Shown here piece after piece: positions 1-61,844 of a stretch of DNA of 61,844 nucleotides. The stretch comes from Acetomicrobium sp. S15 = DSM 107314 (lineage in GTDB: Bacteria > Synergistota > Synergistia > Synergistales > Thermosynergistaceae), in NCBI RefSeq assembly GCF_016125955.1, contig NZ_JADEVE010000173.1, positions 1 to 61,844 of the forward strand. Direction: 5' to 3'. Position numbers and translations under genes: made by a program. Positions within the stretch are counted from its first letter, which is position 1, and each line of letters begins with the position of its first letter. Below the pieces are notes generated by a model. The model saw only the letters and a list, made by a program, of their open reading frames with translations. It did no database searches and was not told where the DNA came from.

Positions 1-1052
1 TGGACTGCGTTATAGAGGGATGACTTTACGGCTTCGTAGAGCGGAGCCTCCGCGCCGAAGGATGCGGCGCGGTCCAGCACGACTACGGCCTTCTTGCCGT
101 CCAACGCTTTTCTGATCTCCTCTTTGGGGAAAGGCCTGAACGTCCAGAGTTTCAAGAGTCCCACCTTTTGACCCTCTTCTCTCATCCAGTCGACGGCGTA
201 TTTGATCGTGCTGTTGGTGGAACCAAGGGCGACTATGACGCAATCCGCATCGTCCGTGCGATATCGCTCGACGAAGTCGTATCTCTTTCCGAAGGCCTCT
301 TCGAACTCCTGGGCGAGAACCGGGAAGAGCTCTTTAGCCCCTTTCATTCCCTCTATCTGCTGCCGTTTGTGTTCGAAGTAGTAATCGTAAAGGTCGATGG
401 GGCCATACGTTACAGGGTGCGAGGTGTCCAGCAGGGGGTAGTACGGTTTCGCTTCTCCCACGAACTTTTTCACCTGGTCGTCAGGGTAAATCTCGACTGG
501 TTCCACTCCGTGCGAGAGGATAAAGCCGTCAAGGCACACCATGACCGGCAGCCTCACCTCTTTCGATTCGGCGAGCCTCACGGCCAATACGGTGAGCTCA
601 TAGGCCTCCTGGTTGTTCTCGGCGTAGAGCTGTATCCACCCGGAATCCCGCTCGGCCATGGAGTCGCTGTGATCGCAGTGGATGTTGATGGGGCCGCTCA
701 AGGCCCTGTTTACCACCGGCATCACCACGGGGAGCCTCATGGAAGCGGTTATGTAGACCACCTCGTGCATAAGGGCCAATCCGTTGGCGCTGGTGGCGGT
801 CATGGCCCTGGCGCCGGAGGCTGCCGCCCCGACGACGGCGCTCATGGCGGAGTGTTCGCTCTCTACGGGGATCATTTCGGTCTTGACCAATCCGTCGGCT
901 ACGAACTGGGCGAAATATTCAACTATAGGCGTCTGTGGCGTTATGGGGTAAGCCGCTACCACATGCGGCTCTATCTGCCTCATGGCGTGAGCTACGGCTT
1001 CGGCTCCGGTGAGGGCCTGCTTCGCTCGCATTTTTTCTGCTACCGTGACCAT
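1..1052 (-). CDS. porA: 2-oxoacid (pyruvate) ferredoxin oxidoreductase alpha subunit, 3' end outside window
   Basis: Oxidative decarboxylation of pyruvate or another 2-oxoacid to acyl-CoA with reduction of ferredoxin; this is the alpha subunit of the four-subunit type. The minus frame is open from an ATG at 1052 to the window edge (about 350 residues) and contains the family's AAYPITPQTP motif near residue 35, followed by a conserved ESEHSAMS segment. A ribosome binding site (GGAGG) precedes the ATG. It lies 13 bases after porD in the order C-D-A, and the beta subunit is expected beyond position 1. The family call is firm; the exact substrate is inferred. Confidence 0.93.
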   Translation of the reverse strand, partial: MVTVAEKMRAKQALTGAEAVAHAMRQIEPHVVAAYPITPQTPIVEYFAQFVADGLVKTEMIPVESEHSAMSAVVGAAASGARAMTATSANGLALMHEVVYITASMRLPVVMPVVNRALSGPINIHCDHSDSMAERDSGWIQLYAENNQEAYELTVLAVRLAESKEVRLPVMVCLDGFILSHGVEPVEIYPDDQVKKFVGEAKPYYPLLDTSHPVTYGPIDLYDYYFEHKRQQIEGMKGAKELFPVLAQEFEEAFGKRYDFVERYRTDDADCVIVALGSTNSTIKYAVDWMREEGQKVGLLKLWTFRPFPKEEIRKALDGKKAVVVLDRAASFGAEAPLYEAVKSSLYNAV

Positions 1053-1065
1053 TGCGATTCCTCCC

Positions 1066-1356
1066 TTACTCCAGAAATTCCGTCTCGGCCTTCATCTCGA
1101 TAGCCTTTGCCGGGCATACGCTCGAGCACAGGCCGCACCCCTTGCAGTAGTCGTAATTGATGCCGTCCATATGCCCTTGTGTTTGGAGTATCGCCTGATC
1201 GGGGCAGTATAGCCAGCAGAGCATGCAGCTCGTGCACTTGTTTTTATCGTGAATGGGCCTCATGACCCTCCACGAGCCGGTCTTGACCTCTTTCGCATTT
1301 CCGGCCTCCGTTATCGTTCCGCCGATGGGTATCTCTTTCCATCCCTTTGCAGCCAT
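1066..1356 (-). CDS. porD: 2-oxoacid ferredoxin oxidoreductase delta subunit (2[4Fe-4S] ferredoxin)
   Basis: Ferredoxin-like electron-transfer subunit of the Por complex, 96 residues. Two 4Fe-4S motifs are visible: CTSCMLCWLYCP at about residues 41-52 and CKGCGLCSSVCP at about 71-82. The length and the N-terminal GW...IPIGG segment are typical of PorD. It sits between porC (13 bases upstream) and porA, on the same strand, so the three are probably co-transcribed and assembled as one cytoplasmic complex. Confidence 0.93.
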   Translation of the reverse strand: MAAKGWKEIPIGGTITEAGNAKEVKTGSWRVMRPIHDKNKCTSCMLCWLYCPDQAILQTQGHMDGINYDYCKGCGLCSSVCPAKAIEMKAETEFLE

Positions 1357-1369
1357 GTCTTCGCCTCCT

Positions 1370-1951
1370 CTAATGCGAACAACGGACCTCTTCGTAGCCC
1401 CTCTTTAGGGCGCGCTTGTTGGCCTCTATGACATCTTGTGAGAACTTGTCGCCGAACATCTCTTCTATTCGCGCCTCTAAGGCTTCTGGCGCGACCACGC
1501 CTGTGACTTTGGCGAGGGCCCCGAGCATGGGGGTGTTCGGTATCCCTCTCTTGATCTCCTGAAGGGCTATCTCCGTGGCGTTGACCGTGCATATCTTACC
1601 TTCAAATTGCGTCTTCTCGGCCACAAATGCGGCATCCTTTGCGGTGTTCACGAGCAGAACCCCGTCGTCACTCAGCCCTTCCGCCACGGCGGGGGAGAGC
1701 AGCGTGTCGTCTATGACCACTACCACGTCGGGGTTTTCCACGGAGGACCTTACGAGCACGGGCACGTCCCCGATCCTGTTGAAGGCCTTCATGGGAGCGC
1801 CCGACCTCTCGGCCCCGTATTCCGGAAAGGCCTGGACGTGTTTTCCCGCTCTCAGGGCCGCCTCTGCGAGCATCTGAGAAGCGCTCTTCGCGCCTTGTCC
1901 CGCTCTCCCGTGCCATCTCACCTCAAAATACTTTACCGGCACTTTATGCAC
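1370..1951 (-). CDS. porC: 2-oxoacid ferredoxin oxidoreductase gamma subunit
   Basis: Gamma subunit of the Por complex, 193 residues, the usual length. The N-terminus reads EVRWHGRAGQGAKSAS, the conserved G-x-G-GQG-type segment of the gamma domain, followed by the conserved FPEYGAERSGAP stretch near residue 45. It is the first gene of the minus-strand porC-porD-porA operon. A possible sigma-70-type promoter lies about 140 bases upstream (2088-2116). Coenzyme A thioester formation coupled to ferredoxin reduction is known family biochemistry; pyruvate as substrate is inferred. Confidence 0.93.
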   Translation of the reverse strand: MHKVPVKYFEVRWHGRAGQGAKSASQMLAEAALRAGKHVQAFPEYGAERSGAPMKAFNRIGDVPVLVRSSVENPDVVVVIDDTLLSPAVAEGLSDDGVLLVNTAKDAAFVAEKTQFEGKICTVNATEIALQEIKRGIPNTPMLGALAKVTGVVAPEALEARIEEMFGDKFSQDVIEANKRALKRGYEEVRCSH

Positions 1952-2087
1952 CTCCCGTTTCCTTTTGATTTTCTTCGGTATCTTGCGGCGGGCTCGTTTA
2001 TGCGCCCTTTCCTTTGGTCCGGCGCGCCTTATACAAAGCGGCTGTAAGCTTTTTTAAAGAGCGGCGGACCGCTCCAAACTTTCGTTT

Positions 2088-2116
2088 ATTATAAAACATA
2101 GGGCGATGCGTGTATA
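2088..2116 (-). promoter_or_regulatory. possible promoter of porCDA
   Basis: On the minus strand a perfect -10 hexamer TATAAT (2093-2088) follows a weak -35 TATACA (2116-2111) with a 17-base spacer. It points toward porC, about 140 bases away. The -35 matches the consensus at only four of six bases, so the call is tentative. Confidence 0.35.
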
Positions 2117-2191
2117 CAGATCGACATGTGTCCGTATATGCCGAAAGCCGCGCCTTGAACATATTTTCTTCCCATGGTAAGATTTTGTCGC

Positions 2192-2268
2192 GGACCTGTA
2201 GCTCAGTAGGATAGAGCGACGGCCTCCTAAGCCGTAGGTCGCCGGTTCGAGTCCGGCCAGGCCCGCCA
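2192..2268 (+). tRNA. tRNA-Arg (anticodon CCT)
   Basis: A full cloverleaf can be drawn. The acceptor arm is GGACCTG (2192-2198) against CAGGCCC (2258-2264), with one A-C mismatch. The D arm is GCTC/GAGC. The anticodon stem ACGGC/GCCGT encloses the loop CTCCTAA, giving anticodon CCT (reads AGG). The T arm GCCGG/CCGGC carries TTCGAGT, and the discriminator G is followed by an encoded CCA at 2266-2268. A hairpin terminator follows. Confidence 0.95.
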
Positions 2269-2275
2269 GGTTTTA

Positions 2276-2310
2276 TCCCGACTGGCTTTGTGCCCTGTCG
2301 GGAATTTTTA
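2276..2310 (+). terminator. rho-independent terminator after tRNA-Arg
   Basis: A seven-base stem TCCCGAC (2276-2282) / GTCGGGA (2297-2303) with a 14-base loop is followed by ATTTTTA. It lies eight bases after the tRNA CCA end. Confidence 0.7.
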
Positions 2311-2821
2311 TTGCGATTTTAAGAGCAACGGCCTGCTTTCTTGCTGTGCCGTGATGACACTCGAAATTGCAGCTTTTCCTAAAATTTAAGGCTTCCCTCT
2401 TTAAAATTACTGTGTTTTTTTGCTTCTGCCCTACAGCCTTTTAGCAAGTCGCACTCACGCCTTTGACAGAGGCGCTTTTGTTACATTGCTTCTATCCATG
2501 GTACTTTATATCCCATTTCTTTATGTTTTTCGAGGTCAAGCTCTGACCTGGGTAGCAATTTTGCCTGCTTAAGAGTGGCGGATTCTATTTTCCTTCTTCA
2601 GAAGCTTTCAAGCCGTCTCGGCCGTCTGTGTTTAGAAGCGGCGGTGAGCCTGTGCCAAGACACAAAAAGCGAAGACAAACCCAGCATTCACACGCCATAC
2701 TTTAAGAGTGTTCAACTCTTGTTGGGTATGATGGACCCCTCTCTTTGGTTTTTCCCATAGGTTTGCTTTACCTCAAGGCCACCCCTTTTTACGGGAAATG
2801 TGGGACGCCACCAAGGAGGCG
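2311..2821. other. gene-poor stretch with a possible degraded minus-strand gene tail
   Basis: No convincing gene is present. On the minus strand, about 35 codons with coding-like composition (reading ELDLEKHKEMGYKVPWIEAM before a TAA at 2481-2483) are preceded by an in-frame TGA at about 2595, so this could be the C-terminal remnant of a lost gene of unknown family. A 61-codon plus-strand frame at 2575-2760 has no ribosome binding site or recognised domain and was not called. Confidence 0.3.
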
Positions 2822-2851
2822 TTGACGATGATGACCTGATAGTGATATAAA
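2822..2851 (+). promoter_or_regulatory. candidate sigma-70-type promoter of mscL
   Basis: TTGACG (2822-2827), an 18-base spacer and TATAAA (2846-2851) lie about 150 bases before mscL. Both hexamers match the consensus at five of six positions. The long leader to the start codon shows no recognised element. Confidence 0.45.
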
Positions 2852-2998
2852 TCCATTGCACCCGCGTGGCCAAGTGTTCGTGGCGATTGGTAGCCTATAT
2901 ATCCTGGTTGTTGGCAGGGATACCCTAAGGCAACGAAAGATGGTTCAGCAAACTCTAATAACTGTAATAATGCGGGTCTGCCTAAGGAGGTAGCAAGC

Positions 2999-3460
2999 AT
3001 GCTCCAAGATTTCAAGGCATTCATAATGAGAGGCAACATGATCGACATGGCCGTAGGCATCATCGTAGGTGCTGCCTTCGGTGCAATTGTAAACTCTTTT
3101 GTCAAGGATATCATTATGCCACCTATAGGTCTTATTCTGGGCAACGTCGATTTTACCAATCTCTTCATTGTCCTTAAAGAAGGAGCAACCCCTGGGCCAT
3201 ATGTCTCGCTGGCTGCTGCCCAAGCTGCCGGAGCTGTTACGGTCAATTATGGGGCCTTCATAAATACCATTGTTAACTTGCTCATAACAGGAGCGAGCGT
3301 CTACTTTTTGATTGTGCGTCCGGTTGCCAGGCTGCAGATCCACAGGAAGGTGGAAGAAGAGACACCAACTACAAAAGAATGCCCGTACTGTGCTACCGCT
3401 ATCCCCATTAGAGCCAGCCGTTGCCCGAACTGCACTTCGGAACTAAAAAGCGGCACATAA
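2999..3460 (+). CDS. mscL: large-conductance mechanosensitive channel MscL with C-terminal zinc-ribbon-like tail
   Basis: Inner-membrane channel that opens under hypo-osmotic shock. The 153-residue product starts with the family N-terminus ([23 protein letters not shown], in part) and has two hydrophobic segments at about residues 15-45 and 75-100. After the second helix there is a basic linker, then CPYC and CPNC pairs at about residues 124 and 139, a zinc-ribbon-like tail also seen in other bacterial MscL proteins and absent from the E. coli protein. An AAGGAGG ribosome binding site precedes the ATG. Confidence 0.95.
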
Positions 3461-3512
3461 ACCAGCAAGTGTAAAATACTATTAATGATAGACCCCAAAG
3501 GAGGACGAGGGA

Positions 3513-4271
3513 ATGCGGAAGACGATTTTAGCTCTTGTGTTGGCGGTTGCGGTGATGTGGGTGGCTGTGCCGTTTGCTGCGGCGGGCACGCTCGACAAAG
3601 ACGTGATACTGGTGGGCACGGAAAGCACTTACCCTCCCTACGAGTTCCGCGATGACAAAAACCAGCTCCAGGGCTTCGACATAGAGCTGGTGGAAACCAT
3701 AGCCAAGGAGCTCGGCAAAAAGGTGGAGTGGGTCGACATGCCCTTCGACAGCCTGATCCCGGCGCTCATTTCTGGCAAGATCGACCTGATAGCGGCCGGC
3801 CTTTCCGCGACGCCCGAGAGGGCAAAGCGCGTCTCCTTTACGATTCCCTACGAAATAAGCCTGAGCTCTTTCATAGTGAAGGCCGATAGGGACGACATAA
3901 AGACCCTCGACGACCTTAAGGGCAAGGTCGTGGCAGTGCAGCTCGGAACGGTCCAGGACACGTACACCACGGGGCTTGGCACTGTGGAGGTTAAGCGCTT
4001 TCAAAAGTTCGACGACTGCGTGCGCGAAGTGAGCCTGGGGAGGGCCGATGCCTCCCTGATGGATCGCCCCGTGGCCAACAACTTCGTGGAGTCCGATGAG
4101 TTTAAGGGAAAAGTTAAAATCGCCTTCGACCAGGAGATAACGGGCGCCGGCAAGGCGTTGGCCATAAGAAAAGACGATACTGAGTTCCTTAAAGCTGTAG
4201 ACGCGGTCTTACAAAAGATGAAGGACGACGGTCGCCTGGATGCCTTGCTTAAAAAATGGATGAAGTGGTAA
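3513..4271 (+). CDS. amino acid ABC transporter periplasmic substrate-binding protein (family 3)
   Basis: Periplasmic receptor for an amino acid, 252 residues. A signal peptide is clear: MRK, a hydrophobic core, then cleavage around AAA-GT at residue 24-25. The mature part begins with VGTESTYPPYEFRDD and has the family-3 signature GFDIELVETIAKELGKK near residue 55. Residues typical of this fold (a DLKGKVVAVQLGT segment near 135) are present. No permease or ATPase gene is next to it, so the partner must be encoded elsewhere. It ends at a strong terminator. Basic or polar amino acids are likely ligands, but this is not decidable here. Confidence 0.9.
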   Translation: MRKTILALVLAVAVMWVAVPFAAAGTLDKDVILVGTESTYPPYEFRDDKNQLQGFDIELVETIAKELGKKVEWVDMPFDSLIPALISGKIDLIAAGLSATPERAKRVSFTIPYEISLSSFIVKADRDDIKTLDDLKGKVVAVQLGTVQDTYTTGLGTVEVKRFQKFDDCVREVSLGRADASLMDRPVANNFVESDEFKGKVKIAFDQEITGAGKALAIRKDDTEFLKAVDAVLQKMKDDGRLDALLKKWMKW

Positions 4272-4277
4272 CAAACG

Positions 4278-4314
4278 AAGCCTTAGGGGACGGTTGCGCC
4301 CCCTAAGGCTTGTT
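4278..4314 (+). terminator. rho-independent terminator after the substrate-binding protein gene
   Basis: A perfect 12-base stem AAGCCTTAGGGG (4278-4289) / CCCCTAAGGCTT (4300-4311) with a 10-base loop is followed by GTTTCC. It lies six bases after the stop codon. Confidence 0.75.
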
Positions 4315-4496
4315 TCCGAAAAACTGCTTGAAAAGCGAGAGAGGCTTTTTATTTGCCGTTGACTTGCTTAAACGGCGCTTAAACAGTGAGAGCAAAGTGA
4401 ATAGCAAGCGCTTATTGTTGTTATTTAAGTTTTTAAGCGATATGGTTCAAATATTTACCCTTAAATTTAACCCAAAGCGCCTTACGAACAAAGGCT

Positions 4497-5750
4497 TTAT
4501 GCGCGCACCTTTAGGGCGATGCTGTTTCCCGATGGGATCACCACGGCCTTTTTGGGCTTGGCTTCTTTAGCGATGTGCCTAAAGGCTTCGCCAAGCGAAT
4601 GCGTGACCATGCCGGGATACTCTATGTCCGTCTTGGGTGTTACGAGAACGCTGTTGAGCTCCACCAGATTTTTCACCGTCTTTAGGGCTATAAAAGACGG
4701 TATTGTGAAATTCTGCCTCACCTCTTCGAGAGCGCTCCCGAAATCGTCCATGGCCTTCAGCAAAGTCGTGCCGAAATCGGGATATCCCAACCCCTCCGGC
4801 AAATCCGCCACCAGTATGAGCCCACCTCCGGGGCGCACGGCGCCGTATGTGGCGGAAACGGCCTTCACGGCCTGATACAGGTCTATGTCAAAGGGATAGC
4901 CGCCGCTCGAAACGATGACCAGATCCGCGGGTTCGTCTATGTAAAGCCCCTGGAGCGCTTCGGCTTCCTCTATGCCTTTGGCCCAGGCCTCTTCTATGCT
5001 TCCGGCCACGTAGGTCGCCGGCTTTCCCTCCTTGTCGCCGATCACGTTGAGCAAAAAGGATTTCTTGCCCTCTAAGGCTGTGCGCACAAACTCCATCATG
5101 TCTCGATGTATCGGGTTTTCGTCGAGCGATCCGCAGTGCACGCCTGGGTGAATGCCGTTGCCCGAAAAGGCGAGGCCGTGGTTGTGCTGGGTAGAGCGCT
5201 TGCCCGCAACGCCGGGTATAATCCCCTTGCGCCCGCCGCTGTAACCGGCCAGGTCGTGGTGCGTTATGCCGCCCAAGACCACCACGAGCTCCGCGTCCAC
5301 GACGGCAGGATGAAGCTCGACGGGCGTTCCGGCAGTCGTCTTTTTGCCCAAGGGGGCAGCTTTGAGGGCATCGTGGGCTAAGATGCGGTCGCCAGAGCTG
5401 GGAGCAGAACCCAATATGAGCTCGATCTCCTCGTCCGTGGGCAGCCTGTGCTGTCCTCCTCCGATTACCCAATCCACGCTTTCTACGCCGCACTGAGCGA
5501 GCCTCCTTCTGACAGGCTCGGCCATGAGGGGCACGCGCTGCCATGCCCTCGTTGCGTCGGGCACGACGACAGCTATTTTGGAGACTCCCTTCGACAATTC
5601 CTCAAGCCTTGGGGAACCGATGCAGTGTTCCAAAGCTTCGTCCGCAGTGCGCCGCTTCACATGCCCTTCCTCGATGTGCGTCTCCTGCAGGGGCAGCAGC
5701 AGCTCGAAAACGATTTCATCCCTTCCGATGGGAAGGCGAACGGTAGGCAT
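4497..5750 (-). CDS. larA: LarA family protein (nickel-dependent lactate racemase-like, DUF2088)
   Basis: LarA-family enzymes racemise lactate or related 2-hydroxy acids with a nickel-pincer cofactor attached to a lysine. The 417-residue product shows PDATRAW near residue 75, GGGQHRLP near 110, and the family signature GGITHHDLAGYSGGRKG near 185, whose lysine corresponds to the cofactor lysine. The start at 5750 is chosen because GGAGGAGAGA lies directly upstream; the frame stays open for another 94 codons only because it runs through a hexamer repeat. No larB, larC or larE cofactor genes are nearby. The substrate is unknown. Confidence 0.88.
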   Translation of the reverse strand: MPTVRLPIGRDEIVFELLLPLQETHIEEGHVKRRTADEALEHCIGSPRLEELSKGVSKIAVVVPDATRAWQRVPLMAEPVRRRLAQCGVESVDWVIGGGQHRLPTDEEIELILGSAPSSGDRILAHDALKAAPLGKKTTAGTPVELHPAVVDAELVVVLGGITHHDLAGYSGGRKGIIPGVAGKRSTQHNHGLAFSGNGIHPGVHCGSLDENPIHRDMMEFVRTALEGKKSFLLNVIGDKEGKPATYVAGSIEEAWAKGIEEAEALQGLYIDEPADLVIVSSGGYPFDIDLYQAVKAVSATYGAVRPGGGLILVADLPEGLGYPDFGTTLLKAMDDFGSALEEVRQNFTIPSFIALKTVKNLVELNSVLVTPKTDIEYPGMVTHSLGEAFRHIAKEAKPKKAVVIPSGNSIALKVRA

Positions 5751-5824
5751 TCTCTCTCCTCCAGTCTTTGAGAAACTCCGATCCTCTCGGATGTAACCAC
5801 AAGTATAAGTGTAATATATTTTAA

Positions 5825-5949
5825 GTGAATGTGAGTGTGAATGTGAATGTGAATGTGAGTGTGAGTGTGGATGTGAATGTGAATGTGAGTGTGAGTGTGA
5901 GTGTGGATGCGAAAGCGAGGGTGAGGGTGAGAGTGAGGGTGAGGGTGGA
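5825..5949 (+). repeat. hexamer repeat array, GTGAAT/GTGAGT type
   Basis: About 20 imperfect copies of a six-base unit (GTGAAT, GTGAGT, GTGGAT, drifting to GTGAGG at the right end) fill the space between larA and fliW. Period six keeps both strands free of stops over long frames, which creates spurious His-Ser and Val-rich frames. Related hexamers on the opposite strand occur at 14957-14973, 15579-15640 and 25268-25317. Confidence 0.9.
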
Positions 5950-6063
5950 CCCGGGCGTGAAATTTCCGAGGTTTCGGCTGTTGAAGTGCCCGACGATGGC
6001 CGAAAATAAGATAGGCCTTTTTGTAAAGCCAAAGCTAAAGCGCATATCCGTGAGGTGAATGGT

Positions 6064-6561
6064 ATGAGGGCGATAAAAACGCTCAGGTTCGGAGTGCTTC
6101 AGATCAGCGAGGAGGACGTCGTCCGTTTTCCCAAAGGCATCCCCGGTTTTGCCGACCATACGGAGTGGGTCTTCGCCGGCGACGAAGATAGCCCCATAAA
6201 ATGGCTCCAAAGCTTAAAAGACGGCGACGTGGCGCTCCCCGTGGCCCCGCCCGAACTGATTTTAGCCGATTACGACGCCAAGGTTTGCAGCGAAGACATT
6301 AAGGAAATCGAGGCCTCCTCGGCGGGAGAGTTGGCGCTTTTGGTGGTTATAACCATCCCGCCCGATGAACCGTGGCAGGCCACGGCCAACCTGCGCGCAC
6401 CCTTAGTAGTAAATATCAATAAGCGTTTGGCTAAGCAGGTGATAGTCCAAAACGAGGAATACGCCGTGGCGCATCCGCTCTTTGACAGAGCGGCCAGGGA
6501 GGCGATGAGGGGCAGCTCGCACCCGGCTCCCGAGGAAGCTCGTGCGGGAGGGGGCGCTTAA
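6064..6561 (+). CDS. fliW: flagellar assembly factor FliW
   Basis: FliW binds newly made flagellin and, when free, sequesters CsrA, so that flagellin translation follows secretion. The 165-residue product has the FliW pattern: an N-terminal LRFGVLQISEEDVVRFPKGIPGF segment (partial) and LRAPLVVNINKRLAKQVIV near residue 120. ATG 6064 is preferred over GTG 6055 because GAGGTG sits six bases before it. It overlaps no gene but is only two bases from csrA, and flagellin follows downstream, as in Bacillus subtilis. A weak sigma-28-like -10 (GCCGAAAA, 5999-6006) lies in front. Confidence 0.94.
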   Translation: MRAIKTLRFGVLQISEEDVVRFPKGIPGFADHTEWVFAGDEDSPIKWLQSLKDGDVALPVAPPELILADYDAKVCSEDIKEIEASSAGELALLVVITIPPDEPWQATANLRAPLVVNINKRLAKQVIVQNEEYAVAHPLFDRAAREAMRGSSHPAPEEARAGGGA

Positions 6562-6563
6562 GG

Positions 6564-6794
6564 TTGCTCGTGCTCTCGCGCAAAGCGGGCGAATCCATAA
6601 TCTTGGGCGACGATATAGAGATAACAGTGCTCGAGGTCAAAGGAGACTCCGTAAAACTTGGTATAGAGGCGCCAAAAGAGATTCCCGTGTGGCGAAAAGA
6701 GCTGGCCGAAGAGATAGAGAAAGCCAACGTGGCCGCCGCTCGGGCAAAGGAGGCCGAGGCCTTGGCGCGTCTCTTCAAGTCTGCTAAGAAGTGA
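6564..6794 (+). CDS. csrA: carbon storage regulator / flagellin translational repressor CsrA
   Basis: RNA-binding dimer that blocks ribosome access to target mRNAs. The 76-residue product begins MLVLSRKAGESIILGDDIEI, the canonical CsrA start, and has the GIEAPKEIPVWRKEL segment near residue 35 with the RNA-contacting arginine. The tail after residue 55 is an Ala-rich helix, longer than in E. coli CsrA. Translation starts at TTG two bases after the fliW stop, so the two are probably coupled. The flagellin leader at 9630-9666 carries two matching CsrA motifs, making it the likely target. Confidence 0.96.
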   Translation: MLVLSRKAGESIILGDDIEITVLEVKGDSVKLGIEAPKEIPVWRKELAEEIEKANVAAARAKEAEALARLFKSAKK

Positions 6795-6843
6795 CCGCGG
6801 GTGCGACTTAAGATGAAAACGAGCCGGGGATGGTGATATTTAT

Positions 6844-9546
6844 ATGGCTTCTTCCGTCTGGCAAAAAAACATAGAAGAACTAAAAAAACATCAGCCGCAC
6901 CTCGAGGCCCTTTTAGAAGAGAAAAAGGTATCACTCGATAAAGAAAACGGCCTTTCAGGACGCGAGGTCAAAGAAACGCCTTCGGGCTTTTGGGTAAAAG
7001 GCTTAACGGAACGTCCTTTTTTCGAGCGCAAAGAAAGCCAGGGGCAAAAAGCTTCGCCAAAAAGCGCCTGCGTCCTTGTTATGGGCTGCGGGACGCCTTC
7101 TTACTTCATTAAAACCCTTAAAACCCTCGGCAAATCGGTGATGGCGGTCATCGTCGTAGAACCGAATATAAATTTGCTCTTGCACTTGCTCGACGAAGTC
7201 TTCGTGTATAAGCTTTTGCCTCCTTTTGTGAGGCTCGGTTTTGCCGTAAACGATGACGACGAGCTCGTTCAAGAGCTTTTGGGCGTTACAGTTGGCCCCC
7301 TTGGGACTTTCGCGGCAGGGGATTTAGAGTGCGTCGTTCACGAGGGGGAATGCGAGGCTGGTGGTGCCTTTAACGCCGTATTTTCAAAGCTTAAAGAGCG
7401 CATACTTATCAACCTGCAACTAATAGGAAACTCGGTGGAAGACACGCTTTTGGGCCTGCGCCAGATGGCGCTTGCCTCCCCCTGGGTCGTCTTTGGGCCA
7501 AAGCTCAGACATTTAGCCGGCGCCTTTAAAGATAGGCCCGCCGTCGTGGTTTCGGCAGGGCCATCGCTCGATAAAAACTTCGAGCTCCTTAAAGGAAAAG
7601 AAGACCGCCTCATCATAATCGCCACGGACACGGTGCTCAGGAAGCTCCTTAAAAACGGCATTAAACCTCACATAGTTTGCGCCTTGGAAAGGGGCCTCGT
7701 GGTTTTTGACAAGCACTTTAGAGACGTCGTAAAAGACTACAAGGAAGAGCTAAAAGACGTGCTTTTGGTGGTGCAGTCGGTTTGCGTGCCACAAATCGTC
7801 GGCACCTGGCCCGGCCCCAAGGCGGTTATAGGCAAAGCAGGCCTACCCCTCGACTTGTGGGTTGTGGCACAGCTTTTGGGCGGAGACGTAATTTCGTCAG
7901 GCGCCTCCGTGGCCCACATGTGCGCTACCGTAGCGGCAGCGCTTGGAGCTTCTTCCATCGCCCTCATAGGCCAAGACCTCGCCTACGGCCCTGAAGGCTT
8001 TACCCACAGCAAAGACACGGCCTGGGAAAAAGAAAAGTCGGGCGACGCCGCAGTGCCTAAAGAAAACCGCATCGAAGTTCCAGGGGCTTTGGGCGGGACC
8101 GTTTACACAAACAGGATATGGCTCATGTTCATCCGCCTTTTTGAACAGATGATACCGTCTCTTAAAGAGTCTGGCATAAACGTTTACGACTGCACCGAGG
8201 GGGGCGCGCTCATAAAAGGAACAGCTATAATACCTTTTAATGAGTTTTTAAGCAACTTCGTGGACTCACTTGAACCTCTTGACGTTACGCCATCTCAGGC
8301 GGCGACTTTAGCGGCAGAAGAAGATATAGTTTCCTCAGCGGAGCGCGTGCTTAAAAAAATCGACGAGGGCATAGGGGGCTTTAAGCTCTCTTTAAGCCTT
8401 TTGGACCGCCTCGAAAAAGAAAAGGCGCGCGTAACCTCACCCGGCCTTTCACCCGCCCAAAGGCAAAAGCTCGCTTACGAAGCTTCTTCTGTGATCGACG
8501 CGCTCCACGCCCAAAACAGGGTGTTAGAGTTTTTGGGGCAGACCTACGCGTACGCAACGCTACTTGAAATCATACGAACGCGGGAGCTAAGGGATATAGA
8601 GATGATCAAGCGGTGGGAAAAGGCCCACGATGAACTCATAGCGGCCCACCGGGTGGCCGCCAATTTTGCGATTCGATGGCTCAACTACACAAAAGAGGCG
8701 CTTAGCTCCTTCGTAAACGCGCCTCGAAATGTTTTGCCTTTTGACCTAAAGCCGCTTGCCGAGAAAGAAGCGTTAAAGCATTTAGAAAGCTTACTCGACG
8801 AAAGCGAGGCTTCAAGCGCCGCCCTAAACAAACCGCTGATAGATAACATCATCGCCAGGTGCGACCCCATTTCAGCAGACTGGCCATACAAAGTGTTTTG
8901 GAAGCTTGCCCTTCACCTTGAAAGCGAAGGCAGGTGCGAAGAGGGATGCGCTTTTATCTTTAAGGCCATAAAGCTGCTTGAAGATAGCACAGTCCAAACA
9001 GAAGAAGCAACCGCAATACTTAAAGATTGGGCGCGCCTTTTGGCTTCGCCCGACCTGTGCCGCCTCCCTCAAATAGAAACGGCAAAGGTAGCTTTAGGTA
9101 ACGCCCTGCGCTACGCCCCTGAGGACGAAGAGATACAAAGCATGTGGAAGTCGCTTACCGAGCAAGAATACGTTACCTTTAGCGACCTCTTGCAAGTTGA
9201 CCCTGAAAATGCCGCGATAAAGTGGAGGAAGCGCAAAGCCGAGGTCGAAAGCCTTATCGCCTGTGGCAAAGTCTTTGAGGCGCTCGGTGAAGCCTGGGAA
9301 ATGGCAGAAAGCTTCTTGCAAGACCTACCAGATGAAAGCAGGGCTATGGCTTCTTGGTGCCTTTCTACGGCAGAAAAACTCATCCCCGCTTTGGGCGAAA
9401 AAGACGAAAGGATCGAGGCCTTTTTAGAAAAAATTAAGCAAAACCTCGACATTTTTAAAGAGCTTAGCGTTCCCGTGCCGGCGGGCCTTGCTAAAGAAAT
9501 ATTTTCTGGATTTGAGCTAAAGTTTGAAGCCACAAAGGCCGAATAA
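6844..9546 (+). CDS. motility accessory factor (Maf/DUF115) flagellin glycosyltransferase
   Basis: Maf proteins transfer nonulosonic acids such as pseudaminic acid from CMP-sugar to serine or threonine of flagellin in the cytoplasm. The 900-residue product has the DUF115/MptE-like core at about residues 220-400, with VVVSAGPSLDKN near 232, IATDTVLRKLLKNGIKPH near 260 and a later GQDLAYGPEGFTHS segment near 375. The C-terminal half is long, helical and probably TPR-like. It sits between csrA and flagellin, and the pseudaminic acid operon lies 6 kb downstream, so a CMP-pseudaminate donor is a reasonable inference. The symbol maf is avoided because it is shared with another family. Confidence 0.9.
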   Translation: MASSVWQKNIEELKKHQPHLEALLEEKKVSLDKENGLSGREVKETPSGFWVKGLTERPFFERKESQGQKASPKSACVLVMGCGTPSYFIKTLKTLGKSVMAVIVVEPNINLLLHLLDEVFVYKLLPPFVRLGFAVNDDDELVQELLGVTVGPLGTFAAGDLECVVHEGECEAGGAFNAVFSKLKERILINLQLIGNSVEDTLLGLRQMALASPWVVFGPKLRHLAGAFKDRPAVVVSAGPSLDKNFELLKGKEDRLIIIATDTVLRKLLKNGIKPHIVCALERGLVVFDKHFRDVVKDYKEELKDVLLVVQSVCVPQIVGTWPGPKAVIGKAGLPLDLWVVAQLLGGDVISSGASVAHMCATVAAALGASSIALIGQDLAYGPEGFTHSKDTAWEKEKSGDAAVPKENRIEVPGALGGTVYTNRIWLMFIRLFEQMIPSLKESGINVYDCTEGGALIKGTAIIPFNEFLSNFVDSLEPLDVTPSQAATLAAEEDIVSSAERVLKKIDEGIGGFKLSLSLLDRLEKEKARVTSPGLSPAQRQKLAYEASSVIDALHAQNRVLEFLGQTYAYATLLEIIRTRELRDIEMIKRWEKAHDELIAAHRVAANFAIRWLNYTKEALSSFVNAPRNVLPFDLKPLAEKEALKHLESLLDESEASSAALNKPLIDNIIARCDPISADWPYKVFWKLALHLESEGRCEEGCAFIFKAIKLLEDSTVQTEEATAILKDWARLLASPDLCRLPQIETAKVALGNALRYAPEDEEIQSMWKSLTEQEYVTFSDLLQVDPENAAIKWRKRKAEVESLIACGKVFEALGEAWEMAESFLQDLPDESRAMASWCLSTAEKLIPALGEKDERIEAFLEKIKQNLDIFKELSVPVPAGLAKEIFSGFELKFEATKAE

Positions 9547-9629
9547 AGAAAAGAGGGGGTGGTGCCATAGATAGCAGAAGGTAGGGGAAAAGTTTTTAAA
9601 CAGCAACAGTTTTTGTTCCAACGGCAGAG

Positions 9630-9637
9630 CAAGGATG
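9630..9637 (+). promoter_or_regulatory. CsrA binding motif BS1 in the flagellin leader
   Basis: CAAGGATG matches the CsrA consensus CANGGANG exactly. It lies in the loop of a short hairpin formed by GGCAG (9623-9627) and CTGCC (9640-9644), the presentation CsrA prefers. It is 29 bases upstream of a second motif that covers the ribosome binding site. Confidence 0.65.
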
Positions 9638-9658
9638 CCCTGCCCGAGCATCAAAAAA

Positions 9659-9666
9659 CAAGGAGG
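9659..9666 (+). promoter_or_regulatory. CsrA binding motif BS2 overlapping the flagellin ribosome binding site
   Basis: CAAGGAGG matches CANGGANG exactly and contains the Shine-Dalgarno AGGAGG (9661-9666), ten bases before the flagellin ATG at 9677. A CsrA dimer bridging this site and the one at 9630 would block initiation, as described for the hag leader in Bacillus subtilis. Confidence 0.65.
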
Positions 9667-9676
9667 TTGAAAAGTT

Positions 9677-12028
9677 ATGAGAGTTTACCACAATATTCCC
9701 GCTCTTTTTACTTACAACGCTTTAAACAGCACCAATGAAGCCCTGCAGAAGTCCATTAACAAGCTATCGACAGGTTTAAGGATCAACACCGCTGCCGACG
9801 ACGCGGCGGGCCTTGCCATAAGCGAGAAGATGAGGGCTCAGGTTCGAGGCCTCGATATGGCCGTGAGGAACGCCCAGGACGGCATATCGATGATCCAAAC
9901 TGCGGAAGGCGCACTGAACGAGACCCACTCGATCCTTCAGAGGATGAGGGAACTGGCAGTACAGGCCGCAAACGACACGCTAACGGCAAACGACCGCCAG
10001 GTCATCCAGCTTGAGATCGACCAGCTTAAAGAAGAGGTTGACCGCATCGCCTCGACCACGCAGTTCAACAAGAAAAAGCTCTTAGACGGCACGGCGTCTG
10101 TCCTTTGGTCAGCGGACAAGCTCGAGACCAAGGCCTTCGTGCGCGGCAGCCTGCGCCAAGTTGACCAGTTCGGCCAGAAGGCGGCCGCCGAAGGCAACTT
10201 TAAGATCTCCATCAACGCCACTCCGGGCCAGGGGCAAATTCAAAAAAGCGACGTGTTTAAGATCAAGCACGAAGACGTCATGATGAACGTGAGCGTAAAC
10301 ACGCTCAAAGGCGTCAATGACGTCAGCATCGACGGCCTCCCTGCCGGAGATTACAAGCTTAGTCTTGCAATTGGTCAGATATCAATTAACTCGACTGGTA
10401 CTACTATAAATAGTATTGACTTGAGTGCAGCTGCAAACCTGGTGAGCTATTATGGTTATAGCGGAGTCATCGTGGCAGGTAGCGCTGCTTCAGCAAATGC
10501 CAACATACTCTTTGAGGTTATTGCTGTAAACACCGCAGCGGGCCAGGTTACGTTCCGCGGCGTCTCTTACGTATTGGACAAAGACGGCAACATGAATAAT
10601 TACGTAGACGAAAATATAGTCGTCCCTCTCGCTGGGAATGGATTGACTGCTTATAACGGTCTCGGAGTGACAATAGACCTTACGCTGTCAAGTATTTCCA
10701 AGGCAGATAAGGGTGACAAACTTGTCTACCAAGTAAACGCTAAGGCAGATGTATCTAGCAACGAAATCGTAGCCACATGGGATTTTGAGGTTAACTCCGC
10801 ATGGCCTTTAGGCTGGAACGGCGCGGGCTCGCTGGCATTTGCCTTTAATAATGCTGGCATCGACAACAAGACCGTCCACTTTAGGACGTTCTACCTCAAC
10901 ACCGCAAACGGCGTCACTTACGAGGGCGACATCAGTGCCCGCTTCGGCTCTTTGACGGGGATTGTAGCAGATGAATCCGTGATGGGCGCAAGCTTCACGG
11001 CGGCTTACATCGGGCAGGTCGCAGCTGATGACGTCATGCTCCGCGACCTCGACCGCTTCTGGGACGCTAACGGGCGCTTTTTGCTTGAAGATCCTCAAAC
11101 CATAACGCTCATCCAGGGTGACGGCACAAAGGCTTCTGTTACGCTATACGCCACAGACACTATCAGAAACGTCCAGGAAAAGCTCAACGCCGCGATCCGC
11201 GACCAGTTGGGCCAGGGCCAATACGTGTCGAGCAATGCCGATAAGTTTGTAACTTACGTGTCCGAAGGCGATGATAAGGCCAATACGCCTGAGGCCCTCG
11301 CCGGGACCTTCGTCATCCGAAGCGTCGTCGCCGGAACTAACGGCGAAATAGCTTTTGCCGGTGACGAAGACGTCATAAAGGCCTTGAGCCTCAGCGTAAT
11401 CCAAAACTCCAAGGAAAACGAGTTCCGCGTATCAGTCCAGGATGCCCACAGCGGCGCCACGGTAGCTTCCAACACCAAGGTGACGGGTAACATGCTTATA
11501 GGCATAGTGCACCCGAACGTCGACGTCGAGTTTGACCCGATGGCCGACATCGCTATCGCCTGGAACGACAACACGAAACAGTTTGAACTTTCAGCCGAAA
11601 CGACCACCTATGAAACTTATCTACATCTGGCCGACAACTCCACGGTGTTTCAGATCGGCGCCAACGAGAGTGAAGACATGGGCATAGACATCGGCAACAT
11701 GTCGTCTCGCGCTCTTGGCATCCACAGGGTGCTGGTCACCGACCGCGACTCGGCGTCCCGTTCCATAACGATCATAGACTCTGCCTTGGACCGCGTTTCT
11801 AACCAAAGGGCAAAGCTCGGCGCATATCAAAACAGGTTGGAACACACCATAAATAACTTGAACACCGCTTCTCAGAACCTGACCGCTGCCGAAAGCCGCA
11901 TCCGCGACCTCGACATGGCCCAGGAAATGATGAACTTTACGAAGCTTCAAATACTCATGCAGGCCGGTAACGCGATGCTAGCTCAGGCTAACACGCTGCC
12001 TCAGGCAGTGCTCCAGCTCTTGCGGTAG
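9677..12028 (+). CDS. flagellin with a large variable domain
   Basis: Structural subunit of the flagellar filament, 783 residues, much longer than common flagellins. The conserved D0/D1 helices are at residues 1-140 ([20 protein letters not shown] near 27) and at about 690-783, ending in [10 protein letters not shown]. The middle 550 residues form a large Ser/Thr-containing surface region that is a plausible Maf glycosylation target. Codon use shifts to AT-rich in patches at about 10,360-10,500 and 10,590-10,790, suggesting recombination in the variable part. The leader has two CsrA motifs and the gene ends at a strong hairpin. Confidence 0.96.
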
Positions 12029-12038
12029 CAGTAGCACG

Positions 12039-12061
12039 AAGGAGGGGGCTTCCCCCTCCTT
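12039..12061 (+). terminator. terminator after flagellin
   Basis: A 10-base stem AAGGAGGGGG (12039-12048) / CCCCCTCCTT (12052-12061) with a three-base loop lies ten bases after the stop. The immediate tail is C-rich, with a T run only about 30 bases later, so it may also protect the 3' end of an abundant mRNA. Confidence 0.65.
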
Positions 12062-12193
12062 CCCCCTTTGGGGTCAGGTCTTTAATTTTTTTGTTTCTTA
12101 GCTTCCCCTAACTTTATACCTACCCCGTGGGGGATTAGTTTTTGCTTTTTTAATGTTTTTTAAGACTGTCGCAATCTTAAAGGGGGTTAAACC

Positions 12194-12592
12194 GTGAGCG
12201 CGGGCGGCCTCGACAGCCTAAAACAGGTTTCTCATGAAGGAAGTTTTTTGCGGGAAATAGCAACTGAGGCGGGCAGACGCCTCTTAAAAAACGGTCCTAT
12301 TGAGGTTGAGGCTCCTTTAAAGTTGGCCGAAGGCAGGCGGCAGGAGCAGGAAGCTGAACCTGCCCTCGCCAAAGAAGGGCTTGCCTCCGCCGTTCGTAAG
12401 GCAGAAGAAATGGCCCGCATCTTCGACAGGAGTTTGCGCTTTGAATATGTGGAAGAGGCCGGCATGTACCAGGTTCACGTCATCGACACCGTCAGGGATG
12501 AAGTGATCCGCAAGATTCCGCCGGATGAGCTCATCCGCTTTATCGCATACATAAACGAAATGCTCGGCGCTCTGCTCGATGTGGAAGCCTGA
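12194..12592 (+). CDS. flaG: FlaG family flagellar protein
   Basis: Small flagellar protein linked to filament length control, 132 residues. The C-terminal FlaG domain is plain: LRFEYVEEAGMYQVHVIDTV near residue 78, then EVIRKIPPDELIRFIAYINEMLG at the end (in part). The N-terminal 60 residues are variable, as usual. Start is GTG 12194 after AAAGGGGGTT. It follows flagellin by 165 bases and its first 45 bases have a decayed copy at 13647, beyond the Rpn pseudogene. Confidence 0.87.
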   Translation: MSAGGLDSLKQVSHEGSFLREIATEAGRRLLKNGPIEVEAPLKLAEGRRQEQEAEPALAKEGLASAVRKAEEMARIFDRSLRFEYVEEAGMYQVHVIDTVRDEVIRKIPPDELIRFIAYINEMLGALLDVEA

Positions 12593-12659
12593 AGTTATAA
12601 TCGCAAATCAGGCCTAACGATGTTGCCTGTCAAAGACTGGCGTGGCAGCAGGCTTTGGG

Positions 12660-13589
12660 TTAGTCAAGCATCTTTAAAACTTCCGACTTAGACTCGGCGT
12701 CGAGTATGGCTTCGGCGGCTGCGTCGAGCTTCGCTTCGTCGTTTATCGAACGTATCTTTTCTTTTTCCCAATGCGTTAAGCCGAATTTGCGGCGAAGCTG
12801 TTTTATCAAGGTGGTTTGTTTGCCTTCCATCTTGCCGCGCTTTATCAGCTTCTCAGCCAGTGACGGCATCACTTCTTCACCTCCGAGTTTCTTCACTATT
12901 TCCCACACGGTCTCTTCTTCTACGTCCAAGGCATAGATCATGTACCAAAATAAGGTCAGTTTGTCCCTCTCGGGCAGTAATATTATATCAGTTACGCCCA
13001 TGATGCTTGAGGCATCTTGGCGGGGCACGTATTTCATAAGTTCAAGGCTTGCGGCAAGGAATGCGTTGCCTTTGGCTTTTTGCCTTATTTCTTCGTCTGA
13101 AAACAGGCTTAAGTCGATTAGGGCGTATTTAAATTCAGGCATGTAAGGCTTTATCGTTTCTTTTTAGCTCTTAAATTGGCCTTGGAAGTTCGTAGGTATG
13201 TTCCACTCCTGGCCGCCATGGTATACGACTACTGGTATTATAGGCGTTAGGGGTTTGTTTTCTTTCTTCCGTTCATCCCATGTCGCGTACATATAGCCCA
13301 GCATTTGAAGCAACACGCCCTCATCGGGATAAGATTTGTGCTCGAATATGAAATAGACTTGAGCCTTTGTGTCGTCTATATTGCATTTTACTGCCAAGTC
13401 CATGTGATACTTCGTATATCTCCTGACCTTTTCCGTCGGAAGCATCTTCATGTTGTTTAAGCTTATTTCCGTGGAGAGCTCCTGAGGCAAAAACTCCTCG
13501 ATGAACTGTTTTACGTTCACGCTGTCTGACATTACGGCCTTAAAAAACCTGTCGTGAGGGTCCTTAGGAGATAGGTCTTTTTCTTTCAT
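12660..13589 (-). pseudogene. Rpn/YhgA-like PD-(D/E)XK nuclease family protein, interrupted by an in-frame stop
   Basis: Members of this family (often labelled Transposase_31 or recombination-promoting nuclease) are mobile-associated endonucleases. The N-terminal part (13589-13164) has KDPHDRFFKAVM, YFIFEHKSYPDEG with the E-x-K catalytic pair near residue 95, and PIIPVVVYHGG. It stops at TAA (13164-13166). The same frame resumes without any shift as KETIKPYMPEFKYALIDLS, the normal continuation of the family, to 12660. One nonsense codon therefore splits an otherwise complete gene. ATG 13589 is chosen because GGAGG lies eight bases upstream. Either half may still be made; function is probably lost. 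Confidence 0.8.
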
Positions 13590-13951
13590 GAAAGATGCCT
13601 CCAAATCTAATAGATTGAGTTTCTATATCGACACGGCTTATTTTACATGAGCGCGGGCGGCCTCGGGCGGCCTAAAAACAAATTTCTCTTTAAAATGGCG
13701 ATCGAAGCCCATTCAGCGAGATCATATTACCACTGACAGCTCTCATTTTTTACGTTATGCAATAAACAAGCTGCCGTTTGTGTTTTGTAAAGCGTGGTCG
13801 CGCGTCGATGGGATATTTGCCATCGAACCGGTGCTGACCGGGCCGTTTGCATCGTCCTCATATTCGCCGAGCCTCTTGCGTCTAAGGGCGGTCGGGTCGA
13901 GTGTATAATATGGGCGAACGCGGAGCTGAAGCGGCAAAAGGAGAGCAAGGA
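13590..13951. other. spacer with a decayed copy of the flaG 5' end
   Basis: At 13647-13664 the bases ATGAGCGCGGGCGGCCTCG match the flaG start (12194) except for the first base, and similarity continues loosely to about 13700 (CGGCCTAAAA...TTTCTC, then GCGATCGAAGC against GCAACTGAGGC). The frame is not maintained. The remaining bases to 13951 hold no gene I can support. A 12-base AAGCTGCCGTTT at 13768 recurs at 14944. Confidence 0.5.
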
Positions 13952-14374
13952 TTGAAAACCATGGTGCGTGTGCACGAAGACCTCATAATAAAAGTCGTCG
14001 TTCCGATTTTGGAAGAGCTAAAGGAAATAGCAGGGGCCTACCTTTTTGGTTCAGCTCTGGAGCTGTGCCGGCCAGACAGCGACGTCGACATAGGGTTGGT
14101 CATAAAGCCGTTGAGCGGGGAGCCTGAAACCTATTACTTTAAGACGGCTCTTGCTGTAGAGAATCGCCTTGGTCGGCTCGATGGGCACCCTTTTGACATC
14201 ATACCTTTGAATACGGCTAACAGCATTTTTGCCTTTAAAGTGATAAAAAACGGGCATTTGATCTACGATCGAGATCATGAAACGATCACCGACTTTATTG
14301 AAATCATAAGCCGCCGCTATGGGGAAAATTACCCACGCTATATTAAAAGCCTAAAAGACATTGTGGGAGCATAA
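13952..14374 (+). CDS. mntA: MntA-like minimal nucleotidyltransferase antitoxin
   Basis: MntA proteins neutralise HepT toxins by transferring nucleotides to them. The product of about 140 residues has the nucleotidyltransferase signature YLFGSALELCRPDSDVDIGL near residue 28, with the GS and DxD catalytic elements intact, and a later HPFDIIPLN segment. Start TTG 13952 has AAAGGAG eight bases upstream; ATG 13961 with AAGGA is equally possible. It is followed three bases later by a broken hepT, so the antitoxin has outlived its toxin. Confidence 0.8.
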   Translation: MKTMVRVHEDLIIKVVVPILEELKEIAGAYLFGSALELCRPDSDVDIGLVIKPLSGEPETYYFKTALAVENRLGRLDGHPFDIIPLNTANSIFAFKVIKNGHLIYDRDHETITDFIEIISRRYGENYPRYIKSLKDIVGA

Positions 14375-14377
14375 GAG

Positions 14378-14813
14378 ATGACCTTAGATATAGAGCGCAT
14401 CGAACGGAAGATCGCCTATATTCGTGAGCAGATAAATACTATTAACAAAATAAACTTGTGGAGAACAAGATATTTTTCAAGACCCGTTGAAGCTAAGTGG
14501 CTTAAAGTATCTTTTACAGACGAGCATCGAAGCGATGATCGACATAGCCTAGCCTGTGGCTGCCAAAGAGTTTTGTTACCCACCAAACGACGCTCGAGAT
14601 ACCCTGAAGGTGCTAATGGAAAAGGGTGTTATTTCAGCCTCAGAGTTTGATACCTATGTTGCTATGGTGGGCCTTCAGAACCGTCTGGTTCATGGTTATG
14701 AGAGGGTATCGGCTGAAGTGTTGTATGAAGTTGTAACAAAACAACTAGACGACTTCGAGAAATTTATCGGATCAATTATGCCGATAATTCGCTCAAGAAA
14801 ATCAGACCGTTAA
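14378..14813 (+). pseudogene. hepT: HepT-like (DUF86, HEPN) toxin, frameshifted and with a nonsense codon
   Basis: HepT toxins are HEPN RNases. The gene starts in frame 1 (MTLDIERIERKIAYIREQI). After about 25 codons the family sequence moves to another frame: GEQDIFQDPLKLSGLKYLLQ, then TSIEAMIDIA, an in-frame TAG at about 14549, then PVAAKEFCYPP. The catalytic R-x4-6-H motif survives as NRLVHGYE near 14683. Two lesions, one indel near 14455 and one stop, make the toxin non-functional. The upstream antitoxin gene is intact. Confidence 0.78.
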
Positions 14814-14956
14814 TCTAAAAAATAGCCACCCATTGTCCTGTGGTTCAGATACTGGATTGATTGTAAGTCCTTAAGACGTCTCCTGCGGGTTTTTGCATAG
14901 ATATGGCGAGCTCGCCCTGCCTTTACACCGCGTAAAACCCACAAAGCTGCCGTTTA

Positions 14957-14973
14957 TTTACGCTCACATCCAC
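14957..14973 (-). repeat. short hexamer-type repeat at the truncated mazF end
   Basis: On the minus strand GTGGATGTGAGCGTAAA follows the hexamer pattern of 5825-5949 and supplies the mazF stop codon (TGA at 14966-14964). Confidence 0.55.
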
Positions 14974-15215
14974 TTCTGCATAATGCCAGTTGCCACTGAA
15001 GGAAAAAGCAGGCCGGCTTCCTTCCATTTTGTAATCAAATGGTCACCAACCAATATTCGATCACTCCTGCTCGTTACAGCAGCGATGATAACTTCTTGAC
15101 GGCCTTGATGATAAGCGTCTGAGCTCACTATCAATGCGGGGCGCCGCTTTATGCCGGTCTCGTCGGAAAAGACGAAGTTAACCAGCACTATGTCTCCTCG
15201 CTTATACTCGATCAT
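14964..15215 (-). CDS. MazF/PemK-like endoribonuclease toxin, C-terminally truncated
   Basis: MazF-family toxins cleave mRNA. The N-terminal core is typical: YKRGDIVLVNFVFSDETGIKRRPALIV, in part, then EVIIAAVTSR near residue 50 and the GDHLITKWKEAGLLFPSVATG segment. Normal family members continue for about 20 more residues; here the frame ends as QKWM because it runs into a GTGGATGTGA hexamer-repeat sequence. ATG 15215 matches the family start and overlaps the upstream HTH gene by 14 bases, so translation is coupled. Activity is doubtful without the last strand and helix. Confidence 0.75.
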   Translation of the reverse strand: MIEYKRGDIVLVNFVFSDETGIKRRPALIVSSDAYHQGRQEVIIAAVTSRSDRILVGDHLITKWKEAGLLFPSVATGIMQKWM

Positions 15216-15483
15216 AGGCCCCGTCTTTTTCGTTGTCCCAAACTTCGGCAAGCACTGGGTCTACTTCGGCTGTAAGCGCAATTAAACCGTTGGCGTCATT
15301 CTCAAATGCGCTTTTTTTGAGGGCTTTATCAAGCTCGTCCTTGCGGAAACGCCAAGAGCCTCTCTTGCTGGTCCTATAACCCGTCAATTTTTTCTCGTGG
15401 CAAAGCCTGTAAATTGTCCGCTTTGATACCCGCAGACGCTTAGCAGCCTCATCTACCGTAAACCACTCTTGTTGTGTCGTCAC
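15202..15483 (-). CDS. excisionase-type helix-turn-helix antitoxin/regulator
   Basis: A 93-residue DNA-binding protein. Residues 7-55 form the MerR/excisionase (HTH_17) domain: WFTVDEAAKRLRVSKRTIYR, then the wing GSWRFRKDELD. The C-terminal 40 residues are acidic and would suit toxin neutralisation. It overlaps the mazF-like gene by 14 bases, the usual antitoxin-toxin order. Start is GTG 15483 with GGAGA upstream. Role as antitoxin is inferred from position and size. Confidence 0.75.
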   Translation of the reverse strand: MTTQQEWFTVDEAAKRLRVSKRTIYRLCHEKKLTGYRTSKRGSWRFRKDELDKALKKSAFENDANGLIALTAEVDPVLAEVWDNEKDGAYDRV

Positions 15484-15578
15484 GCTTTTGTCTCCACGTC
15501 TTTATTTATCAAGTTCTGGCAAAAGTTTAGCTTTTTGGCAAGAATTTGCAACCACTTGAGGCCACTAATCTTTGTTTT

Positions 15579-15640
15579 CTCTCACCTTCATATCCACGCT
15601 CATTTGTTCACATCTCACGCCTTACGTTTCACATCCCCAT
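15579..15640 (-). repeat. degenerate hexamer repeat upstream of the HTH/mazF pair
   Basis: The plus strand reads CTCACCTTCATATCCACG..., i.e. GTGAAG/GTGGAT-like hexamers on the minus strand, with more drift than at 5825-5949. It lies between the toxin module and pseI. Confidence 0.5.
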
Positions 15641-15725
15641 TTAGCCTCGCTTAACCCTTGTCTTTATCGCTCGCTCTCGCTTTCGCCACATATTTTCAAG
15701 GGTTCATTGTCGCTATAGCCTCACT

Positions 15726-16778
15726 TTAGCTGCCTATGTGACCCCACGACAGGGGTGTCCCGCGCTTTATGTCGCAAGAGGCTTTCTTTCCCAGCACTTC
15801 TTTCAAGAATTTAGGGGGCAGGCCATGGCCGGGCCTGATAGAACGGACGTTGTCTTCCGTAAAACCCTCACCAGCTTTTACGTCTTTAACGACAAATAAG
15901 GAGCGCCTAAAAACTCGGCTCTTTGCCTCTTTTTCACTTACTCCGTAATATACTTTACCGAGCGTTTTTTCAGCAGCCCTCACAGCTTCGACCATGGCTT
16001 TCAATTCGTGCGGCTCTATAGAAAAGGCAGAATCTGGGCCTGGAAAATCGCGCGACAGTGTAAAGTGCTTTTCTATAATGCAGGCTCCTAACGCGACCGC
16101 AGCGACAGGCGCTGCTATTCCCAAGGTATGGTCAGATAGCCCCACTGGAAGGCCAAAGCCTTCGGCCATGTGTGGGATGGTGCGCAGGTTCATCTCTTCA
16201 AGAGGGGCGGGGTAGGCGCTATTGCATTTAAGCAGGGCAACTTGAGAAGCTCCAGCGCCTTTAGCGGCGCTAACGGCTTCGTCTATCTCGGCCAATGTCG
16301 CCATACCAGTAGATATGATTAAGGGCTTTCCTGTTCGGGCCATCTTTTCTATAAGCGGGATATCGACGATTTCAAACGAAGCGACCTTATGGACTGGCAC
16401 GTCCATTTCTTCCAAGAAATCCACAGCCGTGGAGTCAAAAGCCGTGGAGAATAAGTCTAACCCTAAATCGTTTGCGATCTCTTTTAGTTTAGGCTGCCAT
16501 TCCCAAGGCATGTAGGCCTCAGAGTATAAATCGTAAAGCACGCGCCCTTCCCAAATAGTCCCGTCTATACGAAATTCGGGGGCATCGGACTTAATAGTTA
16601 TGGTATCTGGGGTATATGTCTGAAGTTTCACCGCATCGGCCCCAGCTTCTTTGGCGGCATGCAAAATCCTTACAGCTTGGTTGAAGTCTCCATTGTGGTT
16701 GGCTGACATCTCTGCAATGACGTAAACCGGACATTCTTGCCCAATGCGTCGCTTGCCAATTTCTATATGTGAACTCAC
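15726..16778 (-). CDS. pseI: pseudaminic acid synthase
   Basis: Condenses the 2,4-diacetamido-2,4,6-trideoxy-L-altrose made by PseG with phosphoenolpyruvate to give pseudaminic acid. The 350-residue product has the NeuB-type TIM barrel (VYVIAEMSANHNGD near residue 20, KLQTYTPDTITI near 50, PVHKVASFEIVDIPLI near 130) and the PseI-specific GPDSAFSIEPHELKAMV near 250. A C-terminal antifreeze-like SAF domain follows from about 290. It is the last gene of the minus-strand pse operon, 13 bases after the deacetylase gene. Confidence 0.92.
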   Translation of the reverse strand: MSSHIEIGKRRIGQECPVYVIAEMSANHNGDFNQAVRILHAAKEAGADAVKLQTYTPDTITIKSDAPEFRIDGTIWEGRVLYDLYSEAYMPWEWQPKLKEIANDLGLDLFSTAFDSTAVDFLEEMDVPVHKVASFEIVDIPLIEKMARTGKPLIISTGMATLAEIDEAVSAAKGAGASQVALLKCNSAYPAPLEEMNLRTIPHMAEGFGLPVGLSDHTLGIAAPVAAVALGACIIEKHFTLSRDFPGPDSAFSIEPHELKAMVEAVRAAEKTLGKVYYGVSEKEAKSRVFRRSLFVVKDVKAGEGFTEDNVRSIRPGHGLPPKFLKEVLGKKASCDIKRGTPLSWGHIGS

Positions 16779-16791
16779 CGCTTTTTACCTC

Positions 16792-17472
16792 CTATCGGAT
16801 AGAACGTATCATTTCGAAAGCCTCAACAGCCTCTCTGCCTACAACAGTTCCCCAGCGGCGTGAAATAGCGCAAATCGCTTCAGGGGATCGTGGGTGAGGA
16901 AATGCGCGAACTTCTGTATCGTAGCAAGATAAGGCTTTGATTTTAACGTTTACAGTCTTGCTGATGTCTACAAAGACGTTGGGGTGGAAAGTGGGGTCAA
17001 ACTGCTGGAAGCTCCACTCCGTAGATGAAGGGACCTCAAAGGCACAAATTTCCCGCACAGATTGATCTTCCACAGGGCGCGTCGCCGTCAGCACCGCCCG
17101 GTGCATTATAACGTGGTCTATATTTAGGTCGCCGCCATGATGAGTAAAGATTACTCGGGGTTGCAAGTGCTCTATCAGCCCTTCAATAATCTTAATTACA
17201 TCCAATAGCGGCACGGTATCGAAACGATTGTCGGGTAAACCGTAAAGAAAAAGGTCTTTAGCGCCCAATAATCCTGCCGCTTTCTCGCAACGGCCCTGAA
17301 GCTCCTTAACCAGCGTCTGGTCGGCTTCTTCTCGCTTTTCGTAGCGGGACGTGATGCCTTCGCCCAAAATGGCAATGTAAACGTCGTGCCCTTCTTGGGT
17401 TAGTCGAGCGATAGTGCCACCGCAACCAAGGACTTCGTCATCGGGGTGCGCAGCCACAACTAAAATATTCAT
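16792..17472 (-). CDS. PIG-L (LmbE) family N-deacetylase
   Basis: PIG-L enzymes remove N-acetyl groups from sugars using zinc. The 226-residue product opens with LVVAAHPDDEVLGCGG, the AHPDDE zinc motif, and has HHGGDLNIDHVIMHRAV near residue 110 with further zinc ligands. Its start overlaps the end of the formyltransferase gene by four bases. Placement next to a formyltransferase suggests the pair swaps an acetyl for a formyl group on the nonulosonic acid or a precursor; this is inference. Confidence 0.85.
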   Translation of the reverse strand: MNILVVAAHPDDEVLGCGGTIARLTQEGHDVYIAILGEGITSRYEKREEADQTLVKELQGRCEKAAGLLGAKDLFLYGLPDNRFDTVPLLDVIKIIEGLIEHLQPRVIFTHHGGDLNIDHVIMHRAVLTATRPVEDQSVREICAFEVPSSTEWSFQQFDPTFHPNVFVDISKTVNVKIKALSCYDTEVRAFPHPRSPEAICAISRRWGTVVGREAVEAFEMIRSIR

Positions 17473-18179
17473 GAAACATCGCTATCTTTCAAGGGTCTTA
17501 TGGTTACATCGGCCACAATGCGTCCATCATATAGCGCTGCCCTGCTAAATTCATACAAAAAACCTCTACATTTGATAAAGGCACGGGGATACCCTTCGGC
17601 GTCGAGCATGCGGATAAAATCATATAACGCTTGTAGTGAATTAAGTTCAGGAATTTCGCTTTCTTCTGGCTTACGCCGTTTAAATACCAGGGGTTCTCCA
17701 ATTTGGGGCACTGGTTCTGGTTGCTCTTTAATAATACACTTGACCATTTCTGCAGCAAGGTAGGCAGTACGTATGTAAATCTCTTCAGCGTTGCCTTCAA
17801 GGCAAAGGTCCTTTTTTAAATAAACAGGGCCGGCGTCGAAGTCTTGTGTCATGCGCAAAGCGGTGAGCTTGGTGTGCCGATGCCCTCTAATAATGAGATT
17901 TTGAAGAGGACTTCCCCCACGTCCGTAGGGAACATCAGTCATATGAAAACACACACACTCATAATTATTAATAATCTCATTAGGAACTTTCCAAGACCAG
18001 TGAAGAAAGAATATATACCGCGGGTTAATTCTTTTAACACTATCGAGGGTTAGCTCCTGCGGCGAACTAACAAAATACCACTTCCCAGGTAGCTTGTTTA
18101 TAACCTCTTCAAACACACGCCTATTCCATGGTTTGCTACCAGCCACGATGTATACACATTTTTCTTCAATAGAGCTCAT
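17469..18179 (-). CDS. sugar N-formyltransferase-like protein
   Basis: The 236-residue product has the formyltransferase fold pattern: a Rossmann-like first half (KCVYIVAGSKPWN), then CFHMTDVPYGRGGSPLQNLI near residue 75, which corresponds to the catalytic H...GRG..P motif, and LRMTQDFDAGPVYLKKDL near 110 with the conserved aspartate. A C-terminal extension of about 60 residues may bind substrate. These enzymes use N10-formyl-tetrahydrofolate. It sits between pseG-pseH and the PIG-L gene, so a formylated nonulosonic acid is a likely product; the acceptor is not known. Confidence 0.75.
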   Translation of the reverse strand: MSSIEEKCVYIVAGSKPWNRRVFEEVINKLPGKWYFVSSPQELTLDSVKRINPRYIFFLHWSWKVPNEIINNYECVCFHMTDVPYGRGGSPLQNLIIRGHRHTKLTALRMTQDFDAGPVYLKKDLCLEGNAEEIYIRTAYLAAEMVKCIIKEQPEPVPQIGEPLVFKRRKPEESEIPELNSLQALYDFIRMLDAEGYPRAFIKCRGFLYEFSRAALYDGRIVADVTIRPLKDSDVS

Positions 18180-18180
18180 T

Positions 18181-19680
18181 TTATCTCTCCATCACATAAT
18201 GTTTTGCCTTGTGTCCTTTTGCGGTATCTATTCCAATATATCTAAATCCAGCTTTTTCAAAGCTCTTGGTCGAGCTAATATTGTCTGGCTTAATAAATGC
18301 ATGCACTGTTTTAACCATCGTGTTCTGAAATAGCTCTTTTACTCCATTTTCGATAATATAAGCTCCATATCCTAAGCCACGCTTACCTTTATCTATACTC
18401 ACATCAACTTCTGCCTGTTCGCCCTCGATGTCAAATCGTATTTGCCCAATAGGGATGCCTTTTTGGTCTTCTGCAATAAAGACAAGACAATTAGGATCGC
18501 TTAGTTTGTCATTGAACCACTTTACATGCTCTTCCCAAGGAATCAGCACTGAACAAAACGCCGACTCTCTAACTTGCGCATCGTTTGCCCATTCCCACAG
18601 TAGCTGGCAATCCTCTTCGCATGCAGGTCTCAACCTAAGGGCTTTTAGACCCATATAACATAAAACCCTTATGGCTCCTTTGCCATCCACTATTTGCTGT
18701 CCGCACTGATTCATTTCTGCACGGCGTTTTTGATTTAGCAGCAAACTCAGCAAAGGTTCTGCTATTTCTGAAGAAGATAAATTATAATACCAACCTAGGT
18801 TTAAAGCGCAACCCGCATCGTTAAACGCTTCAGCGACCAGGCGCTGGTTTTTCGCCAGCGCTATAACAATAAATGGTAAGCCTGAGAATACCAGCTCCCA
18901 GCAGGTTGTGCCGCCCGCAGCTATTGCGATGTCGGCCCAGCTCATGAGTTCTGCCATGTTGGGCACATCGCGCATCAAAATAATGGAGTGCCTCGACGTG
19001 CGTGCAGCTCTTTCTAAAGCTTCATAATGCGGGTTAGTCGGCCCAACTACTACCGCCACTTCGAGCGGTTCAAAATCGACCATGTTTATGGCGTTAATCA
19101 CCTTTAAGGTTACGTTTTTAGGGTCAGAGCCGCCCATCGTAACGAGCAACTTACGAGCTACTTCCGGCACTTCCCTCTTCCATCCGCGCCACTTTAAAAA
19201 CTCACGCCGCAAAAGCACATATTTTGTGCCCAAAAGTAGCTTCGTATAAGGCTCGCAGGAGTACGGAAGGCTTTCGGCGTGGAGGTTTTGGTTTAAGACT
19301 ATATCGGCGTAGTAGTGGCCGGCATGCCCATAGTCATCGATAGCAAGCAGCGGGTGTCCCGACTCCTTGACCAAGCGCTGGTATGAGGAGTCAAAGTGAT
19401 AGCCGTCGATAACAAGCCAGGCCCCCTTGTGTTCTTCTAAGATCTGCCTTGTCGTCTGCCAATCTTGGGGGTGAGGGTATGGGTTTTCTATTTTATGCAC
19501 CCTAAAACCTTCCTCATAAAGGCGGCCGAGCAGGTTGTCGTTTGAGCATGCAGTGGCGAAAACGACCTCACCGCCACCGTCTTTCCATCCTTGAGCCAGG
19601 GCGAGGCAGCGCATTAAGTGACCGCTACCTATATGAAGGCCGGCATCGGCACGGATAATAAGAGGTTCTAATGTTACCAC
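18181..19680 (-). CDS. pseG: PseG-PseH fusion: UDP-sugar hydrolase plus N-acetyltransferase
   Basis: Two consecutive steps on one chain of about 499 residues. Residues 1-330 are PseG, which cleaves UDP from UDP-2,4-diacetamido-2,4,6-trideoxy-L-altrose: RADAGLHIGSGHLMRCLALA near residue 8, VIDGYHF near 95, AAGGTTCWELVFSGLP near 260. Residues 340-499 are a GNAT acetyltransferase like PseH, with KRGLGYGAYII and KPDNISSTKSFEKAGF (acetyl-CoA and family motifs). The start GTG 19680 overlaps the SDR stop by seven bases and removes ten unrelated residues of the longer frame. Fusion fits channelling because PseH acts just before PseG. Confidence 0.88.
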   Translation of the reverse strand: MVTLEPLIIRADAGLHIGSGHLMRCLALAQGWKDGGGEVVFATACSNDNLLGRLYEEGFRVHKIENPYPHPQDWQTTRQILEEHKGAWLVIDGYHFDSSYQRLVKESGHPLLAIDDYGHAGHYYADIVLNQNLHAESLPYSCEPYTKLLLGTKYVLLRREFLKWRGWKREVPEVARKLLVTMGGSDPKNVTLKVINAINMVDFEPLEVAVVVGPTNPHYEALERAARTSRHSIILMRDVPNMAELMSWADIAIAAGGTTCWELVFSGLPFIVIALAKNQRLVAEAFNDAGCALNLGWYYNLSSSEIAEPLLSLLLNQKRRAEMNQCGQQIVDGKGAIRVLCYMGLKALRLRPACEEDCQLLWEWANDAQVRESAFCSVLIPWEEHVKWFNDKLSDPNCLVFIAEDQKGIPIGQIRFDIEGEQAEVDVSIDKGKRGLGYGAYIIENGVKELFQNTMVKTVHAFIKPDNISSTKSFEKAGFRYIGIDTAKGHKAKHYVMER

Positions 19681-20453
19681 GCGGAAAATCCCCCATCCAC
19701 AACCAGACATTCACCGGTAATGTAAGAAGCCTCATCTGAAGATAAAAATGCTACGGCGTTAGCGATCTCTTCTGGAGCAGCCATGCGTCCCAACATTGTC
19801 TTTCTGGCGTAGTTACTTACAAATTCATCGGACTGTCTTGAAGCGGAACGAACACCACCAGCTACAATAGCATTAACTCGGACGCCTTGTCGCCCCCAAA
19901 GCGCTGCCAAGTACCTGACAAGCCCCAACATTCCGGCTTTAACCGCAGCATACTGAGGTGGCGTAAAAAGCATCCCTGGAGGATAAATAGAATGATCTAC
20001 ACCAACTATGCTATATATTGAAGACAAAAACACAATGCTAGCCGTCTTATCTGAACCAAGCCGTGTAACTATATTCCGAGCACAAAGAAAATGACCCGCC
20101 ACATCCACTTTAAACAACTGCACGAAATTATCATGGGTTAACTGTTCAAAAGGTGTTGCAAGACCATCGCGCAACGATGCATTAGCTATCAATATTGTTG
20201 GAACTCCAACCTTTTTCGCCATTTGCTCAAAGGCAAACTCAATGCTACTTTCATCCGTCAAGTCCAACTCGACAGGGAATAACTTAGTAGCGCAGTCACT
20301 GGCCTGCTCGCTGATCCACTCTTTTGCCTTTTCAATCCGCCGTGAAGCAACTATTACCCTTACATCAGAGGCTGCCAACCTTAGTGTAATAGCTTTTCCC
20401 AATAGACCCGTCGCACCTGTTACCAATGCGATACAGCCGGACAGCCCTTTCAT
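19674..20453 (-). CDS. short-chain dehydrogenase/reductase in the pse operon
   Basis: NAD(P)-dependent SDR of 259 residues. The cofactor motif TGATGLLG is at about residue 13, the catalytic serine in VFLSSIYS near 140, and the Y-x3-K pair in PPQYAAVKAGM near 165. It ends VDGGFSAW as classical SDRs do. Neighbours overlap on both sides. SDR plus acylneuraminate cytidylyltransferase pairs occur in Campylobacter nonulosonate loci (ptmA/ptmB), so a role in modifying the sugar or its precursor is plausible. The reaction cannot be named from sequence. Confidence 0.85.
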   Translation of the reverse strand: MKGLSGCIALVTGATGLLGKAITLRLAASDVRVIVASRRIEKAKEWISEQASDCATKLFPVELDLTDESSIEFAFEQMAKKVGVPTILIANASLRDGLATPFEQLTHDNFVQLFKVDVAGHFLCARNIVTRLGSDKTASIVFLSSIYSIVGVDHSIYPPGMLFTPPQYAAVKAGMLGLVRYLAALWGRQGVRVNAIVAGGVRSASRQSDEFVSNYARKTMLGRMAAPEEIANAVAFLSSDEASYITGECLVVDGGFSAW

Positions 20454-21151
20454 TTACTTCTCCTCCTAAGAAAAAACTCACATAGATCAAAATCAAATTG
20501 GGTTCCTACATGAACGGACCGTTCCTCCGGAGTTTCTATCACGCCTAATCGATAGCCAAAAAAATGTCCTGTTTTTTGTAGCTCGTTCAGTTTCGCAATT
20601 TTGATTGAACCATTGGGACGATATACGGAGGGCAGTAGAGGGCGTTCTTGCATATATTTATCGCCAAAATATCTCCGCCAATAACCACTTTCTTCGTCTG
20701 GTATCACAGCCCAATGGAAATAGTGCGGGTCAATCTTAGTAACGCTAACTACATAATCCAAATCTCCTTGCAAGAAACGATCCACACCCGCTCTTAAATC
20801 CTCAACAGAACGTAACGGAGAAGTAGGTTGCAAACAAACCAAGGCTTCTTTGTGCTGCCCTTTGTTTTTAAGAAACTCGGCTATATATTGACATGGTTTG
20901 TGAGAAGCCACCAAATCTCCACACAATTCCGGTGGCACCAAAGTGGGCACGCTTGCGCCGTAGCGGCGAGCCACTTCCGCGATAGTTACGTCTTCTGTGC
21001 TTACATAAACATTATCGAATAGGCCAGAATCAAGAGCTGCTTCAATTGAATAAGCAATCATGGGTTTGCCAGCTAAAGGCAACAAATTCTTGCCTGGAAG
21101 CCTCTTGCTACCTGCCCTGGCAGGAATACAGCATAGCATTTTATCGATCAT
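20450..21151 (-). CDS. acylneuraminate/nonulosonate cytidylyltransferase (copy 1)
   Basis: Activates a nonulosonic acid as its CMP derivative. The 233-residue product has the nucleotide-binding signature CIPARAGSKRLPGKNLLPL at residue 8 and the VCLQPTSPLRS motif near 105. It resembles the NeuA/LegF/PseF type; which sugar it uses is not decided by sequence alone. Its start overlaps the end of a second cytidylyltransferase gene by 11 bases. Two such genes in one operon suggest two related sugars. Confidence 0.88.
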   Translation of the reverse strand: MIDKMLCCIPARAGSKRLPGKNLLPLAGKPMIAYSIEAALDSGLFDNVYVSTEDVTIAEVARRYGASVPTLVPPELCGDLVASHKPCQYIAEFLKNKGQHKEALVCLQPTSPLRSVEDLRAGVDRFLQGDLDYVVSVTKIDPHYFHWAVIPDEESGYWRRYFGDKYMQERPLLPSVYRPNGSIKIAKLNELQKTGHFFGYRLGVIETPEERSVHVGTQFDFDLCEFFLRRRSK

Positions 21152-21914
21152 AAAATTGTCCCCCTAGGAATGGTTTACTATCCACAGGCTCAAGAGGAGA
21201 CTTCTCGTCTCTTTGCCATAGGCCTCGCACTAACACATCAGCGAATTCAACATCTTCCATGCAATCCAAATCCACGCCTCTGTTTGCATCCATCACCGCT
21301 AAATGAAAAGGGTCTCCGTAAAAAGCCCGCTGCGAAACAAAAGCAGATGCTCTTGCCCACCAAATTGCGCCTGTCGGGCAATAAGCTTTTTTAAGATGTT
21401 GGCTTAGGGTATTATGCGCTGGGCCGAATAACCAATTTCCTTTGCCCTCATCATCCATTGTCAATGCCCAGTGTGGATAAACCACCCTATATGGCACGAC
21501 GGATATCTGAAAAAGCCTACGATTAGCCTCAAAAAGGCGGTAATGTTCAATGATGTCATCGCTGCGTCTTAAGGGGCAGTTTGGCATGAGTTGGCATATT
21601 ATGTCCACTTTTGCACCCTGACTCCCCACAGTTTTAAGTGCATGTAGTTCCACATCTACGAGGGAAGCCTCATCTGTAGCCAACTCCTCAGGACGAGGTA
21701 GATATTCAGCGCCATACCACTCGGCAACCTTGCCAATAAAAGGGTCATCCGTCGTGACTATAACTCTATCAAATAGCCCGCTCCTCAAAGCAGCAGCAAT
21801 AGTATATGCGAGCATCGGGTGACCAAAAAATGGATAAATGTTTTTACTGGGGATCCGCTTAGAGCCTCCACGCGCGGGTATAAGCGCAATAAGAAATTGA
21901 TTATTTATAGTCAA
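21141..21914 (-). CDS. pseF: nonulosonate cytidylyltransferase (copy 2, PseF-like)
   Basis: Second CMP-sugar synthetase, 257 residues. It carries IPARGGSKRIPSKNIYPF at residue 12 and LMPNCPLRRSDD in place of the QPTSPLR motif of copy 1. The two proteins are clearly different, not a recent duplication: little identity is seen outside the active-site motifs. It overlaps the oxidoreductase gene by 14 bases. The symbol is given because the operon is otherwise a complete pseudaminic acid set, but copy 1 could equally be PseF. Confidence 0.78.
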   Translation of the reverse strand: MTINNQFLIALIPARGGSKRIPSKNIYPFFGHPMLAYTIAAALRSGLFDRVIVTTDDPFIGKVAEWYGAEYLPRPEELATDEASLVDVELHALKTVGSQGAKVDIICQLMPNCPLRRSDDIIEHYRLFEANRRLFQISVVPYRVVYPHWALTMDDEGKGNWLFGPAHNTLSQHLKKAYCPTGAIWWARASAFVSQRAFYGDPFHLAVMDANRGVDLDCMEDVEFADVLVRGLWQRDEKSPLEPVDSKPFLGGQFYDR

Positions 21915-22917
21915 TACATATCACCTTTCTCCGTTGTGATGCGCAATGTGCTGCAAGGGCCACTTGTAATGTTTGATAGCTTTCTTTCAAGCTAACTAAC
22001 GACGCATCTTCACAAGTTACTCGTGCCAAAAAGTGTTCTACTTCGGCTATGTATGTTTGGTTCGGATCAAATTCATAAGAAATAGTTTCCCAACCGGCTC
22101 CATCGGCTCTAAAAATTTGGACCTCGCTTTTTGAATAATCCCAAACTATAGTGCCCTTTTCACCTGCAAGCTTGCACAATCTGGCATAACCACGCTGCAC
22201 AAAATCCATGTGGATGTCAGCCTGGGTGCCATTTTCGAAGCGCAACAATATAGTCGCGCAATCTTCGACGTTTACTATTAAATTGCTCACCTTGCCAGCC
22301 ATGCATATTAATTCTATAGGGCGCCCTAACAACCAAATGACATAATCAAGCTCGTGCGAACCATCCAGGATAATGCCGCCACCCAAATCTCTTCTGGCCG
22401 TATAGCTTTGCCGGTAATCCTGCCATGGTCGCCAATCTGGAAGATACTGCCCTACTTCAGCATATGCCCACAAGACCCGTCCTATTGTGCCTTCATCAAC
22501 TAATTGCTTAACTTTTAGAAGTCCAGGATGAAAACGTAAATTGTAACCCACTTGGACAACACGTCGACGACTTTCAGCCTCAGTGATCAATTCAGCAACA
22601 GCATCGAGCGTATGTGAAAGTGGCTTCTCAATGAACACATGCGCGTTAACTCGCACGGCTTTTAAAGCCTGGGGGACATGAAATATGGGTGGCGTGCATA
22701 TGAATACCAACTCTGGCTTAATCGACGCCAATGCTTCATCAAAATCGCTAAACGGTTTCACATTTAGTTCGGTCACCATAGGTGCCAATCGTTCTTGGTC
22801 GGCGTCGCAAGCTGCTAAATGTTGGATTCCTATTTTACGCAAATTACGCAAGTGTCGCCTACCAATGGAACCTGACCCAACTACTAAAACGGAGTAATCT
22901 AACACTTGCCCGCTCAT
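21901..22917 (-). CDS. Gfo/Idh/MocA family sugar oxidoreductase
   Basis: NAD(P)-dependent oxidoreductase of 338 residues. The Rossmann motif VVGSGSIGRRHLRNL is at residue 11, EKPLSHTLDAV near 95 carries the conserved Glu-Lys-Pro, and GGIILDGSHELDYVIWLLG near 178 is the family's active-site region with histidine. Genes of this type in nonulosonate and O-antigen loci oxidise or reduce UDP-sugars. It lies between pseC and the cytidylyltransferases, with two bases to pseC. The substrate is unknown. Confidence 0.87.
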   Translation of the reverse strand: MSGQVLDYSVLVVGSGSIGRRHLRNLRKIGIQHLAACDADQERLAPMVTELNVKPFSDFDEALASIKPELVFICTPPIFHVPQALKAVRVNAHVFIEKPLSHTLDAVAELITEAESRRRVVQVGYNLRFHPGLLKVKQLVDEGTIGRVLWAYAEVGQYLPDWRPWQDYRQSYTARRDLGGGIILDGSHELDYVIWLLGRPIELICMAGKVSNLIVNVEDCATILLRFENGTQADIHMDFVQRGYARLCKLAGEKGTIVWDYSKSEVQIFRADGAGWETISYEFDPNQTYIAEVEHFLARVTCEDASLVSLKESYQTLQVALAAHCASQRRKVICIDYK

Positions 22918-22919
22918 TG

Positions 22920-24071
22920 TTAACAGCTAACGACCTTTCGCACTGCAGCTACAACATTACTTACATCATTGTCGCTCATGGCGTAAAAGAGGGGAAGCGT
23001 TATGATCTCTTCGTATGCCTCTTCGGCTACCGGGCATAGGCCCTTTTTGTAACCGAGCTTTTGGTAGTAAGGGTGCCAGTACACCGGGATGTAGTGGACA
23101 TTTACGCCTATGCCTTCGTTTCTAAGCGATGAAAATATGTCTTTTCTGTCGATTTTTCTGTCGATGCTTATTTTGTTTAGATCTAACTTTACCACGTATA
23201 AATGCCATGCCGAATTTCTATCGGCCTTCTGGGTTAAGGGCCTTACCGCTTCGATTCTTGAAAAAGCTTCGTTGTAAAAGGCGGCCAATTCCCTGCGGCG
23301 CGACACGTTTTGGTCGAGCCTCTTTAGCTGGCTCAAGCCCAAGGCGCAGTTTATGTCGGGCAGGCGGTAGTTGTAGCCCAAATCGACCATTTCGTAAAAC
23401 CAAGAGCCGCACCTTTCGCGCTCTCTGTGGTCGCTCGTGATGCCGTGGTTTCTAAAGATGCGCATGACTTTAGCCAACTCTGGGTCGTCTGTAGTTACCA
23501 TCCCACCTTCGCCAGTCGTAATGTGCTTTACTGGGTGGAAGCTAAAGACAGTCATGTCCGCGAGGGCACCGACGCTACGACCTTTGTACGTGGCGCCCAA
23601 GGCATGGCAAGCGTCGGCTATCAGCGTGAGGTTGTGCCTTTTAGCTATATTCTTCAGCTCGTCGTAATCGCAGGGTTGGCCCGCATAATCGACGGCTACT
23701 ATGGCCTTGGTCTTAGGGGTTATCTTTTCTTCTATTTCACTTACGTCGATGAGCAGGGTTTCGGGCTCCACGTCAGAAAAGACAGGGCGAGCCCCCTGGT
23801 AGAGGACGCAGTTTGCGGTGGCAGCAAACGTCATGGGGGTGGTTATCACTTCGTCTTCTGGCCCTATGCGGGCGGCGAAGGCAGCCGCATGTAGCGCTGC
23901 CGTCCCGCTGCTTAAAGCTACCGCGTATCGCGAGCCCACTTTCGCGGCAAAGGCTTCCTCAAACTCTTCAACTTTAGGCCCAGTTGTGAGCCAGTCGAAC
24001 CTTAAGACGTCCGAAACAGCTTTTACGTCTTCTTCCGTTACCCATTGGCGCCCGTAGGGGATAGCGCTCAT
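22920..24071 (-). CDS. pseC: UDP-4-amino-4,6-dideoxy-N-acetyl-L-altrosamine transaminase
   Basis: PLP-dependent aminotransferase that converts the PseB 4-keto product to the 4-amino sugar, with glutamate as usual donor. The 383-residue product starts IPYGRQWVTEEDVKAV, has the SGTAALHAA segment near residue 58, TLIADACHALGATYKG near 150 with the PLP-binding Asp, and the Schiff-base lysine in FSFHPVKHITTGEGG near 183. It belongs to the DegT/DnrJ/EryC1 family. It is 33 bases after pseB in the same operon. Confidence 0.94.
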   Translation of the reverse strand: MSAIPYGRQWVTEEDVKAVSDVLRFDWLTTGPKVEEFEEAFAAKVGSRYAVALSSGTAALHAAAFAARIGPEDEVITTPMTFAATANCVLYQGARPVFSDVEPETLLIDVSEIEEKITPKTKAIVAVDYAGQPCDYDELKNIAKRHNLTLIADACHALGATYKGRSVGALADMTVFSFHPVKHITTGEGGMVTTDDPELAKVMRIFRNHGITSDHRERERCGSWFYEMVDLGYNYRLPDINCALGLSQLKRLDQNVSRRRELAAFYNEAFSRIEAVRPLTQKADRNSAWHLYVVKLDLNKISIDRKIDRKDIFSSLRNEGIGVNVHYIPVYWHPYYQKLGYKKGLCPVAEEAYEEIITLPLFYAMSDNDVSNVVAAVRKVVSC

Positions 24072-24104
24072 ATATATCGCCTGCCTAAACCTTAAAAATT
24101 TACC

Positions 24105-25082
24105 TTATTCTAACTCTTTTATCATGTTTGTAAGCTCCTGGGGCGAAAGCCACCAGGAGTTGTTGTCGCTGGTGTAGGCGAAGCCTTCAGGAACAGGCTT
24201 GCTCCCTTTAGAGTTATTTTTGTCCCAAAAGGGGTGCTCAGGCTCTATTACGAAACTGTCGTCGTATTCCACGGCGTGGCGCGACTCTTCTTCCGTTAAG
24301 AGGCATTCGTGCAGCTTCTCCCCCGGCCTTATGCCAACTACCTCAAGCTCTGCTTCGGGGGCGATGCACTTTGCGAGGTCCACTATCTTCATGCTGGGTA
24401 TTTTTGGTATAAAGATTTCCCCGCCCTTCATCCTTTCTATAGAATTTATCACGAAGCGCACGCCTTGGTCTAAGGTTATCCAAAACCTGGTCATCCGATC
24501 GTCGGTTATCGTGAGTTTGCCTGTGCGCCTTTGTTCTAAAAATAGCGGAATGACGCTTCCCCTGCTTCCCACCACGTTGCCGTATCTTACGACGGAAAAG
24601 CGCGTCTTTTTGCCGCCAGTATACGCGTTGCCGTGAACGAATAGCTTTTCTGCCACGAGCTTTGTAGCGCCATAAAGGTTGACAGGGCAAACCGCCTTGT
24701 CTGTGCTTATGGCGAGTACCTTTTCGACGCCGTTGTCTATGGCGGCGTCGATTATGTTAGAGGCGCCATCTATGTTGGTTTTAACGGCCTCGATGGGGTT
24801 ATACTCGCACGTTGGCACTTGCTTCAATGCCGCGGCGTGGACGATGATATCCACGCCGTTTGCTGCTCGATACAAGCGGTCTTTGTCGCGCACGTCTCCT
24901 ATAAAGAAGCGAAGGCGCGGATCTCCATTAAAGCGCTTGCGCATCTCCATCTGGAGAAATTCTCCCCTGGAAAATATCCGAACCGCCTTGGGGTTATGCT
25001 CTTTTAAGGCCATTTCGGTGAACTTCTTTCCGAAAGAGCCGGTGCCCCCGGTTAAAAGAATGGTCTTTGCGGTAAGAGCCAC
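24105..25082 (-). CDS. pseB: UDP-N-acetylglucosamine 4,6-dehydratase (inverting)
   Basis: First enzyme of pseudaminic acid synthesis: dehydrates UDP-GlcNAc and inverts C5. The 325-residue product has the NAD(P) motif TGGTGSFGKKF at residue 11, STDKAVCPVNLYGATKL near 126 with the catalytic Y-x3-K and the PseB-type DKA, and FSVVRYGNVVGSRGSVIPLF near 160. It is the first gene of the ten-gene minus-strand operon. A perfect sigma-28 -10 element lies about 80 bases upstream. Confidence 0.95.
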   Translation of the reverse strand: MALTAKTILLTGGTGSFGKKFTEMALKEHNPKAVRIFSRGEFLQMEMRKRFNGDPRLRFFIGDVRDKDRLYRAANGVDIIVHAAALKQVPTCEYNPIEAVKTNIDGASNIIDAAIDNGVEKVLAISTDKAVCPVNLYGATKLVAEKLFVHGNAYTGGKKTRFSVVRYGNVVGSRGSVIPLFLEQRRTGKLTITDDRMTRFWITLDQGVRFVINSIERMKGGEIFIPKIPSMKIVDLAKCIAPEAELEVVGIRPGEKLHECLLTEEESRHAVEYDDSFVIEPEHPFWDKNNSKGSKPVPEGFAYTSDNNSWWLSPQELTNMIKELE

Positions 25083-25161
25083 TTTGAGCGAACCTCCTGT
25101 GCGATAAAGGTTACCTTTGCATCACAAGTTTCTACAAAGAGCCTGCATATATGTTTCGACC

Positions 25162-25188
25162 TTATCGGCCGAAGTTGAAAGCGATTTT
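25162..25188 (-). promoter_or_regulatory. candidate flagellar sigma-28 (FliA) promoter of the pse operon
   Basis: On the minus strand GCCGATAA (25169-25162) is an exact match to the sigma-28 -10 element. Fifteen bases upstream is AAAA (25188-25185), three of four against TAAA. It lies 80 bases before the pseB start and would tie flagellin sugar synthesis to late flagellar gene expression. Confidence 0.6.
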
Positions 25189-25267
25189 TGCCATTTGCGC
25201 AGGTTTTGCCGCGCACAGGTTTTCGCCTATTTTTTAAAGGGATACAAGGAACCCCCTTTCTTTGTCC

Positions 25268-25317
25268 CTCACTCTCACCTTCACATCCACCTTCACATCC
25301 ACCTTCACCTATCACCT
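25268..25317 (-). repeat. hexamer repeat array, GTGAAG/GTGGAT type (minus strand)
   Basis: About eight hexamers read GTGAAG, GTGGAT and GTGAGA on the minus strand. The array resembles the one at 5825-5949 but in reverse orientation; the two bracket the flagellin and pseudaminic acid genes. Confidence 0.8.
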
Positions 25318-25419
25318 TTTAGCATATAATAAAAAACTAAAGACAAGACGCTTATCGCCGCAAAAGGTCGCCGCGCAGGTGCGGTCTTCGGCGGTTGATA
25401 TTTTAGAGAGGGGCGACGT

Positions 25420-26301
25420 TTGAGCAAACCACGAAAGTCCTTAGCGCAAAACCTCATATGGTGGTCGCTGTTACTCTTGGCGCGCTTCTTCAGGTTCCTG
25501 CCTCACGGTGTCTCTTTGTCTTTGGGGTCTGCCGTAGCCACAGCGGTGTGGTCTTTGAGCGGGCGCAGGGTGAGGGAAGCGGAAGCGCGATGCGCCAGAG
25601 CCCTAAGGGTAGACCCGTCGGAGGCCCGAAGAATCGTGCGCCTTTCTTATGTAAACTTGGGGCGCAGCCTTGCGGAGGCGCTGCGCTTCCCCGTAATTAA
25701 AGGTAAAATAGGGGAAATTGTGGAAGCGCACGGCCTCGAGAATCTGGATCGCGCCCTCGCGCTCGGGAAAGGGGTCATACTCCTCACGGGGCACTTGGGC
25801 AACTGGGAGCTCGCCGCCGCCTATTTAGGCATAAAAGGTTATCCTATGAAGGTGGTAGGGGCCGAGCAGCGCGACGATCGCCTCACCGATATGCTCGTTG
25901 AGCTGAGGAAAGGCGTCGGCGTAACGACTATAGGTAAGGGCTTCGACTTAAGAGGCGCGATAGGATGCCTGAGGCGCGGTGAGATCTTGGGCGTATTGCT
26001 TGACCAGGATGCCAAGGAAAAGGGAATTGTGGCGCCGTTTTTAGGGCTGCCCGCGAGCACCCCTTACGGTCCCGTGAAGCTCGCTCAGAGGATGGGTTCG
26101 CCCATAGTGCCGCTTTTCATCGTGCGCCGCGACTCTGTGCGCCGACACGACCTTTACGTACTCCCTCCGCTCGAGGTCACCGCAGACGTGAAAGCCTCGG
26201 TGACGCGGTGCAATGATGTCATAAGCGAGTGGATAGCACGATTTCCCGAAGGTTGGCTTTGGCTTTATCCGCGTTGGGCTTCCACCGTGAAAGGGGACTA
26301 G
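25420..26301 (+). CDS. lipid A biosynthesis-type lysophospholipid acyltransferase (LpxL/HtrB family)
   Basis: Membrane-associated acyltransferase that adds secondary acyl chains to lipid A or a similar lipid. The 293-residue product has an N-terminal hydrophobic segment (WWSLLLLARFFRFLP), the catalytic H-x4-E in LLTGHLGNWELAA near residue 128, and GILLDQD-like LGVLLDQDAKEKG near 190, and ends PEGWLWLYPRWAS, close to the family's W-hWxHkRW ending. The start is TTG 25420. It implies a diderm envelope. It is first in a run with the YqgF-like gene four bases away. Confidence 0.88.
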   Translation: MSKPRKSLAQNLIWWSLLLLARFFRFLPHGVSLSLGSAVATAVWSLSGRRVREAEARCARALRVDPSEARRIVRLSYVNLGRSLAEALRFPVIKGKIGEIVEAHGLENLDRALALGKGVILLTGHLGNWELAAAYLGIKGYPMKVVGAEQRDDRLTDMLVELRKGVGVTTIGKGFDLRGAIGCLRRGEILGVLLDQDAKEKGIVAPFLGLPASTPYGPVKLAQRMGSPIVPLFIVRRDSVRRHDLYVLPPLEVTADVKASVTRCNDVISEWIARFPEGWLWLYPRWASTVKGD

Positions 26302-26305
26302 TGCC

Positions 26306-26752
26306 GTGGAGTTGGGCATCGACCCTGGTCGAGCCAAGGTGGGGTTTGCCTTTGTGGAAGGGGAAAGCCTTTTAGGTTCAGGCGTCGTGCCAAAGGCTCT
26401 CTTTGGCGATTTTGTGCGGATCGTTGCGGCGCAGTCTTGGGGATCGCTCACTTCCTGGCTTTTGGAGGGAGATGCGGGCTCCTTGGAGGGGCGCCGCATT
26501 GATGTTATAGTTATAGGAGGAGGAACTGGAGCGGAGGATGTGAGGGCGGAATTAGAAAGAGCGGGATTTAGCGTGGCCATGGTCGAAGAGGCGTTTTCGA
26601 CGCTCGAGGCCCGCTCTCTGTATTGGAAGCTTCACCCGCCCAGGGGATGGCGCAGGATCATACCGCTTTCACTTCTCGTTCCGCCTCGGGATTTGGACGA
26701 CTTAGCTGCGTGGATTCTGGTTTTGCGATTCCGTGCTTCTTCGTGGAGGTAA
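26306..26752 (+). CDS. YqgF/RuvX-like RNase H-fold protein
   Basis: 148 residues, starting at GTG 26306. ELGIDPGRAKVGFAFVEG at the N-terminus matches the first strand of the YqgF/RuvX RNase H fold with its catalytic aspartate, and VIVIGGGTG near 70 and MVEEAFSTLEAR near 92 match later family segments. The carboxylate near the end is LDDLAAWIL. YqgF proteins act in rRNA processing or Holliday-junction-like cleavage; the match here is distant, so function is uncertain. It shares the ATGA overlap with cheX. Confidence 0.65.
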   Translation: MELGIDPGRAKVGFAFVEGESLLGSGVVPKALFGDFVRIVAAQSWGSLTSWLLEGDAGSLEGRRIDVIVIGGGTGAEDVRAELERAGFSVAMVEEAFSTLEARSLYWKLHPPRGWRRIIPLSLLVPPRDLDDLAAWILVLRFRASSWR

Positions 26753-27243
26753 TGAGATTGGATGCTGCTACAATAACTGCACTGGTAAACAGCTTTGGCG
26801 AAGCTTTGGTTTCCGTAAGCCAAAGCTTGGGGGTCTCGGTTACGATAGACAAGGCCAACGTTAAACCGGGCGTTAACGCGCCGGGTAGCCGCCTTGCGGC
26901 CTCTGTGGGGTTCGTGACCTCGAATGTTCAGGGCACGGTGGCCGTCATGATCAACGAGGATAGCTTCAGCCAATACGTGACGGCCATGTCCGGAGGGATG
27001 CTCAAGCCGGACGTAAACGACCCCGTTGCTCTGAGCGTCATAGGGGAATTTGCCAACATGGTGGGCGGACACGCAACCATGAAGGTCAGCTCCGAGAGGA
27101 TTGACCTCACCCCTCCGCAGCTTTTCGTGGGCCATGAGATAAAAGCCGTCTCGTTTCAGGGTGAGTCGGTGAAATCGTTCACGGTTCCCTTTAGGGTGGA
27201 GGGCAACGGGATGGTGTTTTTGGTGTTGGCTATCCATGAATGA
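26752..27243 (+). CDS. cheX: chemotaxis phosphatase CheX
   Basis: CheX dephosphorylates CheY-P and resets the flagellar motor. The 163-residue product has the CheC/CheX phosphatase helix SVIGEFANMVGGHATM near residue 95 with the E-x2-N catalytic pair, and GTVAVMINEDSFSQYV near 62. The start ATG 26752 overlaps the previous stop and follows GGAGGT; a longer frame exists but lacks a binding site. No other che genes are in the window. Confidence 0.88.
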   Translation: MRLDAATITALVNSFGEALVSVSQSLGVSVTIDKANVKPGVNAPGSRLAASVGFVTSNVQGTVAVMINEDSFSQYVTAMSGGMLKPDVNDPVALSVIGEFANMVGGHATMKVSSERIDLTPPQLFVGHEIKAVSFQGESVKSFTVPFRVEGNGMVFLVLAIHE

Positions 27244-27255
27244 CGATCATATCAG

Positions 27256-28344
27256 GTGACGGCTGTGGTTCAGGGAGAAGAGAGCAAAGAGCGACACCTT
27301 GAGGACCTTTTGGCCTACGTCGTGGGGATGCCTGTCGACGAGATAGAAAGATTGATGGCGACGTACAGGGAATCGGGCGCGAAAGAAAGCCCGGCAGCTC
27401 TGTTGGGCTTTCTGGCCCGCTCGGGCAGGAAATACACCCTTCTCTGGGTCGTAATGTCTTACACCGACGAGGTGTCGATAGTCGCGGCTGCGCTCTTCGG
27501 ACCGGATAAAGCCCTCATCTGGGAAGGGGCTTCGGCTGTGCCCTATGGCGCAGACAGCGGTTCATTCAAGCTTTGGAACCGTGTCCTCGAGTTAGCTTCC
27601 GGCATTGCTCTCGGCAAGCCTTCTCCGGTTTCCGAGTCCGATTTCTGGATGGCCCAGCAGATTGCCCGCCACGTGCGCGCCGTGTGGCCCGAATCTGCCC
27701 CTCAACTGTTGATAGAGGCAGAAGAAGCGCCCTTCTCTGAGGCGCAGGAGGGCGAGGAAAAATACCTCGAACTGAAGGTCATCGCCCTGAAGAAGGCCGT
27801 GGAGCTCGAGAAGGAACTCAGAGATCGGGCGGGGCGATCGCTCCCCCTGTCAGCGCTCCGTATATTCAAGGTTTCCGTGCCCGAATTGCGCGAGATGGCC
27901 CTCGGGGTGCATTCGCTTCAGCACGCCCTTGACGACTATATCGCTCGGGCGATCCAAGAACCCCGCCGCGAAAAAGGGATTCCATCGGAAGAGAGCCCTG
28001 AAGAAGAGGGAGGAGCTCAAGAAGAAGAGCTCCTCTATTTTCGCCCCCTCGTCGATCCGATCAAGGGAAGGCCCCTTTCTGACCTACGCGCGGGCGAGGC
28101 TATATTGCTCGATGGGGGGGAGGAGGCGCTCGAGGGGCAGATATACCTGATCCGCCTTCTCAGGGATGGCCATTACGAGCTCCACGGGATGCTCGCAGGC
28201 GGCGGTTATTTCAAATGCGTCGCCCCCGGAGACATAAAGGTAAAGGTTCCCGGGCTCAAGGAAGAACACTCTCAAAAGCAAATGCCTTTGATCGTCGTGA
28301 TTATGCTCGCCGTGGCCATAGGGATCCTCCTCTTTTTGCTGTGA
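27256..28344 (+). CDS. unknown protein with C-terminal membrane anchor
   Basis: 362 residues, not recognised. Residues 1-150 are globular with alternating hydrophobic segments. Residues 155-250 are charged and helical and include an acidic stretch SEESPEEEGGAQEEE. Residues 260-335 form a second small domain (PLSDLRAGEAILLDGGEEAL). The last 17 residues are a hydrophobic helix ending at the C-terminus, so it is probably a tail-anchored cytoplasmic-facing protein. It starts at GTG 27256, 12 bases after cheX, and may be co-expressed with it. A chemotaxis or envelope role is only a guess from position. Confidence 0.7.
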   Translation: MTAVVQGEESKERHLEDLLAYVVGMPVDEIERLMATYRESGAKESPAALLGFLARSGRKYTLLWVVMSYTDEVSIVAAALFGPDKALIWEGASAVPYGADSGSFKLWNRVLELASGIALGKPSPVSESDFWMAQQIARHVRAVWPESAPQLLIEAEEAPFSEAQEGEEKYLELKVIALKKAVELEKELRDRAGRSLPLSALRIFKVSVPELREMALGVHSLQHALDDYIARAIQEPRREKGIPSEESPEEEGGAQEEELLYFRPLVDPIKGRPLSDLRAGEAILLDGGEEALEGQIYLIRLLRDGHYELHGMLAGGGYFKCVAPGDIKVKVPGLKEEHSQKQMPLIVVIMLAVAIGILLFLL

Positions 28345-28353
28345 TTGCAACCG

Positions 28354-29049
28354 TCAGGAATAGATGACAGAAAGTGTCGCTTCGGCCAGAGACGCGAGGC
28401 TCGAAACCATCTTCTCTTGGGGCAGCCCGGCCGCGTCGTAAGCGAGGGGAGTCTCGGTGCAGGCGGTCATGAGCGGCAGCGGCTTTTTCTCCCACAGCTT
28501 CTCCGCCGCGCGGCGCATCTTCTCCGCCGCCTCGGCCATTTTATTAGCCTTGACCAGCTTTATCAGGAGCTGGATCTCCGATTGCACCTCGGCTTCGGGC
28601 AAAAAGAGCGGATATCCCACCTTTGCGGCGTAGGTTTCGTAGATGCCCGAAGCGCGCGTTCCGTCGGTGGCCACGAGCCACGCCCCCTCCGGCGACGTTA
28701 GGCGTGCCTTTTCGACGGTAGAGTGGACGATGTGGATGAGGGGCACGGGGATCTCGGCGAGGAAGTGGTCTATGAAATAGTGGGCCGTGTTGCACGGCAC
28801 TGCCAGAAGGTCTGCCCCCCACTCGACCAGGCGGAGCAATCCCTCCTTTAGATATGGGGTCGGGTCTTCACCCCTGCCGAGTATGGCTTCCGTCCGGTCC
28901 GGTATCTTGGGGTTGGAAAGCACGATGACGACCGGATGGTCTTGGTCTTTAGCGGCCGGGGCGAGTATCGTAAGCAACCTCAAAAATTCCGCCGTGGCTG
29001 CCGGACCCATGCCGCCGAGCACGCCTAAAACTTTATCTCCTTTTGACAT
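28354..29049 (-). CDS. aspartate/glutamate racemase family protein
   Basis: Cofactor-independent amino acid racemase, 231 residues. GVLGGMGPAATAEF is at residue 9, the first catalytic cysteine in AVPCNTAHYF near 86, and the second in LMTACTETPLAYD near 190. It most resembles the broad aspartate racemase group rather than MurI, so the product is D-Asp, D-Glu or another D-amino acid. ATG 29049 follows AAAGGGGG and matches the family N-terminus. It converges on the tail-anchored gene with only nine bases between stops. Confidence 0.88.
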   Translation of the reverse strand: MSKGDKVLGVLGGMGPAATAEFLRLLTILAPAAKDQDHPVVIVLSNPKIPDRTEAILGRGEDPTPYLKEGLLRLVEWGADLLAVPCNTAHYFIDHFLAEIPVPLIHIVHSTVEKARLTSPEGAWLVATDGTRASGIYETYAAKVGYPLFLPEAEVQSEIQLLIKLVKANKMAEAAEKMRRAAEKLWEKKPLPLMTACTETPLAYDAAGLPQEKMVSSLASLAEATLSVIYS

Positions 29050-29249
29050 AGAAAAACCCCCTTTGGCCTGTTTTGTAACCATGTTGGCGAATGCGAAGAG
29101 CCCCTGCAGACGGAACTGTCGCATCCGCGCCGATATTATATTCTATCCTACTCGGTCTTTCGGCTGTGGTGGAAAACACCCATTTGTAGTTAAATTTCGC
29201 AATGAGTGATATCGTTTTGCCATAAGCTTACCGAGCGAGGCGATGGACC

Positions 29250-31340
29250 GTGAACGCAAGGTTTAAGTTCGCAGCTTGTCTCCTGTTTTCTTTTTGCTTC
29301 CTTGTGAGCTCTCCCTCTTCCTCCGAGGGGAAGGCGGTGGTTTTGGCCCTCTCCGGCGGCGGCGGTAAGGGGATGGCCCACATAGGAGTGCTCAAAATCC
29401 TCGAGGAACGGGACATACCTGTTGCTGGCATAGTGGGCACGAGCATGGGAGCCATCATCGGTGGGCTCTACGCCGTAGGTTACAGCGCAAGCGAAATAGA
29501 AGGGCTAATCGAAGAGTTGGACTTAACTGCCATATTATCAGACCGAGCTCTGCCCGAGATGGTGCCCGCTGGCGAGGAGGAGGCCATGATAAGGCGCCCC
29601 TTCTTTAGGCTTTCCTTCGATGAAGAAGGCAAACTGATCGGGCCAAAAGGGGGATTGCCGGCGGTGAGGTTGTTGAACGAAATCGCCGCCATCGTGGCTC
29701 AAAGGGCACAAGCTGTGGACTTTTACAAACTCCCCATACCGTTTGCTGCCGTGGCCACCGACCTCGAGACTGGAGAGGCCGTTATCCTGCGCCGTGGGAA
29801 TTTGGCCTCCGCCATGCGAGCCTCTATGGCTATCCCGGGTTTGTTCGAGCCGTGGCTTTACGATGGCAGGATTCTCGTTGACGGAGGCCTGGTGGCCAAC
29901 GTCCCAGTCAGGATAGCCAAGGAGCTCTTTCCGGGCTATCCGGTCGTCGCCGTAGACGTGTCCGGCGGCTTGGCCGGCAGGGATGAACTCCGCTCCCTGG
30001 CTGGCATAGTTGGTCAAGCCATCACCATCCTTACGAGGGGCAACGTGGAGGAGGATCTCAAATTCGCGGATCTGGTCATAAGGCCGAACGTGAACGAGCT
30101 GCCACTTCTTGACTTTTCCAAAGTAGGAGAGGCGGTTCGCCTCGGAGAGGAAGCCGCTACGGCGGCATTTCCGGAGCTGGCAAAACTGGCCGAAAGGGCT
30201 CCATCGCCGCCAGAGTTTGTGGCGGAGAAACCCCTGGTGGCCCGCGTCGCGGTGACGGGGTTGCCGTCTCAGCTTGAGCGGGAATTCTTGGCTAAAAGGA
30301 GCGATTGGATAGGCAGAGAGCTTGATGTGAAAGCGGTCGTGAGTTCTTGCGAGGAGCTGAATGCCTACGGCGACATTAGAGCGGTTGATTATCAAATCGA
30401 GGAAGGCCCGGACGGCGTGGCGCTGGAGTTTATAGCTCACCGCACCCCTCCTCGCCAGCTCGTTTTGGACGGTTACGCGAGCAACCTCACACCCTACAGA
30501 TGGCTTTTCGTCGACGCGACGGTGAGGGATATCGCCTCCGAGGGGGATGAATTGAAGACGCGATTTCTCGTGGGCGAACAGTGGGGGGCGCGGTTGGCTT
30601 ACTTTTGGCCTGCCCACGGAGGTGAACGCACGAGCGTGCGCCTGGACGTCCAGGATTGGGAAGTGGAACCCGAAGGGCGAGGTGGGCTTTCCTGGACCCG
30701 TTACAACCTCGCATTAAACCATCACATTTCTTGGGGCAAGTTCAGGGCAAGCTACGGACTGATGGCCGAATGGCTCGATGGATCTGGAGACGAAGAGAGT
30801 TGGGGACCTATGGCCGAATTGGCCTATTTGGGCTTGGACAACCCCTTAGACCCCAAGAGCGGAGTAAGCGCGCGGTTTTTAGGATGGTATGCCGAGGAAG
30901 AGCTGTTGGCCAGGCTTTCTTTCCGCATGGCCGCTTCGCCTTCCGAGAGTTGGCGCTTGCTCTTGGAGGGCGGTGCGGAGATAGGTGACGAGAGCATCCC
31001 GGCCCATGCCGCCACTTTGGGAGGCCTTGACGAGTTGTTGAGCAGAGCGTATCACCCGCTGATGGGCGAGAACGCCCTCTGGCTGAGGGCGACGTTGCGC
31101 CACCCCTTGGTGCAGACGTGGTGGGGAGGATTGAACGCGGATCTCTTCGTCGGTGCCGGCGCCACGTACGACGGCGGCTGGGGTAAAATGGAAGACGCGT
31201 GGGAAGTGGGTGTTGCCCTTTCTGTCCCCAGTGCCTTCTTTGGGGGCAGTATTTACGCGGTTTACGACGATCGCTCCGACTGGACCTTCGGCTTCTCCAT
31301 AGGCGCTCCGCCTCTTAACGACGAGCCTGTGCGCCAATAG
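29250..31340 (+). CDS. patatin-like phospholipase with POTRA and outer-membrane beta-barrel (type Vd-like)
   Basis: 696 residues with a signal peptide (hydrophobic residues 8-21, cleavage near 27). Residues 30-290 are a patatin lipase: LALSGGGGKGMAHIGVLK (oxyanion glycines), GTSMG with the nucleophile Ser65, and ILVDGGLVANVPV near 210 with the catalytic Asp. Residues 320-400 look like a POTRA domain and the rest like a 16-strand surface-antigen barrel. This order is that of PlpD-type secreted phospholipases in diderms. The end is PPLNDEPVRQ instead of a terminal aromatic. Start is GTG 29250. Confidence 0.88.
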   Translation: MNARFKFAACLLFSFCFLVSSPSSSEGKAVVLALSGGGGKGMAHIGVLKILEERDIPVAGIVGTSMGAIIGGLYAVGYSASEIEGLIEELDLTAILSDRALPEMVPAGEEEAMIRRPFFRLSFDEEGKLIGPKGGLPAVRLLNEIAAIVAQRAQAVDFYKLPIPFAAVATDLETGEAVILRRGNLASAMRASMAIPGLFEPWLYDGRILVDGGLVANVPVRIAKELFPGYPVVAVDVSGGLAGRDELRSLAGIVGQAITILTRGNVEEDLKFADLVIRPNVNELPLLDFSKVGEAVRLGEEAATAAFPELAKLAERAPSPPEFVAEKPLVARVAVTGLPSQLEREFLAKRSDWIGRELDVKAVVSSCEELNAYGDIRAVDYQIEEGPDGVALEFIAHRTPPRQLVLDGYASNLTPYRWLFVDATVRDIASEGDELKTRFLVGEQWGARLAYFWPAHGGERTSVRLDVQDWEVEPEGRGGLSWTRYNLALNHHISWGKFRASYGLMAEWLDGSGDEESWGPMAELAYLGLDNPLDPKSGVSARFLGWYAEEELLARLSFRMAASPSESWRLLLEGGAEIGDESIPAHAATLGGLDELLSRAYHPLMGENALWLRATLRHPLVQTWWGGLNADLFVGAGATYDGGWGKMEDAWEVGVALSVPSAFFGGSIYAVYDDRSDWTFGFSIGAPPLNDEPVRQ

Positions 31341-31455
31341 CTCTCGTTGCGTCGTATTCGATCTCAGTCTAAAATGTCAGTTAAGACCATTACAGCTCTG
31401 GCTGGGGGCGGAAAAACCCAGCCTGCCCGAAGAGTGGGCAACGTGAGGGGGTTTT

Positions 31456-32895
31456 ATGGCGAGAAACATCACGCCTAAGGAAGAAGATTATTCTCAGTGG
31501 TATTTGGACGTCATCAAGATCGCAGAGCTTGCCGACTATGCCCCGGTCAGGGGGTGCATGGTCATACGCCCGTGGGGCTACGCCATATGGGAATCGATTC
31601 AAAGCCAGCTCGACGCGCGCTTCAAGGAGACGGGGCACGCGAACGCTTACTTCCCCCTACTCATACCCGCTTCCTTTCTCGAGAAAGAGGCGGAACACGT
31701 AGAGGGCTTTTCCCCCGAATGTGCCGTGGTGACCCATGCCGGTGGGGAGGAGCTGGAGGAACCTTTCGTCATCCGTCCCACTTCGGAGACGGTGATAGGT
31801 TATATGTACAGCAGGTGGGTGCAATCGTGGAGAGATCTCCCGATACTCATAAACCAGTGGTGCAACGTCATGCGCTGGGAAAAGCGCCCGAGGCTTTTTT
31901 TGCGCACCTCCGAGTTTCTGTGGCAGGAAGGGCACACAGCCCACGCCACGAAGGAAGAGGCGATAGACGAGACGCTGAAGATGCTCGAGGTCTATCGTTC
32001 TTTTATGGAAGAAGTGCTTGCCCTTCCGGTGGTCACGGGAGAGAAGTCGGAGGGCGAGCGTTTCCCTGGAGCCTTGAACACTTATACGTGCGAAGCGATG
32101 ATGAGCGATAAGCGCGCCCTCCAGGTGGGAACCAGCCATTTCTTGGGCCAGAACTTCTCCAAGGCTTTCGATATCTCCTTCCAAAACAAAGACGGGAACA
32201 TGGATTACGCATGGACCACGAGCTGGGGGACCTCAACCCGCCTCATAGGGGCCGTGATCATGACGCATTCGGACGACGACGGCTTGGTGTTGCCTCCGCG
32301 CTTGGCCCCTGTGAAGGCGGTTTTGATCCCCATCAGCACCGATGAAAGGAAACTCGAGGACACGCTCTTGCCGAAAGCGCGGGAGCTCGCCAATCGCCTG
32401 GAGGCCGCCCTCGGGCCCCGCTCCGTAATCGTGGACTCCCAATTTCACCTCCGCCCCGGCGATAGGTTTTTCTATCACCTCCAGAGGGGAATTCCATTGA
32501 GGCTCGAGTTGGGAGAGCGCGAGTGGGACAGGTGTGTCCTTAGGGCCGTGAGGAGGGACACGGCGCAGAAAGAGGAAATCTCTTGGGACGCTGTGGATAG
32601 CGCCGTGCCCCGCATATTGGAGGAGATGCAGAGGGCGCTTTACGAGAGGGCGCTCGCATTTCGAGAGGCCAATACCTACCATGCGGGTTCTTTCGATGAG
32701 TTTAAGGGGCTGTTAGAGGAAAAAGGCGGCTTCATAAAGGCCTATTTCGCCGGCGGAGTTGCGGAGGAGAGGGCCATAAAAGAGGCTACTACCGCTACGG
32801 TTCGTTGCCTGCCGTTGAACGATAATAGCAAGGGCAGGTGCTTTTACACGAAAAAAGACGGAGGCAGGTTGGCCATCTTCGCCAAGGCCTATTAG
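31456..32895 (+). CDS. proS: prolyl-tRNA synthetase (short, archaeal-type)
   Basis: Charges tRNA-Pro. 479 residues without the bacterial editing insertion, so it belongs to the archaeal/eukaryal-type ProS found in some bacteria. Class II motif 2 is FVIRPTSETVIGYMYSRWV near residue 110 (with RPTSE) and LFLRTSEFLWQEGHTAHA near 153. It ends IFAKAY, the typical C-terminal tyrosine of this type. ATG 31456 follows a GAGGGGG site. No T-box is visible in the 115-base leader. Confidence 0.96.
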   Translation: MARNITPKEEDYSQWYLDVIKIAELADYAPVRGCMVIRPWGYAIWESIQSQLDARFKETGHANAYFPLLIPASFLEKEAEHVEGFSPECAVVTHAGGEELEEPFVIRPTSETVIGYMYSRWVQSWRDLPILINQWCNVMRWEKRPRLFLRTSEFLWQEGHTAHATKEEAIDETLKMLEVYRSFMEEVLALPVVTGEKSEGERFPGALNTYTCEAMMSDKRALQVGTSHFLGQNFSKAFDISFQNKDGNMDYAWTTSWGTSTRLIGAVIMTHSDDDGLVLPPRLAPVKAVLIPISTDERKLEDTLLPKARELANRLEAALGPRSVIVDSQFHLRPGDRFFYHLQRGIPLRLELGEREWDRCVLRAVRRDTAQKEEISWDAVDSAVPRILEEMQRALYERALAFREANTYHAGSFDEFKGLLEEKGGFIKAYFAGGVAEERAIKEATTATVRCLPLNDNSKGRCFYTKKDGGRLAIFAKAY

Positions 32896-32921
32896 CGATA
32901 TATAAAAACCCCGGAGGGGTG

Positions 32922-33482
32922 ATGTCGATGGCGACGGAAAAGAAGGTGCGCGGCGTTACGATACGCCTTTATAAAGGCGATATCACCGACTACGACGGCG
33001 ACGCCGTCGTCAACGCTGCCAACAATTATTTGTGGATGGGAAGCGGTGTGGCCGGCGCGATAAAGAGGAAGGGCGGCGTCGAGATAGAGAGGGAGGCCGT
33101 GGCGAAAGGGCCCATAAACGTAGGGGAAGCCGTCGTGACAGATGCCGGGCAGTTGAACGTGGATTACGTAATACACGCTGCCGTGATGGGCCAAGACTTG
33201 ACGACCAACGAGCGCTTTATAAGGGAGGCCACGACGAACAGCCTTTTCTTGTGCGATGAGCTCGGCGTAAAGCGCGTCGCCTTTCCCGCCTTTGGCACCG
33301 GAGTCGGAGGTTTTCCCTTGAGGGAATGCGCCAAGGCCATGCTCGAAGAGGTTGTTCTGTATTTAAAAGAGGAGGATACAAATCTCGAGGAGATCGCCTT
33401 TTACCTCTACGGAGACGAGGCTTTTAGGGTCTTCAGCGAAGTGTTGGAATCGCTTGAAACCGATCCCGGATCGGGGCAATGA
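32922..33482 (+). CDS. macro domain protein (ADP-ribose binding or hydrolase)
   Basis: 186 residues. The macro fold is clear: IRLYKGDITDYDGDAVVNAANNYLWMGSGVAG at residues 13-45 (in part) contains the GDIT, NAAN and G-rich loops, and FPAFGTGVGGFPLRECA near 120 contacts ADP-ribose. It could remove ADP-ribose from proteins or nucleic acids or deacetylate O-acetyl-ADP-ribose. ATG 32922 follows GGAGGGG; the longer frame overlaps proS without a site. It starts 26 bases after proS and is probably in the same transcript. Confidence 0.88.
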   Translation: MSMATEKKVRGVTIRLYKGDITDYDGDAVVNAANNYLWMGSGVAGAIKRKGGVEIEREAVAKGPINVGEAVVTDAGQLNVDYVIHAAVMGQDLTTNERFIREATTNSLFLCDELGVKRVAFPAFGTGVGGFPLRECAKAMLEEVVLYLKEEDTNLEEIAFYLYGDEAFRVFSEVLESLETDPGSGQ

Positions 33483-33506
33483 TAAACCTCTACAGGGGGT
33501 GAAGTT

Positions 33507-34277
33507 ATGAGCGCAAATATGTTCAGTTTGGACGGCAAAGTGGCCGTCACCGTCGGAGGGAGCGGTGCCCTCGGGACGGCGGTCTCGCGGGGACTCGCCA
33601 GGGCCGGGGCCGATGTGGTTCCTGCGAGTCGCAACCTAAAGAACAACGAGCAGCTGGCCGGTGAGATACGCGCTCTCGGGAGGCGCTCCGTGGGGGTATC
33701 CGTCGACGCCACGGACAGGTCTCAGGTTAGGGACTTGATAGAAAAGATAGTCAAGGACTTCGGTCGCCTCGACATATTGGTGAACATGCCGGGGACGCTC
33801 TTTAAGAAGCCCATGTTCGAGCTATCCGACGAGGAGTGGGACAAGACTATGGCCGTCAACCTCAAGTCCATCTTCGTCTTCGGTAGCGAGGCGGCCAAAG
33901 TCATGAAAGACCACGGAGGCGGGTCTATAATCAATTTCGCGTCGATGGGGTCTTTTTTGGCCATAGTGCGCTCTTCGGCCTACTGCGCCAGCAAGGGCGG
34001 CGTGGCACAACTAACCAAGGTGATGGCCGCAGAGTGGGCGCAATACGGCATAAGAGTGAACGCGATAGCCCCCGGATGGTTCAAGACGAAGCTCAACGAG
34101 ATGTTTTTGGGGCAGCCCGAGGTGGAGGCGCGCATAACGGCCAGGACCATGCTGGGCCGTTACGGCAAGGCGGAGGACCTGGTAGGGCCGGTGGTCTTCC
34201 TGGCCTCGGAGGCTTCTAATTTTGTCACCGGCACGATCATCCCCGTAGACGGCGGCTACCTGTCTTACGGCGCATGA
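33507..34277 (+). CDS. SDR family oxidoreductase (KduD-like)
   Basis: NAD(P)-dependent SDR of 256 residues. TVGGSGALG near residue 15 is the cofactor loop, FASMGSFLAIVRSSAYCASKGG near 143-165 (partial) holds the catalytic Ser and Y-x3-K, and the C-terminus is IIPVDGGYLSYGA. It resembles 2-deoxy-gluconate/gluconate 5-dehydrogenases. It ends at a strong terminator and is therefore separate from the sgc-type operon downstream, though sugar metabolism would fit both. The substrate is unknown. Confidence 0.88.
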   Translation: MSANMFSLDGKVAVTVGGSGALGTAVSRGLARAGADVVPASRNLKNNEQLAGEIRALGRRSVGVSVDATDRSQVRDLIEKIVKDFGRLDILVNMPGTLFKKPMFELSDEEWDKTMAVNLKSIFVFGSEAAKVMKDHGGGSIINFASMGSFLAIVRSSAYCASKGGVAQLTKVMAAEWAQYGIRVNAIAPGWFKTKLNEMFLGQPEVEARITARTMLGRYGKAEDLVGPVVFLASEASNFVTGTIIPVDGGYLSYGA

Positions 34278-34310
34278 CGATGAGGGCGCACAGGCGCCCT
34301 CATCGTTTCT
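34278..34310 (+). terminator. rho-independent terminator after SDR gene
   Basis: A perfect 12-base stem CGATGAGGGCGC (34278-34289) / GCGCCCTCATCG (34294-34305) with a four-base loop starts directly after the stop and is followed by TTTCT. Confidence 0.85.
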
Positions 34311-34474
34311 GTGCATCTGTCATAGCGTGCTGATGCTTAGCAAGTTTGAGGTTTATGGGGAGCCGCATGTGGCTTTTTGCGAGGGGGGATAGGCACGGGC
34401 TAATCGTATAACGTGTCCCGTTTGATTAATAATAAGTTAAGTAGAAAAATCTTGATCATAGTGGGAGGCATAGC

Positions 34475-34795
34475 ATGTCACAACCGTCATCCGATGAGAG
34501 GCCGGGTAAGGAACATAAGATAATAGTCGCTTGTGGAACGGCTATCGCCACTTCAACACACGTAGCGATAAAAGTCAAGGAATTGCTACAGGAACGTGGC
34601 ATAAGCGTTCACACGGTTCAATGTCGAGTGCAAGAAATCCCTATGTATGCGACCGACGCGGACCTCGTTATATCGACCGCTCAGGTTCCTTTCGATTTAG
34701 ATGTGCCTGTAGTTGACGGCATTCCCTTTCTTACGGGGATAGGCTTAAAAGAAGTCATCGATAAGATTGAAGGCATCTTGAAAAAGAAGGGTTGA
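34475..34795 (+). CDS. sgcB: PTS EIIB component, galactitol/SgcB type
   Basis: Phosphocarrier domain of a sugar phosphotransferase system, 106 residues. The phospho-cysteine lies in KIIVACGTAIATSTH (Cys20), typical of GatB/SgcB. It is the first gene of an operon with EIIC, an M42 peptidase, SgcQ, an epimerase and EIIA, the same set as E. coli sgc. The substrate of sgc systems is not established; a pentitol or pentose is usually assumed. Confidence 0.85.
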   Translation: MSQPSSDERPGKEHKIIVACGTAIATSTHVAIKVKELLQERGISVHTVQCRVQEIPMYATDADLVISTAQVPFDLDVPVVDGIPFLTGIGLKEVIDKIEGILKKKG

Positions 34796-34808
34796 ACGTA
34801 ATAAGAAA

Positions 34809-34855
34809 TTAGTTAGGCTTATGGATGCATTCCTTTGGACGCATCGTTTAACTAA
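34809..34855 (+). promoter_or_regulatory. imperfect hairpin between sgcB and sgcC
   Basis: TTAGTTA (34809-34815) pairs with TAACTAA (34849-34855) and GATGC (34824-34828) with GCATC (34841-34845), giving an interrupted stem without a T tail. It may tune the EIIB to EIIC ratio. Confidence 0.4.
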
Positions 34856-34880
34856 CTTAAATAAAAAGGGGAGATTGTGA

Positions 34881-36176
34881 ATGGAGATTGTGGCTACAGC
34901 ATTTAACTTTCTCACCGGTTTGGGTTCTCCTGTCATGCTGCCGATCGTTATTTTCATTCTCGGAATTATATTGGGCCAGAAGGTTGGTCGTGCTTTTGTA
35001 TCGGCCATTACCGTAGGGGTGGGTTTTATCGGTTTGGGCTTGGTTATATCTTTGTTGTTCGATGCGCTTGGCCCCGCCACGAGCGCGCTCGTCGAGGCGA
35101 CGGGTTTGCAGTTGAACTCGCTCGACGTGGGGTGGGGCGTAGCAGCGGCGATTGCTTTCGGCACATCTGTCGGGGCTCTGGTATTCGTAATAGCTTTGGG
35201 AGTTAATGTCATTATGTTGTTGCTAAATTGGACGAAAACGTTAAACGTAGATCTGTGGAATTTTTGGCATTACGCCTTTACTGGCTCTTTGGTATATCTC
35301 GTTACGGGGAACAACCTGCCACTGGGCTTGTTAGCCGCTGCCATACATGCCGCGGTGGCTCTGTTGATAGCGGACTGGACCGCCAAAAATGTGCAGGAGT
35401 TCTTTAAAATTCCTGGCGTTTCCATACCTCAAGGCTGGGCTGTAAGCAGCGTGCCCATCATCAAGATCTTAAACGCAATAATCGAGAAAATTCCAGGTTT
35501 GCGCGAGGTTTACTGGACTTCCGAATCGCTGCAAAAGCGCCTTGGTGTCTTTGGGCAGCCGATAATCATGGGCGCCGTTTTGGGATTGCTTTTTGGAGTG
35601 CTCGCCTACGGTATAAATCCCGGGGAGATGGGCCCATCCGAAGTTTTGGGCAAAGTGTTGATGCTATCGGTGCAGATGGCTGCCGTAATGCTGCTCGTGC
35701 CTCGTATAATCGCTATCTTCATGGAGGGCTTGACGCCTCTTTCCGAGGCGGCGCGATCTTTCATGCAGAAGCGCTTTGCCGGCCGGGAGTTTTACGTCGG
35801 ACTCGATTCCGCCATCTTGATAGGGCACCCGATTACGATTGCGGCGGCTATCATACTGATCCCGATCGCTTTGTTTTTAGCCGCCGTTCTGCCAGGGAAC
35901 ACTACGCTTCCTGCCGCTGATCTGGCCGCTACTGCCTTCTTCGTGTCGATGGTCCCGCCGCTTACCAAGGGAAACTTGTTTCGCTCTATCTTATACGGTG
36001 CAATCATTATGGTAGTCGTGTTGTATGTCTCGAGCGCTTTTGCCCCTTTGCTCACCCAGATTGCCAAGAACATAGGCTATGCGATTCCGGAAGGCGCCGT
36101 TCAGATAACCGGCTTATCTGGCGGCAACTGGATAGCCTGGATTATAACCACTATAGCGAGGGCGTTGTTCGGTTAA
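34881..36176 (+). CDS. sgcC: PTS EIIC component, galactitol/SgcC type
   Basis: Membrane sugar channel of the phosphotransferase system, 431 residues with about ten hydrophobic helices. The N-terminus LTGLGSPVMLPIVIFILGII and the FVLIHPIT-like LDSAILIGHPITIAAAII near residue 312 match the GatC family. EIIB lies upstream and EIIA four genes downstream. HPr and enzyme I are not in the window. Confidence 0.88.
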   Translation: MEIVATAFNFLTGLGSPVMLPIVIFILGIILGQKVGRAFVSAITVGVGFIGLGLVISLLFDALGPATSALVEATGLQLNSLDVGWGVAAAIAFGTSVGALVFVIALGVNVIMLLLNWTKTLNVDLWNFWHYAFTGSLVYLVTGNNLPLGLLAAAIHAAVALLIADWTAKNVQEFFKIPGVSIPQGWAVSSVPIIKILNAIIEKIPGLREVYWTSESLQKRLGVFGQPIIMGAVLGLLFGVLAYGINPGEMGPSEVLGKVLMLSVQMAAVMLLVPRIIAIFMEGLTPLSEAARSFMQKRFAGREFYVGLDSAILIGHPITIAAAIILIPIALFLAAVLPGNTTLPAADLAATAFFVSMVPPLTKGNLFRSILYGAIIMVVVLYVSSAFAPLLTQIAKNIGYAIPEGAVQITGLSGGNWIAWIITTIARALFG

Positions 36177-36182
36177 GTAAGA

Positions 36183-37328
36183 ATGTGTGAGGCGATGTTT
36201 GTGAAAAGAGAGCTCGATTGGGAACTTCTTGAAAAATTGTGTTCGATTCATGCAATGTCCGGGCACGAAGATGCCATGGTCACTTTTTTGTATGATAGGA
36301 TTGCTTCAATTGTCGATTCCATCAGCATCGACAACTTGGGCAACGTGGTGGGGATCTTAACAGGGTCACAATATCCCGCCAGCCGTCTGATGTTGCAGGC
36401 CCACACGGACGAACTTGGCCTCGTGGTCCGCAACGTCACCGCAGATGGCTTCCTTTTGGTGGAGCGCGTGGGCGGTGTGCCCGAAAAGACGCTCCTCGGC
36501 CAGCGTGTCGATGTAGTGACCGAAGACGGCGGCATCGTTACGGGCTACGTGGGCCCCAAATCTCACCATGTCACCAAACCAGAAGAAAAATATAAGGTTC
36601 CGAACATCCACGACATGTTTATAGATGTGGGTTTGTCGAGCAGTGAAGCCGTGGAGGGAGCGGGAATAAAGGTGGGAGACCCTGTTTTGTACCATCCCAA
36701 CTTCTGTTGTTTCGGGGATGGCATGATTTCTTCCAAAGCTCTCGACAACCGGGTTGGGGTTTTCGTTTTGCTGGAAACCCTCAGGGCTTTGGCTCGCAAC
36801 CGTCCGCCTTCTACCTTGGTCTTTTCGTTCACGGTCCTTGAAGAGTTCAGCATCCGCGGTTCTTTACCTACCATCGCTGCCACTGAACCCGACGCCATCA
36901 TATCTGTCGATGTTACTATCGCTACGGACACGCCTGTCGAGGAGCCGCTTCATCCTGTGGCTTTAGGCCATGGTCCTGCAATAAAGATGATGGATTTTCA
37001 CGGCCGAGGCACGCTGGCGGGCCTTTTCCCCTCGCCCAAACTGCGTCGATTTATAGAATCGGTTGCGAAGAAGCAAGGCATACCGCTACAGCGCGAGGTA
37101 ATCGTGGGGGTTATAACGGATCCGGCGTTTCAGCTTTACGTAGGCAAAAAGGGCCAAGTCATTGCGGGAATCTCGATACCGCAGCGATATAGTCATTCCC
37201 CAATTCAGACTTGCCACGAGTCGGACATCGCTTGGGCTGTTGACCTGGTGGAGACGACGGCTAGGGCTTTTACTCCAGAGGTGGACTTGAGTCGTGGGAC
37301 CATTACCGTGAGAAAGGGGCATCAGTGA
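36183..37328 (+). CDS. sgcX: M42 family metallopeptidase (SgcX/FrvX-like)
   Basis: Zinc/cobalt aminopeptidase family protein, 381 residues. Metal and catalytic residues of M42 are visible: LMLQAHTDELGLVV near residue 75, SSKALDNRVGVFVLLE near 180, FTVLEEFSIRGS near 218 (EE pair), and ISVDVTIATDTP near 240. In the sgc and frv operons of enteric bacteria this gene accompanies PTS components, but its substrate is unknown. It is six bases after sgcC and its stop overlaps the sgcQ region. Confidence 0.87.
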   Translation: MCEAMFVKRELDWELLEKLCSIHAMSGHEDAMVTFLYDRIASIVDSISIDNLGNVVGILTGSQYPASRLMLQAHTDELGLVVRNVTADGFLLVERVGGVPEKTLLGQRVDVVTEDGGIVTGYVGPKSHHVTKPEEKYKVPNIHDMFIDVGLSSSEAVEGAGIKVGDPVLYHPNFCCFGDGMISSKALDNRVGVFVLLETLRALARNRPPSTLVFSFTVLEEFSIRGSLPTIAATEPDAIISVDVTIATDTPVEEPLHPVALGHGPAIKMMDFHGRGTLAGLFPSPKLRRFIESVAKKQGIPLQREVIVGVITDPAFQLYVGKKGQVIAGISIPQRYSHSPIQTCHESDIAWAVDLVETTARAFTPEVDLSRGTITVRKGHQ

Positions 37329-37330
37329 CC

Positions 37331-38140
37331 ATGAAATGGCTGAGGGAACTGTTTGGAACTAAAAAGCCGATCATCGGGATGTGCCATATGCGGGCTCTGC
37401 CCGGAGACCCGGGTTACGCACTAGACAAGGGCATGGATTGGATATACGAATGCGCGCTTCGTGACCTTAAGGCTTTGCAGGAGGGCGGGGTGGATGCCGT
37501 GTTGTTTTCCAACGAGTTCAGCCTTCCCTACCTGACCGAGGTTGACACCATTACAGTGGCGTGTATGGCAAGCATCGTTGCTTCTCTTAAACCTGAGATC
37601 AAGTTGCCCTTCGGAGTTAACGTCTTGTGGGATCCGAAGGCCTCGATAGATTTGGCCATGGCCACAGGGGCGTCTTTTGTGCGCGAAATCTTCACCGGCG
37701 TCTATGGCAGCGATTTCGGTTTATGGAACACCAATTGCGGCAAGGTCGTCCGCCATCAGCATGCCATAGGTGCTGACCATGTACGCCTGTTCTTCAATAT
37801 CGTCCCTGAGGCGGCGGCATACTTAGGTTCGCGAGATATCGCGGATATTGCTCGATCGACGACGTTCAACGCAAGGCCAGATGTTTTATGCGTCTCAGGC
37901 CTTACCGCCGGCAGAGAGGCGTCGACACAAACCCTGAAGATCGTAAAGGAGGCTGTACCGGACGTGCCGGTATTTGCTAACACCGGCGTACGATTAGAGA
38001 ACGTGGCTGAACAGCTCGCCATCGCCGATGGCGCTATAGTCGGCACGGCTTTCAAAGTCGATGGCAATACGTGGAACCCCATCGATGCAAACCGCGTCAA
38101 GGCTTTCATGAAAAAGGCGAGAGAGGCTCGGGGAGAGTAG
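37331..38140 (+). CDS. sgcQ: BtpA/SgcQ family protein
   Basis: 269 residues, a TIM-barrel protein of the BtpA family. Family marks are PIIGMCHMRALPGDPGY near residue 12, VDAVLFSNEFSLPY near 53, and VFANTGVRLENVAEQLAIADGAIVGTAFK near 215-245 (in part). SgcQ is thought to act on the imported sugar phosphate but has no proven reaction. ATG 37331 has AAAGGGG ten bases upstream; GTG 37325, overlapping the sgcX stop, is possible. Confidence 0.88.
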   Translation: MKWLRELFGTKKPIIGMCHMRALPGDPGYALDKGMDWIYECALRDLKALQEGGVDAVLFSNEFSLPYLTEVDTITVACMASIVASLKPEIKLPFGVNVLWDPKASIDLAMATGASFVREIFTGVYGSDFGLWNTNCGKVVRHQHAIGADHVRLFFNIVPEAAAYLGSRDIADIARSTTFNARPDVLCVSGLTAGREASTQTLKIVKEAVPDVPVFANTGVRLENVAEQLAIADGAIVGTAFKVDGNTWNPIDANRVKAFMKKAREARGE

Positions 38141-38146
38141 CGAATC

Positions 38147-38809
38147 GTGCCCGTCAAGATTGCGCCTTCGTTGGCATCGGCACCGTTAACCTGTTTAGCC
38201 TCTGTGGTGAAAGAGCTCGAAACGGCAGGGGCAGACTACATCCATTTTGATGTAGAGGACGGGTCGTTTGTGCCGGTCATGACGTTAGGCGTAAAGGTCA
38301 TAGGAGACCTGCGTCCGCTGACTAACATTCCCTTCGATGTCCATTTGATGATGCATGACCCCGAGTGGCTGTTGCCTTATTTGATAGAGATGGGAGCGGA
38401 TCGCGTTGTCGTTCATGTTGAGACATGCAAATACCCGCGTCGCACCTTGCGTATGATCGCTGAGATGGGAGCGAAAGCTGGGGTCGCTCTGAACCCGGCT
38501 ACTCCGCTGCCGGACCTCAAATACCTGCGCCCTTATCTTTCCTTTGTCCTAACGCTGACGACGGAGCCTGAGCTTCCCGATTGCCCTTTCCTGCCAGAGA
38601 TTTTAGACAAGATCTCTAAGGGGAAGAAAGATCCGGCTTTGAACGGGATTGAATGGGCAGTCGATGGCGGCATCGGGCTCGATAATATAGGCGAGGTCGT
38701 GCGTTCTGGCGCAGATACGGTGGTGGTTGGCAGGGCAATCTTTAAAAATAGCGAGATCGCCGAAAATCTACGTGCTCTGCGCGAGGCTGCAAATTCCTGC
38801 CGATCGTGA
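38147..38809 (+). CDS. sgcE: ribulose-phosphate 3-epimerase family protein (SgcE-like)
   Basis: 220 residues with the Rpe TIM barrel: IAPSLASAPL at the start, YIHFDVEDGSFVPVMTLG near residue 32 with catalytic Asp, FDVHLMMHDP near 65, and EWAVDGGIGLDNI near 172. It would epimerise a ketopentose or related sugar phosphate. It begins at GTG six bases after sgcQ. Because it sits in the PTS operon it is more likely a dedicated SgcE than the housekeeping Rpe. Confidence 0.88.
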   Translation: MPVKIAPSLASAPLTCLASVVKELETAGADYIHFDVEDGSFVPVMTLGVKVIGDLRPLTNIPFDVHLMMHDPEWLLPYLIEMGADRVVVHVETCKYPRRTLRMIAEMGAKAGVALNPATPLPDLKYLRPYLSFVLTLTTEPELPDCPFLPEILDKISKGKKDPALNGIEWAVDGGIGLDNIGEVVRSGADTVVVGRAIFKNSEIAENLRALREAANSCRS

Positions 38810-38818
38810 GGGAAAGCT

Positions 38819-39310
38819 ATGCAATATACGTTAATGGATTTGCTAAGACAGGCACATATCATCACAGGTCTTAAAGTTCTCAATGCGCAGGAGGCCATCG
38901 AGGAGCTCTCAAAAGCGTTATCGGAAACCGGGCATGTAGAACCGGAGTTTGCCGATGATGTGTGGAAGCGCGAAAAGATTTATCCGACGGGCTTGCCCAC
39001 AAAGCCGGTAGCGGTTGCCATGCCCCACGCAGATCCAAATCACGTGAAACAGTCGGCTATGTGCGTAGGCGTGCTTAAATCGCCTGTAGAGTTCGGCCAA
39101 ATGGGCACCGATGGCTCTGTGTTGTTAGACGTGCAACTGATATTCCTGTTGGCCATCAAAGAACAGGAGAAGCAGGTTCAGATGATCCAGCAGTTGGTGA
39201 GCTTGATTCAATCATCGGAGTTGCTCGAGGCCCTCGTCAAGAGCGAGAGTGCCGAAGAGGCCTTTGCCCTGATTAAGGCTGCATCCATGCAGGTTCAATC
39301 ACGTGCTTAG
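38819..39310 (+). CDS. sgcA: PTS EIIA component, galactitol/SgcA (mannitol-fructose family)
   Basis: 163 residues, phosphoryl carrier from HPr to EIIB. The phospho-histidine is in VAMPHADPNHVK (His70). The C-terminal half (DVQLIFLLAIKEQEKQVQMI, in part) matches the fold. It is the last gene of the sgc-type operon; the next gene starts 12 bases later but is unrelated. Confidence 0.87.
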   Translation: MQYTLMDLLRQAHIITGLKVLNAQEAIEELSKALSETGHVEPEFADDVWKREKIYPTGLPTKPVAVAMPHADPNHVKQSAMCVGVLKSPVEFGQMGTDGSVLLDVQLIFLLAIKEQEKQVQMIQQLVSLIQSSELLEALVKSESAEEAFALIKAASMQVQSRA

Positions 39311-39322
39311 CGGCGCGGAGGA

Positions 39323-40408
39323 ATGATGGTTAGAGAGCGGGCGTATTGGGTTTTAGAGAGGACGGAATCTCCCAAGTTTCCCTATAGGCTTTCCATAGTG
39401 AGGGGAGAGGGGATATTGCTCTCTTTGCTGGTGGGGGACCGCTGGCCCGGGAGCAAGGGGAATATCTTTTGTCTCAGGGATGACCCACACTTCTCGCCGG
39501 AGCCGCTCGAGGAAGTGGAGCGCGTCCCCGTGGTGAACATGAGGCGCTATGGCAAGCGCCTGTCGATAGTCTTGGATAGGACGAGGAGAAAACGCTGCGA
39601 CTTCCTCTTCCTCGAAAAGCAATACAAAGACGGCAGTGGCACGTATGAACAGATCTTCTGGCAGACCCAGAAAGGTTTGAAGGAGCGCAAGACCAAGACG
39701 CGCTTCGCCGTGTACAACAAAGGCGAAGACGCTCTGCACATAGTGATAGATGCGCACGAGCGTTACCCCTGGAGGTTTGCCGGCTGTCGAGAGGAGCGCT
39801 CCGTCTTGCCCGCAGGGGATTACGCGTTGCTCGAGGATGACGAGATCGCCGCAGTGGTGGAGCGCAAGACCATGGAGGATATGATCTCTAGCCTTTCGAA
39901 CCTGCGCATACTCCACCAGGCCGTCAGCGAGCTCGAGGCATACCCCTTATCCGCGCTGGTCATCGAGGCTGAGTATGCCGACTTCTTGAAGCCAGACAAG
40001 ATTCGCCCGCTGAACCCTTCCTACTGTGCCAGGGCCTTCGCGGAACTCGTCGCCCTTCACGCTTCGGTCATCGTGCATTTCGCCGGCAGCAGAAAGCTGG
40101 CCAATCTTTGGACCTTGGCCTTCTTTCGGGCCGTTTCCGGCATAAAAAAAGAGCCGCAGTTTCAGCTTCCTTTGGGAATGCCCGCCTATGTGAGGTCGCC
40201 GGCGCTGCAGAGCAGGGTCTCTCTCCGCGTGAGGGACGCATTGAAGGCGTTGCCTGAGGAATTTCGCTTTAGCGAATTGAGGGAAAGGCTCTCCGACGTC
40301 CCCGAAGCGGCTCTGCGGCGCGCTTTGAGGGACATGCGCGACCTCGGGCAGGTGGAGTGCAAAGGAAAGGGGAAGACGGCGCGGTGGGTGCAAAATGCGG
40401 CTTTTTGA
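39323..40408 (+). CDS. ERCC4 (XPF-type) nuclease domain protein with C-terminal winged helix
   Basis: 361 residues. Residues about 140-260 are an ERCC4 nuclease: VIDAHERYPW (the metal Asp and HE pair), LPAGDYALLEDDEIAAVVERKTMEDM with the diagnostic GDY and ERK-x3-D motif, then SSLSNLRILHQ. Residues 1-135 are unrecognised and basic. Residues 295-361 look like a winged helix (FRFSELRERLSDVPEAALRR). XPF-type nucleases cut branched DNA in archaea and eukaryotes and are sporadic in bacteria. No helicase domain is present. The next gene overlaps its last 14 bases. Confidence 0.85.
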   Translation: MMVRERAYWVLERTESPKFPYRLSIVRGEGILLSLLVGDRWPGSKGNIFCLRDDPHFSPEPLEEVERVPVVNMRRYGKRLSIVLDRTRRKRCDFLFLEKQYKDGSGTYEQIFWQTQKGLKERKTKTRFAVYNKGEDALHIVIDAHERYPWRFAGCREERSVLPAGDYALLEDDEIAAVVERKTMEDMISSLSNLRILHQAVSELEAYPLSALVIEAEYADFLKPDKIRPLNPSYCARAFAELVALHASVIVHFAGSRKLANLWTLAFFRAVSGIKKEPQFQLPLGMPAYVRSPALQSRVSLRVRDALKALPEEFRFSELRERLSDVPEAALRRALRDMRDLGQVECKGKGKTARWVQNAAF

Positions 40409-41756
40409 GGGCGCTGTATTTGCTTGCCTCGGTGTGGTGTTGATCTTATGCACAGAGCTTGCCGGCGTTGTCATGGGCGCCGACATTGAAGACCTCTCCT
40501 TGCCTCAATGCGCCGCGTTCTACCTCAGAGCCGACTACGATGTGCCGCTGTTGGAGAGCGGCTTACAGCAGAAGCGCGACGAGGAGTGGAATGCGCGTTA
40601 TTTTTCTCCTTGGACCGCCGATGGATTTGTCCACTCCGTCTCCGACCTCCTCTATCCCTGGAGAGTTTACGGAGATAGAGAAATCTTCGGGGAGAACGGC
40701 CGCCCCAGGGGAAGCTCCTGGCTAAGTGGTTTGCTAAGGGGTGCGAATTTTGCCGCCTTCAGGTCGCTCGACAGTAGAGGCGTGATTTTGGAAGAGACAA
40801 ACCTGCGCGCCCTTCCGACGGAAAAACCGCTGTTTTTGGCCCCTCCCTCTTCGTATGAAGGTTTTCCCTTCGATTACGCCCAAGTCTCTGCCCTCAATGC
40901 GGGTGAACCCGTCAGGGTTTCTCACCTCTCCGAGGATCGTTCGTGGGCTTTGGTCGAGACCGGTTACGCCGCCGGTTGGGTTGACTCTCGCCGCGTCGCC
41001 GCTGCAGACGACTACTTCGCTGAGATATGCAGCTATGCGAATATGCCCCTCGTGGCGGTTACGAAAGACGGCGTGGCGATGTGCGACTCAAGCGGGCGCT
41101 TTCGCTCGCGCACTCGGATAGGCAGCGTCTTTCCGTTAAAAAAGAATCTATTATACGAATACGAGGTTGCGCTCCCGGCGAGCGATGGAGGCATCGGGGC
41201 GAAAGTCGTCTCGGGCAGGATCTCGAAAGGCGCGTCCGAGCGCAAACCCATCCCTTTTACGCCTCGGAACGTGGCAAATTTGATCGATGAGATGTTAGGG
41301 GCGAGCTACGGCTGGGGTGGCCTATACGGGAATAGGGATTGTTCCGCCGCCGTAAGGGACCTCTTCGCTCCTTTCGGCATTTGGCTCCCCAGGAACTCCG
41401 CGGACCAGGCCGCGTGGGGGCGCACGGTGTCGCTCCAGGGATTGCCCAGGGAGGAGAAGGAAAAGAGGATCGTCAAAGAGGGGATACCCTTCGCCACACT
41501 CCTCTACAGGGAAGGGCACATCATGCTTTATATAGGCCACTACAGGGGAAGGGCCATGATCTTCCACAATATGTGGGGCATAAAGACACTTGAGGGTGGC
41601 GCCGAGGGCAGACATGTGGTGGGCAAGGCGGTCATAACCACCCTCTATCCGGGTGCAGAGCTCGCAGACCTCCACCCCGACGGACTGCTCATCGATGCCA
41701 TCACGGCGATGACGTCTCTGGTGCCATCCGAGCGAAGCGGGCCTCTCCGTTTTTGA
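40395..41756 (+). CDS. SH3 plus NlpC/P60 cell-wall hydrolase
   Basis: 453 residues with a hydrophobic signal or anchor segment at residues 5-28. Residues 40-130 match the N-terminal stabilising region of this family, about 130-230 two SH3-like domains (WALVETGYAAGWVDSRRV), and 290-410 an NlpC/P60 peptidase. The catalytic cysteine is in GLYGNRDCSAAV near 315 and the histidine in REGHIMLYIG near 376. It would cleave peptidoglycan stem peptides in the periplasm. The start overlaps the ERCC4 gene, so co-transcription is likely. Confidence 0.88.
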   Translation: MRLFEGAVFACLGVVLILCTELAGVVMGADIEDLSLPQCAAFYLRADYDVPLLESGLQQKRDEEWNARYFSPWTADGFVHSVSDLLYPWRVYGDREIFGENGRPRGSSWLSGLLRGANFAAFRSLDSRGVILEETNLRALPTEKPLFLAPPSSYEGFPFDYAQVSALNAGEPVRVSHLSEDRSWALVETGYAAGWVDSRRVAAADDYFAEICSYANMPLVAVTKDGVAMCDSSGRFRSRTRIGSVFPLKKNLLYEYEVALPASDGGIGAKVVSGRISKGASERKPIPFTPRNVANLIDEMLGASYGWGGLYGNRDCSAAVRDLFAPFGIWLPRNSADQAAWGRTVSLQGLPREEKEKRIVKEGIPFATLLYREGHIMLYIGHYRGRAMIFHNMWGIKTLEGGAEGRHVVGKAVITTLYPGAELADLHPDGLLIDAITAMTSLVPSERSGPLRF

Positions 41757-41810
41757 GGTGGATCCACGTTCGCGATAGTGCGACCCAATAGAGGTTGTGG
41801 TCGGTTGCAA

Positions 41811-41832
41811 TATGTGGTAATATGGCCACATA
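41811..41832 (+). promoter_or_regulatory. ArsR-type operator, copy 1
   Basis: A perfect inverted repeat TATGTG-N10-CACATA (extended to seven bases, TATGTGG-N8-CCACATA) lies 16 bases before the arsR-like gene. The same architecture recurs at 42479-42500 before the permease. Confidence 0.7.
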
Positions 41833-41847
41833 AGAGGGGGAGGCGCG

Positions 41848-42168
41848 ATGAAAGATCTGATCGAGCGCAAGGCGGCGATATTGAAGGCTATCTCTCACCC
41901 CGTGAGGCTCTCTATCGTGGAAGAGCTTTCTAAGGGGGAACGATGTGCCTGCGAGTTGGCGTCTCTTTTCCCCGTGGATCGGACCACGGTGAGCAAACAC
42001 TTGGCGCTGTTGCGCCGCTTGGGGATCGTGGAAGACCGAAAGGACGGCCTGAAAATCTACTACCGATTGCGCATGGGTTGCCTCGTAGACCTCCTGCGGT
42101 GCCTCGACGGGGTCCTCATAAATGGCGCAAAATGCTGCAGCGATTCGGGTGAAAGGAGGTATAAGTGA
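41848..42168 (+). CDS. ArsR family metal/metalloid-responsive repressor
   Basis: 106-residue winged-helix repressor. ILKAISHPVRLSIVEELSKG, then ERCACELASLFPVDRTTVSKHLALLRR (partly shown), is the ArsR DNA-binding domain; the C in RCACEL at about residue 33-35 is the common ELCVCDL-type metal site. More cysteines occur at the C-terminus (KCCSDSG). It faces an operator at 41811 and is followed at once by a thioredoxin-like gene and an ArsP-like permease, so it probably senses arsenic or another soft metal. Confidence 0.9.
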   Translation: MKDLIERKAAILKAISHPVRLSIVEELSKGERCACELASLFPVDRTTVSKHLALLRRLGIVEDRKDGLKIYYRLRMGCLVDLLRCLDGVLINGAKCCSDSGERRYK

Positions 42169-42410
42169 TGAAGATCCAAATTTTGGGGACTGGGTGTCCA
42201 AAGTGCAAAAAGTTGGCGAGCCTCGTCGAGGAAGCTGCTAAGGAATTGGCGTTGGATTATGAACTTGAGAAGGTCACCGACGTCAACGACATCGTCTCTT
42301 TTGGGGTCATGTCCACGCCGGCGCTGGCCGTGGATGGCAAAGTCCTCGTATCAGGCAAAGTGCCTTCCGCTCAGGAGGTAAAACAGCTCCTTGAGGAGGC
42401 CATAAAATAG
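42168..42410 (+). CDS. small thioredoxin-like redox protein (CPKC)
   Basis: 80 residues, the thioredoxin fold reduced to its core. ILGTGCPKCKKLASLVEEA holds the CxxC at residues 10-13, and FGVMSTPALAVDGKVLVSG near 45 has the cis-proline. It belongs to the group called redox-active disulfide protein 2. AGGAGG precedes ATG 42168, which overlaps the arsR stop. In this context it could reduce arsenic species or deliver metal to the permease. Confidence 0.88.
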   Translation: MKIQILGTGCPKCKKLASLVEEAAKELALDYELEKVTDVNDIVSFGVMSTPALAVDGKVLVSGKVPSAQEVKQLLEEAIK

Positions 42411-42440
42411 CCACAAAACGAGTGTTGCGCGAGGCCAGTT

Positions 42441-42466
42441 AAACTCCTGCTTTAGGGCAGGGGTTT
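42441..42466 (+). terminator. hairpin between the thioredoxin-like gene and the permease
   Basis: A 10-base stem AAACTCCTGC / GCAGGGGTTT with one G-T pair and a six-base loop is followed by TTAAAAA. It may end the arsR transcript or attenuate readthrough into the permease gene, which has its own operator. Confidence 0.5.
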
Positions 42467-42478
42467 TAAAAAGCTCTC

Positions 42479-42500
42479 TATGTGAATTTTATTGCACATA
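42479..42500 (+). promoter_or_regulatory. ArsR-type operator, copy 2
   Basis: TATGTG (42479-42484), ten bases, CACATA (42495-42500): same half-sites and spacing as at 41811-41832. It lies 40 bases before the permease start, so both transcripts appear to be under the same repressor. Confidence 0.7.
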
Positions 42501-42539
42501 TAGATCGAGGAAAGTAGACGAACTTGAGGAGCGAATTCG

Positions 42540-43709
42540 ATGAACGCGGAGCTTAAAAAATTTTCTCATCTTGCCGTTCTGTTTCTCGTTTTTTATTTTA
42601 TGCCCGTAGATAGCTTGAGGTTACAGAATGCGGCGATCGAAGCCTTGGCCATGACGCACGAATATGCAAGAAAACACGTGCTGCTGTGCCTCGTGCCGGC
42701 TTTTTTCATCGCCGGAGCGATCAGCGTCTTCGTCTCTCAGCAGTCGGTCATGCGCTACTTGGGAACGAGCGCGAAACGCTGGGTGGCCTACGCGGTGGCG
42801 GCGGTATCCGGTGCGGTCCTGGCGGTCTGCTCCTGCACGGTCTTGCCGATCTTCGCGGGCATCTACAAGCGGGGGGCCGGTTTGGGTCCGGCGTCGGCTT
42901 TCCTCTATTCTGGCCCAGCCATCAACGTCTTGGCGATAGTCCTCACCGCGCGCGTCCTGGGGTTGGAATTGGGAGTGGCCAGGGCAGTTGGCGCTATCGG
43001 CTTTAGCGTCCTCATCGGTCTGCTGATGGCCTTCGTTTTTCGCCACGATGAGGAGGAGCGACAGCAGGCCTTTGTGGGGCTGTCGATCCCTGAGGCCGCC
43101 CGACCTCTGTGGAAAACGGTCTGGTTCATGGCGAGCATGGTCGCCTTTCTGGTATTCGCCAACCTGGCTGCGCCGACCGTGCCTGTGGGCTTTTGGGCTG
43201 CCGCATACCGGGCGAAGTGGGTCGTGGCTGGTCTTGCTCTTGTTTCTACAGTCCTTTCGGCTCGTCTTTGGTTCGACAGCGGAGAGAGGGCCGACTGGTA
43301 TGCCTCTACCTGGAGCTATGCTCTGCAGGTGTTGCCCCTCCTTTTCGGCGGGGTTTTGGTCGCCGGTTTTCTCTTCGGCCGCCCCGGGCACGAAGCCCTG
43401 ATACCGAACCGCTGGGTGGTAGCCATGGTGGGGGGAAACTCACTCTTCGCCAACCTCTTCGCGGCGGTCGTGGGGGCCTTCATGTACTTTGCCACCTTGA
43501 CGGAGGTGCCCATCTTGCAGGCGCTCGTCGGCGCGGGGATGGGCAAGGGTCCTGCTCTCTCGCTTTTATTGGCAGGGCCGGCGCTCTCTCTGCCGAGCAT
43601 GCTCGTCATCCGAAGCGTCATTGGCACAAGGAAGACGGCCGTCTATGTCGCTTTGGTCGTCGTTTTTTCTACCCTCGCCGGCGTGACCTTTGGAGCATTT
43701 TTCGGTTGA
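42540..43709 (+). CDS. ArsP/DUF318 family permease (organoarsenical or metal efflux)
   Basis: Inner-membrane permease of 389 residues with about ten hydrophobic helices. The family signature VCSCTVLPIFAGIYKRGAGLGPA is at residue 95 onward (paired cysteines) and FLYSGPAINVLAI near 122; a second repeat has SLLLAGPALSLPSML near 340. Homologues export organoarsenicals (ArsP) or other metals. Control by the nearby ArsR protein is supported by a shared operator. The exact ion is not known. Confidence 0.87.
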   Translation: MNAELKKFSHLAVLFLVFYFMPVDSLRLQNAAIEALAMTHEYARKHVLLCLVPAFFIAGAISVFVSQQSVMRYLGTSAKRWVAYAVAAVSGAVLAVCSCTVLPIFAGIYKRGAGLGPASAFLYSGPAINVLAIVLTARVLGLELGVARAVGAIGFSVLIGLLMAFVFRHDEEERQQAFVGLSIPEAARPLWKTVWFMASMVAFLVFANLAAPTVPVGFWAAAYRAKWVVAGLALVSTVLSARLWFDSGERADWYASTWSYALQVLPLLFGGVLVAGFLFGRPGHEALIPNRWVVAMVGGNSLFANLFAAVVGAFMYFATLTEVPILQALVGAGMGKGPALSLLLAGPALSLPSMLVIRSVIGTRKTAVYVALVVVFSTLAGVTFGAFFG

Positions 43710-43902
43710 GACGGGTTTAGACATTGAAATCTCAACGAGGTAAGCCTTTCGATCGCGTATTCGATGTGGCGCTGGGCAGGCTTGGTATATGAAATCTTAT
43801 GAAAAACAGAGATATTCCGTGATTTGATGAGAAAAGATTATCATATGGCCTATATTTCATGGTTTTTAGGCGGTTACCAATATTATTGGGATTTTTTGGG
43901 AT

Positions 43903-43931
43903 TTGACTAAGGTTGACCTACTGACTAATAT
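43903..43931 (+). promoter_or_regulatory. candidate promoter of hsp20
   Basis: TTGACT (43903-43908), a 17-base spacer and TAATAT (43926-43931) precede hsp20 by about 55 bases. AAGGTT (43909-43914) and AACCTT (43932-43937) form an inverted repeat around the spacer and -10, which could be an operator. Confidence 0.5.
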
Positions 43932-43985
43932 TAACCTTGGCAATGATCCTTGAAAATTAAAGATTCATAAGGGAGGTGGATCGCG

Positions 43986-44414
43986 ATGGCTCGCAGAGAA
44001 TTGGCTCGGTATGAAGAACCTACTTCCTTCTCCCTGTTGCCGGAGTTGGATGATTTCTTTAGGAGCTTTTCGAACCTCTTTACGTGGTCGAGCAGGGATG
44101 TGCCCCTCGAGATATATGAGGAAGGCGATGAGCTTGTGGTGAAGGTAGACGTCCCTGGCGTGGACCCCGAGAAGGTAGAAGTGAGGGCTTATAAAGATAG
44201 AGTGGCGATCAGTTCTCAGGAGGAGAGCGAAGAGGAGAAAGAAGAGGGTCGCAAATACTACTATAAAAAGCGTCGTGGCGCCTTTAGCTACAACGTCGCC
44301 CTACCCGCCGAAGTTGATCCCGAGAAAGTGAAGGCGTCGTTCAAGAACGGGGTCATCGAACTGCGCATGGAGAAAGCTCACAAGGACGAGGGTCGCGTGA
44401 TCAAACTCTCATAG
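43986..44414 (+). CDS. small heat-shock protein Hsp20
   Basis: ATP-independent chaperone that binds unfolding proteins, 142 residues. The alpha-crystallin domain runs from about residue 38 (DVPLEIYEEGDELVVKVDVPGV, in part) to the end, with VKASFKNGVIELRM near 118 matching the A-x-x-x-n-G-v-L motif. ATG 43986 follows GGGAGGTGG. It is monocistronic: its own promoter is upstream and a strong terminator downstream. Confidence 0.93.
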   Translation: MARRELARYEEPTSFSLLPELDDFFRSFSNLFTWSSRDVPLEIYEEGDELVVKVDVPGVDPEKVEVRAYKDRVAISSQEESEEEKEEGRKYYYKKRRGAFSYNVALPAEVDPEKVKASFKNGVIELRMEKAHKDEGRVIKLS

Positions 44415-44440
44415 CATAGCAAGTGCACTTCAGGCTATTG

Positions 44441-44473
44441 AAAGAGGGGGCGGTAAAACCGCCCCCTCTTTTT
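44441..44473 (+). terminator. rho-independent terminator after hsp20
   Basis: A perfect 14-base stem AAAGAGGGGGCGGT (44441-44454) / ACCGCCCCCTCTTT (44458-44471) with a three-base loop ends in a T run. Confidence 0.9.
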
Positions 44474-44648
44474 CGTTGCCTGGTACAGAGCCAGCCTTTA
44501 ATGTAAAATGGCAAATACGGGTGAGTAAAATCAGCGCACAGGACAGCTCCTCGCATACCGCAGACTACGAAAGGCCGAGCTTTGGACTTAAGCGGGTGTT
44601 TTGGAGTGCTCAGGAGATAGAGTAGTAATGCGTGGAGGAGGAGTGCAT

Positions 44649-47375
44649 ATGTTTAACATGCAGAGAAGTTTATGGATCGTTACGGCGATCATCATCATCG
44701 TCTTATTGGGCTTTCCCTCGTTCGTTCACTTCTATACCGATTATCTGTGGTTTGGCGCTCTCGGCTTCAAAGGTGTCTTTTTGAGGCGCATTTCGTTCGA
44801 GGTGGGACTCGGCATACTTGTGGCTGCGGCATCGTTTTTCTTTCTCTTCGCCTGCTGGCGCAGGGCGCGCAAGATCGCCCTCCGCGACGCCTTTGCCTCT
44901 TATGATTCCCCATTGGCTCAGCCCGTTGCCGGTTTTGCCATTGCGGGCATATCCGGGATCGTGGCGATTGCCAAAGGTTTGGAGGCACGAACGCAGTGGG
45001 AGACGCTGTGGCGTTTCATCCGCGCCGTTTCCTTTGGCAGGGCCGACCCGATCTTCGGCAATGATGTGGGCTTCTATGTCTTTCGCCTTCCCTTCTATAG
45101 CTTCCTTCAAGGATGGCTGTTGGCGCTTTTAGGGGTTGCTTTGGCAGGCGCCGCGGTGATTTTGCTCGCAGACCGCGTGAGGGAGAGCAGGGAGGGCGGA
45201 TCGTTCTGGATCTCTAAGGCGGCACAAGCATATCTCGGGACCCTTGCGGGGGGTATAGCATTGCTGCTATGCGTCGGGCATTGGTTGGGCCGCTACAATC
45301 TCCTTTACTCCACTCGGGGCGTCGTCTTTGGCGCCAGCTACACCGACGTCCACGCTGAACTGCTGGCGTTGAATGCGCTCGTGGCCGTCACGGGGATCCT
45401 CGCCGTGTTGTTGCCCATCTCAGCTCGGCGGCGCAGCTGGAAAGCTCCTCTCCTGCTTGTGGGTGTGTGGTTAGGCGTGAGTATCGTATTGAGGGGGCTT
45501 TATCCCGGCATAGTTCAGCGATATGCGGTCGAACCCAACGAATTTCAGCGCGAACGTCCTTATATAGAGTACAATATCGCCGCGACACTTTATGCCTTCG
45601 ACTTGGAAAATTTGTCCTCCGTTTCGATGGTTCCCGCCCGTGAGGTTACGGCTAAAGACGTGGAGGAAAACGTCGAGACGCTGCGAAACGTGCGCCTTTG
45701 GGACTTTGCTCCTCTTCTTCGAAGCTATCGTCAGCTTCAGGAGATCCGCTCCTATTACGAGTTTTACGGCATCGACGTAGATCGCTATGAGCTTGGTGAC
45801 GAGAGAAGACAATTGATGCTTTCTCCCAGGGAGTTGGACCTGCGCCAGCTCCAAAACCCCACCTGGGTCAACCTGCACCTCGAGTTCACCCACGGTTACG
45901 GAGTGGTGGCAAGTCCCGTGAACGAGGTCACGCCTACTGGACAACCCATCTTCTTCATAAAAGATCTTCCTCCCGTGAGCTCCGTGCCCATACAAGTGGA
46001 AAGGCCGCAGATTTATTACGGAGAGAGTCCGTCTTCTTATGTTTTAGTCAAGACGAGCGTTAAGGAGTTCGACTATCCTATGGGTGACGCCAATGTGCGC
46101 ACCACCTACGAAGGGAGTGGGGGTGTGCCTATCGGGTCTCTGTGGGGGCGGCTATTGTTTGCTACCCGTTTCGGCGATTCGAGGATTCTTTTTACCGATG
46201 CGATACTGCCCGAGAGCAGGATTATGTTCTACCGCACGATAAACGAGCGAGTGCGCCGCGTGGCGCCGTTCCTGCGTTATGACGGCGACCCATATCTCGT
46301 GATCGCCGAAGGACGGTTGTTCTGGGTTCAGGACGCCTATACCGTTACGGGTCGTTATCCCTACGCGGAACCGATAGTCATATCTGCAGACGGGGGCAGA
46401 AGGGAGTGGATCAATTACATTCGAAACAGCGTTAAGGTCGTCGTAGATGCCTATAACGGCAGCTTGGACTTTTACATCGTCGACGAAGAGGATCCTCTCG
46501 TGCGTTCTTGGTCTGCCATTTTCCCAGGGCTTTTCAAGTCCTCCTCGGAAATGCCGGCGTGGCTTCTTTCGCACAGGCGTTATCCCATGGATCTCTTCAG
46601 GATTCAAAGCGAAGTCTACCGCACGTATCACATGACCGATCCCAACACCTTCTACAACAAGGAGGACCTGTGGGTTTCCCCGGTGAAAGACGGTAAGCCC
46701 ATGCCCCCTTACTACATCACGATGCGCCTCGCCCAAGAGGACGAGGCGGAGTTTCTTATAGCCACGCCCTTCTTACCCGTCGGCAAGAACAACATGATCG
46801 CTTGGATGGCGGGCCGGTGTGACGGCGATAATTACGGGGAGTTGGTGGTATACGATTTTCCCAAACAGGAACTGATCTTCGGCCCCTCGCAAGTGGAGGC
46901 CTTGATAGACCAGCATCCGGAAATCTCCAGCCAGCTTTCGCTGTGGAGCCAAAGAGGATCGGATGTGATCAGGGGACAACTCATGGTCATTCCCTTAGGC
47001 GATTCGATCCTGTATGTTCAACCCCTTTATCTGCGCGCCGAAAATAGCGACCTGCCGGAGCTCAAGCGCGTGATCGTCTCAACCGGTGGCCGTGTCGCCT
47101 GGGCTCAGTATTTCGACGACGCGCTCTCCATCCTTTTGGGCACGGCACCCCCAAGGCGACCGGCGGTAGAAAGCGAAGCTGTCTCTCGGCCGGAAGGGGT
47201 CGGTGCTCCCGACGTGTCTTCTCTCGTCAGGGAGGCGAGTGAGTCGTGGACAGAGGCGAAGGAGGCCCTCTCCGATGGAAATTGGGTGGAGTATGGTAAG
47301 GCGCTCGAGCGGCTCGAGGAGGCCTTAAGGCGGCTCGAAGAGGCGGTTTACGGGCAAGGAGAGCAAAATCCTTGA
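44649..47375 (+). CDS. UPF0182 family membrane protein
   Basis: 908 residues of the conserved UPF0182/COG1615 family, function unknown. Residues 1-320 hold about seven transmembrane segments (VTAIIIIVLLGFPSFVHF first), and the remaining 580 form a large extracytoplasmic domain with family segments such as VNLHLEFTHGYGVVASPVNE near residue 405 and RYPMDLFRIQSEVYRTYHM near 643. The last 60 residues are an acidic coiled helix. ATG 44649 follows GGAGGAGGAG; a frame 16 codons longer lacks such a site. Confidence 0.9.
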   Translation: MFNMQRSLWIVTAIIIIVLLGFPSFVHFYTDYLWFGALGFKGVFLRRISFEVGLGILVAAASFFFLFACWRRARKIALRDAFASYDSPLAQPVAGFAIAGISGIVAIAKGLEARTQWETLWRFIRAVSFGRADPIFGNDVGFYVFRLPFYSFLQGWLLALLGVALAGAAVILLADRVRESREGGSFWISKAAQAYLGTLAGGIALLLCVGHWLGRYNLLYSTRGVVFGASYTDVHAELLALNALVAVTGILAVLLPISARRRSWKAPLLLVGVWLGVSIVLRGLYPGIVQRYAVEPNEFQRERPYIEYNIAATLYAFDLENLSSVSMVPAREVTAKDVEENVETLRNVRLWDFAPLLRSYRQLQEIRSYYEFYGIDVDRYELGDERRQLMLSPRELDLRQLQNPTWVNLHLEFTHGYGVVASPVNEVTPTGQPIFFIKDLPPVSSVPIQVERPQIYYGESPSSYVLVKTSVKEFDYPMGDANVRTTYEGSGGVPIGSLWGRLLFATRFGDSRILFTDAILPESRIMFYRTINERVRRVAPFLRYDGDPYLVIAEGRLFWVQDAYTVTGRYPYAEPIVISADGGRREWINYIRNSVKVVVDAYNGSLDFYIVDEEDPLVRSWSAIFPGLFKSSSEMPAWLLSHRRYPMDLFRIQSEVYRTYHMTDPNTFYNKEDLWVSPVKDGKPMPPYYITMRLAQEDEAEFLIATPFLPVGKNNMIAWMAGRCDGDNYGELVVYDFPKQELIFGPSQVEALIDQHPEISSQLSLWSQRGSDVIRGQLMVIPLGDSILYVQPLYLRAENSDLPELKRVIVSTGGRVAWAQYFDDALSILLGTAPPRRPAVESEAVSRPEGVGAPDVSSLVREASESWTEAKEALSDGNWVEYGKALERLEEALRRLEEAVYGQGEQNP

Positions 47376-47399
47376 ACTATTTTCAGATATAGATAAAAT
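47372..47399 (+). promoter_or_regulatory. possible promoter of the glucitol-type PTS operon
   Basis: TTGAAC (47372-47377), 16 bases, TAAAAT (47394-47399) lies 27 bases before gutM and just inside the end of the UPF0182 gene. The -35 matches four of six. Confidence 0.4.
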
Positions 47400-47425
47400 G
47401 TTGCCATAATTGCGAGGGGTAAAAC

Positions 47426-47815
47426 ATGTGGGTCAGGGTGATCCTGCTCTTCGGAGCAGCCTGGTTCGTTCAAGCCTTGCTCGGTTATTTTCAGGTGAAA
47501 GATTATCAGAGGGTTACTTTCGAGCTCTCCAAAAAGGGGAAGCTCGTCGTTGGGGCGAAGAGGGGGCGCCTGTCTCGCGGCGCGATACTCGCTATGGCCG
47601 TGGATGAAGACGGAAGGATATTGGATTGCAAATACATGAAGGGAATCAGCGTCCTGGCCAGGTTTAAGGGCCTCGACGGACTCGTCGGCAGAAACATGTT
47701 CGACGAGTCCGTCGAGCTGTTCCTCGATGAGCCGCTGAAGAAAGCTTACAAAGCGGCCCTCTCTCGCTTCGCTCACATCAAAGAAAAAGGGGGGAGATCG
47801 GAGGAAGAGGCTTGA
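47426..47815 (+). CDS. gutM: GutM family transcriptional activator
   Basis: 129 residues. GutM/SrlM is an activator of the sorbitol operon in E. coli, membrane-associated through its N-terminal hydrophobic helix, seen here as VILLFGAAWFVQALLGYFQV. LSRGAILAMAVDEDGRILDC near 50 and KGLDGLVGRN near 88 match the family. It is the first gene of an operon with srlA, srlE and srlB, whereas in enterics it follows them. The effector is unknown. Confidence 0.85.
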   Translation: MWVRVILLFGAAWFVQALLGYFQVKDYQRVTFELSKKGKLVVGAKRGRLSRGAILAMAVDEDGRILDCKYMKGISVLARFKGLDGLVGRNMFDESVELFLDEPLKKAYKAALSRFAHIKEKGGRSEEEA

Positions 47816-47869
47816 TCCCGCACCGGGGAAGACGTAAGAGCATAAGAGTTTACCAAAGGAGGTTTGCAC

Positions 47870-48397
47870 ATGGAGTTTCTGGCCAATTTCGCACAGGCAT
47901 TTATAGGCGTTTTTCAGACCGGGGGCAAGACTTTTGTAGGGCTTTTGACTGGCATCGTACCCACGCTCGTCTGTCTTATGACGGCGGTAAACGCTCTCGT
48001 GAAATTCGTGGGTGAGGATAGAGTGAACAGATGGGGAGAGTCTGCGTCGCGCATCGCTCCGTTGCGCTACACCGTAATGCCGGTTATGGCGGTCTTTTTC
48101 CTGACGAACCCGATGGCCTACACGTTCGGCCGATTTCTCCCCGAGAAATACAAGCCAGCCTTCTACGACGCAGCCGTTTCGTTCGTCCATCCCATCTTAG
48201 GGCTTTTCCCTCACGCTAACCCTGCGGAGCTCTTCGTCTACATGGGGATAGCCCAGGGCATACAGCAGTTGGGCTTGCCAGTGGGCGAGCTCGCCATAAG
48301 GTATTTCATCGTCGGTGTCATCGTGATCCTCATAAGGGGCATGGTCACTGAGCGCCTGACGCTTAGGATGGCAAGGCAGCAGGGCATAGAACTTTGA
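47870..48397 (+). CDS. srlA: PTS glucitol/sorbitol-type EIIC component
   Basis: Membrane subunit of the glucitol-family phosphotransferase system, 175 residues with about four hydrophobic segments. [20 protein letters not shown] at the N-terminus and [20 protein letters not shown] near 78 are SrlA signatures. ATG 47870 follows AAAGGAGG. The partner srlE starts 13 bases after its stop. The sugar taken up need not be sorbitol because no sorbitol-6-phosphate dehydrogenase gene follows. Confidence 0.93.
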
Positions 48398-48410
48398 GGA
48401 GGGATGGAGA

Positions 48411-49415
48411 GTGTATAGAGCCGTTCGCGTAGAAAAGGGGCCTGGCGGTTGGGGAGGGCCTTTAGTCATAAAACCCTCTCAAGAAAAGGATAAGATAGTA
48501 TCCGTGACCGGCGGTGGCATTCACCCGATAGCGAAGCTGATAGCGGACCTCACCGGAGGCGTAGCTGTAGACGGCTTCAGGGGCGCCGTGCCCGAGAGCG
48601 AAATCTGTTGCGTCATTATAGATTGTGGCGGCACCGCCCGCTGCGGCGTCTACCCGAGGAAGCGCATCCCCACGATAAACCTCACCCCCGTGGGACAGGT
48701 TGGCCCTCTGGCGCAGTTTATAACGGAAGACATATATGTCTCCGGCGTGACCGAGAAAAACGTAATTCTCCTCGAGGGGGAAGAAGGGGCGGTCGCAAGC
48801 GCGGCGAGCTCGCCGAGCGCCGCGCCGCGGTCTCCTTTTGAGGCTCCTCGGGCCGCGACTGCTCCGCAGCCGGCTGCCAAGGGAATGGGCAGGATGTTGG
48901 AGAGTTTCGGGCGCTTCATGGGCGGTATAGTGGGGACGTTTTATCAGGCGGGAAGGCTTACTATAGACCAGCTCATCAGAAACATCATACCCTTCATGGC
49001 CTTTGTCGCCACTATAATAGGGATCATCCTCGCTACCGGTGTCGGCGATGCCATAGCCAACGTTCTCACCCCCCTGGCTGGGACCGTGCCAGGGCTTTTG
49101 ATCATTTCGGTGATATGCGGCTTCCCGCTCCTATCTCCGCTTTTGGGTCCCGGGGCGGTCATAGCCCAGGTCGTCGGGGTGTTGGTCGGCGTCGAGATAG
49201 GGCGCGGCAACATCCCTCCTCAGTATGCTTTGCCGGCCCTCTTCGCCATAAACCCTCAGGTGGGATGCGACTTCATCCCGGTAGGGTTGGGCTTGGGGGA
49301 GGCTAAGCCTGAGACCGTTACAGTGGGCGTGAGCGCCATACTCATTTCGAGGCAGTTCACGGGCCCGATATCGGTCCTCATAGCCTACGCCTTCAGCGCT
49401 GGTTTATACACGTAA
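48411..49415 (+). CDS. srlE: PTS glucitol/sorbitol-type EIIBC component
   Basis: 334 residues. Residues 1-130 are the EIIB part with [15 protein letters not shown] near 9 and [20 protein letters not shown] near 69, which holds the phospho-cysteine. A flexible Ala/Pro linker ([10 protein letters not shown]) spans about 125-150. Residues 175-334 are the membrane part with [19 protein letters not shown] and [20 protein letters not shown]. The order and motifs follow E. coli SrlE closely. It starts at GTG 48411. Confidence 0.94.
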
Positions 49416-49450
49416 GGGCGACGGTCGTGGTTTGCGCGTAGTCTCTTGTT

Positions 49451-49481
49451 CCCTGCGGGCGCTTGGATCGCGCCCGCAGGG
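49451..49481 (+). promoter_or_regulatory. perfect 12-base hairpin between srlE and srlB
   Basis: CCCTGCGGGCGC (49451-49462) and GCGCCCGCAGGG (49470-49481) enclose a seven-base loop, 19 bases before the srlB start. There is no T tail, so mRNA processing, protection or attenuation is more likely than termination. Confidence 0.65.
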
Positions 49482-49499
49482 AAGTTCGGAGGTGTAAAT

Positions 49500-49856
49500 G
49501 TGGAGAAATACCGCGTCACGGTGACGAGCATAGGTTCGCAGGTCGAAGAACTGCGAAGTGGCAATATCGTAATACTCTTCGATGAGGGTGCTCCTCCCGA
49601 ACTCGCCGAGATCTCGGTCCTGCACACCAAGGGCGAGCTGACAGAAGAGATCGAAGCCGGCGATATCCTCCTTTTCGGCGACCTGGAGTATCGTGTCCTT
49701 GAAGTGGGATCGAAGGCCAACGAGAACATGGCTTTATTGGGGCATTGTTGCCTCAAATTCGATAGGGATTTGACCTTGTTACACGGCGACATCAGATTAG
49801 ACGGCACGCCTCCACCTATTGAGGTGGGGCAAGAGATCGTCATATATAAACCATAG
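49500..49856 (+). CDS. srlB: PTS glucitol/sorbitol-type EIIA component
   Basis: Phosphoryl carrier of the glucitol-type PTS, 118 residues. The phospho-histidine lies in SVLHTKGELTEEI (His42) and HCCLKFDR...LHGDIRLDG completes the fold near the end. GTG 49500 follows GGAGGTG; a longer frame would start inside the upstream hairpin. It is followed 23 bases later by a dehydrogenase gene, not by srlD. Confidence 0.9.
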   Translation: MEKYRVTVTSIGSQVEELRSGNIVILFDEGAPPELAEISVLHTKGELTEEIEAGDILLFGDLEYRVLEVGSKANENMALLGHCCLKFDRDLTLLHGDIRLDGTPPPIEVGQEIVIYKP

Positions 49857-49879
49857 ACAATAAGAAAGGGAGTGTATAA

Positions 49880-51172
49880 ATGCTTAACCTAAATGCACAT
49901 TTGGAAGAGCTCGAAGAGATAGGCACGCCCATAGGAATGGGATTGGTGGGCGCAGGGCAAATGGGGAGGGGGCTGGTGAGCCAGCTGTTCCTCATGAAGG
50001 GGATAAAGCCGTGCATCGTATGCGACGGTGTCATCGAGAGGGCCATAGAGGCTTACAAGTTCGCCGGCGTGGGCGACGACGATATCAGAGTGGCGGAAAG
50101 CGCAGGCGAGGCGCAGGAGGCCTCGGAACGCGGTTACTGGGTCGTTACGCCCGACGTTTCCGTCGTAGCGGAGATGCCGGCGGTTGATGTGGTAGTCGAG
50201 GCTACCGGCGTGACGAATGTGGGCGCCCTTGTGGCCTTCAGTTCCATCGCAAACGGCAAACATGTCGTATTGCTAAATGTGGAGACGGACGTCACCGTTG
50301 GGCCGATCTTGAAGAAGCTCGCCGACAGCGCCGGTGTCGTTTACACCGCCTCAGCCGGAGACGAACCCGGAGTGGCTAAGGAACTTTACGACTTCGCCAG
50401 CGGCCTCGGATTCGAGGTGCTGGTCATCGGCAAGGGCAAGAACAATCCGCTTAACAGGCGCGCCAATCCCGATACGGAGCGGGAGAGAGCCGCCAAAGAG
50501 GGCGCAAGCCCCAAGATGCTCGCCTCCTTTAGCGACGGCACGAAGACTATGGTGGAGATGGCCGCGGTGTCGAACGCCACGGGATTTCTCCCGGACGTGC
50601 CGGGAATGCACGGCCCGGAAGGCACATGGGCAAACCTCACCCAGGTGCTGCGGTTGAAATCCGAAGGAGGGGTCTTGAACAGGTATGGCGTGGTGGAGTA
50701 TGTGAACGGCGTAGCCCCCGGCGTCTTCGTCATCGTCACCAGTCCGTCGGATACGATAAAGGCGCAGATGCGATACCTTAAAATGGGGGACGGGCCCAAT
50801 TACCTGCTATATCGGCCATTTCACCTCACGAGCCTGGAGACGCCCGTTTCGGTCGCTCGCGCTTATCTTTACCGCGAGCCCACAATTGCCCCCCTCGGCG
50901 GGTTTTGTTCGGAAGTGGTGGCCGTGGCGAAAAAAGACCTGAAGGCCGGTGAGCGTCTGGACGGCATAGGCATGTATTCCGTTTACGGCCTGATAATGAC
51001 CGCTGAAGAAGCGCGCAGTAAGAGTGCGCTTCCCATAGGGTTGGTCACGGATAAGGTAAAGATGTTGCGCGACGCAAAAGAGGGCGAAGTGATCACCTAC
51101 GATGTGGTGGAGCTGGATGAGAGCGCCTTCGTCACCCAGCTTCGCAGGATGCAGGATCAGCTTATCAAGTAG
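49880..51172 (+). CDS. NAD(P)-dependent dehydrogenase with SAF domain (COG4091 type)
   Basis: 430 residues. The N-terminal Rossmann domain has GMGLVGAGQMGRGLVSQL near residue 18 and VDVVVEATGVTNVGA near 103, as in homoserine dehydrogenases. A C-terminal SAF domain is seen in EVVAVAKKDLKAGERLDGIG near 345. Proteins of this group act on branched or short sugar phosphates in catabolic loci, but the reaction here is not known. Its place directly after srlB and before E1alpha suggests it oxidises the phosphorylated product of the PTS. Confidence 0.8.
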   Translation: MLNLNAHLEELEEIGTPIGMGLVGAGQMGRGLVSQLFLMKGIKPCIVCDGVIERAIEAYKFAGVGDDDIRVAESAGEAQEASERGYWVVTPDVSVVAEMPAVDVVVEATGVTNVGALVAFSSIANGKHVVLLNVETDVTVGPILKKLADSAGVVYTASAGDEPGVAKELYDFASGLGFEVLVIGKGKNNPLNRRANPDTERERAAKEGASPKMLASFSDGTKTMVEMAAVSNATGFLPDVPGMHGPEGTWANLTQVLRLKSEGGVLNRYGVVEYVNGVAPGVFVIVTSPSDTIKAQMRYLKMGDGPNYLLYRPFHLTSLETPVSVARAYLYREPTIAPLGGFCSEVVAVAKKDLKAGERLDGIGMYSVYGLIMTAEEARSKSALPIGLVTDKVKMLRDAKEGEVITYDVVELDESAFVTQLRRMQDQLIK

Positions 51173-51181
51173 GAGGGATCG

Positions 51182-52144
51182 ATGGTGGAACTGTCCAGGG
51201 AAAAGCTGCTTTGGATGTATCAGAAGATGGTCGAGATAAGGAAATTCGACCTGAAAGTGGACGAACTCTTCAAGAAGAACATGATATGGGGAACGTGCCA
51301 CCTCTACGTCGGAGAAGAGGCTACGGCCGTCGGCACGTGCGCCGCGTTGGAATCCGGCGATTACATAACCAGCACGCACAGAGGTCACGGTCACTGCATC
51401 GCCAAGGGCGCGGACATAAAGCGCATGATGGCCGAGCTCCTGGGCAAGGAAACGGGGTACTGCAAAGGCCGCGGCGGTTCGATGCACATCGTGGACGTCT
51501 CCACGGGAAACCTCGGAGCTAACGGCATAGTGGGCGCCGGTATCCCGATAGCCACAGGCGCCGCATTGGCCTCGAAGAGGAGAAAGGACGGTAAGGTTAC
51601 GGTCTGCTTCTTCGGCGACGGAGCTGTCAACGTGGGTCCTTTTCATGAATCTCTCAATATGGCGAGCATATGGAAGTTGCCGGTGGTTTACGTGTGCGAG
51701 AACAACCAGTATGCCATGTCAACGTCCGTTCAGAAAGCTACCGCAGTAAGAGACATAGCGGTTAGGGGTCAAAGTTACGACATGCCTGGTGTGGTGGTGG
51801 ACGGCAACGACGTCATCGCCGTATTTGAAACTGTGAGCGAGGCGGTGAACCGCGCCAGGCGCGGCGAGGGCCCCACGCTCGTAGAGAGCAAAACGTACCG
51901 CTTCTTCGGTCACTCCAAGAGCGACCCTCGCGTATACCGCAGCCGCGAAGAGGAACAAATGTGGATGGCGAAAGACCCGATCCCTCGCTTTGCCAATCTC
52001 CTAAAAGAAAAGGAGATAGCTACCGAGGAGGAGTTGAAATCCATAGACGAGCTCGTGGACAAGGAGATGGAAGAGGCCCTCGAGTTCGCGCTGAACAGCC
52101 CTCTTCCCAAACTTGAAGAGATAGCCAAATACGTTTACGCCTGA
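51182..52144 (+). CDS. 2-oxoacid/acetoin dehydrogenase complex E1 alpha subunit
   Basis: Thiamine-diphosphate-dependent subunit, 320 residues. The TPP motif is FFGDGAVNVGPFHESLNMASIWKLPVVYVCENN near residue 140-172 (shown in part: GDGAVNVG...CENN), preceded by GRGGSMHIVD near 95 and GIVGAGIPIATGAAL near 117. The serine-containing loop RSYDMPGVVVDG-like QSYDMPGVVVDGND near 195 is typical. It resembles AcoA and PDH E1alpha. E1beta and E2 genes follow with short gaps. Confidence 0.9.
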   Translation: MVELSREKLLWMYQKMVEIRKFDLKVDELFKKNMIWGTCHLYVGEEATAVGTCAALESGDYITSTHRGHGHCIAKGADIKRMMAELLGKETGYCKGRGGSMHIVDVSTGNLGANGIVGAGIPIATGAALASKRRKDGKVTVCFFGDGAVNVGPFHESLNMASIWKLPVVYVCENNQYAMSTSVQKATAVRDIAVRGQSYDMPGVVVDGNDVIAVFETVSEAVNRARRGEGPTLVESKTYRFFGHSKSDPRVYRSREEEQMWMAKDPIPRFANLLKEKEIATEEELKSIDELVDKEMEEALEFALNSPLPKLEEIAKYVYA

Positions 52145-52158
52145 TGGAGGGGTAGAAG

Positions 52159-53142
52159 ATGACTGAGAGGATGTACATAGACGCCCTCGCTGAGGCCATT
52201 AGAGAGGAGTTCGATCGCGACGAGCGCGTCTTCATGATCGGCGAAGACATAGGGGTGTACGGCGGCTCCTTCGGCGTCACGAAGGGGATGTACGAAAAAT
52301 ACAGAGATAAACTGGTGGATACGCCCATATCCGAAGCGAGCATCGTGGGCGTCGGTGTAGGTTGTGCCTTGGTGGGTTTGAGGCCAATCGTGGAGATAAT
52401 GTTTTCCGACTTCATGATGGACGCTATGGAGTTCATTGTAAACCAGGCGGCCAAACTCTCCTACATGACGGGGGGTCAGCTATGCGTGCCCATGGTAATA
52501 AGGAGCCCAATGGGGTCCGGTGCGGGTATGGCGGCCCAGCACTCTCAGAGCCTGCCTGCAATCTTCGCCCACATACCGGGGCTCAAAGTCGTCATGCCTG
52601 CGACACCCTATGACGTTAAGGGGCTCCTCAAAGCTGCTGTCAGAGACGACAATCCCGTGATATTTTTGGAGCACAAGCTGCTCTATTGGACGAAGGGAGA
52701 GGTGCCGGAAGGGGAGTATCTGGTTCCGCTTGGCAAGGCGGATGTGAAGCGGCAGGGGAGCGATATCACCCTTGTGGCCGGCTCTATTACGGTTCCACGG
52801 TCGTTGGAAGCTGCCGATGCGCTGGCTAAAGACGGGATCGAATGCGAAATCGTAGATGTGAGGTCGCTCTCTCCCCTCGACGTGGATACGATCGTTAGCT
52901 CCGTGAAGAAGACGGGTAGGCTCGCAATTGTCGAGGACGACAACGAGAACTACGGCTGGGGGGCTGAGGTGGCTGCCAAGATCACCAACAGCGAAGCCTT
53001 TGACTTTTTAGATGAACCGATTTTGAGGGTAGCGGGAAAGAATATACCCATACCGTATAGCCCGGAGCTCGAGAAAGCGGCTGTGCCCCAGGTGGAGGAC
53101 GTGATCTCTGCGGTTAAGGGCGTCTTCTCCGGAAGGGGGTAG
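52159..53142 (+). CDS. 2-oxoacid/acetoin dehydrogenase complex E1 beta subunit
   Basis: Partner of E1alpha, 327 residues. Family segments are VFMIGEDIGVYGGSFGVTKG near residue 24, DTPISEASIVGVGVGCAL near 54, and VVMPATPYDVKGLLKAAVRD near 143. The C-terminal transketolase domain includes ECEIVDVRSLSPLDVDTI near 230. It begins 14 bases after E1alpha. Acetoin, pyruvate or another 2-oxoacid could be the substrate. Confidence 0.9.
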   Translation: MTERMYIDALAEAIREEFDRDERVFMIGEDIGVYGGSFGVTKGMYEKYRDKLVDTPISEASIVGVGVGCALVGLRPIVEIMFSDFMMDAMEFIVNQAAKLSYMTGGQLCVPMVIRSPMGSGAGMAAQHSQSLPAIFAHIPGLKVVMPATPYDVKGLLKAAVRDDNPVIFLEHKLLYWTKGEVPEGEYLVPLGKADVKRQGSDITLVAGSITVPRSLEAADALAKDGIECEIVDVRSLSPLDVDTIVSSVKKTGRLAIVEDDNENYGWGAEVAAKITNSEAFDFLDEPILRVAGKNIPIPYSPELEKAAVPQVEDVISAVKGVFSGRG

Positions 53143-53146
53143 AAAG

Positions 53147-54385
53147 ATGGCGACAGTAGTCACGATGCCCAAACTCGGCACCACGATGACGGCCGGCGTG
53201 ATCCTAAAGTGGCTCAAAAAAGAGGGGGAGCGCGTAGAGAAGGGCGAGCCTCTCCTCGAGATTCAGACCGATAAGGTGAACATGGAAGAGGAAGCCTACG
53301 AAAGCGGCGTGCTCTTGAAGATCCTTGTACCGGAAGGGGTTGAGGTGCCTGTAAATCAGCCCATAGCCGTGATAGGTGCTGAGGGCGAAGATATTTCTTC
53401 CCTCTTGCGCGAAATTTCAGGTGAGGTGCCGCAAGCCGCAAAAAGCGCAGCCGTAGGGGCTCCTTCTGCTGAAAAAGAAGAGCCGGTCGCCGTTTCGGCC
53501 CCTGTGCCAGGGGAAGGAAAACCCAGGGCCACGCCTGCGGCGAGGAGGCTCGCCAGGGAATATGGCATCGACCTTACAACCATAAGAGGGAGCGGCCCAC
53601 GGGGCAGGGTTCACAGAGCGGATGTGGAGGAATACCTCAAGCGGGCTGTGCCCAGACCGGCTGAAGCACCTGCCGCTGCGGCAAAACAGGTGCCTCAAGT
53701 CCCTGGCAAAGTCATTCCGCTCTCCGGCATACGCGGCGTTATCGCCAAAAAGATGAGAGAGAGCGTAAATACGGCCCCGCATTACTTTGTGTTCATGGAG
53801 ATAGATATGACCGAAGCGCTCAAGGTGCGGGAGCGCATCAATGTAAAGCTTCCAGAGGCAGAGAGGCTCTCCATCAACACGCTCTTGGCCAAGGCGGCAG
53901 CTGTTGCGATTTCCGAGTTTCCTGTATTCAACTCCTATGTGGACGGCTCTAACATTGTGTTGAAAGAGGATATCAACATAGGCATAGCCGTAGCCATAGA
54001 AGAGGGGATAATCGTCCCGGTCATCAGAAACGTCGACAGGAAGGGCCTGCGAGACGTGGCCCGCGAAGAGAGAGAGCTCATCGCCAGGGCCAGGGCGAAG
54101 GCTTTGAAACCGGAGGATTACGAGGGTGGTAGCTTTACAATCTCAAACCTCGGCATGTTCGGCGTTCCGCGCTTTACGGCCATCATAAACCAGCCCGAGG
54201 TGGCGATCCTGGCCGTGGGTAAGGTGGCGGACAGAGTGGTCGTCGAGAATGAAGAGATGGTCATACGCCCGATTATGGAGGTGAGCCTATCCTCGGATCA
54301 TCGGGTAATAGACGGTGCTACAGCGTCGCGCTTCCTGAATCGGCTGAAGGAGATCATGGAAGACCCCATGCAGATGGCCCTTTGA
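53147..54385 (+). CDS. dihydrolipoamide acyltransferase (E2) of the 2-oxoacid/acetoin dehydrogenase
   Basis: 412 residues in the order lipoyl domain (1-78, lipoyl lysine in EIQTDKVNMEEE near 43), Ala/Pro linker, E3-binding domain (RATPAARRLAREYGID near 126), and catalytic domain (from about 190, with SSDHRVIDGATASRFL near 385 carrying the H-x3-DG motif). It transfers the acyl group to CoA. No dihydrolipoamide dehydrogenase (E3) gene is in the window, so E3 must come from elsewhere. It ends before a large inverted repeat. Confidence 0.93.
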   Translation: MATVVTMPKLGTTMTAGVILKWLKKEGERVEKGEPLLEIQTDKVNMEEEAYESGVLLKILVPEGVEVPVNQPIAVIGAEGEDISSLLREISGEVPQAAKSAAVGAPSAEKEEPVAVSAPVPGEGKPRATPAARRLAREYGIDLTTIRGSGPRGRVHRADVEEYLKRAVPRPAEAPAAAAKQVPQVPGKVIPLSGIRGVIAKKMRESVNTAPHYFVFMEIDMTEALKVRERINVKLPEAERLSINTLLAKAAAVAISEFPVFNSYVDGSNIVLKEDINIGIAVAIEEGIIVPVIRNVDRKGLRDVAREERELIARARAKALKPEDYEGGSFTISNLGMFGVPRFTAIINQPEVAILAVGKVADRVVVENEEMVIRPIMEVSLSSDHRVIDGATASRFLNRLKEIMEDPMQMAL

Positions 54386-54449
54386 CTTTAGGCTAACGGC
54401 GGGGGAGCTTCTTTACGAGATAGCCGGCTCCTGTAGTTGGTTGGATAAT

Positions 54450-54500
54450 ATACGCAACGCCGATTCCGGTTTATCAGTTGCAGGAATCGGCGTTGCGTAT
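54450..54500. terminator. 18-base inverted repeat between convergent genes, likely two-way terminator
   Basis: ATACGCAACGCCGATTCC (54450-54467) and its exact complement (54483-54500) flank a 15-base loop. It lies between the E2 gene and the convergent tautomerase gene. T tracts are weak (TTCTTTA on the plus side), so the stem itself probably does the work. Confidence 0.6.
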
Positions 54501-54503
54501 TCT

Positions 54504-54695
54504 TTACGATTTTTTGTCTATACGAAGCTCTCCGGCTACGGCGAAGTTGGTAAGGGGCATATCGTCGATGATTATCCGCACCGCATCGGGCTTCACGTCG
54601 ACGGCCCTGCAAATGGCATCCGTAACCTCTTTCACCAGCTTCCTCTTCTGCTCGACGTTTCTGCCCTCCAGCAGATGAATCTCCACTATCGGCAT
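54504..54695 (-). CDS. 4-oxalocrotonate tautomerase family protein
   Basis: 63 residues, the normal length for this small hexameric tautomerase. MPIVEIHLLEGR provides the catalytic N-terminal proline after Met removal, and the second segment RIIIDDMPLTNFAVAGEL matches the family. ATG 54695 follows GGGAGGGATTG on the minus strand; a six-codon longer frame would bury the proline and is rejected. Substrate unknown. Confidence 0.87.
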   Translation of the reverse strand: MPIVEIHLLEGRNVEQKRKLVKEVTDAICRAVDVKPDAVRIIIDDMPLTNFAVAGELRIDKKS

Positions 54696-54968
54696 GTCGC
54701 AATCCCTCCCCATTCATAATGTCGTTCGCCCGTATTTGCGGGCGCCTCTGCCCATTTATTCTACATGCTTTCGGCAGCTTTGCGTAACAGAGAAAGAGAA
54801 GGCCCTAACGGCGACGTAATATGTGTAGAATTAGAGATATATTATAATTGATTCAAATAAGGGAGGGTGGATCGTAGGACCGGAGTAGGTGTGCGCAGTA
54901 TAACGTTGTGGCTTTTGCTTATATCCTTCTAATGGCATTCAAAACAGTTGAAAGAAGGAGGAAGGGCC

Positions 54969-55658
54969 ATGAGCGATCTGATGCATGAAATAGCCAATTG
55001 GTCTAGTGTGAGGAGATACGATAATCGCAGTATACCGGACGAGGTATTACGGCGGATTTTAGATGCCGCGCGGCGCGCCCCGAGTTGGGCAAATGTGCAG
55101 TCGTGGCATTTTATAGTAGTAAAGGATCCAAGCACGAAGGCCAAATTGCGTCAGTTGGCCATGGGGCAGAAGTTTATAGAATCGGCAGATGCGGTCGTCG
55201 TGTGTTGTGGGGATCTTTCAGCATGGGGCGAAGAGGAGCGGTTGAAGCAGATGCGGCTGCTCTCGCCGGTCCTGGTTGATGACCTTGGCATATCCTTTGA
55301 CGAGGGTTTCATCAAAAGCTCGCTCAAAGATCCAGCGTATAATCCTGTCCTCCGCGGCAAGGAGATTCTTCTGGCGAGATTGTATGAACAGTTGTCCCTC
55401 GCCATTGCCTTCATGATACTTCAGGCGAAGCACGAGGGGGTCGGAAGCTGCATTATCGGGGCTATTGCCAACGAGATGACGGAAATGAATCCGGAGCTAT
55501 ACCGCGAAGTCCGACGCGACCTCAACCTTCCTGAGGATAAGCTGATTTTAACGCTCGTGACATTGGGATACCCGGCCGCTGGTGACCGACTCAAGCCGAG
55601 ACCTCGCAAGGATTTTGGCGAAGTTGTATCTCGGGAGAGATATGGCACTCCATTTTAA
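54969..55658 (+). CDS. nitroreductase family FMN oxidoreductase
   Basis: 229 residues. SSVRRYDNRSIPDEVLRRIL near residue 13 is the FMN phosphate-binding start, ARRAPSWANVQSWHFIVV near 38 continues it, and GSCIIGAIANEM near 160 and TLVTLGYPAAGDRLKPRPRKDF near the end complete the fold. It reduces nitro compounds, quinones or a specific enone; the physiological substrate is unknown. ATG 54969 follows GGAGGAAGG. A TATAAT sequence lies about 125 bases upstream. Confidence 0.88.
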   Translation: MSDLMHEIANWSSVRRYDNRSIPDEVLRRILDAARRAPSWANVQSWHFIVVKDPSTKAKLRQLAMGQKFIESADAVVVCCGDLSAWGEEERLKQMRLLSPVLVDDLGISFDEGFIKSSLKDPAYNPVLRGKEILLARLYEQLSLAIAFMILQAKHEGVGSCIIGAIANEMTEMNPELYREVRRDLNLPEDKLILTLVTLGYPAAGDRLKPRPRKDFGEVVSRERYGTPF

Positions 55659-55752
55659 AGAGGATGCGCAAACGAAAGGCCATCGAAGCGGTTGTTTTTT
55701 TATAACGCACCTTCTTTACGGATAGACTTAAAAGAGCTAAGGAGAGAAAGAC

Positions 55753-56736
55753 ATGAGGCGTTTTCATATAGCGGTCACGTTTGACATCGGCGAGAAAGAA
55801 AAGGAGCTGCTCCTAAAGGCGTTCTCCGGAGAGGTGACCCTTACTTTCCTCACCGAGATGAACGAGCGAGATAGAAAAGAAGCCCTATCTACTGCGGAGG
55901 TTCTGTTAGCCTGGAACCTCCCAAGGGAACTAAAAAAAGAAGAGTATCAATTGCTGCGCCGGCTGCGCTTCATCCAGCTCCTTTCCGCCGGCGCCGACCA
56001 CCTGCCCTTTGACGATATTCCTCCAGGTGTAAAGATAGCGAGCAATGTGGGCGCCTACGCCGAACCGATGGCAGAGCACGTCTTGGCTATGACGCTGGCG
56101 CTGTCAAAGCACCTCCTTGAAAATCACAAAAAGTTGGCGCAAGGTGAGTTCAACCAGTTCGAAGCGAACAAGATGCTTTCCGGCTCGACGGTCGGCATCA
56201 TCGGCTTTGGAGGCATCGGGCGCGCATCTGCTAAGCTCTTTCGTTGTCTCGGGTGTCGTATCTACGCCATTAATACAAGCGGCAAAACCGAAGAAGAGGT
56301 CGATTTCATCGGGACCCTGAAGGACCTTGATCATGTCTTAAGGGAGTCCGATGTCGTCGTCCTTTCGATTGCATTGAACAAACAGACCTATAACCTCATC
56401 GGCAAGCGCGAGTTGGAGCGGATGAAACGCGAGTGCATCTTGGTGAACGTAGCGCGAGGCGCCCTGATCGACGAGGAAGCCCTCTACGAACACCTAAAGA
56501 ACAACCCCGATTTTATGGCCGGCATCGACGCGTGGTGGGTTGAGCCGTTTGGCAAGGGACGTTTCCAGATGGATCACCCATTTTGCGATCTGCCCAATTT
56601 TCTCGGTTCGCCGCACAATTCTTCAATGGTGCCGGGGGTTATTCCCAAGGCCACTGCCCTGGCGGCGCAGAATATACTCAAGTTTTTACATGGAGAGGAA
56701 ATACGCGGGGTAGTATCGCGTGAACAATACTTGTAA
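55753..56736 (+). CDS. D-isomer-specific 2-hydroxyacid dehydrogenase family protein
   Basis: 327 residues. The NAD motif is VGIIGFGGIGRASAKLF near residue 147, the substrate arginine in LVNVARGALIDEEAL near 233, and the catalytic Glu/His region AGIDAWWVEP...GSPHNSSM near 258-295. The N-terminal catalytic half is more divergent. It may reduce a 2-keto acid or oxidise a D-hydroxy acid. The next gene, an SDR, starts 19 bases after its stop, so they form a pair. Confidence 0.88.
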   Translation: MRRFHIAVTFDIGEKEKELLLKAFSGEVTLTFLTEMNERDRKEALSTAEVLLAWNLPRELKKEEYQLLRRLRFIQLLSAGADHLPFDDIPPGVKIASNVGAYAEPMAEHVLAMTLALSKHLLENHKKLAQGEFNQFEANKMLSGSTVGIIGFGGIGRASAKLFRCLGCRIYAINTSGKTEEEVDFIGTLKDLDHVLRESDVVVLSIALNKQTYNLIGKRELERMKRECILVNVARGALIDEEALYEHLKNNPDFMAGIDAWWVEPFGKGRFQMDHPFCDLPNFLGSPHNSSMVPGVIPKATALAAQNILKFLHGEEIRGVVSREQYL

Positions 56737-56755
56737 TAAAGGAGGGAAACTCACA

Positions 56756-57535
56756 ATGAACTGTGAAAGATTAAAAGGTCGGGTAGCACTCGTTACAGGA
56801 GGCGGTCGTGGGATCGGCAAAGCCATCGCGAAGCGCCTTTATCAGGAAAAGGCCGACGTCGTAATCTGCGGCACCACGGAGGACGTGTTAAAGCGAGCAG
56901 CCGAAGAGGTTGCAACTGACGGGCGTGAGGTATTACCGATCGTATGTGACGTTTCGGATGCAAAGCAGGTAAGGGCAATGGTGAAAAAGGCCCGCGAGCG
57001 CTTCGGCAAGGTGGACATACTCGTAAATAATGCAGCCATAATGCTCAGGCACATAGGTTTTGAGCGGGCTGTGCGGCCATTTTACGAATTGGACGAGGCC
57101 GATTGGGATAGAGTTATGGCTGTAAATGTCAAAGGCATGTGGCTGTGTGCGCGCGAGGTCTTCCCGGACATGCGTTCACAGGGCTGGGGCCGTATCATAA
57201 ATATAGCCTCTGACACCGTTTATATTGGGCGGGGCAACGGCCTTCAATACATTACTTCCAAAGCAGCAGTAGTTGGGCTCACAAGGGCGCTTGCCTTCGA
57301 GGTGGGGCAATTTGGCATTACAGTTAATGCAATTTCGCCCGGATTGACGCAGAGCGAGACGGTTCGGGAAAACGACTTCGGGCAGATGAGCGAGGAGCTG
57401 GCCAAAAACTCGGCCATACCGAGGCTTGAATACCCTGAGGATTTAGTCGGAACTGCGGCTTGGCTTGCCTCAGACGATGCTGCCTTCGTGACAGGACAGA
57501 CCATAAGCGTATCCGGAGGCTTAAGCCTGCATTAA
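56756..57535 (+). CDS. SDR family oxidoreductase
   Basis: 259 residues with TGGGRGIGKAIAKRL near 15, NNAAIMLRH near 93, the serine in IINIASDTVYIG near 147 and the Y-x3-K in GLQYITSKAAVVGL near 165. The C-terminus is GQTISVSGGLSLH. It resembles 3-oxoacyl-ACP reductase-like sugar or alcohol dehydrogenases. ATG 56756 follows AAAGGAGGG. It probably works with the hydroxyacid dehydrogenase upstream; the substrate is unknown. Confidence 0.88.
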   Translation: MNCERLKGRVALVTGGGRGIGKAIAKRLYQEKADVVICGTTEDVLKRAAEEVATDGREVLPIVCDVSDAKQVRAMVKKARERFGKVDILVNNAAIMLRHIGFERAVRPFYELDEADWDRVMAVNVKGMWLCAREVFPDMRSQGWGRIINIASDTVYIGRGNGLQYITSKAAVVGLTRALAFEVGQFGITVNAISPGLTQSETVRENDFGQMSEELAKNSAIPRLEYPEDLVGTAAWLASDDAAFVTGQTISVSGGLSLH

Positions 57536-57549
57536 ACTATGAAGCAAGC

Positions 57550-57582
57550 GACCACGTGGGACAATCGCTGCCCCACGTGGTC
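57550..57582 (+). terminator. hairpin after the SDR gene
   Basis: An 11-base stem GACCACGTGGG (57550-57560) / CCCACGTGGTC (57572-57582) with an 11-base loop lies 15 bases after the stop. There is no T run directly behind it; one follows at about 57602. Confidence 0.6.
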
Positions 57583-57628
57583 GGCATTGGCTACGCTACA
57601 AGTTTTTAAGAAACGTTAGCTGACTTAT

Positions 57629-57796
57629 TTACAAGCAGGAACTTCCTCTGTCTTTGGGGGTTTTATTCTGTCCGGAGTCTTCTGGAATTTCCTCGAGCTC
57701 AATATTGCAGCAACAACATGAATTCTTTTTGGCTTTTCTTTCCCGATAAGACGTGCAAACACCCCCCTTTTTCTCCTTTTCGTTATTATTTTGCAT
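57629..57796 (-). CDS. possible small Cys-rich protein
   Basis: A 55-residue frame (from ATG 57796; GTG 57814 is an alternative). It is strongly hydrophilic and contains NSCCCCNIELEEIPED near its middle and SSCL at the C-terminus, with many Lys residues. Four adjacent cysteines followed by an acidic segment suggest metal binding. There is no strong ribosome binding site, and an overlapping frame of equal length exists, so the call is uncertain. I do not recognise a family. Confidence 0.3.
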   Translation of the reverse strand: MQNNNEKEKKGGVCTSYRERKAKKNSCCCCNIELEEIPEDSGQNKTPKDRGSSCL

Positions 57797-57864
57797 ATTT
57801 CCCGACTTCCGCACATTTAATGCCTAAACCCTTGTAAACACAGGATTCTTAAAAAATATAGGCA

Positions 57865-58473
57865 CTACAATGCCCATTCCCAAGGGTTTATCCTCCCTAA
57901 GCTATGCCTGTTCCTATACCTTTCGAGCGACGTAATTATTGTCGGCTTAGGATCTCTCTTCAACCCCACTGCGCCGTATATCTTTTTCGCTTCTGGGCTC
58001 ATGGCTCTGGGAAACCTGTATATCGTGCCCGTCGAAGAGTCTTTCATTATGACGCTATCCACCTTGGATAAGACCTGCCTCACTTCGTCCAAGGAGTAAG
58101 ACTTGCCCTTACAGAGTTTGAGCCTGTGCTCTAAGTGCCTTTGAAGCGTAAAGGCTATATAGCAGATGGCTATGTGAGATTCTATCCTCTCCTTCTTCCA
58201 GTGAAAGATGGGTCTAAAGCGCAAGGGCCCTTTGGCCACCCTGAAGGATTCCTCTATCTTCCAGAAGTTTTTGTAATATTGCAATACCTCGGGGATATCC
58301 TCTCTTCTGACATTCATGTTGGTGACTATCCCGCTTGTTCCATCCCAGGAGGCATCCTCTGCCACCTTCGCCTCATCGAGATCGTAGATCGGGCGGCGCG
58401 TTCGAGTTGCTTTGGCGAGCTGGACAAGTATATAAACTATATAATTAGCATGCTGCATAAGGAACAAAAGCAT
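57865..58473 (-). pseudogene. IS1634-type (IS4 superfamily) transposase, C-terminal fragment
   Basis: About 180 residues match the C-terminal third of IS1634-family transposases: YDLDEAKVAEDASWDGTSGI, then YYKNFWKIEESFRVAKGPL with the catalytic Glu region (Y-x-W-x-I-E-x-x-F), and FRPIFHWKKERIESHIAICY. The DDE aspartates and the N-terminus are absent. Residues before about 58415 look unrelated, so the element was cut there. No inverted repeats were found. It lies beside a vapBC pair. Confidence 0.78.
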
Positions 58474-58516
58474 GATATAGGGGCAACACGAAGCTAATTA
58501 AAATCTGACAGGCTCA

Positions 58517-58939
58517 CTAAAAATCTTCCACCCAAAGCAAATAATCGAATTTATCCTTAAGAGCGTTGTAAAGTTTCTTATCTGCAGTGACAAGGGGAGC
58601 TTTTTGAGCTTGGGCCAAGGCCAGGTAGGCCGAGTCGTAAGCCGAACGGTCGTAAAGATGAGCTATCTTTAACGTTTCGATGCAAGAGACTTGATTTTCG
58701 GGGATACTCATAAACTCAAATTCTCTCAGCGCCCTTTCGGCATCGCTCGGCTTTGTCCTGCTGATCTTAAGAGCTCTCCATATGGCATTGGTAACTTCAT
58801 ACTTCAGAAGTGGCACGGTGAGCAGCTTCAAGTCATCCAAGAGGAACTGGGACAACAGCCGCAATGCAGGGTCTCTATGTGGTTCGTCCGGCAGCAGGCT
58901 GGCAATTACCACCGAAGCATCCACAGTCAGCTTAGTCAC
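58517..58939 (-). CDS. vapC: VapC-like PIN domain toxin
   Basis: 140-residue PIN RNase. Acidic active-site residues are visible: LTVDASVVIASLL (Asp7), LKYEVTNAIWRAL (Glu near 47), LYDRSAYDSAYLALA (Asp near 101) and LVTADKKLYNAL (Asp near 119). All positions are intact, so the toxin is likely functional. It overlaps the antitoxin gene by eight bases, the typical VapBC layout. Confidence 0.9.
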   Translation of the reverse strand: MTKLTVDASVVIASLLPDEPHRDPALRLLSQFLLDDLKLLTVPLLKYEVTNAIWRALKISRTKPSDAERALREFEFMSIPENQVSCIETLKIAHLYDRSAYDSAYLALAQAQKAPLVTADKKLYNALKDKFDYLLWVEDF

Positions 58940-59168
58940 TACGGGTCTCCAACTCTTCTCTTGATGGGTAATATATGTCCTCCAGCGTCAGCCCCTTGAA
59001 CTCCTCACCTAACTCGACCCACTTCTTGAGGGTCTGCCTCCTTAAGCTGGCTACAGCGGCTTCCTCCAGAAATTCGCTCCTCTTGCGAGGGCCCACAATT
59101 CCGTCGATCTGCTGGATCACCTTTTTTGAAAGGTTAACCTGCGTTCTGCGCTTTTGGTTTTCTTTCAT
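58932..59168 (-). CDS. vapB: VapB-like ribbon-helix-helix antitoxin
   Basis: 78 residues. RTQVNLSKKVIQQIDGIVG followed by RSEFLEEAAVASLRRQ is a ribbon-helix-helix DNA-binding domain at residues 8-45. The C-terminal 30 residues are acidic (LEDIYYPSREELETRSD) and would wrap around VapC. ATG 59168 is preceded by AGGGGCGG on the minus strand. It should repress its own operon. Confidence 0.83.
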   Translation of the reverse strand: MKENQKRRTQVNLSKKVIQQIDGIVGPRKRSEFLEEAAVASLRRQTLKKWVELGEEFKGLTLEDIYYPSREELETRSD

Positions 59169-59316
59169 TTAACCGCCCCTTTATGGGTTATTTTTTACAG
59201 CTAAATTATACATCATAATTAGCCGACTGATACCAGTTGGGCCCGCACTGTGCGTTTGTTCTCGTTGCCATGTGCGTCACTGTTTTGAACGCTCTCAGAG
59301 GGGTTACACATTGCGC

Positions 59317-59345
59317 TTGACAAATCCTGACCATACTCATATAAT
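59317..59345 (+). promoter_or_regulatory. consensus sigma-70/sigma-A promoter of the ctsR operon
   Basis: TTGACA (59317-59322), exactly 17 bases, TATAAT (59340-59345): a perfect match to the vegetative consensus. CtsR boxes start seven bases after the -10. Confidence 0.9.
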
Positions 59346-59351
59346 ACTTCT

Positions 59352-59381
59352 CGTCAAAAAAGGTCAAAGTAGGGGGTCAAA
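59352..59381 (+). promoter_or_regulatory. CtsR operator with three heptamer repeats
   Basis: CGTCAAA (59352-59358), AAA, GGTCAAA (59362-59368) forms a CtsR box with the canonical three-base spacing and one mismatch. A third GGTCAAA (59375-59381) follows after six bases and overlaps the ctsR ribosome binding site GGGGG. This indicates autoregulation at both transcription start and possibly translation. Confidence 0.8.
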
Positions 59382-59386
59382 GCCGT

Positions 59387-59866
59387 ATGTCCAGTCTTAC
59401 CGAGAGCATAGAAGAATATATCCTGAAGCTCTTAGAAGAAAGGGAGAGCGACTTTGTCCTCTTGAGGCGAAAAGACATAGCGGAATATTTCGGCTGTGTC
59501 CCGAGCCAGATCAACTACGTCTTGCGCAGTCGCTTTACCCCTGAGCTCGGCTTTTTGGTGGAAAGCCAGAGGGGTGGGCATGGCTATATTCGCGTAACTC
59601 GGGTTTGTTTTTCCGATCCGGAAGAGAAGATCAATCACGTAGAAGAGCTGGTCGGAGACGCGGTTTCCGAACAGGAGGCAAAACGCCTTTTGGGCAACCT
59701 GCAGCGTCGCGGCTTGCTTTCCGTGCGCGAGAGACTCATCGTCGAGGTGGTTTTACGCTTTTTGGGGGAGCTGGGCTCAACATTGTTCGACCTGTCTCCT
59801 TACAAAAGGGATGCTATCAACGCTGAGGTGCTCAAAAGGGTCCTAAGGAGCCTTATAGTGGCGTAA
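59387..59866 (+). CDS. ctsR: class III heat-shock repressor CtsR
   Basis: Represses clp and its own operon until heat stress. 159 residues. The winged-helix region holds LLRRKDIAEYFGCVPSQINYVLRSRFTP near 25-52 (in part) and the glycine-rich wing SQRGGHGYIRV near 58, which contacts DNA and senses heat. The C-terminal half (EAKRLLGNLQRRGLLSVRER) matches the dimer and McsB-contact domain. It heads the operon ctsR-mcsA-mcsB-clpC. Confidence 0.96.
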   Translation: MSSLTESIEEYILKLLEERESDFVLLRRKDIAEYFGCVPSQINYVLRSRFTPELGFLVESQRGGHGYIRVTRVCFSDPEEKINHVEELVGDAVSEQEAKRLLGNLQRRGLLSVRERLIVEVVLRFLGELGSTLFDLSPYKRDAINAEVLKRVLRSLIVA

Positions 59867-59881
59867 AGGGGGGCGAAGCCA

Positions 59882-60421
59882 ACGAAGTGCGATCGTTGTC
59901 ATACGAAAAATGCCACAGTTTATATAAAACAAGCGGTCGATGGCGAAGTAAAAGAATATCATCTCTGCGATGAATGCGCTCGCAACATGGAGGCGGATAA
60001 GCTCTTCCCGGAGTTCGGGCAGTTGGATTCGGCTTTCGGTAGTCTCTTGAGTTCCCTGTGGGAGCCTTTCGTGCCCGAAAAAGTGAGTTCGCACCATCTA
60101 ACGAAGAAAAAGGTCGTTTCGTGTCCCAAATGCGGGTTAGATTTGGCCGGCTTTCAACAGGTAGGCAAGTTCGGCTGCGCCAGGTGTTACGAAACATTTA
60201 AAGAGTATATTAATCCCTTGGTGAGGAAGATTCACGGGGCTGATGTCCATCGTGGCCTTCGCCCTGGGAGAAAGCGCGCGGCAAAAGGTGCCCCACTTGA
60301 CGAACTCGACGCCCTTCGCAGAGAGCTCCAGGAAGCCGTCGAGAAAGAGGAATACGAACGGGCGGCTCAGTTGAGAGATCGCATTCGCACCTTGGAGGGA
60401 AGATCCGGTCATGACGCTTGA
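59882..60421 (+). CDS. mcsA: McsA, activator of the arginine kinase McsB; apparent ACG start codon
   Basis: 179 residues if read from ACG 59882. McsA binds zinc and activates McsB. CDRC (residues 3-6) and CDEC near 30 form the first zinc site and CPKCG...CARC near 82-101 the second. The C-terminal UVR motif is LRRELQEAVEKEEYERAAQLRDRIR (partly). The frame has no ATG, GTG or TTG between the ctsR stop and residue 36 (ATG 59987, which would lose the first zinc site). ACG sits exactly where other McsA proteins have Met and has AGGGGGG nine bases upstream. It may be a real rare start, a mutation or a base error. Confidence 0.85.
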   Translation, partial: TKCDRCHTKNATVYIKQAVDGEVKEYHLCDECARNMEADKLFPEFGQLDSAFGSLLSSLWEPFVPEKVSSHHLTKKKVVSCPKCGLDLAGFQQVGKFGCARCYETFKEYINPLVRKIHGADVHRGLRPGRKRAAKGAPLDELDALRRELQEAVEKEEYERAAQLRDRIRTLEGRSGHDA

Positions 60422-61469
60422 GGAGATCGTCAAATATCCGCTTGAATGGACTAAGGGTAAGGGAGAGAGGTCAGATGTGGCGATCTCAAGCCGCATCCGG
60501 TTGGCGAGGAACATCGCCGCTTACCGTTTTCCCGTTCGCTGCGATGCCGGGGAGCTGAAGGAGATCGCCGATGCCATATCAAAGGTCTTGACTGCCTCTC
60601 CTATGTTGAAGCGAAGCAAATATGTCGCAATAGACGATCTCTCTCCCCTGGCGCGTCAAGTCCTGGTGGAAGATCACCTCATAAGCCCTGAGTTCGCCAA
60701 GGGAGGCGCGGGGCGCATGGTAGCCCTCGACGAGCGCGGCTTGGTTAGCATAATGGTCAACGAAGAAGAACACCTGCGCATCCAGGTGATCATGGGGGGG
60801 TTGAACCTCCAGGAGGTGTGGCGAATAGCTCAGGCCATCGATGAAGAATTGGAAGCCTTAGGATACGCTTTCGACGAGCGCTTGGGTTTTCTGACTTCAT
60901 GCCCTACAAATGTGGGAACGGGCATGAGGGCCTCCGTCATGGTTCATATTCCCGCCTTGGAGCAGATGCGCTCCTGCGGCTCCTTGATCAGGGAGTGCAA
61001 CAGGCTCGGTCTTACCGTGCGCGGTACCTATGGAGAGGGGACCGAGGCCGAAGGCGCGCTCTATCAGATCTCTAACCAGGTTACGCTTGGCCTGAGCGAG
61101 GAGGAACTGATAGAAAAGGTCTCGTCCGTCGTCGCACAGGTGGCGGATCAAGAGGAAGCGGCCAGACAGGAATTGTTGCGAAGGCAGGGAATTAAGCTTG
61201 AAGACGAGATGTGGCGGTCCTGGGGTGCGCTGCGCTATGCCAGGCTCGTGAGCAGCCGCGAGGCCTTGAAGCACCTTTCCCTCGTGAAGATGGGAAGCGA
61301 TTTGGGGATTACGCCACACCTCGATGTGGAGGAGTGGAACAGTTTGATCCTAAACATTCAGCCTGCGCACGTAGAGGCCTTTGCCGGCAGGGCGCTCAGT
61401 CCCGAGGAAAGGGATGTGGCAAGGGGTAATTTTTTGCGCGGGCGCTTAAAGATGATAAATGAGGAGTGA
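60411..61469 (+). CDS. mcsB: protein arginine kinase McsB
   Basis: Phosphorylates arginines to mark proteins for ClpCP and to inactivate CtsR. 352 residues of the ATP:guanido phosphotransferase fold. [18 protein letters not shown] near residue 24 is the N-terminal ATP-site motif, [19 protein letters not shown] near 163 contains the conserved cysteine and NVGTGxR loop, and [20 protein letters not shown] near 203 the phosphate-binding arginine. The start overlaps mcsA by 11 bases. The C-terminal domain (to 352) is complete. Confidence 0.96.
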
Positions 61470-61474
61470 TAGCA

Positions 61475-61648
61475 ATGTGGCAATTTTTTACAGAAAGAGC
61501 AAAAAGGGTTATACAGTTGGCACACAGAGAGGCCTTGCGCCTCGGACATGACGTTATAGGCACCGAGCACCTGCTCTTGGGGCTTATCGCCGAGGGCGAG
61601 GGCGTAGCCGCTCAAGTCCTCACGTCCATGGGAGTGGAGTTGCAATGA
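61475..61648 (+). pseudogene. clpC: ClpC ATPase, N-terminal fragment cut by a sequence junction
   Basis: The first 57 residues are a standard Clp N-domain start: [20 protein letters not shown], then [21 protein letters not shown]. Normal ClpC continues for about 750 more residues. Here the frame ends at TGA directly after SMGVELQ, where sequence of another kind begins. GAGGAG precedes ATG 61475 and it follows mcsB by five bases. The gene is either disrupted or the window joins two unrelated segments. Confidence 0.8.
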
Positions 61649-61649
61649 G

Positions 61650-61844
61650 TCAGTCAGCCGGTGGTGGCTTTAGATCGCAAGAGAACACGGCTGAAAACCA
61701 CTCACCAACGAGCATGAAAATGCCTTGGACAGTGTCGGTCCAGGCTACGCCGCGCATGCCCCCGAGCCAAGTGATAAAGACCATTAAAAAGATAAATATT
61801 ATGAGCCCTTGGGTAAAGCCTATGCGCCCATCGCTTACAGATCT
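61650..61844 (-). pseudogene. sodium:solute symporter family fragment, open at the window edge
   Basis: On the minus strand, 65 codons are open from the window edge to a TGA at 61652-61650. The first 40 residues read like a transmembrane helix and loop of the SSS (PanF/PutP-like) family: GLIIFIFLMVFITWLGGMRG, then VAWTDTVQGIFMLVG. The conserved GGmRaVaWTDviQg motif is convincing. After LVG the sequence stops resembling the family, so homology ends near 61700, roughly 50 bases from the clpC break. Confidence 0.65.

Follow-up and report, generated by a model that had tools for sequence, protein, structure and literature searches.

The mcsA gene of Acetomicrobium sp. S15 = DSM 107314 very probably begins at an ACG codon, located at position 59882 of the 61,844-nucleotide stretch of contig NZ_JADEVE010000173.1 that was analysed here (the window). 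The sequence points to a genuine, weak start that would be driven by its Shine-Dalgarno (SD) sequence and probably aided by re-initiation, in a genus that appears to tolerate near-cognate starts. The gene belongs to a clpC operon at the end of the window, in which open reading frames together with Pfam and NCBIfam models identify ctsR, mcsA, mcsB and the first part of clpC. The relevant features are the following.

59387 to 59866, + strand: ctsR, class III heat-shock repressor of 159 aa, ATG start, TAA stop at 59864-59866 (Pfam CtsR 1.8e-31, CtsR_C 1.5e-13)
59867 to 59873, + strand: AGGGGGG, predicted SD of mcsA, 8 nt before the ACG (duplex -12.6 kcal/mol, anti-SD assumed standard)
59882 to 59884, + strand: ACG, inferred mcsA start codon, at the McsA initiator position and identical in the sister species
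59882 to 60421, + strand: mcsA, 179 aa from ACG to TGA, with CxxC pairs at residues 3/6 and 29/32, both upstream of the first canonical start
59987 to 59989, + strand: ATG, mcsA codon 36, first in-frame canonical start, judged not to be the start (SD -0.9 kcal/mol)
60411 to 61469, + strand: mcsB, protein-arginine kinase, ATG start, overlapping the end of mcsA (NCBIfam NF002194 4.4e-120, above cut-off)
61475 to 61648, + strand: clpC 5' fragment (Pfam Clp_N 5.3e-15), truncated at a probable assembly fault of the contig

The original prediction held that no ATG, GTG or TTG occurs in the mcsA frame between the ctsR stop and codon 36, and that the ACG occupies the initiator position of McsA, preceded by AGGGGGG at a suitable distance and followed by KCDRC. 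All these points are borne out by direct reading of the frame, in which the TAA is followed by agg ggg gcg aag cca, then by the ACG and by aag tgc gat cgt tgt. To these observations we add that mcsA and ctsR share one frame, the TAA alone separating the two. The NCBIfam McsA model NF053706 matches the protein with an E value of 9.2e-41 and 139.6 bits, below its 210-bit cut-off, and aligns residues 2-173 with profile positions 2-172; since residue 2 falls on position 2, the ACG corresponds to position 1. The predicted SD pairing amounts to -12.6 kcal/mol at the ACG versus -0.9 at ATG 59987 when calculated with the standard 16S end. For reference, when the strongest canonical candidate of each gene is taken across 223 orthologous pairs, the median is -10.5, and the mcsA value, with the anti-SD assumed, surpasses this median as expected of a non-canonical start that relies on a strong SD. 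All SD energies given here rest on the usual bacterial anti-SD because no 16S 3' end was found in the 0.90 Mb of this genome (G000) and the 0.66 Mb of the sister genome (G001) that were searched. The RNA around the mcsA start is not unusually unstructured (z = -0.04), and no match to the start region was encountered in viral contigs.

The protein carries two hallmarks of the McsA family: within a clpC operon, its gene is flanked by ctsR and mcsB, and the N-terminal CxxC pairs are accompanied by a C-terminal UVR domain (Pfam UVR, residues 141-172). Residues 3-172 also match the solved McsA structure 8wtb_B (E 5.9e-30). Further downstream, clpC stops at a near-identical internal repeat of about 80 bp and is followed by unrelated sequence up to the contig end (61640-61844), with an antisense frame that we take to be transporter-like. 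A 98%-identical clpC start on another contig (G000:C438, L103) continues, by reading, into more of clpC, and the contig end is probably misassembled, about 1.8 kb downstream of the mcsA start. Upstream of ctsR, TTGACA at 59317 and TATAAT at 59340 (window 59317-59381) are found together with a GGTCAAA heptad that recurs 6 nt further on, the second copy overlapping the ctsR SD region; all these elements also exist in the sister species, and the region looks like a CtsR-autoregulated promoter, the heptad being named in PMC12634643. Similarity to the sister locus ends at about 59300. A small gene pair is encoded on the minus strand just upstream of ctsR (58517-59168). It presumably corresponds to a PIN-domain toxin and its antitoxin.

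McsA was searched for in 61 genomes and matched in 33; loci were cut from 30 of these, the matches in G004, G024 and G030 being left unread. The sole other member of the genus among the 61 genomes is the sister species Synergistales bacterium 54_24 (G001, mcsA locus LGFQ01000038.1), whose DNA is about 94% identical to that of G000, with roughly 5-7% of the bases changed within ctsR, mcsA and mcsB. It carries the same TAA-AGGGGGGCGAAGCCA-ACG, identical throughout the 15-nt leader from TAA to ACG and beyond. A non-canonical mcsA start is present in more than one species, namely in these two only. At the corresponding codon, the 28 other relatives, which all belong to the same order and some of which are near-identical to each other, carry ATG (26/28) or GTG (2/28), and several of them display G-rich stretches between ctsR and the mcsA ATG. 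Among ten additional loci (L031-L040), L031 repeats the sister locus and L032 that of G046 (L021), L033 and L034 come from outside the order and carry GTG and ATG respectively, and L035-L040 match the C-terminal part of McsA only and were not counted. The simplest history suggested by these sequences would be a canonical ancestral start that changed to ACG before the two species split.

The N-terminus that this start adds to the protein is well conserved. Cysteines 3, 6, 29 and 32 are found in all 31 aligned rows (L002 and L031 being the same contig, with L029, L030 and L032 left out). Agreement with the nearest relatives reaches 20/34 for residues 2-35 and 45/104 for residues 36-139, and the first segment is better kept than the second in each of the 28 rows that remain once the sister species is set aside. 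Compared with the sister alone the order is reversed, identity being 30/34 for residues 2-35 versus 100/104 for residues 36-139. Between the two species, codons 1-35 contain 4 nonsynonymous and 2 synonymous changed codons, compared with 5 and 18, respectively, in the remainder of the gene (Fisher p = 0.056) and with 18 and 89 in ctsR, the remainder of mcsA and mcsB taken together (p = 0.013). The four replacements (T8A, K9R, V19I and N35D) all affect positions that vary in the order. This excess of nonsynonymous changes could reflect a weaker constraint, or mild relaxation, of the McsA N-terminus.

A second gene of the genus is in the same situation. The holo-ACP synthase gene acpS displays an ACG at the initiator position in both species:

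G000:C336:65376 (L129:5376-5741), + strand: acpS, ACG ATT TGC GGC ATA GGC GTT GAC, SD -8.6
G001, C51:27617: acpS of the sister species, ACG identified by pattern search

The ACG is regarded as the initiator because 10 of the 12 acpS-type models listed, including TIGR00516 (above cut-off), align residue 2 to position 2. The first canonical start occurs 29 codons after the ACG, past Asp8, which we take to be a catalytic residue. One of the two ACG-started genes, mcsA and acpS, is essential in other bacteria.

Near-cognate starts extend beyond ACG in this genus. When the 0.90 Mb of G000 was compared with the 0.66 Mb of G001, 230 of the 807 predicted G000 genes yielded a reciprocal best match, of which 223 were retained after quality filtering. 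These pairs were scanned for near-cognate codons (AAG and AGG allowed) with an SD of -6 or lower, located 8 codons or more ahead of the first canonical start common to the pair. The scan listed 13 of the 223 pairs, six of which (mcsA ACG, mnmE CTG, otsB CTG, an lptF/lptG-type permease ATT, trkH ATA and infC ATA) were judged convincing because protein homology begins at the near-cognate codon and the next shared canonical start is well inside the protein. That canonical start has an SD of -3.0 or weaker in five of the six, otsB being the exception at -8.3. The remaining 7 candidates were rejected because their first shared canonical start, or another canonical start soon after it, has an SD of -4.5 or better. 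Five of the six convincing genes sit on one contig, C415, the source of 56 of the 223 pairs, so the proportion of 6/223 may not hold genome-wide. With acpS and infB, the near-cognate starts common to both species concern eight genes, mcsA, acpS and the following.

L073:8182-9540, - strand: mnmE, CTG start, both species
L163:4607, + strand: lptF/lptG-type permease, ATT start, both species
L160:12413, + strand: infC, ATA start, both species
L160:13598, + strand: trkH, ATA start, both species
L159:3395, - strand: otsB, CTG start, both species
G000:C73:54070 and, in G001, L179:3310, + strand: infB (IF2), CTG start, both species

In the sister species, infB reads TGA-CGT-CTG-AGC, preceded by GAGGAGGGA; one codon separates the CTG from the in-frame stop, and codon 12 is an ATG. 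CTG AGC AAA ATT of infB is also present in G000 (C73:54070). Of the 19 relatives searched, 15 have a best infB match that starts within residues 1-3, and 3 more have a second piece starting from residue 2. For mnmE, an in-frame canonical codon exists upstream of the CTG in G000 and a stop immediately precedes the CTG in G001; the roles are reversed for the permease, with a stop before the start in G000 and the upstream canonical codon in G001. The ATG at codon 4 of otsB in G000 is replaced by ATA in G001. Matches begin at residues 1-4 in 39/41 relatives for mnmE, in 41/41 for the permease and in 25/29 matching relatives for trkH, and at residues 1-6 in the 40 matching relatives for infC. These figures concern how far the matches extend and not which start codons the relatives use, so that the near-cognate starts of genes other than mcsA may or may not be special to this genus. 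Two additional CTG codons, each looked at in one species, are plausible, likely starts: that of a RACo-like gene in G001 (L042:2909, + strand) and that of a cysK-like gene in G000 (C415, complement of 32962). An ftsW-like CTG candidate was dropped owing to an ATG upstream.

Single genomes were scanned as well, with a strict procedure retaining near-cognate codons that have an SD of -8 or better, no in-frame canonical codon upstream and, 15 codons or more downstream, a first canonical codon whose SD is weaker than -5. It returned 6 of 807 genes in G000 (permease, trkH, infC, cysK-like, acpS and mcsA), 3 of 510 in G001 (RACo-like, mnmE and infC) and 1 of 241 in Escherichia coli K-12 (infC, ATT), the E. 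coli regions being chosen to contain infC, pcnB, mnmE, lptF and infB. The strict scan misses true cases, as judged from its omissions: mcsA is absent from the G001 list though its sequence is equivalent to that of G000, and pcnB (ATT) of E. coli, mnmE in G000, otsB in either species, and trkH and the lptF/lptG-type permease in G001 were likewise passed over. A looser scan gave 11/639 in G000, 10/394 in G001 and 12/201 in E. coli; it was dropped as a rate because of the E. coli figure, of which infC alone was accepted, and infB was kept from it after separate checks. The mcsA start looks like one instance of a wider near-cognate pattern in the genus. It may equally well prove right or wrong that start stringency is relaxed across the genus, with housekeeping genes (infB, infC, acpS, mnmE, the lptF/lptG-type gene, trkH and mcsA) using CTG, ATA, ATT and ACG as conserved starts much more often than in other bacteria, by virtue of strong SDs and stop-start coupling in tightly packed operons.

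Several other readings of the mcsA junction have to be weighed. The protein might start at ATG 59987, the first canonical start in frame, and lack the N-terminal CxxC-CxxC unit, the upstream codons being a remnant. The nonsynonymous excess in codons 1-35 and their lower identity to the sister species would agree with such decay. Against this stand the SD, almost absent at ATG 59987 and strong at the ACG, and the conservation of residues 2-35 and of the four cysteines in the rows described above; furthermore, acpS is in the same situation, and the loss of its N-terminus would take away Asp8, the residue presumed to be catalytic. A start at ATG 59987 is rejected on the SD and on N-terminal conservation, and we consider it improbable. 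The single frame shared by ctsR and mcsA, in which five sense codons follow the TAA, could alternatively suggest that this stop is read through to yield a CtsR-McsA fusion. However, neighbouring genes fall into one frame by chance in 1 of 3 cases, and a strong SD lies at normal spacing between the ctsR stop and the ACG, like the G-rich stretches of several relatives. Read-through would explain neither acpS nor infB, the frame of which has its own stop just upstream. Given the SD at the ACG and the ctsR-mcsA junctions of the relatives, a fusion is very unlikely.

The original prediction had left three options for the ACG, namely a true rare start, a mutation or a base error (T to C), and had proposed a comparison with close strains. 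A misread T is conceivable, as the assembly is a draft made up of 438 contigs and probably contains a misjoin some 1.8 kb further along, but the same ACG in a separate genome at about 94% identity, and the ACG of acpS in both genomes, speak against it; the base error is excluded as far as sequence allows, and we attach next to no probability to it. The sister genome also rejects a mutation confined to this assembly. Just as little credence is given to a C-to-U editing of the transcript that would convert ACG into AUG as in plant chloroplasts: ACG to AUG editing is mentioned for these organelles in PMC9845219, yet no such editing could turn the ATT and ATA starts found in this genus into AUG. 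Editing of this kind is not known to occur in bacteria. The true rare start is the option that gains support, and it appears fixed in the genus: both species share the ACG and its leader, a strong predicted SD is positioned at the ACG rather than at the next ATG, the CxxC pairs are kept and acpS also begins with ACG.

As to how a genuine ACG start would operate, we infer that the AGGGGGG, at its 8-nt spacing, positions the ACG in the ribosomal P site, where the ordinary fMet-tRNA(CAU) would accept it despite the second-position mismatch, McsA thereby beginning with methionine. Ribosomes ending ctsR 15 nt upstream would probably aid by re-initiating at mcsA. Re-initiation is a likely helper because several near-cognate starts directly follow a stop: those of mnmE (in G001), otsB and the cysK-like gene are immediately behind one, that of infB is 3 nt and that of mcsA 15 nt away (upstream frames read by eye except for ctsR), and the trkH start overlaps a TAG in another frame (by eye). 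No special initiator tRNA (CGU) was found in the 0.90 Mb of G000 and the 0.66 Mb of G001; the search turned up only an ordinary CAU initiator, which has C1-A72 and three anticodon-stem G-C pairs, together with a tRNA-Thr(CGT) of the usual kind. Nor was any obvious relaxed-fidelity lesion detected in IF3, a protein of 191 residues of which 10-171 align with solved IF3. The output of mcsA would probably be below the ATG level, so that McsA, the kinase activator, would be in short supply compared with CtsR and McsB. A lower McsA dosage is plausible by analogy, since non-canonical codons of this sort usually give low expression: measurements cited in PMC11497404 place CUG output at about 0.86% of AUG, and AUU/AUA starts with extended SDs in Staphylococcus aureus reach about 10-30% of AUG, that is about 10% in poor medium and up to 30% for ccpN in rich medium, according to PMC13009471. 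McsA activates McsB and modulates CtsR (PMC12634643), a role that a low McsA level would fit.

A second-position mismatch generally makes a poor initiator, and the main measurement of all 64 codons as starts is reportedly that of Hecht 2017. In kind, the mcsA ACG is a conserved non-canonical start like those of infC, sigR and the S. aureus genes. In the latter species, cvfC1, ccpN and infC carry conserved AUU/AUA starts that, as in mcsA, are kept across species with a strong or extended SD, and one gene of this set encodes a putative zinc-finger protein, a further likeness to mcsA (PMC13009471). The AUN starts leave the first two bases intact, in contrast to the ACG of mcsA and acpS, which is a second-position mismatch. 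Streptomyces sigR, with its GTC start, resembles mcsA as a stress-response regulatory gene in which a rare start sets dosage relative to a partner protein; it differs in codon and gene, and by the fact that IF3 repression has been demonstrated for it (PMC5472188). The same source describes the non-AUG start of infC, AUU in E. coli, in the context of IF3 autoregulation. The infC gene of the present genus also lacks a canonical start (ATA), but unlike this classic single-gene case seven further genes are common to both species here. Gene order and protein families of the operon are those of Bacillus subtilis ctsR-mcsA-mcsB-clpC as presented in PMC12634643, from which the ACG start of mcsA departs. 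ACG does occur as a start codon in annotated sORFs that encode no more than 20 aa, mostly from Escherichia (PMC11796252). For bacterial genes as long as mcsA, the literature, judged mainly by titles and the beginnings of abstracts and with subscription papers mostly outside this scope, showed no naturally occurring ACG start, which is no proof of novelty. The mcsA case differs from the known ones by its second-position mismatch codon, the presence of this codon in two genes and a genus with several core genes devoid of canonical starts.

A pair of genes that begin with ACG in both species would demonstrate that a codon mismatched at its second position can serve stably as a start in nature. 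Programs that accept no start codons other than ATG, GTG and TTG would truncate such proteins, for example leaving AcpS without Asp8 and McsA without its N-terminal CxxC unit. Should start stringency indeed be relaxed, the occurrence of the IF2 and IF3 genes among the near-cognate starters would couple initiation fidelity to its own machinery, and the genus would offer a natural setting in which to study how initiation fidelity becomes relaxed.
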